Positions 1 through 32,537 of a stretch of 32,537 bases of DNA are shown here, one piece after another. Every line of letters starts with the position of its first letter. Within the stretch, counting starts at the first letter, position 1. This stretch comes from Lachnospiraceae bacterium. GTDB taxonomy: Bacteria; Bacillota; Clostridia; Lachnospirales; Lachnospiraceae. Both the position numbers and the translations under genes were made by a program. Under the pieces are notes generated by a model. The model was not told the DNA's origin. It saw nothing but the letters and a program-made list of their open reading frames with translations, and searched no databases. The stretch is from contig JAILNV010000023.1 in assembly GCA_024691125.1 (NCBI GenBank), positions 1 to 32,537 on the forward strand, read 5' to 3'.

Positions 1-30
1 TGAACCGGGGGACGGTTCTGTGGTTCCCTT
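1..30. repeat. GAACCG...CGGTTC inverted repeat, REP-like remnant
   Basis: GAACCG at 3-8 and CGGTTC at 14-19 form a perfect 6-bp inverted repeat around GGGGA, followed by a second partial copy (GGTTCC). GGACGGTTC/GAACCGTCC motifs are, as far as I know, common in dispersed intergenic repeats of clostridia. Only the edge of the element is in the window, so its class cannot be decided. Confidence 0.35.
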
Positions 31-69
31 TGTCTTCCACAATTCTGTATATTCCTTTATAATATCCAA

Positions 70-97
70 AAGGCAGGACCGTTGTAAGTCCTGCCTT
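70..97 (-). terminator. Rho-independent terminator of the VOC/sugar ABC operon
   Basis: A perfect 10-bp stem, AAGGCAGGAC/GTCCTGCCTT, encloses an 8-nt loop and lies just past the stop codon of the last gene of the operon. Read on the minus strand it is followed by TTTT (positions 70-67). This marks the 3' end of the transcript that starts upstream of 5071. Confidence 0.85.
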
Positions 98-112
98 CTC
101 TTGATCTGAATC

Positions 113-568
113 TTAGTAGTGCTCTTTCACTTCGACAAGTACGCCGAGATCCCGTGCGGTATCAAAATACTCATATGCCTCATAACCCTTCTCTTGCTTG
201 AATATCGACTCATAACCCGCAGCCTTCATGATAGCCTCATCATTCTCAAGCGGACCGTCAGATAAAAAGCATATGGAATAGATCGATGTACCGTGTTCCT
301 TAAGCCAAGCCGCCCATGGATCATTGTCTCCAAGGGGCTCGATTATCTCGAACCAGAAATTATCACTGAATACGCTTTCCACCTTCATCGGGGTATCCGT
401 GATCGGGCGTCCCATGTATGTGGTAAGCGGCGTCCTGATCATCCTGTTCTCCCTTTCATCCTCAGGAGCCTTGCCGGTTCCGACGAGGGATTTGTATGCA
501 TTTGCCGTTCTTTCAAGATCATCCGTTACTACGATCACCTTTATTACTTTAGTAGATGATAATGCCAT
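113..568 (-). CDS. VOC-family (glyoxalase-fold) protein with degenerate metal site
   Basis: A 151-residue protein with the two beta-alpha-beta-beta-beta modules of the vicinal-oxygen-chelate fold. The second-strand acidic ligand is present at E74 (WFEIIEP) and the last one at E146 (LVEV). The position of the conserved HH of the partner VOC protein at 4607-5071 is Y97-S98, and the first ligand position (Q12 there) is a Lys (K10). Metal binding is therefore doubtful, and it may bind a ligand rather than catalyse. It is the last gene of a sugar-uptake operon, 41 nt after a permease gene and just before a terminator. The start is chosen by AAAGGAG seven bases upstream. Substrate unknown; possibly a lyase, epimerase or dioxygenase subunit. 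Confidence 0.8.
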   Translation of the reverse strand: MALSSTKVIKVIVVTDDLERTANAYKSLVGTGKAPEDERENRMIRTPLTTYMGRPITDTPMKVESVFSDNFWFEIIEPLGDNDPWAAWLKEHGTSIYSICFLSDGPLENDEAIMKAAGYESIFKQEKGYEAYEYFDTARDLGVLVEVKEHY

Positions 569-609
569 TATTTTTCTCCTTTGTAATCTGCTATATATTG
601 GTATCCGCT

Positions 610-1398
610 CTATTTAAGAGCCCCTGCACTCATTCCGCGTTCAAAGTTCTTCTGCATGCAAAGGTATGCAATGATCTCCGGAATCGCTGTAAGAACCGCG
701 GCCGCAAGGATTTTAGTCTGGTCGTTCGTGAATTCTCCCTGAAAATACTGAGGCAGCAGTGTTACCGTCTGCATCGAAGGCTTCTGCAGGAACAACAGCG
801 GCAAAAGGTACGAGTTCCACGAGTTAATGAGTGTCAGCATCGTAACTGCTGATCCTATAGGTCTCGTAAGCGGAAGGATCACATGCCGGAAGGCCTGTGC
901 CGTGGTCGCTCCGTCTATCCTCGCAGCCTCCATCAGCTCGTTCGGTATCCCCTGATCGTAATTCCTTATGAGCAGTATCGTAAACGGAAGCTGAAGAGCT
1001 GCCAGCGGAAAGATCACCGAGAAAAACGTACTGAACAGATGCAGCTTCTGGAACGTTACAAACAAAGGAGTGAGCAATATAACCTCGGGAAGCGTCAGGG
1101 CTACGAGTATCAGCCAGAAGAAGGTCTCTTTCCCGAGAATATTCAGCTTGGCAAATCCGAATCCGGCCGTCATCGAAAGCACATAGACGATCAGTATAAC
1201 CCCGGCTGAGATGATGATCGAATTCCTGAAATATGTAGGTACCACTCCGGTATTCCATACAGCAGCATAGTTATACAGTCCCCTGCCGCCCAGAGACCCC
1301 AGAAACATCTGAAGCAGCGGAAGCAGGTAAGGAATTGTCATTAGGATCAGGAGACACTGCAGCAGTATTTTATTTTTTCTTGATCGTACTCTTAACAT
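610..1398 (-). CDS. Carbohydrate ABC transporter permease (MalG type)
   Basis: A 262-residue inner-membrane permease of the CUT1 carbohydrate family. An N-terminal membrane segment follows a basic start, and about five more hydrophobic segments follow. The cytoplasmic EAA loop that docks to the ATPase is visible around residues 157-170 (ELMEAARIDGATTAQAF). It starts 4 nt after the stop of the partner permease, with AAAGGAG upstream, so the two are translationally linked. No ATPase is encoded nearby; in Firmicutes such permeases commonly share a housekeeping MsmK/UgpC-type ATPase. The sugar cannot be read from the sequence. Confidence 0.93.
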   Translation of the reverse strand: MLRVRSRKNKILLQCLLILMTIPYLLPLLQMFLGSLGGRGLYNYAAVWNTGVVPTYFRNSIIISAGVILIVYVLSMTAGFGFAKLNILGKETFFWLILVALTLPEVILLTPLFVTFQKLHLFSTFFSVIFPLAALQLPFTILLIRNYDQGIPNELMEAARIDGATTAQAFRHVILPLTRPIGSAVTMLTLINSWNSYLLPLLFLQKPSMQTVTLLPQYFQGEFTNDQTKILAAAVLTAIPEIIAYLCMQKNFERGMSAGALK

Positions 1399-1402
1399 GC
1401 CA

Positions 1403-2269
1403 TCACTCTCCTTTATTAGCCTTATTGGTCAGAAAAGCACCCACAACGGCCATGACGAGAAGCATCACGGAAAGGGCCGCAGCATAACCAAGGTGCGACT
1501 GTCTGATACCCTGTCTGTAAATATATGTTCCGAGAAATTCCGTTGCATGATCGGGACCTCCTGTAGTTATCAGGTACGGAATATCAAATGTCTTTAACGC
1601 GCCGATCACACCAAGCATCGCAAGCGATACCGTAGTTCCCTTACATAACGGGAAAATCATCGTTATGAGAATCCTTATGTTTCCGGCTCCGTCTATCTGT
1701 GCCGCTTCAAGCATTTCTTTATCTATCTGGCTCATGGCCGCATAGTAGAGGATGAAGCTCATTCCGGTAAACTCCCAGACAACTATCGCCATCAGTACGT
1801 AAAGTGCTGTCTGTGGTTTGGAGAGCCAGTCCACGGTTATGGGAATATGCACTGTATTGAAGAACTTCTGGAGCATTCCCTGCGGCGAGAACATAAGACG
1901 GAAAACAGGTGCCATTGTTGCAGGTGCCAGAATGGTCGGTATAAAAATGATACATTTATGGACGGTTGGAAGCTTTACATCCGAGTGAAGAATGGCCGCA
2001 AATACGAAGCCTAGGAAGTTCTGTATGACAAAAGTTATCACAAAATACACTATTGTATTCCTGATCGCTTTCCAAAACACCTTGTCAGCAAACATCTTGG
2101 TATAGTTGTCTGCCCCTATCCTCTTCATAGTGGGGCTCAGTCCGTCCCAGTCCATGGTTGAAAGATTAAATGTATAGAAGATCGAATAGTATATTATGAT
2201 CAGCAGAAACAGGAAGGCAGGGGCTATCCATACCATACCGTTATTCCTGATCGAAAGTTTCTTGTTCAT
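1403..2269 (-). CDS. Sugar ABC transporter permease (MalF/UgpA type)
   Basis: A 288-residue permease with six hydrophobic segments and an EAA loop around residues 185-200 (EMLEAAQIDGAGNIRIL). It is the partner of the MalG-type permease directly downstream. Its Shine-Dalgarno GGAGGG lies seven bases before the ATG. An 82-nt gap holding a very stable G+C-rich hairpin separates it from the upstream binding-protein gene, which suggests that permease levels are set lower than binding-protein levels. Confidence 0.93.
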   Translation of the reverse strand: MNKKLSIRNNGMVWIAPAFLFLLIIIYYSIFYTFNLSTMDWDGLSPTMKRIGADNYTKMFADKVFWKAIRNTIVYFVITFVIQNFLGFVFAAILHSDVKLPTVHKCIIFIPTILAPATMAPVFRLMFSPQGMLQKFFNTVHIPITVDWLSKPQTALYVLMAIVVWEFTGMSFILYYAAMSQIDKEMLEAAQIDGAGNIRILITMIFPLCKGTTVSLAMLGVIGALKTFDIPYLITTGGPDHATEFLGTYIYRQGIRQSHLGYAAALSVMLLVMAVVGAFLTNKANKGE

Positions 2270-2296
2270 GATCTATCCCTCCGGTTAACTAAACCA

Positions 2297-2323
2297 CGGG
2301 CCCGGCCTTTTGGACCGGGCCCG
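2297..2323 (-). repeat. G+C-rich intercistronic hairpin between binding protein and permease genes
   Basis: CGGGCCCGG at 2297-2305 pairs perfectly with CCGGGCCCG at 2315-2323 across a 9-nt loop. There is no U-tract on the minus-strand side, so this is not a normal terminator. By analogy with the malE-malF intergenic hairpins of enterobacteria, it may protect the upstream binding-protein mRNA from 3' decay. That role is inferred. Confidence 0.75.
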
Positions 2324-2351
2324 GGCATTAAATGGACTTGATCAATATCGC

Positions 2352-3743
2352 CTATTCCACTTCCGCAAGACGTGCAGCGCCGTCTGCCGAAGAAAGCGTT
2401 CCTGAAGCTACACCGGCAAGAACATCCATCATTGCCTGGTTAAGGTCTGCCGAGATGCCGCCAAAACGCGGATTATCTGGATTAGCCATGGCATTTGTAA
2501 GATATTCCTGAACGGGCTTGTTCTGCTTCTCAGGATTCGTAAGAACAACCTTGTCCCAATTAGGGCTTACCGATTTAAGAACCGGTACGAGATTTAATGA
2601 ATCAGCTATCATCTGCTGTCCTGCCTCTGATGCTCCGAGCCAAAGAGCGAAATCCGTAGCTGCCTGAACATCTGCCGCATCCTTTGCAACTGCGGTTGCA
2701 TAGTCGATATCGCAGAATACATATCCTACATTGCCTGTTCCGGCTATATCGGGGAAGTTAATGGGAACCATTGCGAAAGGCTCATCCGTTGATGATGCTG
2801 CTTCCATATTTGCCCTCATTGTGTCGGGAAGGCAGTTCATTGTGTACCATGAACCCATCATTACCATTGCAGCCTGTCCCGAAAGGAACATGTTGTTTGC
2901 TTCGGGATACTGCTGTATACCAAGTGCGCCGTCCTGCATGATGCCCTCGTCAAAGAGCTTCTTCCACAGATCGAGTGCCTGTACGAATACGGGATCTGTC
3001 CACTCTGCTTCTCCTCTTGTTGCCTTTGTAAACAGTCCGGGCTGGATGTTATCGCAGATCGCATGATATGTATCCATGTTGAAAGCACCCTGTCCCGCAC
3101 CCTGAACGAATCCGATGATGCCATTTTCCTTAAACGTATCACATGCACTCTTCCACTCATCAAAGTTAGTGGGAACCTTGACATTATATTCATCAAACAG
3201 ATCCTGGTTGATCCACAGGTTTCCTGCATAAACAGTTCCTACACCGAGAGCCTTAAGCTCGCCGTCAACCGTCATGCTCTTAAGAGAAGCTTCATTGAGC
3301 TTGTCAGCGTAATCATCGCCAAGATACCCTTTAAGGGCTTCTTCCATATTGATCGCCTGGCCTCCGAAGATACCGACACCGCCGTTAGCGCTTCCTGCGG
3401 ATACTTCGAAAATGTCTACGCCCTCGCCGTTTGCAAGTGCAGGCTTGATCGCTGCATCATAGTCATCAACGGTAGTCTGCTTCCATGTAATCTTGGTGTT
3501 GGGAAATTCCTTGTTGAATTCGGCAATATACTGCTCGTTAAGAGGTGAACCGGGCGTCCATCCCCACCATACGAGTTCTGAACCGCCACCTGCCCCGTCG
3601 GATCCCGATGATGCATCCTCTGCAGGCTCTGCAGCCGGAGCAGCAGCCGAAGCAGGCGCTGACGTATTTGCTGTGCCGCAAGCGGCAAGAATCGTTGACG
3701 AAGCCATTAATGTTGCCAATACAAACGAAATACTCTTTTTCAT
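2352..3743 (-). CDS. Sugar ABC transporter substrate-binding lipoprotein
   Basis: A 463-residue extracytoplasmic solute-binding protein of family 1 (MalE-like). The start at 3743 is preferred over an upstream ATG because AAGGAAGG precedes it and a signal peptide begins there (MKKSISFVLA). The lipobox ends in LAAC, with C22 as the lipidated residue, followed by an Ala/Pro/Ser/Gly-rich linker to about residue 57 and then the mature domain (VWWGWTPGSPLNEQYI). It delivers sugar to the two permeases downstream. It follows the TIM-barrel isomerase gene with a 28-nt gap. Confidence 0.93.
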   Translation of the reverse strand: MKKSISFVLATLMASSTILAACGTANTSAPASAAAPAAEPAEDASSGSDGAGGGSELVWWGWTPGSPLNEQYIAEFNKEFPNTKITWKQTTVDDYDAAIKPALANGEGVDIFEVSAGSANGGVGIFGGQAINMEEALKGYLGDDYADKLNEASLKSMTVDGELKALGVGTVYAGNLWINQDLFDEYNVKVPTNFDEWKSACDTFKENGIIGFVQGAGQGAFNMDTYHAICDNIQPGLFTKATRGEAEWTDPVFVQALDLWKKLFDEGIMQDGALGIQQYPEANNMFLSGQAAMVMMGSWYTMNCLPDTMRANMEAASSTDEPFAMVPINFPDIAGTGNVGYVFCDIDYATAVAKDAADVQAATDFALWLGASEAGQQMIADSLNLVPVLKSVSPNWDKVVLTNPEKQNKPVQEYLTNAMANPDNPRFGGISADLNQAMMDVLAGVASGTLSSADGAARLAEVE

Positions 3744-3771
3744 CTTATCATCCTTCCTTTTTCGAAATTGT

Positions 3772-4581
3772 TTACAACCCCTGAACATACCTGACACTCC
3801 TTATATACTCTTCATCAGTGTCAAGATGCTCGATTATATATGTCATATCCCTATCATATGAAAGTGCGGTATCTATAAGATGTTTGATATTCACGCCGCC
3901 GTTTCCCGGATATGTCTCCCTGAAGAAAAGGGTATAATCCTCTTCCATTCTCACATCCTTTATGTGGCAGCTCTTTATAAGACCACCCAGCTTGGAAAAA
4001 CACTCATCGATAAAATCCTCATTATAGAAGTATCTCCTCGGAGACGTCATCCAATTGAATACATCCATATGGACGGCAAATCGTTCGCGATCAACTGCCT
4101 CGATAAGCTTAAGATATTCATCCGGTCCATCCGGGATCATCCAGGGCATCGACTCTATCGTGAAGAATGTGTTGACCGGTTTTACCGCATCTATTATTTC
4201 ACGGATCGTTGCTACGCCCATCTTCCATGTCTCTTCCGAATAGTTATCTCTGTATGCTCCGTCCCACTTAGGACCCCGGGCTCCCATAATGTTAACGCAG
4301 CATCTTGCCCCTATCCTGTCAGCCAGTTCCAGCTGGCCTATGGCATACCGGACCGCTTCCTTTCTCTTATCCTCGTCAAGAGCCAGAGTGTTTTGCCAGA
4401 TACCTACTTCCGCTATCGTAAGTCCCGCATTTTTTGCACATTTTACATATTCGTCCACAAGCTTCTCATCATCATTGCAAGTCAGATGAAAATTAATCGC
4501 CTCAAGTCTTAGAGACCTGTGCTTTTCGGCCCATTCTTCCGGTGTGTTATGGGATAATGGTGACGATGTACCTAATTTCAT
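3772..4581 (-). CDS. Sugar phosphate isomerase/epimerase family TIM-barrel protein
   Basis: A 269-residue xylose-isomerase-like TIM barrel (AP endonuclease family 2 fold). The expected metal ligands are all visible: E143 (FTIESMP), D173 (HMDVFNW), H206 (KSCHIKD) and E251 (IIEHLD). Relatives include IolE/IolI-type and keto-sugar epimerases. The start at 4581 is preferred to the ATG at 4599 because AAAGGAA lies eight bases upstream of 4581 and nothing suitable precedes 4599. It lies between a VOC gene and the ABC binding-protein gene and probably processes the imported sugar or its oxidised form. The substrate is unknown. Confidence 0.88.
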   Translation of the reverse strand: MKLGTSSPLSHNTPEEWAEKHRSLRLEAINFHLTCNDDEKLVDEYVKCAKNAGLTIAEVGIWQNTLALDEDKRKEAVRYAIGQLELADRIGARCCVNIMGARGPKWDGAYRDNYSEETWKMGVATIREIIDAVKPVNTFFTIESMPWMIPDGPDEYLKLIEAVDRERFAVHMDVFNWMTSPRRYFYNEDFIDECFSKLGGLIKSCHIKDVRMEEDYTLFFRETYPGNGGVNIKHLIDTALSYDRDMTYIIEHLDTDEEYIRSVRYVQGL

Positions 4582-4606
4582 ATAGTGCGTTCCTTTCATT
4601 CACTGC

Positions 4607-5071
4607 TTAGTTATTGTAGCTTTCCAGAAGTTCTATTATGCACTTAAGCTGCGGAGCCTCGAGATAGTTGTACTCTCCGCCTCCGTCACCGTATGTTCCG
4701 TGCTGTATAAGCTTAAGACCGGCCGCCTCGGCTTCTGCCACACGTGCCGATGAGTCCTTGACATTAAAAGCGATATGGTGCAGACCCTCTCCCTTTTCAT
4801 TGAGGAAATCTCTCCATGTCGAGGGCTTGTCATTGGGCTGTATAAGTTCTATCTGAAGGCCCGGATTAACATCAAAAAATGCCATGTCACAGTATGCCTC
4901 CGGTGCAGGCTCGCCCTTATATACCGTCTGCGTTATCTCGTAATCCCCTATCGGCTGTGTTTCGGGAACGGGAAGTCCCAGAAACTTCGCCCACTCCTGT
5001 TTTGTCTTTTCGACATCCTCCACTATGAATCCCACCTGAGCAACAAAGTGGGTTCCGATCACTCCTGCCAT
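4607..5071 (-). CDS. VOC-family protein (methylmalonyl-CoA epimerase-like fold)
   Basis: A 154-residue glyoxalase/bleomycin-resistance-fold protein, first gene of the operon. Likely metal ligands are Q12 (VAQVGF), E75 (LQIELIQ), H98 or H99 (GLHHIAFNV) and E147 (CIIELLE), the pattern of methylmalonyl-CoA epimerase and glyoxalase I relatives. Unlike the second VOC protein in the operon, the metal site appears intact. The start at 5071 is chosen because GGAAGGAGG sits six bases upstream; the ATG at 5077 directly abuts that ribosome binding site. The sugar-transport context makes an epimerase or lyase acting on a sugar-derived compound more likely than a methylmalonyl-CoA role. Confidence 0.86.
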   Translation of the reverse strand: MAGVIGTHFVAQVGFIVEDVEKTKQEWAKFLGLPVPETQPIGDYEITQTVYKGEPAPEAYCDMAFFDVNPGLQIELIQPNDKPSTWRDFLNEKGEGLHHIAFNVKDSSARVAEAEAAGLKLIQHGTYGDGGGEYNYLEAPQLKCIIELLESYNN

Positions 5072-5224
5072 TTTCATCCTCCTTCCAATACTGTTAATAT
5101 AGCCGTATCATATGATGACTATATTTAACTTCTTCGTTTCCGGCCCGGAAAAACGAATGTTTCCACTGAAAACATGATAACCCCGGCACTGTCAAAAATA
5201 TCGTAATGCGGAGCTTTAAAACTG

Positions 5225-5289
5225 TGCATATTCTGCTTTTATTTTGCCGGATTTTTCGCTGATATTGCAAATACTATGCATATTCTGCT
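5225..5289 (+). promoter_or_regulatory. Two identical 13-bp direct repeats, candidate AraC-protein sites
   Basis: TGCATATTCTGCT occurs at 5225-5237 and again at 5277-5289, in the same orientation and 52 bp apart, close to five helical turns. The downstream copy covers the spacer and the first base of the -10 element of the AraC gene promoter. The arrangement fits direct-repeat binding and DNA looping by an AraC-family protein with negative autoregulation. Confidence 0.6.
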
Positions 5290-5294
5290 ATAAT
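5265..5294 (+). promoter_or_regulatory. Sigma-A promoter of the AraC-family gene
   Basis: TTGCAA at 5265-5270, an 18-bp spacer, and a perfect TATAAT at 5289-5294 preceded by TGC (extended -10). The start codon is at 5322, giving a short leader of about 20 nt that contains AAAGGAGGG. Confidence 0.8.
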
Positions 5295-5321
5295 GTTGTC
5301 AACTAAAAGGAGGGCAGATCT

Positions 5322-6182
5322 ATGCTTCTTGATAATCATTTCGAAGACCTTACATTTTCGGAAGACAGACTGATAAATACATCCCATACCGTTGCCAAAA
5401 CATACACAAATCTTGTGCACTGGCATCCGTTTGCCGAGATCCTGTTAAGTCTCGTGGAAGGCAATGAAGTAGAGCTTAATTTCAGAAAATATGAAATGGC
5501 ACCGAACGATTTCATCATCTCCTATCCAGGAGACCTCCATACAATAAGGAATGTTTCCCTTGATTCTTTCCTTCTGGTACAGTTTCCTTTAGAACTCGTC
5601 ACCGTGGTTCCGGAATTCAACAGCATACGGCAGCTTATGGAGCGCTCGCCCTACTGCAGATATGATGTGAGCGATATACAGATCGGTAAGATGGTAATGA
5701 CCATCAAGAAGATCGTGAATTCCACCAAGGATTCAGGATCATTCAGGGAAGCATACAGCTATTCTCTGTTATTGAAATTCTTTTCATATTACGGTAAATG
5801 GTGTCTGGAAAACAGGATCGATGAGAATGATGTGGTAAATGATGCATATTACAAATCATCGAAGCTTATGGCCGAGGCATGTCTGTATATATCGCAGAAC
5901 TGTGCGGAGGCGCTTACGATCGATGATGTTGCAAAGAAGATAGGCATAAGCAAATCCTACTTCTCGCACCTCTTCAAGGATTATCTTCAAATGACTTTTG
6001 TGGACTATCTTACCAGAGAACGTATCAGACGGGCGGAATCCATGTTCCTCGACCGCAAGAAGAAGATCATTGATATAGCATTCGAATGCGGATTCACCAG
6101 CATATCATCATTTAACAGGAGCTTCAGAAAAACAAAGGGTATCTCACCTCGCGAATTCCGAAGCGCGATGATAGACGACTGA
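5322..6182 (+). CDS. AraC-family transcriptional regulator with cupin sensor domain
   Basis: A 286-residue regulator. Residues 1 to about 150 form a cupin-like ligand-binding half (LVHWHPFAEILLSLVEGNEVEL, APNDFIISYPGDLHTI). Residues about 185-282 hold the two AraC helix-turn-helix motifs (TIDDVAKKIGISKSYFSHLFKDY and KIIDIAFECGFTSISSFNRSFRK), ending with the usual GISPREFR. It is divergent from the VOC/isomerase/ABC operon and is the obvious candidate to control it in response to the transported compound. Duplicated 13-bp sites overlap its own promoter. Confidence 0.94.
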   Translation: MLLDNHFEDLTFSEDRLINTSHTVAKTYTNLVHWHPFAEILLSLVEGNEVELNFRKYEMAPNDFIISYPGDLHTIRNVSLDSFLLVQFPLELVTVVPEFNSIRQLMERSPYCRYDVSDIQIGKMVMTIKKIVNSTKDSGSFREAYSYSLLLKFFSYYGKWCLENRIDENDVVNDAYYKSSKLMAEACLYISQNCAEALTIDDVAKKIGISKSYFSHLFKDYLQMTFVDYLTRERIRRAESMFLDRKKKIIDIAFECGFTSISSFNRSFRKTKGISPREFRSAMIDD

Positions 6183-6272
6183 TATGCCGCGGATCCTCAA
6201 CGACCGGTTACCAAAACGTGTCTCTTCTCATCAAAACGAAGATTAGTGTAATGGTCAGGGAATCTCAGTCTT
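6183..6272. other. Convergent gap without a clear terminator
   Basis: A 90-bp gap between the convergent AraC-type gene and the diguanylate cyclase gene. I find no hairpin followed by a T-run on either strand, so some read-through in either direction is possible. Confidence 0.4.
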
Positions 6273-8606
6273 TTAGGAAACAGATTTGTAAATGCAGATC
6301 CGTTTCTTCTTTTCCTTCTTTTCGACATATAAATCCGCATCTGCTTTTGTCAGTACCTGCTCTATTTCAACGGAATCGTCAATGATAAATTCATGAACAC
6401 CTATACTGATATTCACATAGTAAGGCTTATCACACTGATCGTTGAACTCCTTCATGGACTTCTGTATCCTGTCCTTGATCTTATCTGTACAGCTTTCCTG
6501 AGTAATTATCGCGAATGCCGCGAATTCGTCTCCTCCCATTCTGCCGACCACATCGGAACTGCGGAAAGACTCGGAAAGAATTTTGGCAATCGTTTTGATC
6601 GAAAAATCACCCTCATCATGACCAAACTCATCATTTACGATCTTCAGATTATCCATATCAGCATAGATCGCCACAGCTTTCTTGCCCCGGTTCTGAGGAT
6701 CCTTTATTATCTCACGGATCGTCGTAAAGAAGCCTCTTCTGTTTGTCACACCTGTCATGGGATCGATACGGCTCATCTCATCCAGCATTTTATTGGCGGC
6801 AACTGATTTCGCAAGGTTTACCTCCAACTGTTTCTTGATCTCTCTCTGCTCCTTTATTATATTGATCGCTTCCATTGAAATACTGATCTGACACGCAACC
6901 TGCTGTGCATATTTAAACAATTCAAATTCTGTTTCAATGAGCAGCAGACCATACTGAACCTCTCCCGTAAACAACGGAAGAACCAGCATATCAAAGCGGC
7001 GGTCCTTCGGCATATATTTGTCCGAGAAGATATCTTCACAGCCTATCGCACCCTCCGATTCCGAATACATCTTGACCTCATCTTTATCGTAGTGGCCCCT
7101 TATGTACAGCTTCCTTGGCATACTCCACCTGCTCCCGCCGTCATTGACAATACCATTTTCATACATATAAATGCAGGCGGATGCATATCCCATAAGCTGC
7201 AGCTTGTCGATAACCGTCTCATATCTTTTCGACTCATCCTGAAACTGCCTCAGCAGCATATCCCTTGTAATATTTCCAAGTATCGTTTCGTTTGTCTTGT
7301 TTTGTTCGATTTTGAGCAGATTTTTGGCTCTGACACTGCTTGTATATCGTTCTCTCAGGATTGTAATGATCTCTGTCAATCTTATGCATTGAGTGATATC
7401 TCTGACCTTCTTGCTGATATACCGATACAGAATCTGGTCGATCAGAAACAGAGTCTCTAAATTGATGTAGCCCATCTCATTTAACCGGATATACTTTCTG
7501 TATTCCTCTTCCAATGAGTCCTCGTCTATCCTTAAGGTACCATCCGGCTGTACCATGTTAAAGTAGTATTCAAAATACCCTTTAATAATCCCCGTCACGC
7601 TGTCTTTCTCCGAAGGGTCGTAGAAATAGTTAAAATACTCTTCTATTACCTTCTGCATAAGAAATCCGATAAGCTCTTCTCCCGATCGCTGTTCGATACT
7701 ATCGGTTATACGCATTGCGATATTGCTCGAATCACATCCGCAGGATTCCCTCACCACTAATCTGGAAGCTATCTGTTCATCCAGATACCTGCCTGCTATC
7801 AGCTCCTCACATGCCAGTACTGCCCGGTATCCGGTCTCCCTTGAATCAACTTTTACGGAAGTGAGGTGGGGATCCATCATAATACAGAAGCGCGAGTCGT
7901 CAAATCCGGTGATAAGTATATCCTTCCCCGGGATTAAATTCATATTCTTAAGCGCCGTATAACCGCTGGCAGCCATCTGGTCATTGGCATACACGATCGC
8001 TTCTATACCCGGATTGGCTTTTATCAGTGCTTCAGTTATTTCCGGATAGAACTCCGTAAAATCACCATAGGTGATCAACTCTTCACTGTCATCAAGCCCA
8101 TATTCCTTTACAGCTTCACGATATGCCTCCAGCCGTTCGTTTGCATCCTGATTCGTCTTAGGTCCGTTGACAAATCCTACTTTTTTGCAGCCATGGATCA
8201 GCGCCAGGTGCTGAACCGCCTGCCTGATTCCCGTTTTATTGTCAATTGTGATACTATGATATCCCTCCTCTGTTCCGGCCAGAAGAATAATGGGAACATC
8301 TCCCGGTTCTTTAAGAAATGTTCTTTTTTTCTCAGGCTCCAGCAACGAAGTGATCACCCCGTATTCCATGATGACAGCATCAAACGACTCCAGTTTCAGA
8401 CAGCTGTACAGAGCGTTATATTGGTAATTATATCGAAACCATGCTTCATCATTCGCCCTGAGTCTCTCATTTATGATCCCTCCGGGTAGAATAAACAGAT
8501 TCGCATCTGTTTTAGCGGCGGCATTCAAAGCTCCTTCACAGATAGCAACTGAAATCTCCGCATCCAGCATTCCCACACACAGGGCAATATTCAATCTTTT
8601 CTTCAT
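6273..8606 (-). CDS. LacI-type periplasmic-binding-like sensor fused to GGDEF diguanylate cyclase
   Basis: A 777-residue protein with no signal peptide or membrane segment, hence probably cytosolic. Residues about 5-300 match the ligand-binding part of LacI/GalR regulators (ITGFDDSRFCIMMDPHLTSV, ending LVVRESCGC) but the DNA-binding helix-turn-helix is missing. A helical middle, a possible GAF-like segment (about 460-585) and a coiled coil follow. Residues about 620-777 are a GGDEF domain with an intact active site (RMGGDEFAAF) and an RSSD inhibitory I-site five residues before GGDEF. It should make cyclic di-GMP from two GTP under control of a small ligand, possibly a sugar. AAAGGAAAGG precedes the start. 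It lies 52 nt after the MATE-HATPase gene, so it is probably its co-transcribed partner. Confidence 0.9.
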   Translation of the reverse strand: MKKRLNIALCVGMLDAEISVAICEGALNAAAKTDANLFILPGGIINERLRANDEAWFRYNYQYNALYSCLKLESFDAVIMEYGVITSLLEPEKKRTFLKEPGDVPIILLAGTEEGYHSITIDNKTGIRQAVQHLALIHGCKKVGFVNGPKTNQDANERLEAYREAVKEYGLDDSEELITYGDFTEFYPEITEALIKANPGIEAIVYANDQMAASGYTALKNMNLIPGKDILITGFDDSRFCIMMDPHLTSVKVDSRETGYRAVLACEELIAGRYLDEQIASRLVVRESCGCDSSNIAMRITDSIEQRSGEELIGFLMQKVIEEYFNYFYDPSEKDSVTGIIKGYFEYYFNMVQPDGTLRIDEDSLEEEYRKYIRLNEMGYINLETLFLIDQILYRYISKKVRDITQCIRLTEIITILRERYTSSVRAKNLLKIEQNKTNETILGNITRDMLLRQFQDESKRYETVIDKLQLMGYASACIYMYENGIVNDGGSRWSMPRKLYIRGHYDKDEVKMYSESEGAIGCEDIFSDKYMPKDRRFDMLVLPLFTGEVQYGLLLIETEFELFKYAQQVACQISISMEAINIIKEQREIKKQLEVNLAKSVAANKMLDEMSRIDPMTGVTNRRGFFTTIREIIKDPQNRGKKAVAIYADMDNLKIVNDEFGHDEGDFSIKTIAKILSESFRSSDVVGRMGGDEFAAFAIITQESCTDKIKDRIQKSMKEFNDQCDKPYYVNISIGVHEFIIDDSVEIEQVLTKADADLYVEKKEKKKRICIYKSVS

Positions 8607-8658
8607 CAGTATCTGCCTTTCCTTTACGTACTAATAATGATCTCTTCATATCATGTCT

Positions 8659-10455
8659 TCACACATATATGGTCAGGATATTAAGTCCGAATGTATTCTG
8701 ATACGTCATTGTTCTTGATATACGGCTGACAAGATGCAGCCCTATATTATGAAAAGCCTTCTCCCCCTTATTCGATCCGATACCCTCTGTTGAGAATAAA
8801 CGGGAGGCTTCTTCAGGATTGAATGGTATACCATCATCCTTAAAACAGATAACTATCTCTTCATTAATGTAGGACACGCGGATATCAATACTGTGTGCCT
8901 TCTTATCCCTGAACCCATGTCTTACTATATTACCGGCCAGCTCCTCAGTACATAACGAAGAATAGTAACTGCGCCTGCCTCCAATACCATGCTTTTCACA
9001 GAACGCCCATATCTGCTCCGACAGGTTGATCACCTCATCCATACTGTGGACAGTAATATCGATCCTGTTATCCTCAGGAACACCGAAGTCCTCGTCAAAA
9101 CACATTATCCGTTCAAGATTAACAGGAGGTTTTCTATTGTATATGGATACATAAAGTACAATAATCAGTACATTAAACAGGCTTCCCAGAACCTGTCCGA
9201 GCCATACTCCGACCATCCCGTATCTGGATATCAGAAGAAACGTGAACAGACATACCCCCACAATTCCGTCGGACACCGATATGAAGCGTACTATTCTTTC
9301 GTGTGACATACAGTTAAAATAATTGGAAAATCCCGCTATGATCGTGCTTAACGGCGAATAGAGAGGATAGAGCGCAAAGCCGATCAGAGTCATCCTGTAA
9401 ACGTCAGACAAATGGTCATGGAAGAATAAATTGGTAAAAGGATAAAAAAGTGAAGCCTCAATAATAGCTGCCAGCAGGGCAAGCCCCACTCCTTTGGTTA
9501 AAAAGTTTTTCATAAGCAGCTTTAATCCTGTCCTGTCTTCCTCTCCCACGAAGACACTTCCAAGCACCATTACCGCCGAACTCACTCCCGCGGGAACACA
9601 CCAGTATATACAGCTGAAAGAAAAGATGGCCGAATACGCTGCCAGTCCGTCCTGCCCGACATAACGCTGGATGATATAATTAAGAAAAAACCCTCTTAAG
9701 GCAATACATAACTGGGAAATGGCTCCGGGCAGTCCATAGAACAGTATATCCTTAATATCCGAAAGAATTATGCTTTTCATGCTGAAACGTATAACAGCCC
9801 GGTTCGAAAGAAAATACACTCCCTGAATAAGGAAGAAGAAAACATTGGATACCGATGTGGAAAGCCCCAGGCCAAACAGATCCATATTAAATACGGCTAC
9901 AAACAGCCAGTTGAAAAAAGAATTGACCGCAAACATTACAGCGACAGCCACATAACTTCGCTTTTCCTGATGTTCCAGCTGTAAAAAAGCAGTAAACTGT
10001 GTTCCGAGACATAAGAAGGGCAGGCCGATCGCATATCCCCGTATATAAGAAGCCAGCTCTGCAACCATCGCATCCTTTGCGCCCAGAGCTTCCGCTATAA
10101 TATGCGAGAAGCCTACACAGACAAAGAGAAGGATCGCGGATATTATCATCATAATGATCATATCAAGCGAGAAGAAGCTGCGGGTTCTTTCGACCATTTT
10201 CTTGCCGAGATATCTTCCGCACAGCACCTGTGCCCCACCGAATATAAGACTGTTAACCGCATTAAGGAGAAAGGATACCGGCCCGAACAGCCCGGTAACT
10301 GCCATAGCCTGCGGTCCTATAAGATTACCGGCGAATCCGTTGTCGATAATGGCATTGGCTCCGCCTATGATAACAAGAATGATCTGTATGGGCAGAAGCT
10401 TCATATACAGTCGTGGAATAATCTCCGATACAGATGATGTTTTGGCAGATGTCAT
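8659..10455 (-). CDS. MATE-family transporter with C-terminal RsbW/SpoIIAB-like HATPase domain
   Basis: About 598 residues. The first 445 or so hold some twelve hydrophobic segments of the MATE/MOP fold (IDNGFAGNLIGPQAMAVTGLFGPVSF near the N-terminus). After a short linker, residues about 465-598 form an anti-sigma-type GHKL ATPase: EELAGNIVRHGF (N box), KDDGIPFNP (G1 box), and NIGLHLVSRISR (G2 box). Export and ATP-dependent protein binding or phosphorylation are thus joined in one polypeptide. The ATG at 10455 is preferred over 10461 because GGAG lies 8 nt before the former and only 2 nt before the latter. The preceding gene encodes a double-glycine-leader peptide; the next is a diguanylate cyclase. 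The substrate is unknown. Confidence 0.88.
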   Translation of the reverse strand: MTSAKTSSVSEIIPRLYMKLLPIQIILVIIGGANAIIDNGFAGNLIGPQAMAVTGLFGPVSFLLNAVNSLIFGGAQVLCGRYLGKKMVERTRSFFSLDMIIMMIISAILLFVCVGFSHIIAEALGAKDAMVAELASYIRGYAIGLPFLCLGTQFTAFLQLEHQEKRSYVAVAVMFAVNSFFNWLFVAVFNMDLFGLGLSTSVSNVFFFLIQGVYFLSNRAVIRFSMKSIILSDIKDILFYGLPGAISQLCIALRGFFLNYIIQRYVGQDGLAAYSAIFSFSCIYWCVPAGVSSAVMVLGSVFVGEEDRTGLKLLMKNFLTKGVGLALLAAIIEASLFYPFTNLFFHDHLSDVYRMTLIGFALYPLYSPLSTIIAGFSNYFNCMSHERIVRFISVSDGIVGVCLFTFLLISRYGMVGVWLGQVLGSLFNVLIIVLYVSIYNRKPPVNLERIMCFDEDFGVPEDNRIDITVHSMDEVINLSEQIWAFCEKHGIGGRRSYYSSLCTEELAGNIVRHGFRDKKAHSIDIRVSYINEEIVICFKDDGIPFNPEEASRLFSTEGIGSNKGEKAFHNIGLHLVSRISRTMTYQNTFGLNILTIYV

Positions 10456-10490
10456 AATCATTACTCCATAACCATTTCCCGTGACAGAAT

Positions 10491-10703
10491 TTAATCAATC
10501 GAAAACTTATACTTACATTTATTACATATATAATCATTTCTGCTGAAATCAAAATTAAGCGTCACTTTAAAATCTTCCTTATTTTCAGCCCCGCAGTTCG
10601 GACATCTGACATCACTTCCCTTTGCAAATCCGGATGTCTCCACATATCCGCCCGTAATTTTACATAGATCATCATCTCTTAATTTTTTTTCTGCATTCCC
10701 CAT
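10491..10703 (-). CDS. Small double-glycine-leader protein with zinc-ribbon core
   Basis: A 70-residue protein. Residues 1-19 look like a bacteriocin-type leader (LRDDDLCKITGG, ending in Gly-Gly at 18-19). The remaining 51 residues contain CPNC (34-37) and CNKC (60-63), a two-knuckle zinc ribbon. The start at 10703 is chosen because AAAGGGG lies six bases upstream; an ATG seven codons earlier has no such site. The stop is 35 nt before the MATE-HATPase start, and both are read from the promoter at 10777-10805. No peptidase-containing ABC exporter is in the window. I do not recognise a named family; it may be a secreted signalling peptide or a non-cleaved small adaptor. Confidence 0.75.
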   Translation of the reverse strand: MGNAEKKLRDDDLCKITGGYVETSGFAKGSDVRCPNCGAENKEDFKVTLNFDFSRNDYICNKCKYKFSID

Positions 10704-10776
10704 TATTTTCCCCTTTCTGAACAATTACCCTGATATAACTTATAAATTGTAATCCCGACATCATGTCCTTTCTATA

Positions 10777-10805
10777 AATATAAAGCCGTACTTTGATTAT
10801 ATCAA
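10777..10805 (-). promoter_or_regulatory. Promoter of the peptide / MATE-HATPase / GGDEF operon
   Basis: On the minus strand, TTGATA (10805-10800), a 17-bp spacer and TATATT (10782-10777). Transcription would start near 10770, giving a leader of about 66 nt before the peptide start at 10703. Confidence 0.65.
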
Positions 10806-10870
10806 CTATATTTTCATATAAAAATAACATTGACTAATCCATATCCCGGTGATATATTTTAATTCACTGA

Positions 10871-10885
10871 GCGTTCATTGAACGC
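10871..10885 (+). promoter_or_regulatory. TetR-type operator (perfect 7-1-7 palindrome)
   Basis: GCGTTCA-T-TGAACGC is a perfect inverted repeat overlapping the -35 element of the downstream TetR-family gene. A further half-like sequence, TTGAACG, lies at 10889-10895 in the spacer. The position predicts repression of the operon by its own first gene product. Confidence 0.8.
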
Positions 10886-10906
10886 ATGTTGAACGAAATG
10901 TATACT
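10878..10906 (+). promoter_or_regulatory. Promoter of the TetR-RND operon
   Basis: TTGAAC at 10878-10883, a 17-bp spacer and TATACT at 10901-10906. The operator palindrome overlaps the -35 element, so a bound TetR-family dimer would block RNA polymerase. Confidence 0.75.
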
Positions 10907-10960
10907 CATTGTTAATTACTTTAACCTGTCAGCGAGTATCTTTAGAAAAGGAGCTTATAA

Positions 10961-11584
10961 ATGAACAAAAGAGAAACTCAGGCGGCCGAAACCAAGGAAA
11001 GGCTCTTAAGATCCGCAAGCAGCCTGTTCTCGCAAAAAGGTTACAGAGCTACATCAATACGGGAAATCAACAGAAGCGCTGATATGGCTGACGGTCTGCT
11101 CTACCATTATTTTCCGGGCGGAAAAAAGGAGATTTTCTTTAAGGTGTATGAAGACAGTATGTCCAAAGCCCTTGATTCCTTTAAGGAAAGGAGAAATATC
11201 GAGGACTACGCTTCTCTTCCCCTTGTACAGATGCTTGAGGCAATATATCAGGATTTCTCTACTATTGTTATAGATAATATCGATGTCATAAGAACAATAC
11301 TCCGTGAAGAAGAAATCCAGGACTCTATCGTTAAAGCAGATGCCCTCGGATCCATATGCGGTAATGTGCAATGGCTGACGGAGCTGTTAAATATCAAGTA
11401 CAAAAACGGCGAGATAAAAGAGATGGATTTCGAATGTGCCGCATCTACCATTCTACAGCTGCTGCATAACAGAGTCATGGGTATTGCCTTTGGTTTCAGC
11501 GATAAAAACATGAGTGGTATGCGCCAAAGATATTTTGAACATCTTGCCATGCTGTGGAAAGCGCAGCCGGCTGATTTACGGTAA
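10961..11584 (+). CDS. TetR/AcrR-family transcriptional regulator
   Basis: A 207-residue protein. The N-terminal helix-turn-helix is typical (KERLLRSASSLFSQKGYRATSIREINRSADMADGLLYHYFPGGKKEIFFKVY), followed by a helical ligand-binding domain. AAAAGGAG precedes the start. It is the first gene of a three-gene operon with an RND adaptor and pump, 35 nt upstream of the adaptor. With the palindrome at 10871-10885 this fits autorepression that is lifted by pump substrates. Confidence 0.93.
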   Translation: MNKRETQAAETKERLLRSASSLFSQKGYRATSIREINRSADMADGLLYHYFPGGKKEIFFKVYEDSMSKALDSFKERRNIEDYASLPLVQMLEAIYQDFSTIVIDNIDVIRTILREEEIQDSIVKADALGSICGNVQWLTELLNIKYKNGEIKEMDFECAASTILQLLHNRVMGIAFGFSDKNMSGMRQRYFEHLAMLWKAQPADLR

Positions 11585-11619
11585 TCTTCACTGTAATGAT
11601 AATATCAAAGGAGAATGCT

Positions 11620-13407
11620 ATGAAAAAAACAATTCCTGTTCTTATCTTTATGACTTTAATGCTGACTCTTTCAGCCTGCTCCGATAAAGAAGCTGTAGTG
11701 GAGGAAAGTATTGCCGACAAGCCCATAATGGTCAAGCAGCAGTTACCCGATGTCAAGTCACTGGCAACTCTGTCTAATTACGTAGGTACGGTCGAAGCAG
11801 ACAGCACAATAAATATCATACCCAAGGTAAGTGCTGAGGTAATCAGTGCCAATTATATAGTAGGCGATCATGTGAATGCGGGCGATCTTTTGTTTACTCT
11901 TGATGACAGCACTGCACAGATAGCGCTTGATCAGGCCAATGCGGGGCTTAAGAGCGCACAGGCGGGTCTTAATGCAGCCCAGGCAAATTACGAGGCGGGA
12001 AAGGCCTCTCTCGTGGCTCAGGAGGCATCCAAGACTGCCACACAGGTCTCGGCTTATGAGACTCTCGGTAAGCTGGACACTACAGGACAGCAGATGCAGC
12101 TAGCGGCTGATTCCGCTTACGTACAGGCCAGACAGGCCGGTCTTAATTCAGATTCGGCGCATGAAACTTATGATTTCTATAATGAACAGATAGAGGATTC
12201 CGAAAAGAAGAAGCACAATCTGCAAAACGCGGACAGACAGGCAGAGGCAGCGCTTAACACGACTCAGCAGGCATTATCACAGGCCTCCGGAACCCTTACT
12301 TATCTTAATTCGATCAAAACACAGTACGAGAATTACAACACTCCGGGCATGACTCCCGAGGAATGGCTTCAGTCAATGGGCTTTGCGGATGCTGCAGCTC
12401 TCTATAAAGCGATCGCACAGACTGAGGCGACTGTAGCAGCGGCTAAAGAAGGTGTTGAAACTGCTGCAGAAGCCTATTCAACCACTCAGTCAGCCCTGGG
12501 AAGCCTTGACTCTGCACTGGATCAGCTTTATCTGCAAAGAGATACTGCAGGGAATACAGCAGAGAGTGCGTCGCTTTCCTACGGTCTTGCCGTTGAATCA
12601 TCGGAACTTGCGAAGAAACAGAAGCAGGACTTTGATAATTATACCCGCTATACGATCACTTCAGGCGCTATTGCACAGGCCGTAGGTGCCGAACAGCAGC
12701 TTAAGGCAACCGGTGCACAGGTCAAGGCCGGAGGCGCACAGGTGGCTGCGGGAAGCGCCGGAGTCGATCAGGCTAATGCCGCCGTTGCCAGCGCTAAGAC
12801 TGCTCTCTCCTACTATAATATCAGTGCACCCGTTTCGGGAACCATAACCGCCATCAATATATCTGAACATAATATGTGTTCTCCTTCACAGGTAGCTTAC
12901 ACCATTAAGAGTGATGCCGCAGTGAAGATAGTATTCTATGTGGCCGAAAAATCCGCTCAGGAAATGTATCCCGACGATAAGGTAACACTTGAAAAGGATG
13001 GCATGACCTATGATGGACGCATAATTCTTGTTTCCAACGAACTGGATGCAGGGAAGGGACTCTACAGGGTCGAAGCCCAGCTCCTTGACCCATCGGTCTC
13101 ATTGCCTTATGACTCAACCATAAGCTTAAGAGCCGCTTCAAGACAGGTAAAGGATGCTCTTACCGTGCCGACTGACAGTGTCTATTATGACAATGATCAG
13201 GCTTATCTGTTCGTAAATGATAACGGTATAGCAAAGAGAAAGGATGTGTCCGTCGGTCTATCCGAAGGAGACGTCATAGAGATCAAAGAAGGTATTACTG
13301 CGAACGATCTTGTGATCACCAGCTGGACTGCAGGACTCAAGGAAGGCACCAAGGTCATGACAGACAATAAAATAAGCAAAGAAAACATTGTTGTGGTGGT
13401 AGAATAA
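11620..13407 (+). CDS. RND efflux adaptor lipoprotein (HlyD/MFP family)
   Basis: A 595-residue membrane fusion protein. A lipoprotein signal ends in LSAC near residue 18. The biotinyl-lipoyl half motif follows (VGDHVNAGDLLFTLDDS). A very long Gln/Ala-rich helical hairpin spans about residues 100-385, and the closing lipoyl half is YYNISAPVSGTITAIN, followed by beta-barrel and membrane-proximal parts. The start is set by AAAGGAG six bases before the ATG at 11620. The hairpin is longer than in typical AcrA-like adaptors (about 400 residues in total), which could reflect a cell wall rather than an outer membrane to cross. It overlaps the pump gene by one base (TAATG). Confidence 0.9.
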   Translation: MKKTIPVLIFMTLMLTLSACSDKEAVVEESIADKPIMVKQQLPDVKSLATLSNYVGTVEADSTINIIPKVSAEVISANYIVGDHVNAGDLLFTLDDSTAQIALDQANAGLKSAQAGLNAAQANYEAGKASLVAQEASKTATQVSAYETLGKLDTTGQQMQLAADSAYVQARQAGLNSDSAHETYDFYNEQIEDSEKKKHNLQNADRQAEAALNTTQQALSQASGTLTYLNSIKTQYENYNTPGMTPEEWLQSMGFADAAALYKAIAQTEATVAAAKEGVETAAEAYSTTQSALGSLDSALDQLYLQRDTAGNTAESASLSYGLAVESSELAKKQKQDFDNYTRYTITSGAIAQAVGAEQQLKATGAQVKAGGAQVAAGSAGVDQANAAVASAKTALSYYNISAPVSGTITAINISEHNMCSPSQVAYTIKSDAAVKIVFYVAEKSAQEMYPDDKVTLEKDGMTYDGRIILVSNELDAGKGLYRVEAQLLDPSVSLPYDSTISLRAASRQVKDALTVPTDSVYYDNDQAYLFVNDNGIAKRKDVSVGLSEGDVIEIKEGITANDLVITSWTAGLKEGTKVMTDNKISKENIVVVVE

Positions 13408-16400
13408 TGAAGCATTTAACAAAAACCGCGCTTAACCGGCCGGTTGCGGTGATCGTAATCCTTGCCGGGCTCATACTATTCTCAATAGTATCAATATTGG
13501 GAATGCCCCTTAAGCTGATGCCTGATATAAATATGCCCGTAATGGTCGTATATGCTACTTATCCAGGAGCATCTCCGGAAGAGGTGGATGAAAATGTAAT
13601 GGAGAAGATCCTTGATGCATGCTCCAACATTTCGGGTCTTAAGAAAACACAGACCATGTCCTATGAGAACTATGGTGTGTTTATCATGCAATTCAACTAC
13701 GGTACCAATATATCCAAGGCTCATGATGACATCCGCTCAAGGCTTGAGGGTATAGCCAATGATCTGCCGGAAAATACAGACAAGCCTACTATCCTTGAAG
13801 TGGAGATGGAAGCCTTCGATGATATGACTCTGTCCGTATCAACCGAATCAAAGGATCTGGATCTGCTTAACCTGATAAACCAGAAGCTTGAACCCCAGTT
13901 AAGAAGAGCTGACGCTCTTGCCGACATCAGTATAACGGGCGGTGATGAAAAGTATATCTCCGTTCAGCTGATACCTGAATATGCCACCCAGTACGGGATC
14001 AGTCCATCCTCTGTGGTTGCGGCGATCACGGCGGTTAACTACTCCATTCCGGCAGGAAGTGTTTCATATGGCGACCAGAAACTAAACATGGAAACCGAGG
14101 TTCGCTATGATGATATAGAGAAGCTTAAGCAGGTACCTATAACCACTCAGAAAGGGGCTGTAATACATCTTTATGATGTATGCAATATCGATTACAGTAT
14201 AACCGATAAGAATTCGCTCTCCCGTTACGACGGCGGCGAGGATATAAGTATAGGCTTAAAGAAGCGCCAGTCTTCAACATCTGTTACTCTGTCAAAGCAG
14301 ATTAAGGCGATCCTGGATGATTTCAGTAAATCCCATCCCGATGTAAATATACGTATAATAAATGACAGCTCCGATGAAATACTTGCAATGCTTAAATCGG
14401 TAGTCAAAACACTTATCTTAGGTGTGGCCGTTGCCATGGCTGTCATCTTCATATTCTTCGGGGATATCAAGGGTTCTCTCATCGTCGGCTCCACAATGCC
14501 CGTATCTCTGCTGTGCGCCCTGGTGTGCATGTATTTCGCGGGAATATCCCTTAATGTAATCTCAATGAATGCCCTCGTCATATCCATCGGTATGATCACC
14601 GACAATGCCGTGGTCGTAATAGAGCTGTGCTTCAAGAAGCATTCTGACGGGCTTGACTTCAAAGAAGCAGCCTATGAAGGAACCTCTGTCGTTATTAATT
14701 CGGTAGTGGCTTCAACAATAACTACAGTCGTCGTATATCTTCCCCTGGCTTTGCTCAAGGGACTGTCGGGACAGTTCTTTAAGCAGCTGGGATTTACCAT
14801 TGTATTTGTACTGCTTGCTTCTCTTATTTCGGCAACCACTCTCGTTCCCATGTTCTTCTCACTGTATCAGCCGAAGGAACGTAAGAACAATCCCATGTCT
14901 GTGGTTCTTGAGAAGCTGTCTGTAGTATACAGCCGCTTTCTTGGCTGGATACTTAACAAGAGCGTCCTCGTTATTATCGTATCGGTAGTAATGCTGGCAG
15001 TATCGATTTTTCTGGCAACAGGACTTCGGACCGAGCTTATATCCGCAACCGATGAAGGCATCGTACAGATGGATGTAAACTTCAGACCCGGGCTTAGTCT
15101 TGAAACGATCGACGAGACCGTAGTATCTCTCGAACAGTTCGTAGAAAACAGCGGCCTGTGCGATGATTACAGCATAAGCATATCCGAAGCATCATCAAGT
15201 GCCACTGTTGTTGCTTATAAATCAGATGATACGGAAATGACTACTCAGGAGCTTGTGGATCTGTGGAACAAGAGCATGCAGGATTATTCTTCTGTCTGCG
15301 ATATCACCGTAAGCGCAGGATCTTCTACCGGTATGTCCTCATTTAACATGGGAGGTGCCGAGGAATTCGATATTTCCGCAGACGATCTGCCTTCCTTAAG
15401 AGCAGCGAGCCGTCAGATAACATCCATACTTGAAAGTACTCCGGGAATAATTTCGGTATCCTCTTCAGTCGACGGAGGAGGTGCCGGGATCAAGATAAAT
15501 GTCAATCCGGAGATGGCACAGGCTAACGGCTTCAGCGCTTCCATGATCTCACAGCTTATTTATGTGAATATGACGGGAAGTAAGGCCGGGGAAGTGACTA
15601 TAGACAACAGTACATATGAAATAAAGGTGGAATACCCCAAGAATTATTACAAGTCATTGGATGAAGTAAGAACCATGACCTTTATGAGTCCTCAGGGAGT
15701 TAATGTTCCGTTATCCGAAGTGGCCGACATACATCTTGCCCAGGCTGCACAGACGGTTTCACGTACGGACGGAAGATTCAGCGCGGCCATCACCGCTGTC
15801 ATGACCTCCGAGACCAAGGATGAGATAATGGATGTGGTACAACCGCAGCTGGATGAGCTGGAGCTGCCGGATGGTGTTAACTTTATAGACAATGCAATAC
15901 AGGATACGATGGACGAGGAATTCTCTGCCGTCGGACAGGCAATAGCCATTGCTCTTTATCTTGTATTCATGGTAATGGCCATTCAGTTTGAATCCATAAG
16001 ATATTCTTTCCTTATAATGTTCTGTATTCCTTTCGCATCCATAGGCTCTATCAATATGATGCGCCTTATGGACGTCAAGGTATCACTAAGTGTTCTCCTC
16101 GGAATCCTGATGCTGGCAGGTATCGTTGTAAATAATGGTATCATATACATAGATACGGCCAATCAGTTTATTGCGGCAGGAGAAGATGTAAGAAAGGCTC
16201 TTGTGCATGCCGGAAAGGACAGATTACGTCCCATCCTTATTACGACACTTACCACTGAGCTTTCCATGATCCCTGTGGCTTTTAAATTCTCCAAAAATGC
16301 CGAGGCTCTTCAGGGTATGGGTGTTGTTATCGTAGGCGGACTCTTCGCATCCACTTTGCTTACTTTACTGCTGCTGCCCAACTTCTACTTAATGCTCAGA

Positions 16401-16505
16401 AAACGCACGAAGAAAAATAATAAGAAAAACAAGAAAAACAAAAAAAGTAAGAATATAGATACGAATACCGAAACAGATGACATTATTTATATAGATTCTT
16501 TATAA
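13407..16505 (+). CDS. RND-family efflux permease (HAE1/AcrB-like)
   Basis: A 1032-residue pump with an N-terminal membrane segment (RPVAVIVILAGLILFSIVSIL), two large extracytoplasmic loops and two groups of membrane helices. The TM4 proton-relay motif reads MITDNAVVVIE, so only the first of the two adjacent Asp residues of AcrB (DD) is kept and the second is Asn. The C-terminus is a Lys/Asn-rich tail (about residues 995-1015) and then an acidic end. It starts at the stop of the adaptor, a translationally coupled pair. It likely exports drugs or hydrophobic compounds; the substrate is unknown. Its last 23 bp overlap the convergent acetyltransferase gene. Confidence 0.93.
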   Translation: MKHLTKTALNRPVAVIVILAGLILFSIVSILGMPLKLMPDINMPVMVVYATYPGASPEEVDENVMEKILDACSNISGLKKTQTMSYENYGVFIMQFNYGTNISKAHDDIRSRLEGIANDLPENTDKPTILEVEMEAFDDMTLSVSTESKDLDLLNLINQKLEPQLRRADALADISITGGDEKYISVQLIPEYATQYGISPSSVVAAITAVNYSIPAGSVSYGDQKLNMETEVRYDDIEKLKQVPITTQKGAVIHLYDVCNIDYSITDKNSLSRYDGGEDISIGLKKRQSSTSVTLSKQIKAILDDFSKSHPDVNIRIINDSSDEILAMLKSVVKTLILGVAVAMAVIFIFFGDIKGSLIVGSTMPVSLLCALVCMYFAGISLNVISMNALVISIGMITDNAVVVIELCFKKHSDGLDFKEAAYEGTSVVINSVVASTITTVVVYLPLALLKGLSGQFFKQLGFTIVFVLLASLISATTLVPMFFSLYQPKERKNNPMSVVLEKLSVVYSRFLGWILNKSVLVIIVSVVMLAVSIFLATGLRTELISATDEGIVQMDVNFRPGLSLETIDETVVSLEQFVENSGLCDDYSISISEASSSATVVAYKSDDTEMTTQELVDLWNKSMQDYSSVCDITVSAGSSTGMSSFNMGGAEEFDISADDLPSLRAASRQITSILESTPGIISVSSSVDGGGAGIKINVNPEMAQANGFSASMISQLIYVNMTGSKAGEVTIDNSTYEIKVEYPKNYYKSLDEVRTMTFMSPQGVNVPLSEVADIHLAQAAQTVSRTDGRFSAAITAVMTSETKDEIMDVVQPQLDELELPDGVNFIDNAIQDTMDEEFSAVGQAIAIALYLVFMVMAIQFESIRYSFLIMFCIPFASIGSINMMRLMDVKVSLSVLLGILMLAGIVVNNGIIYIDTANQFIAAGEDVRKALVHAGKDRLRPILITTLTTELSMIPVAFKFSKNAEALQGMGVVIVGGLFASTLLTLLLLPNFYLMLRKRTKKNNKKNKKNKKSKNIDTNTETDDIIYIDSL

Positions 16506-16977
16506 AGAATCTGTTCATGGTGCTGTGACCTACTTCCTTTGGGCGGGCTATTTCCATATAACCGCATTTTTCATAGATATGGATAGCCGCCTGAAGGTTT
16601 TCATGTGTTTCAAGATAGGATGCTTTATAACCTGATTCCCGCATCCTGTCTTCAATATATGATATCATCTCATATCCGAGCCCTGCTCCTTTTACCGAAT
16701 CGTCAAGATACAGCTTCTGAAGCTCCGCGGTATCCTTCATATACGGAAAACCTGCGTAGCCGATACCACCCACTACTCTTCCCGTGTCCTCCAATATTAC
16801 GAAATATCCGCCGGCATCATCGGTGTAGCCGTCACTCAGATGATCAAGTCCCTCATCAAAATATGCCGTTCCCGGGATATCTAGCCCGTATTTCTCAAGA
16901 TTATTTCTTACAATAGAAGCAACAGCAGCGTTATCAGCTGCTGTTATCTCTCTGAAACTATATTTCTTATTATCCAT
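16483..16977 (-). CDS. GNAT-family N-acetyltransferase
   Basis: A 164-residue acetyltransferase. The acetyl-CoA-binding region is visible around residues 90-115 (LQKLYLDDSVKGAGLGYEMISYIEDRMRESG), with the typical NxxAIxxYEKCGY segment (NLQAAIHIYEKCGYMEI) near 127-143. The acceptor cannot be predicted. The ribosome binding site is weak (GAGG about 12 nt upstream). It is 27 nt downstream of the nitroreductase gene and probably co-transcribed with it. Its 3' end runs 23 bp into the RND pump gene on the other strand. Confidence 0.88.
   Translation of the reverse strand: MDNKKYSFREITAADNAAVASIVRNNLEKYGLDIPGTAYFDEGLDHLSDGYTDDAGGYFVILEDTGRVVGGIGYAGFPYMKDTAELQKLYLDDSVKGAGLGYEMISYIEDRMRESGYKASYLETHENLQAAIHIYEKCGYMEIARPKEVGHSTMNRFFIKNLYK
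16493..16512. terminator. 20-bp perfect palindrome over two convergent gene ends
   Basis: AGATTCTTTATAAAGAATCT is a perfect palindrome covering the stop codon of the RND pump gene and coding sequence of the acetyltransferase near its end. In RNA it would give a short A+U-rich hairpin on either strand. It may work as a weak bidirectional terminator or mRNA stabiliser; no T-run follows, so this is uncertain. Confidence 0.5.
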
Positions 16978-17004
16978 TTCTGAAACTGTCCTCTGTTTCT
17001 TTGT

Positions 17005-17820
17005 TTATATTTTCTGTATTTCAGCACTTGCTATATATTCTGCATCCTGTGGTATCTCTATGCCCGGATCGGCTACAGATATATTAACACTCATTCCCTT
17101 ATCTTCCAGTCCCATAACAAAATGGCACAGTGCTATTCCCACATCTATCTTCTGAAGATCACCTGTGGCATCGCCCGTGTAGCCTCTATCCTTCTTCTCA
17201 TAGAAATGCCGGATACCGTCTTTAACGATTATTCGCCATGGCTGTTTGTTTACTGCGGAAGGAGCCCAGCGTACCATTTCAAGAATCTCTTCCATAGTTT
17301 CATCGGATTTAAGTGGGTTACCCCATGATCCGTCGAAGAACAGCTTCTCTCCGGGCATACGGGAATCAGCACCTATTCCCTTACGCATCATAATATCCTT
17401 AAGAGATTTCTTCGCAGCCGGATATCCAAGAGGGCTTACACAGGGCATCATCTCCCCTTCCTTAAGACCGGCTGCTTTCTCGAAGTTCTCTCTCTTCATG
17501 GTTCCGCCGATCAATACGGTTCCGATACCGAGTGACCATGCATATAGTACAAGCTTCTCAAAAGCATATCCAAATGCCACATCCGCATATGGCTTCTTAC
17601 TAACCTTGCCCGCAACATACATGGGTTCTCCGGATAACACAGGACTTGAAAGTCCGTTCTCTTTTGCATCCATCAGCACAAATTCCACAGGTATGTCAAA
17701 AGGATTCGTTATTTCCTTTATGTATTTCTCAAGGAGCCTTCTGTGTTCGTCACTGACCTGTTCTCCGTCAAATGTCCTTACACTTTTTCTTCCCTTTATT
17801 ATTTCCATCAGATCATTCAT
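17005..17820 (-). CDS. Nitroreductase-family FMN protein
   Basis: A 271-residue protein of the double-length nitroreductase type. An N-terminal FMN-binding motif is GRKSVRTFDG (residues 10-19), with a second-half motif RWAPSAVNKQPWRIIVKDG near residues 183-202. FMN-dependent reduction of a nitro, quinone or disulfide-type substrate by NAD(P)H is expected; the substrate is unknown. GAGGG lies nine bases before the start. It is 42 nt after the glutathione peroxidase gene and 27 nt before the GNAT gene, so redox defence is a plausible theme of the unit. Confidence 0.88.
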   Translation of the reverse strand: MNDLMEIIKGRKSVRTFDGEQVSDEHRRLLEKYIKEITNPFDIPVEFVLMDAKENGLSSPVLSGEPMYVAGKVSKKPYADVAFGYAFEKLVLYAWSLGIGTVLIGGTMKRENFEKAAGLKEGEMMPCVSPLGYPAAKKSLKDIMMRKGIGADSRMPGEKLFFDGSWGNPLKSDETMEEILEMVRWAPSAVNKQPWRIIVKDGIRHFYEKKDRGYTGDATGDLQKIDVGIALCHFVMGLEDKGMSVNISVADPGIEIPQDAEYIASAEIQKI

Positions 17821-17862
17821 CTCATTATACCCTCATAATCCATTCCTTGTCCATCTGCTGTA

Positions 17863-18405
17863 TTATAGAAGACCCTCTACGAATTTAGCAACATCATCCA
17901 TTTTCGCGGTAGGCTCAAACCTTGCCACTACATTACCGTTTCTGTCAATTACGAACTTGGTGAAGTTCCATTTAATCTCTGAATTATTCTTATAATCCTT
18001 ATCTATCTTCTTAAGCATCGCACTCATGGCAAGTGCCTTGGGTCCCTTACCGAATCCTTCGAAGCCCTTCTGCTCTTTAAGATATTTAAACAGCGGGATC
18101 GCTGTTTCACCGTTAACATCCGACTTCTTCATCTGAGGAAACTGCGTATTGTACTTAAGCTGGCAGAACTCGTGGATCTCATCATCTGTTCCCGGAGTCT
18201 GTCCTGCGAACTGGTTGCAGGGAACGTCGATTACCTCAAAACCTCTGTCATGATATTTCTCATACATATCTTCTATATCTTTATAATGAGGTGTAAATCC
18301 ACATCCTGTAGCCGTATTTACAACAAGCACTACCTTCCCTTCATATTCCTTCATTGATATCTCATCCCCGTTAACTGCTGTTACGCTCTGATCATAAAAT
18401 CCCAT
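17863..18405 (-). CDS. Glutathione peroxidase (Cys type, thiol peroxidase)
   Basis: A 180-residue thioredoxin-fold peroxidase. The catalytic tetrad is visible: C35 (TATGCGFTP, where other GPx proteins have Cys or Sec), Q65 (CNQF), and W146-N147 (KWNFTKF). It reduces hydrogen and organic peroxides; bacterial members usually take electrons from thioredoxin rather than glutathione. The start at 18405 is chosen because AGGAGG is eight bases upstream; longer readings run through the promoter at 18454-18482. That promoter lies just after the YunG-like gene, so the peroxidase, nitroreductase and acetyltransferase can be made separately from the genes upstream. Confidence 0.94.
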   Translation of the reverse strand: MGFYDQSVTAVNGDEISMKEYEGKVVLVVNTATGCGFTPHYKDIEDMYEKYHDRGFEVIDVPCNQFAGQTPGTDDEIHEFCQLKYNTQFPQMKKSDVNGETAIPLFKYLKEQKGFEGFGKGPKALAMSAMLKKIDKDYKNNSEIKWNFTKFVIDRNGNVVARFEPTAKMDDVAKFVEGLL

Positions 18406-18453
18406 GATTGTGTCCTCCTGTGTTTTTATTGATTGGGTTGTTTCTTTGATCAT

Positions 18454-18482
18454 ATTATATTGCGTCAAATATAATTTGTCAA
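18454..18482 (-). promoter_or_regulatory. Consensus promoter with 22-bp dyad upstream of glutathione peroxidase
   Basis: On the minus strand a perfect TTGACA (18482-18477), a 17-bp spacer and a perfect TATAAT (18459-18454). An inverted repeat, ATTATATT/AATATAAT with a 6-nt centre, covers 18454-18475, that is the spacer and -10. A promoter this strong under such a dyad suggests a repressor, for example an oxidant-sensing MarR/OhrR- or PerR-like protein. The regulator's identity is inference. Confidence 0.8.
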
Positions 18483-18910
18483 CAGCTGATTTTGCAAATT
18501 TTATCCTGTAACCGGTCCTTAAGATACTCATACCGGAGCCGTTTCTCCTCCTTGGCAAAATGAACTTCTCTGAACTGCTCCGGACAGTTATCATAATCCA
18601 GCTTCTCGTCCCCAAACTGTTCACTCGTAAGGTCAAATACCGTACCGTCAACATCATTAAAACAATGATAATTTCCTCCCGGTCTTAAAATACCGTAAAC
18701 CTTTCCTCCGAATTGATCCTGCATAAGAAATGCCGTGATGGAACATTGTCCGTAGGTTTTATTCTCCTCACTCCATGAATCTCTCATTCTCGGAGCACAT
18801 GTCTTCGCACACCATATTTCGGTAAGAATATCATAATAATCTCTCGGCGTACGTCCTGTCTTATCCTTTATATCCACACTTTCCCATCCGTAGAATTTAT
18901 ATTGCTTCAT
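18479..18910 (-). CDS. YunG-like conserved protein
   Basis: A 143-residue protein that I associate with the YunG family of Firmicutes. Conserved-looking parts are WSEENKTYGQCSITAFLMQD (residues about 46-65), GGNYHCFNDVDG and VFDLTSEQF. The order Cys (YGQCS), His (NYHCF) and Asp (FDLTS) resembles a papain/NlpC-like or transglutaminase-like active site, but no function is known to me. AAGGGA lies seven bases before the start. It is 24 nt downstream of a 57-residue protein gene. Confidence 0.72.
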   Translation of the reverse strand: MKQYKFYGWESVDIKDKTGRTPRDYYDILTEIWCAKTCAPRMRDSWSEENKTYGQCSITAFLMQDQFGGKVYGILRPGGNYHCFNDVDGTVFDLTSEQFGDEKLDYDNCPEQFREVHFAKEEKRLRYEYLKDRLQDKICKISC

Positions 18911-18934
18911 ACTCTGATCCCTTCACTCCCTGTC

Positions 18935-19108
18935 CTATACATCCATGCTGTACTGCATCATCTCATATATGAGCTTACTGCCCTCTACTATCTCGGGCGG
19001 AAGCAATGCCCTTGCCACAAGCTTAATATCATCCGACTCAATATCTGTCCGTTTCAGGTGCGCGTAATCGCCATCAATGCTTACTACTTCATAATACCAT
19101 GTTTCCAT
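18935..19108 (-). CDS. Small 57-residue protein, DUF3006-like
   Basis: A short frame with a strong Shine-Dalgarno (AAAGGAG, seven bases before ATG). The product begins METWYYEVVSIDGDYAHLKR and continues VARALLPPEIVEGSKL. The order IDGDYAxL ... LLPPEIVEGSxL recalls the DUF3006 family of small proteins, but this match is from memory and weak. No signal peptide or Cys. It precedes the YunG-like gene by 24 nt and is probably co-transcribed with it. Function unknown. Confidence 0.7.
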   Translation of the reverse strand: METWYYEVVSIDGDYAHLKRTDIESDDIKLVARALLPPEIVEGSKLIYEMMQYSMDV

Positions 19109-19130
19109 AATATTTCTCCTTTTTGCCTTT

Positions 19131-19143
19131 TAAGCAATGCTTA
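19131..19143. promoter_or_regulatory. 13-bp palindrome upstream of small gene
   Basis: TAAGCAATGCTTA is a perfect 6-1-6 palindrome, 23 bp upstream of the 57-aa gene start and inside its likely leader or promoter region. It could be an operator; no regulator is identified. Confidence 0.3.
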
Positions 19144-19171
19144 ATACATATTTTAAACATTTACAGATTAA

Positions 19172-19213
19172 AAGCCATAATACCTTCCGTCAATACGGAA
19201 AGTACTATGGCTT
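19172..19213 (-). terminator. Strong rho-independent terminator after the sugar-binding protein gene
   Basis: A 19-position stem with two mismatches (AAGCCATA.TAC.TTCCGT and its complement) closes on a 4-nt loop. On the minus strand it is followed by TTTTAAT. It lies 79 nt past the stop of the sugar-binding lipoprotein gene and separates it from the 57-aa/YunG unit. Confidence 0.85.
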
Positions 19214-19291
19214 ATTTATATCTTAAGAAATATCACTTATCTTTCCGGGTATATAAAGGCTGTTTCTTAATAAGCTTATTCCTTTATACCC

Positions 19292-20494
19292 TTACTGCAG
19301 ATCACTTTCGCTGTAGTAACCCGAATCAATAAGCAGTGCCTTGTAATTGTTTGCATCAGCAAATACAGGATCACAGAGGAAGGAAGGTATAACTCCCGTT
19401 CCGTTGTCATAGGTCTTGGTATCATTGATCGGGGCCTCGGAACCCTTCATGATCGCATCTACCATTTCTACGGTTTTGGATGCAAGAGTACGGGTATCCT
19501 TAAATACCGACATCGCCTGTTTGCCTGCGAGCATGTTCTTAACGTTGGCAACGTCACAGTCCTGACCTGTAACTATGGGATACTTACCCTTATATACAGC
19601 CTCAAGGGCATTCTCAACGCCAAACGCGGTTGAATCGTTGGAGCAAAGCCATACATCAAGATCTTCTCCCGAATAATTAGCTGTAAGGATCTTCTCTGCT
19701 CTTGCCTGTGCGGTCTCTGAAGCCCATGCAGCCGTAGCAACAGCTTCGAAGGTCTGCTCTCCTGATTTCACGACCAGCTTGCCTTCATCTATATAGGGCT
19801 TAAGCACGTCATAAGCACCGTTAAAGAAGAATCCCGCATTATTATCTCCCGGATCACCTGCCGTGAACTCAATATTGAAAGGTCCGTCAGCATTGTCAAG
19901 ATCCAAAGTATCTTTAACGTATGTACCCTGAACGGTTCCTACCTTGTAGTTATCAAAGGTTGCATAATAGGTAACCGCATCGGTTCCCATAATAAGACGG
20001 TCATATGATACGACTGATATTCCGGCACTCTTGGCCTTTCCAAGTACATCACCCAATGACTCTGAGTCAATGGCTGCAACAACAAGACATCCGCATCCGT
20101 TATTGATCATATTCTCGATCTGTGCGATCTGTGTCTGAACATCATTGGATGCAAACTGAAGGTCTACTTCATACCCTGCTTCCTGAAGCTGGTCGCGGAT
20201 ATTTATTCCGTCCTGATTCCATCTCTGAAGATCCTTTGTCGGCATTGATACTCCTACATTTCCCCCTCCGGATGCAGCCGGTGCGGGTTCTTCAGCCTTG
20301 GGAGCTTCTGCAGCAGGAGCAGCCTCTTCCTTCTTCTCTTCTGCGGCCGGTGCTGCAGCTTCCGATGAAGCTCTTTCACGTGCTACCGGTTGTGGCGGAA
20401 TGGTGCCCCCCACCTCTTCACTTTTTCCGCAACCTGCAAGCAGTAATGCGACAGTACTGATGCAAAGCAATGATTTCACTAACTTGCCTGTCAT
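19292..20494 (-). CDS. ChvE-like sugar-binding lipoprotein
   Basis: A 400-residue periplasmic-binding-protein-like domain of the multiple monosaccharide (ChvE/XylF) type. A lipoprotein signal ends in LLAGC (C22). A long Ala/Glu/Pro/Lys linker follows (about residues 33-75), then the domain starting NVGVSMPTKDLQRWNQDG. Ligand-loop sequences include SYDRLIMGTDAVTYYATFDNYKVG and IVTGQDCD. AAAGGAGG lies upstream. No ATPase or permease is encoded nearby; instead a chemoreceptor gene lies directly upstream on the same strand. It may feed a transporter encoded elsewhere, or act as a sugar sensor for the chemoreceptor, as ChvE/GGBP proteins can. Confidence 0.92.
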   Translation of the reverse strand: MTGKLVKSLLCISTVALLLAGCGKSEEVGGTIPPQPVARERASSEAAAPAAEEKKEEAAPAAEAPKAEEPAPAASGGGNVGVSMPTKDLQRWNQDGINIRDQLQEAGYEVDLQFASNDVQTQIAQIENMINNGCGCLVVAAIDSESLGDVLGKAKSAGISVVSYDRLIMGTDAVTYYATFDNYKVGTVQGTYVKDTLDLDNADGPFNIEFTAGDPGDNNAGFFFNGAYDVLKPYIDEGKLVVKSGEQTFEAVATAAWASETAQARAEKILTANYSGEDLDVWLCSNDSTAFGVENALEAVYKGKYPIVTGQDCDVANVKNMLAGKQAMSVFKDTRTLASKTVEMVDAIMKGSEAPINDTKTYDNGTGVIPSFLCDPVFADANNYKALLIDSGYYSESDLQ

Positions 20495-20551
20495 GATAAT
20501 ACCTCCTTTTTTATATGTTATTTTCTTTCCCTAATAAGAATCCAAGCCTCC

Positions 20552-20569
20552 ATACAATATAAATTGTAT
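20552..20569. promoter_or_regulatory. Inverted repeat in chemoreceptor / sugar-binding protein gap
   Basis: ATACAAT/ATTGTAT with a 4-nt centre, 58 bp upstream of the sugar-binding protein gene, in an A+T-rich 138-bp gap with no terminator seen. It is a candidate operator for expression of the binding protein. Confidence 0.35.
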
Positions 20570-20632
20570 ATGTAACAGGTCATTAATTATAATCATAAAT
20601 AATCACTAATAATTATTTATCAAATCGGTTTT

Positions 20633-22648
20633 CTACGTAGTATACTGCGAAAGATCAGACCTTATCTCGTCCGAATACGAATTCAGATTCTCAGAGATAC
20701 TGGTGATGTTCATGGTCTCGGTACGAAGCTTATTGCTCTCTGATACGATCACATTGCTAAGCTCGAGAACCTGATTGATATTGGCCGCCTGTTCTTCTGT
20801 AGTCGCTGCATTATTCGAAGCCACATCGTTTATCTTGCCTATTCCGTCGGCAATCGTTCCTATGCCGTCAGTTGCCTTGGCAACATCCCCATATATAGTC
20901 TCGAATGACTCATTGGCACCTGAAACCGCATTCATGCATGCTTCCATATCATCCACACATATCTCGGCCTTTGTATTTATATCGGAGATATTCTTGGTGA
21001 TGGCTTCTACAAGTCTGCGGATCGTCTCAGTAGCATCGGATGACTGGCTTGCCAGTGCTCCGACTTCCATAGCAACAACGGCAAAGCCCTTACCCAGGTC
21101 ACCTGCTCTTGCCGCTTCTATCGATGCATTCAGCGACAGAAGGTTGGTCTGATTAGAGATCGCATTAATGGTATCTGTAATACCGGTAATCTCATCAACG
21201 GTTTTTGCCGTGTCTCTTATAAGCGAAGTGAGCTCGTTTATAGTCTTGTTAAGAGTACCTACATTCCTGGTCATTCCTGCCATCTCATCCCTGCCCTTTG
21301 CAGATGCATCAAGGGTCTCTCTGCACAGATCCATAACATCCTGAGCACTCTGAGTCAGCTGACTGGACGTAGCCGCAAGCTCTGTAGCCGAATATGCTAT
21401 ATCCTCAATGGATGTATTCATCTCATTAAGTGTATAATTGAGCTTATCGATCGATTCTCCCTGGTTGCTGTTCGCATCGGAGAGGATATGCGATATGTCA
21501 AAGCATTCACCGGCACGGCTGTTCATGGCACCGGAGATACTTGACAGACTGTTTAGGGTGGTCCTCATCTTTTCGATATATTCATTAAGGCTTTCGGCAA
21601 GTGTTGTTATCTCATTATTTCCTTCGGGTACAATCTTAACAGTGAAATCACCCTTACTGATATCTGTAATACGTTCCGTTATAGTGGTTACAGGGTTGAT
21701 CGCCTTATTTACCACATAATAGATAAATAACGAAAGCAGGATGATCAGTACTATCGCACTGGCAAAGGTAATATACATAACCTTTAATATCATTTTACTC
21801 AACAGTGATGAAGGTACCGCACTTACGATCGCCCATGAAGTTCCTTCGATATCCGTTGCCGTGATCATCTGTGAACCTGAAGCCGTCTTTACAGTCTTTA
21901 CTCTTTCTCCCCCCACACTGCTGTCCTTATTGAGCGAGTCAAATACAGGTGCAAGACCAACCAGTATCGGATCGGTCGCAGATGCAAGGTTCTGTCCTGC
22001 AACATCTGCAATATTACTTAACAGAACGTCTTTGCTTTCTTTACTAACTATGTAGAACCTGGCATCCGGTGAAATCGAGGCAAATCCCGATATCTTTTCT
22101 GCCACTTTATCGAAATTGATATCGCTTGAAAGAACTGTGCCGCCCGATATATTTATGGAGCAGGCAAGACAGGTTTTGCCGGTAGAAGCATCCAGATAAG
22201 GTTCCGAAGAGAATATCTGCCCGTTTTTCTGCATTGCGCCAATATACCAGGGCCTGTCGGTAAATACGAACGTGTCATCCGGTGTCCATCCGGATCCGTC
22301 AAGGAACTTACCGGTATCCCCATAGGCAAGATAAACATCCTGAGAGTCAGGATCGAGTTCCGTTAGCTTAAGAAGCATATTCAGGGCATCACCATATGAC
22401 ATCTCCGGAGTATTTCTCATAATATAGGCAGTCTGGCTTACCCGTTCGCAGATATTGCTCCACCAGCTCTGAATCTCACCGGCATAAGCAGCCGATTCTC
22501 TTGCAAGAATATTATTCGTAAGGGACTGAATATTGTCGGATGCCAGTTTAATACTTATCTGTGTGATTATAACTATGACGATAACTACACAGATTATTAT
22601 CTTACTGAGCAGGGTCTTTTTCAGCGCCTTTCTTTTAGGTGTTTTCAT
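20633..22648 (-). CDS. Methyl-accepting chemotaxis protein (dCache-HAMP-MA)
   Basis: About 671 residues. A membrane segment near 15-35 (LSKIIICVVIVIVIITQISI), an extracellular dCache-like sensor to about residue 285, a second membrane segment (VMYITFASAIVLIILLSLFIYYVV), a HAMP linker (INPVTTITERITDISKGDFTVKI) and the cytoplasmic signalling helices. The hairpin tip is NQTNLLSLNASIEAARAGDLGKGFAVVA. It lacks the C-terminal receptor-methylation pentapeptide. The ATG at 22648 lies 11 nt after GGAGG; the ATG at 22657 is only 2 nt away, so 22648 is preferred though not certain. A sugar-binding lipoprotein gene follows. Confidence 0.93.
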   Translation of the reverse strand: MKTPKRKALKKTLLSKIIICVVIVIVIITQISIKLASDNIQSLTNNILARESAAYAGEIQSWWSNICERVSQTAYIMRNTPEMSYGDALNMLLKLTELDPDSQDVYLAYGDTGKFLDGSGWTPDDTFVFTDRPWYIGAMQKNGQIFSSEPYLDASTGKTCLACSINISGGTVLSSDINFDKVAEKISGFASISPDARFYIVSKESKDVLLSNIADVAGQNLASATDPILVGLAPVFDSLNKDSSVGGERVKTVKTASGSQMITATDIEGTSWAIVSAVPSSLLSKMILKVMYITFASAIVLIILLSLFIYYVVNKAINPVTTITERITDISKGDFTVKIVPEGNNEITTLAESLNEYIEKMRTTLNSLSSISGAMNSRAGECFDISHILSDANSNQGESIDKLNYTLNEMNTSIEDIAYSATELAATSSQLTQSAQDVMDLCRETLDASAKGRDEMAGMTRNVGTLNKTINELTSLIRDTAKTVDEITGITDTINAISNQTNLLSLNASIEAARAGDLGKGFAVVAMEVGALASQSSDATETIRRLVEAITKNISDINTKAEICVDDMEACMNAVSGANESFETIYGDVAKATDGIGTIADGIGKINDVASNNAATTEEQAANINQVLELSNVIVSESNKLRTETMNITSISENLNSYSDEIRSDLSQYTT

Positions 22649-22723
22649 GATAAACATCGCCTCCGTTAACTAATTTGTATCTGGCAAAAATCAAGATATA
22701 CTATTAGTCAAATACCAAATTTA

Positions 22724-22753
22724 ATTATACAGTTTTTGTTTTCAAATTGTCAA
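22724..22753 (-). promoter_or_regulatory. Consensus promoter of the chemoreceptor gene
   Basis: On the minus strand TTGACA (22753-22748), an 18-bp spacer and TATAAT (22729-22724), about 75 nt upstream of the start codon. This is a sigma-A type site, not the TAAA-N15-GCCGATAA type used by the flagellar sigma factor, so control of this receptor may be separate from motility genes. Confidence 0.8.
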
Positions 22754-22872
22754 CTTGAATTGCATAAGTGACAAACCATTTTATATAATGTATACTATTT
22801 TTTACTTAAAATATTTTCTGTAACGAAGTATCGAGGGATTGTACGAGACATGATATATGATGAACAAAAAAC

Positions 22873-22967
22873 AAGGAGCCTCTGTTGCTTAGGAACGATA
22901 ACTCCAAACAGCTTATGGTACTTTACTTTACTGTTTAAGAGACATCATATCAGCTAAGAGGCTCCTT
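22873..22967 (-). terminator. Long structured terminator-like RNA after the alcohol dehydrogenase
   Basis: AAGGAGCCTCT at 22873-22883 and AGAGGCTCCTT at 22957-22967 pair perfectly. The stem extends by TTAG/CTAA past a 5-nt bulge, and an inner AAACAG/CTGTTT pair (22906-22911, 22931-22936) lies within. On the minus strand the outer stem is followed by GTTTTTTG. It probably ends the alcohol dehydrogenase transcript, 60 nt past its stop. At about 95 nt it is much larger than a plain terminator, so a small RNA cannot be excluded. Confidence 0.65.
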
Positions 22968-23011
22968 AAATATGATTTACTCCGGTCTTTATATCAGCTG
23001 AGAAGTTCCTT
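22947..23011. repeat. Imperfect 21-bp direct repeat
   Basis: 22947-22967 and 22991-23011 match at 18 of 21 positions (ATATCAGCT.AGA.G.TCCTT). The first copy includes one arm of the terminator-like stem. It looks like a partial duplication of that arm. Confidence 0.55.
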
Positions 23012-23028
23012 GTATGCTTTACCGGTCA

Positions 23029-24189
23029 CTATACGGCAAGCTCAAGAATAGCCTTGAATTTATTTGCGTCAAGCGGATGATAGTGACCTACTTCCCCGTT
23101 TCTTGTTGCTCTTCTTGCCATTACATCGAATTTATCGGTACCTATATTGAGCTCTGTAAGAGTGGTTGCAAGGCCAAGATTTTTATAGAATTCCTCAAGC
23201 CTGTACGCAAGAACAAGTGCCCTGTCTTCCTTCGAATAATCATATGCATCCACATTAAATACTCTGGTCGCAAGAAGTGCAGGCCGCCAAGGATTTACCT
23301 TTGATATATATTTTATCCATGCAGTAGTCACGATAGCCATTCCCTCGCCGTGTGTAATGCCGTACTGGGCTGACAGCTCGTGTTCAATACGGTGTGAACC
23401 CCAGTCTGCATTTCTGCCCGCATCAAGGAAATTATTGTGGGCTACGCTGGCAAGCCACTGTATCTCTGCCCTTGCATTTATATCTTTTGGGTTCTTTATA
23501 AGTCTTCCGGCGTTCAGCAGTAAGGCTTTGATCGCACCTTCAATAAGATAATCGGTCGTATCGGAATTCTTAACATCGGAGAAATACCTCTCAAGCAGAT
23601 GAGATATAACGTCCGCAATACCGACTGCCGTCTGATACCAAGGAAGATTCACCGTATATGCCGGATCCATAATTGCAAACTGAGGGATTATCCTGTCATC
23701 CTCAAAGCCCAGCTTCCATTCGCCGTTTGACAGTATTGCCGCATTGGAGGTCTCGGATCCCGAGGATGCCGTTGTCGCTATTACACCCACCGGAAGTACC
23801 TTCGCAGGTGATACTCCATCCTTAAAAAAGTCCCATACATCACCCTCATATGGTATACCGAGCGCTGTAGCCTTGGCTGTATCGATAGAACTTCCACCGC
23901 CTACGGCAAGAATGAAATCAACATTTTTCTCCTTTCCTTCCTTAACAAGTTCTCTTACAAGTTCGATATCGGGATTGGGCACAACATTTCCGTTTTCGCT
24001 AAAATCAATACCCAGCTCATCAACCGCATCCTGTATTATCTTATATATTCCCAGATTCTTTATAAAATCACCGCTGTATACAAGAAGAAGCGATTTGGTT
24101 CCATACTTCTTAAGCAGATCCTTAAGCTTATTGGCGCTTCCTTCACCGAATACTATCTTAGCCGGGTTATAATATTCAAATCCTATCAT
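23029..24189 (-). CDS. Iron-containing alcohol dehydrogenase (BDH/YqhD type)
   Basis: A 386-residue group III alcohol dehydrogenase. The nucleotide site is GGGSSIDTAKA (97-107). Probable metal ligands are D193 and H197 (GIADVISH), H266 (GSHRIEH) and H280 (GITHGEGMA). It should reduce aldehydes such as butyraldehyde with NAD(P)H, or the reverse. A good GGAGG lies before the start. It follows metI on the same strand across a 218-bp gap with no clear terminator, so read-through from the methionine-uptake genes is possible. It ends before the structured terminator at 22873-22967. Confidence 0.93.
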   Translation of the reverse strand: MIGFEYYNPAKIVFGEGSANKLKDLLKKYGTKSLLLVYSGDFIKNLGIYKIIQDAVDELGIDFSENGNVVPNPDIELVRELVKEGKEKNVDFILAVGGGSSIDTAKATALGIPYEGDVWDFFKDGVSPAKVLPVGVIATTASSGSETSNAAILSNGEWKLGFEDDRIIPQFAIMDPAYTVNLPWYQTAVGIADVISHLLERYFSDVKNSDTTDYLIEGAIKALLLNAGRLIKNPKDINARAEIQWLASVAHNNFLDAGRNADWGSHRIEHELSAQYGITHGEGMAIVTTAWIKYISKVNPWRPALLATRVFNVDAYDYSKEDRALVLAYRLEEFYKNLGLATTLTELNIGTDKFDVMARRATRNGEVGHYHPLDANKFKAILELAV

Positions 24190-24407
24190 TTTCTGTTTAT
24201 CCTCCTTATTATCGTCTTACGATTTTATAATCTACTTACATTTTTATAATCTTCTCCGTGATTTTCCTACTCTATGATTTATGATCTATTCCAGAGTTTA
24301 TAGTCTTCTTATGACCTTCCTCCGATCGCATATGAGCTTTTTAACGGGCTTATATGTCTTTTATGATATCTTAATGGTCTTTCCCTTTATGGACCTTATT
24401 AAACCTA
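24190..24407 (-). repeat. Degenerate ATAA-rich repeat tract upstream of alcohol dehydrogenase
   Basis: Read on the minus strand, this gap is purine-rich and repeats loose units such as GATCATAAA, GACTATAAA and GATTATAAA. The clearest pair are the 18-nt copies at 24216-24233 and 24235-24252 (AGATTATAAAA...GTAAG). No terminator with a T-run was found; a weak GGTC/GACC hairpin is possible near the metI end. No convincing gene is present. Confidence 0.5.
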
Positions 24408-25064
24408 CTACGACCTTCTCAGACGCTTTGACAGCCCCACGCCGGCTTCCTGCACCAGCATGACCATGACAACAAGTAATGCAACCGTTACCCACAGCAC
24501 CGTTTTCTCATATCTGTAATAACCGTACTGAAGAGCTATTGCACCCAGCCCGCCGCCGCCGATCACACCGGCCATCGCGGAATACCCAAGCACTGTTGCT
24601 ATGTTTATCGCTGCTCCAAGCATAAGCGAGGGTACCGCTTCCGGAATAATAAAGTGAAAGACTATGAAAACAGGCCCTGCACCCATCGACTGTGCCGCTT
24701 CGATTATGCCCGGCGGAACCTCATTAAGCGATGACTCCACCATCCTTGCAACTATCGGTATCGCCCCTACCGTTAAGGGTACGATCGTCGCGGTTGTTCC
24801 TATGGACGACCCCACCAGAAATCTTGTAAACGGGATCAGAAGAACCAGCAGTATAAGAAACGGAAGAGACCGGCAGACATTAACGATCACACCTACCACT
24901 GCATTCACGATCCTGTTTTCAAACAGATGGCCTTTGGCGCTCAGATACAGTATCACTCCCAAAGGAAGGCCTATAAGATAAGCAAACAGAGCACCAAAGA
25001 AGGTCATCTGTATAGTTTCGATTATTCCTTTTAAAATAGCTTCTTTTATATACGGATCCATCAC
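24408..25064 (-). CDS. metI: Methionine ABC transporter permease MetI
   Basis: A 218-residue MetI-type permease with five hydrophobic segments. The EAA-like cytoplasmic loop is PGIIEAAQSMGAGPVFIVFHFIIPEAVPS (about 117-145), and the C-terminal part reads VLGYSAMAGVIGGGGLGAIALQYGYYRY. It pairs with MetN, whose stop overlaps its start by 4 bp (ATGA). It imports methionine, including the D-form, together with MetQ encoded upstream. Confidence 0.95.
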   Translation of the reverse strand: MMDPYIKEAILKGIIETIQMTFFGALFAYLIGLPLGVILYLSAKGHLFENRIVNAVVGVIVNVCRSLPFLILLVLLIPFTRFLVGSSIGTTATIVPLTVGAIPIVARMVESSLNEVPPGIIEAAQSMGAGPVFIVFHFIIPEAVPSLMLGAAINIATVLGYSAMAGVIGGGGLGAIALQYGYYRYEKTVLWVTVALLVVMVMLVQEAGVGLSKRLRRS

Positions 25065-26089
25065 GCACTCACCTCCAAGATACTAAGACCCTTTTCCCTG
25101 AAATAATCAAGCACGATATCCTGATCATTCCTGTCCTTTGGCAATTCCACCACCATTTGTCCGTAACCGATCCCACCAACGCTCCTTGTATTGGCGCTCA
25201 GGATGTTAACCTTACGTCCCGTATCCTCTACAAGATTGGATATAAACGGTTCATTGGCCGATAATCCGTCAAAAGCTATCCTTATGACCCTGCTTTCGGG
25301 GTCCGATCCCTCAAAAGGATTGATCCGCCCCTCCTGATTATCGGGAAGCACCAACCGTCTTCCCGCTGTAGATTTCGGATTGGTAAATATGTCCGATACA
25401 TTACCTACTTCCGAAGCCTTACCTTCATCTATGATCGCAACACGGTCACAGATTTTCTCAACAACGGACATTTCATGTGTAATGATAACTATCGTAAGCT
25501 TCCTTGTCCTGTTTATCTCCTTTAGCAGCTCAAGTATCTCTTCCGTGATCTTAGGATCGAGCGCACTCGTTGCTTCATCACTGAGAAGAACCTTGGGATC
25601 TCCCGCAAGAGCACGCGCTATGGCCACTCTCTGCTTCTGACCTCCCGATAATCTGGCAGGATATGAATCCTTCTTATCTTCAAGTCCAACAACCTTAAGC
25701 ATCTCCACTGCCTTTTTGACCCTGTCATTCCTGTTCATTCCGGCAATCCTTAACGGAAGCATCACATTTTCCAATACAGTTTTCTGATTAAGAAGGTTGA
25801 AGCTTTGGAATATCATGGATATGGACTGCCTTATCTTACGCAGATCTTTACTTTTCAGCCTTCCTATATCCTGCCCGAAGAAATTAACCTGTCCTTCGTT
25901 TATATCCTCCAGCCTGTTAAGCGTCCTAACAAGAGTAGACTTTCCTGCTCCGCTCATACCGATTATCCCAAAAATTTCGCCTTCGTAAATATCCAGATCT
26001 ACGTTCTTAAGTGCCGTGAATTCTTTTCCTTCGTTTCTGTATATCTTGGTCACGTTTTTAAGTTCGTAGACCATATTGTCTGATTGCAT
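25061..26089 (-). CDS. metN: Methionine ABC transporter ATPase MetN
   Basis: A 342-residue ABC ATPase. Walker A is GMSGAGKST (about 44-52), the signature is LSGGQKQRVAIARAL, Walker B is VLLSDEATSALDP, and a C-terminal NIL (ACT-like) domain occupies about 265-342, where methionine binds and inhibits in the E. coli protein. The start has GGGAG eight bases upstream, and that Shine-Dalgarno sequence lies in a repeat that can pair with an upstream anti-repeat (see 26100-26201). Methionine may thus act both on the protein and on its translation; the second part is inference. Confidence 0.95.
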   Translation of the reverse strand: MQSDNMVYELKNVTKIYRNEGKEFTALKNVDLDIYEGEIFGIIGMSGAGKSTLVRTLNRLEDINEGQVNFFGQDIGRLKSKDLRKIRQSISMIFQSFNLLNQKTVLENVMLPLRIAGMNRNDRVKKAVEMLKVVGLEDKKDSYPARLSGGQKQRVAIARALAGDPKVLLSDEATSALDPKITEEILELLKEINRTRKLTIVIITHEMSVVEKICDRVAIIDEGKASEVGNVSDIFTNPKSTAGRRLVLPDNQEGRINPFEGSDPESRVIRIAFDGLSANEPFISNLVEDTGRKVNILSANTRSVGGIGYGQMVVELPKDRNDQDIVLDYFREKGLSILEVSA

Positions 26090-26099
26090 TTTAATTTCT

Positions 26100-26201
26100 C
26101 CCTTATGATATTCAAGGTAACAAGTACTCCGTACTTGTTTTGATTACGCTCGCCGCTTAGGCATCATAAGGTATCCACCGCATGCGGTCCCCCTTATGAT
26201 A
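26100..26201 (-). promoter_or_regulatory. Candidate translational switch covering the metN Shine-Dalgarno
   Basis: On the minus strand TATCATAAGGG occurs twice, at 26201-26191 and 26110-26100. Between them CCTTATGAT (26171-26163) is complementary to both copies. The upstream pairing closes a hairpin that also contains the perfect palindrome ACCGCATGCGGT (26177-26188). The downstream pairing would bury the metN Shine-Dalgarno (AAGGGAG). A 9-bp hairpin AACAAGTAC/GTACTTGTT (26119-26139) lies in between. The two states are mutually exclusive, the layout of a translational riboswitch. No known ligand-binding consensus is recognised. Confidence 0.6.
26119..26139. repeat. Perfect 9-bp hairpin in the metN leader
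   Basis: AACAAGTAC and GTACTTGTT pair perfectly around a 3-nt loop. No T-run follows on the minus strand (ACCTTG), so it is not a normal terminator for metN. It sits between the anti-repeat and the Shine-Dalgarno repeat and would bring them together in space. Confidence 0.7.
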
Positions 26202-26203
26202 AG

Positions 26204-26273
26204 CAATGCCGGACGGACTCGAACCGCCAACTTCGGTCTATGAAACCTATGCCATTCCAGCGGCCACGGCATT
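26204..26273 (-). tRNA. tRNA-like gene with CAT anticodon (Met-like, atypical D-arm)
   Basis: Seventy bases fold by hand into a cloverleaf: acceptor AATGCCG/CGGCATT (7 of 7 pairs), T-stem GGCGG/CCGTC with one G-U, T-loop TTCGAGT, and anticodon loop TTCATAG with CAT at 34-36 and a stem with one A-G mismatch. The D-arm is poor: three or four pairs (GCC/GGC), a short loop, and no A14. The discriminator is G and no CCA is encoded. It lies between the metQ terminator and the metN leader on the same strand. It may be a true but unusual tRNA-Met, a decayed copy, or a tRNA mimic in the metN mRNA. Confidence 0.55.
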
Positions 26274-26335
26274 GATAAAGCTGTCTCTTAAGTACATATA
26301 TATGGTACATCCAAAAGCTTTTATTGAAAAATATC

Positions 26336-26379
26336 AAAAAAGTATGGCAGGTTATAGGCATTTCCTATACCTGCCATAC
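26336..26379 (-). terminator. Rho-independent terminator of metQ
   Basis: GTATGGCAGGT.ATAGG (26342-26358) pairs with CCTATACCTGCCATAC (26364-26379) with one bulged base and a 5-nt loop. On the minus strand it is followed by TTTTTTGATATTTTT. It is 25 nt past the metQ stop and separates metQ from the tRNA-like gene and metNI. Confidence 0.9.
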
Positions 26380-26404
26380 CCGGTTTAAAACTTATCTTAT
26401 ATAA

Positions 26405-27295
26405 TCAGTTAAGAGGTACTACCGCTCCGTCATATTTACCTTCGATGAATTCCTTAACCTCCTTACCCTTAAGAGCCTCTACAAGTGCCTTAAGAGCCGG
26501 ATCTTCTGCCTTATCGGGTGAAGTAGCGATGATATTCCCGTATGTCTGTGCAGCGAGACCGTCATTGGCTTCAACAGCAAGCGCCTGGCTTACATGAAGT
26601 CCGCCTTCAATTGCATAGTTACCGTTTATTACGGCTACATCAACATCAGGAAGCGAAGATGCCAGCTGTTCGGGTGCCAGCTCCTTGAACTCGATGTTCT
26701 TCGGATTATCTACTATATCACCGATAGTTGCTTCAATTCCTGCATCCTCCTTAAGTGTAAGCAGTCCTTCCTGTGCAAGCAGCAGAAGTGCTCTGGCTTC
26801 ATTTGTTACGTTGTTGGGAACCGCTACAAGTGCGCCGTCCGGCAGATCCTTAAGATCCTTGGTTCTTCCTGCATATACTCCGAAGGGTTCATAGTGGATG
26901 GCTCCTATGGATACAAGATTCGATCCGTTCTCCTCATTGAACTGCTCAAGATAAGGAACATGCTGGAAATAATTCGCATCGAGACTTCCCTCTATAACTC
27001 CTGTATTGGGAGTGATCGAGTCCTCAAGCTTTACGATCTCAAGGGTGATGCCCTGCTCAGCCAGTATGGGCTTTACTACTTCAAGTATCTCCGAATGAGG
27101 AGTGATATTTGCCCCTACCTTAATGGTTTTTGAATCTTCCCTTGCACCCAGCACTGCGCTATCCTTTTCCTCAGAAGCCACATTGCTAACGGGTGCCCCA
27201 TCTGCCGGTGCCTGGTTCTGTGCCACTCCCGCACATCCAGTTACTCCCAAGACTAAAGTTGCTGCGATTACTGTTGATAAAATTCTTTTTTTCAT
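26405..27295 (-). CDS. metQ: Methionine-binding lipoprotein MetQ
   Basis: A 296-residue NlpA/MetQ-family lipoprotein. The start at 27295 is set by AAAGGAGGAGAA five bases upstream and by a lipoprotein signal ending in VTGC (C20-21 region). The mature domain begins near KTIKVGANITPHSEIL, and includes GSLDANYFQHVPYLEQFNEENG and VAVPNNVTNEARALLLL, both typical of the family. It binds methionine for MetNI. Unusually the order is metQ first, then a terminator and a tRNA-like gene, then metN and metI, so binding protein and transporter core are under separate control. Confidence 0.95.
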   Translation of the reverse strand: MKKRILSTVIAATLVLGVTGCAGVAQNQAPADGAPVSNVASEEKDSAVLGAREDSKTIKVGANITPHSEILEVVKPILAEQGITLEIVKLEDSITPNTGVIEGSLDANYFQHVPYLEQFNEENGSNLVSIGAIHYEPFGVYAGRTKDLKDLPDGALVAVPNNVTNEARALLLLAQEGLLTLKEDAGIEATIGDIVDNPKNIEFKELAPEQLASSLPDVDVAVINGNYAIEGGLHVSQALAVEANDGLAAQTYGNIIATSPDKAEDPALKALVEALKGKEVKEFIEGKYDGAVVPLN

Positions 27296-27331
27296 AATGA
27301 TTCTCCTCCTTTTTTGGTACTTTTTTTGTAT

Positions 27332-27386
27332 AAAAAACAGAGGCTGCAAAATTACAGGCTAATGAAACCGTATTCTGCAGCCTCTG
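27332..27386 (-). terminator. Terminator between AhpD-like gene and metQ
   Basis: CAGAGGCTGCA (27338-27348) pairs perfectly with TGCAGCCTCTG (27376-27386) around a 27-nt loop. On the minus strand TTTTTTATAC follows. It lies 21 nt past the stop of the AhpD-like gene and about 40 nt before metQ. As there is little room for a full metQ promoter after it, it could also act as an attenuator in a shared transcript. Confidence 0.8.
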
Positions 27387-27407
27387 ATTTACCGGTCAGC
27401 TACAGCT

Positions 27408-27962
27408 TTATTTAATATTCTCTCTCCATGTTGCGGGCTTGAATTCGTTTATTATGGGAAGCAGCCTCTGATCAACATCGATCTTAAGAACCGAGTTAAA
27501 GTTATTGGTCGCTATCATCTGTCCTGCGAATCCAACGATCACTACAATCTCAGCATCATTCCAGAACTTCCTTAGCTTATCAAAAAGTTCATCCGAAACA
27601 GCTGTGGGATTCTTTACTATCTGTCTTCCAAGCTCCGTAAGAACTTCTTCCTTCTCATCATACTGAAGGTTATGAGGATCAAGGCCGAGTCCTTTTACGT
27701 CGCTTATGAAGAAAAGCGAGCATAACTGGCACGAATTGGTGGTCGATATTGCATGTGCATAAAGGATCGCATCCTTCTCACCTATAACCTCAACCAGACG
27801 TCCCCATGAAGTATACCATGCCATATAAGCATCATATGTTGCTGCATCATTCAGAAGGCCTCTCTTCATGTTGGTAACGGCGTTCCTGCCTGCCAGCTCT
27901 TCGTATCTTTCTTTCTCTGCGCCTTGTGTTTCTTCAAGTTCCAGTAATTTTATCCTTGCCAT
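27408..27962 (-). CDS. AhpD/carboxymuconolactone decarboxylase-family protein
   Basis: A 184-residue, mostly helical protein with the CxxC of AhpD-like proteins (C78-Q-L-C81, NSCQLCSLFF). The His that usually follows the second Cys is replaced by Phe (position 85), so the proton-relay part of the peroxidase-type site is incomplete. A disulfide reductase or redox-partner role is possible. AAAGGAG lies seven bases before the start. It sits between mccA and metQ in the sulfur cluster and ends at a terminator; its placement suggests thiol chemistry linked to cysteine/homocysteine metabolism. That link is inferred. Confidence 0.83.
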   Translation of the reverse strand: MARIKLLELEETQGAEKERYEELAGRNAVTNMKRGLLNDAATYDAYMAWYTSWGRLVEVIGEKDAILYAHAISTTNSCQLCSLFFISDVKGLGLDPHNLQYDEKEEVLTELGRQIVKNPTAVSDELFDKLRKFWNDAEIVVIVGFAGQMIATNNFNSVLKIDVDQRLLPIINEFKPATWRENIK

Positions 27963-28109
27963 TTTTCTATCTCCTTTTTATTTTTATTCTTTTGTTTTCT
28001 TATCAGTAGTTTTCTTTGCTCTGCTGAGTGTATTCATCTTACTATCGTCACCCTTTGCTGTCTAATCCCGAATATCTATCGTTACATATAGTCATTTCCT
28101 ATAACATGA
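27963..28109 (-). promoter_or_regulatory. Gap between mccA and AhpD-like gene, possible promoter
   Basis: 147 bp without a terminator. On the minus strand TAGACA, a 17-bp spacer and TAAGAT occur in the middle of the gap, a weak promoter match sharing its -35 with the mccB leader promoter. The evidence is thin. Confidence 0.3.
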
Positions 28110-29021
28110 TCAGTCATATAACCCCTTGCTTACATAACGGTCTCCTCTGTCGGGAAATACGGTCACGATATTGCCGGAGCCGATTTCTTTTGCCAGCTTA
28201 AGACTTGCCGCCAGAGCCGCTCCCGATGATGATCCCGCGAAGATTCCCTCACGTCGTGCAAGCTCTTTTGACGCTTCAAAAGCCTCCGTATCCGTAATCT
28301 TTATTACCTTGTCTACCAGATTTATATCCATGGTATCAGCGATAAAATCATTCCCGATGCCTTCTATATTGTAATCCGCATGCTCTCCTCCGCCGATGAT
28401 GCTTCCTACAGGATCGGCAAGTACGCCGGTTATATTTTTATTCTGTTCTTTAAGGTATCTGACTATGCCCGAATATGTTCCGCCGCTCCCCGCGCCTGCG
28501 ACAAAATAATCTACCTTACCGTCGAGTTGCCTGTATATCTCAGGACCTGTTGTCTCATAATGTGCTCTCGGATTGGCAGGATTCTCGAACTGTTTAAGGG
28601 ATATTGCTCCCGGTATCGATGCTATTATCTCTTCCGCCTTCCTGTCAGCTCCAAGCATACCGTCTTCTCTTGATGTATTTACGATCTCAGCACCAAGAGC
28701 CCTTAATAGAGTCTGCTTTTCTATCGAGAATTTCTCCGGAACCGCAAATATCAGTCTGTATCCTTTGTTTAAGGCAGCTATAGCTATTCCAAGGCCTGTA
28801 TTTCCTGCAGTTGCATCTACTATGGTGCCGCCTTTCTTAAGAATTCCTCTCTCCTCGGCATCCTTTATCATATAAGCTCCTACTCTGTCCTTTACAGATC
28901 CTGCGGGATTCATCAGTTCGAGCTTGGCATACAGATTCACTCCCTCTTTAACTCCCAGATTATTTAATTTTAATATCGGTGTGTTACCGATCATATCATG
29001 GACGTCCATATATACATCCAT
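28110..29021 (-). CDS. mccA: Cysteine synthase/cystathionine beta-synthase family PLP enzyme (MccA-like)
   Basis: A 303-residue fold-type II PLP enzyme. K44 in NPAGSVKDRVG is the Schiff-base lysine, NTGLG (74-78) is the substrate loop, and GAGSGGTYSG is the phosphate-binding loop. The C-terminus DRGDRYVSKGLYD is like MccA of B. subtilis. Next to the lyase gene this suggests formation of cystathionine from homocysteine and serine or O-acetylserine. Plain cysteine synthase (CysK) cannot be ruled out by sequence alone. The ATG at 29021 is chosen because GAGGTGA precedes it at a good distance; a GTG at 29030 overlaps that site. Confidence 0.88.
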   Translation of the reverse strand: MDVYMDVHDMIGNTPILKLNNLGVKEGVNLYAKLELMNPAGSVKDRVGAYMIKDAEERGILKKGGTIVDATAGNTGLGIAIAALNKGYRLIFAVPEKFSIEKQTLLRALGAEIVNTSREDGMLGADRKAEEIIASIPGAISLKQFENPANPRAHYETTGPEIYRQLDGKVDYFVAGAGSGGTYSGIVRYLKEQNKNITGVLADPVGSIIGGGEHADYNIEGIGNDFIADTMDINLVDKVIKITDTEAFEASKELARREGIFAGSSSGAALAASLKLAKEIGSGNIVTVFPDRGDRYVSKGLYD

Positions 29022-29066
29022 TGTGTTCACCTCACTTTCGGTTTACTGCTTAACGAGTTTTTGCCT

Positions 29067-30218
29067 TCATACTTCTGAATTAAGAATCGCCTGCTCAAGA
29101 TCCTTAATAAGATCATCAACGTCTTCTATTCCCACGGAAAGCCTTATAAGCTCATCTACTATGCCAACCCTTTCTCTTACCTCTTTTGGAATGGCAGCGT
29201 GTGTCATTGAAGCCGGATGGCATGCCAGTGATTCTACTCCTCCAAGGCTTTCTGCCAGGGTAACCAGTCTGATCGATTCGAAGAATTTTCTGTAATCATA
29301 TTTCTTATCAAGCACGAAGGATATCATCGCTCCCGGACCATCAGCCTGCTTTTTCTGTATTTCATAACCAGGATCTGTTTCAAGTCCCGGATAATATACC
29401 TTGGACACATATCCGCTTTCATTAAGCCAATGTGCTATCTTATCGGCATTTTTAACGTGTCTTTCCATCCTGACTCCCAGCGTTTTTATCCCTCTTATAA
29501 CAAGGAAGCTGTCCCATGGCGCCAGCACGCCGCCGATAGCATTCTGAAGATAATATAGTCTGTCTGCAAGCTCCTTATCGTTTACCACCACAAATCCCGA
29601 AATAGTATCCGAATGGCCTCCAAGATATTTCGTTCCGCTGTGGATCACTATATCCGCTCCCAGTGTAAGAGGTCTTTGCAAGTAGGGTGTAAGGAAAGTA
29701 TTATCCACTATAAGGAGCTTTCCGGTTTGTTTTGCGATCTCAGCCACTGCTTTAATATCCGTGACCGTAAGAAGAGGATTCGCAGGTGTCTCTATGTAAA
29801 TGGCTTTCACATCCTCGGATATTGCGGCTTTTACCTTCTCAAGATCCGATGTATCGACTATCTCATAAGTGATGCCGAAGTTCTTAAATACATTATCAAG
29901 AATGCGGAAAGTACCTCCGTATATATTGTCCGAAACCACCAGCCTGTCTCCGCTTTTGAAAAGGGAAAGCACTATGTTTATCGCTGCCAGACCCGATGCG
30001 AAAGCCAGCCCGTATTTTCCCTGTTCAAGATCGGCTACCAGCTTTTCAAGTGCCGCCCTTGTGGGATTGCCGGTTCTTGAATATTCCCATCCCCTGTGTT
30101 TACCCAGCGCATCCTGCTTATAGGTAGATGTCTGGTATACGGGAACACTGACCGCCCCTGTTGTTTCATCTCCGTCTATTCCTCCATGTATGAGTATTGA
30201 GTCTTTTGCCAAATTCAT
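29067..30218 (-). CDS. mccB: Cystathionine/homocysteine gamma-lyase-type PLP enzyme (MccB-like)
   Basis: A 383-residue Cys/Met-metabolism PLP enzyme. The Schiff-base lysine is K197 (SGTKYLGGHSD), D172 (VDNTF) contacts the pyridine ring, and YSRTGNPTR (46-54) binds phosphate from the neighbouring subunit. With MccA it would turn homocysteine into cysteine by reverse transsulfuration; cystathionine gamma-synthase or beta-lyase activity is the alternative. GGGAGG lies nine bases before the start. The gene is preceded by a leader of about 330 nt with a Cys-rich reading frame and an intrinsic terminator, and followed by mccA after 45 nt. Confidence 0.9.
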   Translation of the reverse strand: MNLAKDSILIHGGIDGDETTGAVSVPVYQTSTYKQDALGKHRGWEYSRTGNPTRAALEKLVADLEQGKYGLAFASGLAAINIVLSLFKSGDRLVVSDNIYGGTFRILDNVFKNFGITYEIVDTSDLEKVKAAISEDVKAIYIETPANPLLTVTDIKAVAEIAKQTGKLLIVDNTFLTPYLQRPLTLGADIVIHSGTKYLGGHSDTISGFVVVNDKELADRLYYLQNAIGGVLAPWDSFLVIRGIKTLGVRMERHVKNADKIAHWLNESGYVSKVYYPGLETDPGYEIQKKQADGPGAMISFVLDKKYDYRKFFESIRLVTLAESLGGVESLACHPASMTHAAIPKEVRERVGIVDELIRLSVGIEDVDDLIKDLEQAILNSEV

Positions 30219-30248
30219 TATCCGTATCCTCCCTTTTAAATCTTATTT

Positions 30249-30266
30249 TGGTAACAATGATTACCA
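30249..30266. promoter_or_regulatory. TGGTAA/TTACCA dyad upstream of mccB
   Basis: TGGTAA and TTACCA, 6-bp arms around a 6-nt centre, lie 31 bp before the mccB start, between the leader terminator and the ribosome binding site. It may be a protein operator or a short hairpin in the mRNA. It does not match a motif I know for CymR. Confidence 0.35.
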
Positions 30267-30307
30267 TTAAATATCAATAATTATCTTTAATTCATCCTGA
30301 AAACCGC

Positions 30308-30345
30308 AAAAAGAAACCGGAAACATATCTGTCTCCGGTTTCTTT
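30308..30345 (-). terminator. Intrinsic terminator in mccB leader (attenuator)
   Basis: AAAGAAACCGGA and TCCGGTTTCTTT form a perfect 12-bp stem (30334-30345 with 30310-30321) around a 12-nt loop. On the minus strand the descending arm runs into TTTTTGC. It lies after the stop of the Cys-rich leader frame and about 90 nt before mccB, so it must be bypassed for mccBA expression. Since 400 nt separate it from the next gene upstream, it is better placed as an attenuator than as that gene's terminator. Confidence 0.75.
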
Positions 30346-30368
30346 CATAATGGAATGGTCATGCAGTG

Positions 30369-30500
30369 TTATATTTTATAGCCGCAACAAAGCAGAGGCA
30401 AGCATCGACACGAGCGCACAGATTCCATATGAATTGCCGGAGAATTACCTCTACAACAACATCCGATATTCATAACTGTTTTCTGTGTCCGCATAAACAT
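30369..30500 (-). CDS. Cys-rich leader peptide of the mccBA operon (candidate)
   Basis: A 43-codon frame, far too short and odd to be an enzyme. Seven of its 43 residues are Cys (positions 14-16, 31, 33, 38, 39), including three TGT codons in a row (30461-30453). It lies between a promoter and a terminator ahead of genes for cysteine synthesis. AAAGGAG is present at 30514-30520, but 13 nt from the ATG at 30500, which is long. Segments complementary to each other and to the terminator lie directly after the Cys run. It is probably a ribosome-stalling sensor of Cys-tRNA; the peptide itself need not have a function. Confidence 0.55.
   Translation of the reverse strand: MFMRTQKTVMNIGCCCRGNSPAIHMESVRSCRCLPLLCCGYKI
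30437..30452 (-). promoter_or_regulatory. Alternative-pairing segments of the mccB leader
   Basis: Directly after the TGT-TGT-TGT run, AGAGGTAA (30452-30445) can pair with TTGCCTCT (30401-30394), using one G-U. The next segment TCTCCGG (30443-30437) is exactly complementary to CCGGAGA (30338-30332) in the ascending arm and loop of the terminator. A ribosome with its A-site on the third Cys codon would cover about the first segment and leave the second free to disrupt the terminator. Confidence 0.5.
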
Positions 30501-30555
30501 TTGTGTCTTTCATCTCCTTTTACTTTGTTACTGAGATTCACTTCTCATGGATGAA

Positions 30556-30584
30556 ATAATACAACCTCTTGAATCCCCTGTCTA
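30556..30584 (-). promoter_or_regulatory. Promoter of the mccB leader
   Basis: On the minus strand TAGACA (30584-30579), a 17-bp spacer and TATTAT (30561-30556). Transcription would start near 30549 and give a leader of about 330 nt before mccB. Confidence 0.6.
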
Positions 30585-30760
30585 ATTCATTTAGCCTATC
30601 ACCTGCTATAGGTAAATCCTAAATATCCTGTATTGCAGGGTCTGTAAGAGAGGAAAAGACCATGACCCTCCAAACAAATGCCTTCGTTCAATCCTCCGCT
30701 TTCTAGCCTTTCTAATAAAAAGATTGTACCTCTTGATGGTTATATTTCGGGTCTGAAACC
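30585..30760. other. Gap upstream of mccB promoter, no gene seen
   Basis: Between the mccB leader promoter and the end of the PNPOx-like gene there is no convincing gene. A small CCTG/CAGG hairpin (30627-30639) is present but lacks a T-run. No SAM riboswitch or T-box core sequence was recognised here. Confidence 0.4.
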
Positions 30761-31153
30761 TCAGAACTTCACAACCTCGGGTGCTTTAGTGAATGAACTG
30801 AAGGTTGCGGTAGCATCTTTGAAATAAAATACCTCCGTATTACCGTCATCTGCCTTATACATTCCCTGTAAAGAAGGATATGCATCAAGCATCGACTGCC
30901 TTGCTTCTATCCGGTCATCCTCAACAAGAGTTCCGGCAACCCTGAGCCAGTCTCCATCCTTAAAAGCGCATATCTCAACCTTAGGATTCTTGTGGATCTG
31001 CTTTGATACATCCTTAACCTTACCTGTCTGGATGTACAGCTTTCCCTCAAATTCATGTACGGTTCCAAAAGGTCTTACACGTGCCTGATCACCGTCAATC
31101 GTTGCAAGATAATACGTCTCTGCTTCCTTTAAGAATTTTAATACCTTCTCCAT
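30761..31153 (-). CDS. Pyridoxamine 5'-phosphate oxidase-family flavin protein
   Basis: A 130-residue split-barrel flavin-binding protein. Family features are YYLATIDGDQARVRPFGTVHEFEGKLYIQTGK (about 14-45) and the following VSKQIHKNPKVEIC. Members bind FMN or F420-like cofactors and reduce or protect small molecules; they are seldom true PdxH enzymes. The ATG at 31153 is chosen because AAGGAGG lies seven bases upstream; a TTG at 31159 is too close to that site. It follows the metallohydrolase gene by 67 nt on the same strand. Confidence 0.88.
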   Translation of the reverse strand: MEKVLKFLKEAETYYLATIDGDQARVRPFGTVHEFEGKLYIQTGKVKDVSKQIHKNPKVEICAFKDGDWLRVAGTLVEDDRIEARQSMLDAYPSLQGMYKADDGNTEVFYFKDATATFSSFTKAPEVVKF

Positions 31154-31220
31154 TACCAAATCCTCCTTGCTGAATAAATTAATAGATATTATTAAATATG
31201 AATAGAACTACTCATAACAG

Positions 31221-31865
31221 TTACACATTAAGCTTAATTTCTACTTTTATACCCTGATCCACATGACTCATGAAAACATCCGCATCTTCAGGTTTCCCTA
31301 CAAGGCTGCCATAATGTGTTGGAATAACCACTTCCGGCTTAATCACATTAGCAAGCTGCGCCGCCTGCAGAGCATTCATAGTATATGTACCACCTATGGG
31401 GAGTAATGCAATATCGCATTCAACGGATTCGTTATCCGGAGTAATATCTGTATCTCCCGCTACATATATACGTTTCCCGTCAAGAATAAGAATATATCCG
31501 ACCCATCCGGATTTCTTCGGATGGAAAGGTTTTAACTTATTATAAGCATATACAGTTTCAAATTTAAGATTCTTAACTTTTTTACATTCACCGGGCTTAA
31601 CCTTTATCATACTTCCAACGGATGATAAAGTAGCATCTGGTACCTCTCCCGCCATTTTGTAAGGTACTATCAGAATTGTTCCTTGCTTTACCAGCTTCTC
31701 AATATCTTCCGGTGAAAAGTGATCATAGTGATCATGTGTAATAAGGATATAATCAGCATCATGAGGTTCACCAACAATACCGATAGGATCAATATAAATA
31801 ATACCCGATTCAGATCGCATCCTTATACTACTTTGAGTAATAACTTCTATATTGTCTAACATCAT
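31221..31865 (-). CDS. Metallo-beta-lactamase-fold hydrolase (UlaG-like)
   Basis: A 214-residue MBL-fold protein. Metal-site motifs are THDHYDH (HxHxDH, near residues 43-49), AGDTD (around 135) and PTHYG (around 182-186). It belongs to the Lactamase_B_3 group close to UlaG-type lactonases and RNase-like proteins; a cytosolic hydrolase of unknown substrate. GGAGG lies eight bases before the start. It is the first gene of a two-gene unit with the PNPOx-like protein. Confidence 0.88.
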   Translation of the reverse strand: MMLDNIEVITQSSIRMRSESGIIYIDPIGIVGEPHDADYILITHDHYDHFSPEDIEKLVKQGTILIVPYKMAGEVPDATLSSVGSMIKVKPGECKKVKNLKFETVYAYNKLKPFHPKKSGWVGYILILDGKRIYVAGDTDITPDNESVECDIALLPIGGTYTMNALQAAQLANVIKPEVVIPTHYGSLVGKPEDADVFMSHVDQGIKVEIKLNV

Positions 31866-31980
31866 GCCCTATTCCTCCGGGAAATTTTTTATAAGGTAAA
31901 GTAAGGTAAGTAACCTGCTGTATGCCCGCAATCGGCTTTTTATATCGATTTCTGCAGCTTGTATTTCTTTGAAAAACAAT

Positions 31981-32183
31981 ATTATGATTAAAGGGTCAAA
32001 AGCCTGTCAACACCACAAGCTTGCTTGATGGTGGGGACAAGGATTTATGACCCGCCCCAACATGAGCAAGAAGTGGGGCTTAGCACCACGGAATTGCGAA
32101 TGGTGGGTAGGATTGTGGGAGTGCGAAGCACGGAACAATCCGTTAATCATAAAAAAGTATAGTTTTGACCCCTAAATCATTAT
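31981..32183. mobile_element. 203-bp MITE-like element with inverted terminal repeats
   Basis: The outer 21 bp at 31981-32001 and 32163-32183 are inverted repeats matching at 18 positions; the inner core GGGTCAAAA/TTTTGACCC is perfect. The inside is full of hairpins, including CACCA.AAGC/GCTT..TGGTG (32012-32034), GCCCCA/TGGGGC, and GGATTGT..GTGC-GAA-GCAC..ACAATCC (32110-32141). No reading frame of note is present and its G+C is higher than the surrounding DNA. No clear target-site duplication was found. It could also be a structured non-coding RNA or REP-type element. Confidence 0.6.
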
Positions 32184-32447
32184 TATACCACGAATTTTAT
32201 TATAATAAACCTTGATTTTTACCAAATATATATTATAATAAATAACTATAAATTATTATTTATAATCACTTATAATTATTTATAGTTATATATAAATATA
32301 ATTATTCATTTATAAATATTTATAATAATTTAAAACATATTTATAGTTTTATAATTTGATTTACTGTGTATGTAGTGAGTTATATTCTTCATATGCAGAT
32401 AATCAATATTTCATTTTTAAAAGTGAATTAATTCAGGAGGAATTCAA
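32184..32447. other. Very A+T-rich tract with TTTATA repeats upstream of parA
   Basis: About 170 bp (roughly 32190-32360) is nearly pure A+T and repeats TTTATA/TATAAA units. A 12-bp perfect inverted repeat ATAACTATAAAT/ATTTATAGTTAT lies at 32242-32253 and 32278-32289. Just after it lies a ParA gene. The tract could be a DNA-unwinding or partition region of a replicon. No gene is seen. A TATATT -10-like sequence lies near 32381, but without a well-spaced -35. Confidence 0.5.
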
Positions 32448-32537
32448 ATGATCGTATTTTGCATTGCAAACCAAAAGGGCGGAATAGGAAAAACAACAAC
32501 CGCAACCGCTCTTGCATCTATATTAAATGAACAGGGG
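32448..32537 (+). CDS. parA: ParA/Soj-family partition ATPase, 5' fragment (cut by window edge)
   Basis: Only the first 30 codons are present. They begin MIVFCIANQKGGIGKTTTAT, which is the deviant Walker A motif (KGGxGKTT) of ParA/MinD ATPases, placed at the very N-terminus as in chromosomal Soj and short plasmid ParA proteins. AGGAGG lies seven bases before the ATG. ParA binds DNA in its ATP form and moves ParB-bound DNA. A ParB gene and perhaps an origin would be expected beyond the window. Confidence 0.9.
   Translation, partial: MIVFCIANQKGGIGKTTTATALASILNEQG

Follow-up and report, generated by a model that had tools for sequence, protein, structure and literature searches.

The mccB-type gene of the Lachnospiraceae genome studied here is preceded by a cysteine-rich leader that very probably acts as a transcription attenuator, in which the ribosome would sense Cys-tRNA; the stalling and read-through steps are those that we infer. 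Comparison with relatives also suggests, and we think it likely, that this leader belongs to an undescribed RNA family forming a ribosome-read cysteine regulon in Lachnospiraceae and neighbouring families, in place of the Cys T-boxes of other clostridia. In this family, one leader with a three-part in-frame antiterminator, whose first helix would border a ribosome that awaits Cys-tRNA, would recur before genes for O-acetylhomoserine thiol-lyase and cystine-type transporters, before cysK and mccB, and before peptidase T-like and sulfopropanediol dehydratase genes, in many cases in addition to a promoter box of the Rrf2 type.

Every leader element listed in the first-pass annotation is present between the putative promoter and mccB on the minus strand of the window, which here means the whole 32,537-nt stretch of DNA that was analysed (Table 1). 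The promoter is where it had been claimed, though a consensus scan of a 651-nt region returned three promoter-like sites vs 1.9 +/- 1.4 expected, and the match taken alone is not beyond chance; the relative L002 has TAGACA-17-TATCAT upstream of its mccB terminator. The claimed 43-codon frame with seven Cys codons, TGT-TGT-TGT among them, was confirmed, with the Cys residues ordered as CCC (30461-30453), then SCRC, and finally CC. Its Shine-Dalgarno spacing of 13 nt, also given correctly, is shared by four of the 83 family leaders with a start signal, 69 of which have 9-12 nt. The strands AGAGGTAA, TTGCCTCT, TCTCCGG, and CCGGAGA, which had been put forward as pairing partners, were all found in place. 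A terminator with a T-run does precede mccB, but its stem has 14 bp rather than the 12 bp described earlier; its loop is GATA, and the consensus scan of the 651-nt region listed no terminator, probably because the T-run lies partly inside the stem. Folding of the RNA from 30572 to 30300 gave z = -3.85, and all 200 shuffles folded less well.

The names mccB and mccA used here are given by resemblance to known enzymes, and the genes that follow on the same strand (25061..27962) possibly form the remainder of the mccB operon. The third gene (27408-27962) had no match in a Pfam scan. A tRNA gene (26273-26204, minus strand) intervenes between the lipoprotein and ATPase genes, so the ATPase may belong to another transcript. 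Near the end of the window, we also detected a Clostridiales-1 RNA (RF01699, 128.9 bits) at 31985-32149 on the plus strand.

Table 1. Features of the mccB leader and downstream genes in the window, with the palindrome seen at related loci.
Feature	Position	Strand	Basis or remark
Leader of mccB	30584-30308	-	sequence reading
Putative promoter TAGACA-17-TATTAT	30556..30584	-	10/12 consensus matches
Shine-Dalgarno AAAGGAG	30514..30520	-	13 nt from ATG
Cys leader frame MFMRTQKTVMNIGCCCRGNSPAIHMESVRSCRCLPLLCCGYKI, 43 codons, 7 Cys codons	30369..30500	-	ORF reading; family frame and start support
Sensor codons TGT-TGT-TGT	30453..30461	-	sequence and family columns
Two more Cys groups (Ser-Cys-Arg-Cys, Cys-Cys) close to frame end	30384..30413	-	sequence
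X strand TTCTCCGG of antiterminator, within frame	30437..30444	-	helix covaries in family
Y strand CATATGGAAT, inner antiterminator helix	30422..30431	-	helix map and covariation
Y' strand ATTCCATTATG, immediately 5' of terminator	30346..30356	-	covariation
X' strand CCGGAGA, common to antiterminator and terminator	30332..30338	-	sequence
Intrinsic terminator, 14-bp stem (30343-30330/30325-30312) and T-run	30308..30343	-	-21.5 kcal/mol
Possible competing helix, AGAGGTAA (30452-30445) with TTGCCTCT (30401-30394)	30394..30452	-	8-bp pairing in window
mccB-type Cys/Met metabolism PLP enzyme, first gene	29067..30218	-	PF01053 512.5 bits; best NCBIfam NF005810 561 bits (cut-off 594)
mccA/cysK-type PLP enzyme, second gene	28110..29021	-	PF00291 256.6 bits; TIGR01136 344.1 (cut-off 344.15)
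Protein without assigned family, third gene	27962-27408	-	weak YciW-related NCBIfam match, 27.4 bits
MetQ/NlpA lipoprotein	27349-26405	-	profile scan
MetN-like ATPase	26089-25061	-	341.3 bits, under cut-off 499.7
Palindrome ACCTATTGACAnnnTAGGT (or near)	upstream of mccB in L032, L034, L035, L037, L039-L043, L047, L049, L057, L059, L070, L071, L073, L075, L077, L081, L084, L090		TTGAC(A) -35 box embedded in most

Leaders of this kind were detected throughout a set of mccB orthologs. A contig scan yielded 80 loci, many of them with Lachnospiraceae in the title and of rumen or gut origin, and the 60 examined were those that encode a close mccB (at least 78% identity) and have DNA upstream of it (only 220 nt in L045). 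An RNA model, R1, built from 46 leaders with that of the window included, placed a leader no more than 450 nt from mccB in 36 loci, ahead of a preceding gene in eight (L048, L050, L053, L060, L064, L067, L088, and L103), and in none of the remaining 16. As a model-free control, we counted Shine-Dalgarno-led ORFs of 15-70 aa with CC and at least three Cys: these occurred in 37/60 mccB upstream regions vs 1/60 on the reverse strand, a mean of 0.5/60 (maximum 4) after shuffling, and 12/585 random intervals of the same loci. Cys-rich leader ORFs are found upstream of mccB more than chance would give. Some genomes hold several copies near one another, with a second family leader elsewhere in the same fetched locus in L036, L041, L045, L046, and L076. 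At L002 (2640-2900, minus strand), which is of the same genus as the window, the promoter-like site, Y', and terminator are kept, the Cys frame is gone, and the T-run is interrupted, perhaps a natural loss of the leader.

Across the family, the leader frame appears to carry the signals of a short translated frame. Among 99 aligned matches, the 88 carrying a Cys-Cys codon pair close to the start were used for the frame test: the leader frame was open for at least 14 codons in all 88, compared with 56 and 48 for the other frames, and a start codon with a Shine-Dalgarno was present in 83 vs 2 and 6. The first 25 codons of these 88 rows, which were retained for having CC, hold a mean of 4.16 Cys in frame 0 vs 1.86 and 0.74 in the others. 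Family columns 13-15 are UGU or UGC in 95/99 rows and columns 16-18 in 84/99, with TGT (180 times) and TGC (30 times) making up the run. In six leaders (L176, L181, L182, L183, L186, and L187), Trp-Cys or Tyr-Cys replaces Cys-Cys; one Cys codon may suffice there, or a second amino acid may also be read.

Covariation supports both the antiterminator and the terminator helices. The antiterminator has three parts, X, Y, and Z; X and Y fall within the frame, as does Z in most leaders. Two antiterminator helices had escaped the first-pass annotation: CATATGGAAT/ATTCCATTATG, which adjoins the terminator, and, in the family, an in-frame hairpin. The core of the earlier proposal, with Cys codons for the ribosome, TCTCCGG as an antiterminator strand, and a terminator before mccB, gains support from relatives, which conserve the Cys codons and their frame as well as the TCTCCGG-type pairing and the terminator; such conservation was the check that the proposal had called for. 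The AGAGGTAA/TTGCCTCT helix does not rank with the strong helices of the family. The window scored 50.4 bits with R1, in whose training set it stands. With a second model, R2, whose 44 training leaders included neither the window nor its near relative L031, a search of the whole 3.5-Mb window genome gave the window leader as the single place at E <= 1 (22.8 bits, E 0.0062), and the L031 leader was not found in the R2 search. The window and L031 have in common an aligned start, MN..(A/G)CC, ME.VRSC.C, and the ATTCCAT of Y', which is also identical in L002. We read the window leader as a true yet divergent family member.

We propose that a ribosome short of Cys-tRNA would stall at the Cys run, leaving X, Y, and Z free to form the antiterminator and allow read-through into the cysteine genes, and that a running ribosome would hold the antiterminator strands apart so that the terminator forms. 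This proposal is made because of two spacings. The start of X lies 15 nt from the first base of the last preceding Cys codon in 69/87 leaders and 12 nt in 9/87, the window among the latter (its TCTCCGG, 30443-30437 on the minus strand, starts 12 nt past the first base of the run's final Cys codon), and the stop codon lies a median of 14 nt past Z and 23 nt ahead of Y'. A distance of 15 nt from a Cys codon is, by ribosome footprints, approximately that of the first base beyond a ribosome holding that codon in its A site. In equilibrium folding before X' is made, X was unpaired at 0.515 with the ribosome at the Cys codons and at 0.363 with it at the stop codon (51 vs 9 of 85). With X' present and a static ribosome, the two states were not clearly different (18 vs 14 of 87) and the switch was not reproduced, so these calculations would back the stalling proposal only in part.

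Several other explanations were weighed against ribosome stalling at the Cys run. The attenuator as first drawn, in which the stalled ribosome breaks a AGAGGTAA/TTGCCTCT helix, is unlikely: this 8-bp pairing is well placed in the window, right after the Cys codons, but a helix map of 84 non-redundant leaders shows no helix in the matching columns within its top 40 window pairs, and the pairing is not supported as a general part of the family. In the window RNA after the Cys codons, the optimum fold is X/X' plus Y/Y' at -33.3 kcal/mol, and the AGAGGTAA/TTGCCTCT fold reaches -21.4 kcal/mol with the Cys codons left out. The strength of the conserved RNA structure could also mean that the RNA senses directly, as a Cys T-box, riboswitch, or protein-binding leader to which the frame is incidental, and passages of PMC2940859 describe a Cys T-box at the same operon type in C. 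perfringens. We regard this as very unlikely, since the frame is so consistently open and equipped with start signals, X and Y (and usually Z) lie in it, with X mostly at one distance from the Cys codon, and no Rfam family matched at gathering score in the window leader or in the leaders at the loci of 10 relatives; the window gave only sub-threshold hits to unrelated families.

That the frame encodes a functional Cys-rich small protein, for metal or redox use, with the hairpin merely ending its own transcript, is hardly credible. A core, MCCRM..SRA..MAG, is conserved in 11 peptides, and databases list a handful of copies as predicted proteins (seven at E <= 0.001); against this, the conserved SRA and MAG residues are encoded where the X and Y/Z strands lie, and these covary as RNA, the remaining peptide and the C-terminus are highly variable, and the five peptides scanned had no Pfam or NCBIfam family. 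Just as improbable is that an Rrf2-family (CymR-like) repressor exerts the main control at the promoter, with the leader a minor modulator. The palindrome of type ACCTATTGACAnnnTAGGT, a likely though putative CymR-like operator, overlies a -35-like box in 21/60 mccB upstream regions, is divergent from an Rrf2 gene in L032 and L041, and occurs without a leader in L032 and in L200, the latter also of the window's genus. The leader is nevertheless also present at 19/21 boxed loci, 17/36 direct leaders have no box, and none was seen by eye over the window promoter. Box and leader look like layers rather than alternatives.

The leader system is not confined to mccBA and extends well past these genes. 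With the window's own genome included each time, R1 matched 16/37 genus genomes, 51/397 family genomes (in 47/334 genera), 17/295 order genomes, and 6/398 phylum genomes. We inspected 57 genus and family matches, at least six of them training places, which were sorted by similarity before representatives were scanned. Cys/Met PLP enzymes came next in 30 cases, amino-acid-type solute-binding proteins in 17, and cysK in two; seven matches had some other next gene, and one had no frame at hand; 49/57 thus lie ahead of O-acetylhomoserine thiol-lyase/mccB, amino-acid binding-protein, or cysK genes. Representatives of the O-acetylhomoserine sulfhydrylase (TIGR01326, 625.5 bits) and cysK (TIGR01139, 449.9) scored over their cut-offs. 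The binding protein of L131, the one scanned of 17 similar loci, is a fusion of SBP_bac_3 and MetQ/NlpA domains with a weak match to a cystine-binding model (81 bits, cut-off 312), and cystine is probably the substrate of the leader-controlled transporter. A gene fragment after the L171 leader resembles (2S)-3-sulfopropanediol dehydratase (780 bits, whole-protein cut-off 1000), and this would link Cys supply with the breakdown of sulfonates. PepT (peptidase T)-like genes follow Cys leaders at L175 (scanned, over cut-off) and L193 (by eye), and their product perhaps frees Cys from peptides. Reading 23 further order and phylum loci by eye, of which L188 and L192 had also matched in the family search, we found 13 next genes that were O-acetylhomoserine thiol-lyase-like and four that were amino-acid permease-like, with one each cysK-, mccB-, MetQ-, and PepT-like, one without assignment, and one lysS-like (L198), probably a false match.

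The family leader would work like trp/his attenuation and is neither a T-box nor of the mycobacterial kind. It shares with the former a run of end-product codons in a short frame, a strand common to antiterminator and terminator, and a T-run before biosynthetic genes, whereas its codons are for cysteine rather than Trp or His, it has a three-part antiterminator whose 5' strands are mostly inside the frame, and it stands before several operon kinds in Lachnospiraceae and other families. Mycobacteria reportedly have polycysteine leaderless short ORFs, said to have been described by Canestrari in 2020. Passages of PMC13236596 speak of translation attenuation for the mycobacterial polycysteine ORFs, and those of PMC1262725 that deal with Actinobacteria cys leaders report no conserved terminator hairpin there. 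Those leaders are likewise short frames with Cys codon runs before cys genes, but the family leaders have a Shine-Dalgarno, an intrinsic terminator, and a covarying antiterminator; the leaderless type is ruled out by the first two. Closer in form is the uORFC-8-2 motif before cysS in Rhodobacterales, for which part of PMC8632094 proposes ribosome-mediated attenuation, and which also has two tandem Cys codons, stems, and a U-run. By that description, it is proteobacterial and limited to cysS, whereas the family is clostridial and serves sulfur assimilation and uptake genes; no cysS-like gene was seen downstream of family leaders among the scanned cluster representatives.

Cys T-boxes serve the same pathway with the same logic, in which uncharged Cys-tRNA leads to antitermination, and the relevant portion of PMC2940859 places them before ubiG-mccBA, cysK, and cysP in C. 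perfringens. They bind the tRNA directly and without translation, whereas the family leader would be read by the ribosome. The T-box covariance model (RF00230) had no match in the window or in the loci of 10 relatives, and the single T-box match in the window genome was under the cut-off. Among the titles and abstract openings covered by a literature search, no Cys leader was named for Clostridia. The usual teaching assigns amino-acid sensing in Gram-positive bacteria to T-boxes and treats leader-peptide attenuation as the strategy of proteobacteria. Passages of PMC2965389 and PMC1262725 agree with this picture: the former presents a histidine leader peptide before hisS/hisZ in bacilli as new for Firmicutes and states that, apart from ermC, its authors knew of no earlier demonstration of a leader peptide system beyond Proteobacteria and Actinobacteria. 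If Cys leaders are indeed widespread among clostridia of gut and rumen, the same sensing problem would have been solved there by reading the ribosome rather than by binding the tRNA. The family may then outline a Cys regulon in organisms for which little is known of sulfur regulation, and its RNA model would let annotators mark transporters and sulfur genes of undefined substrate.
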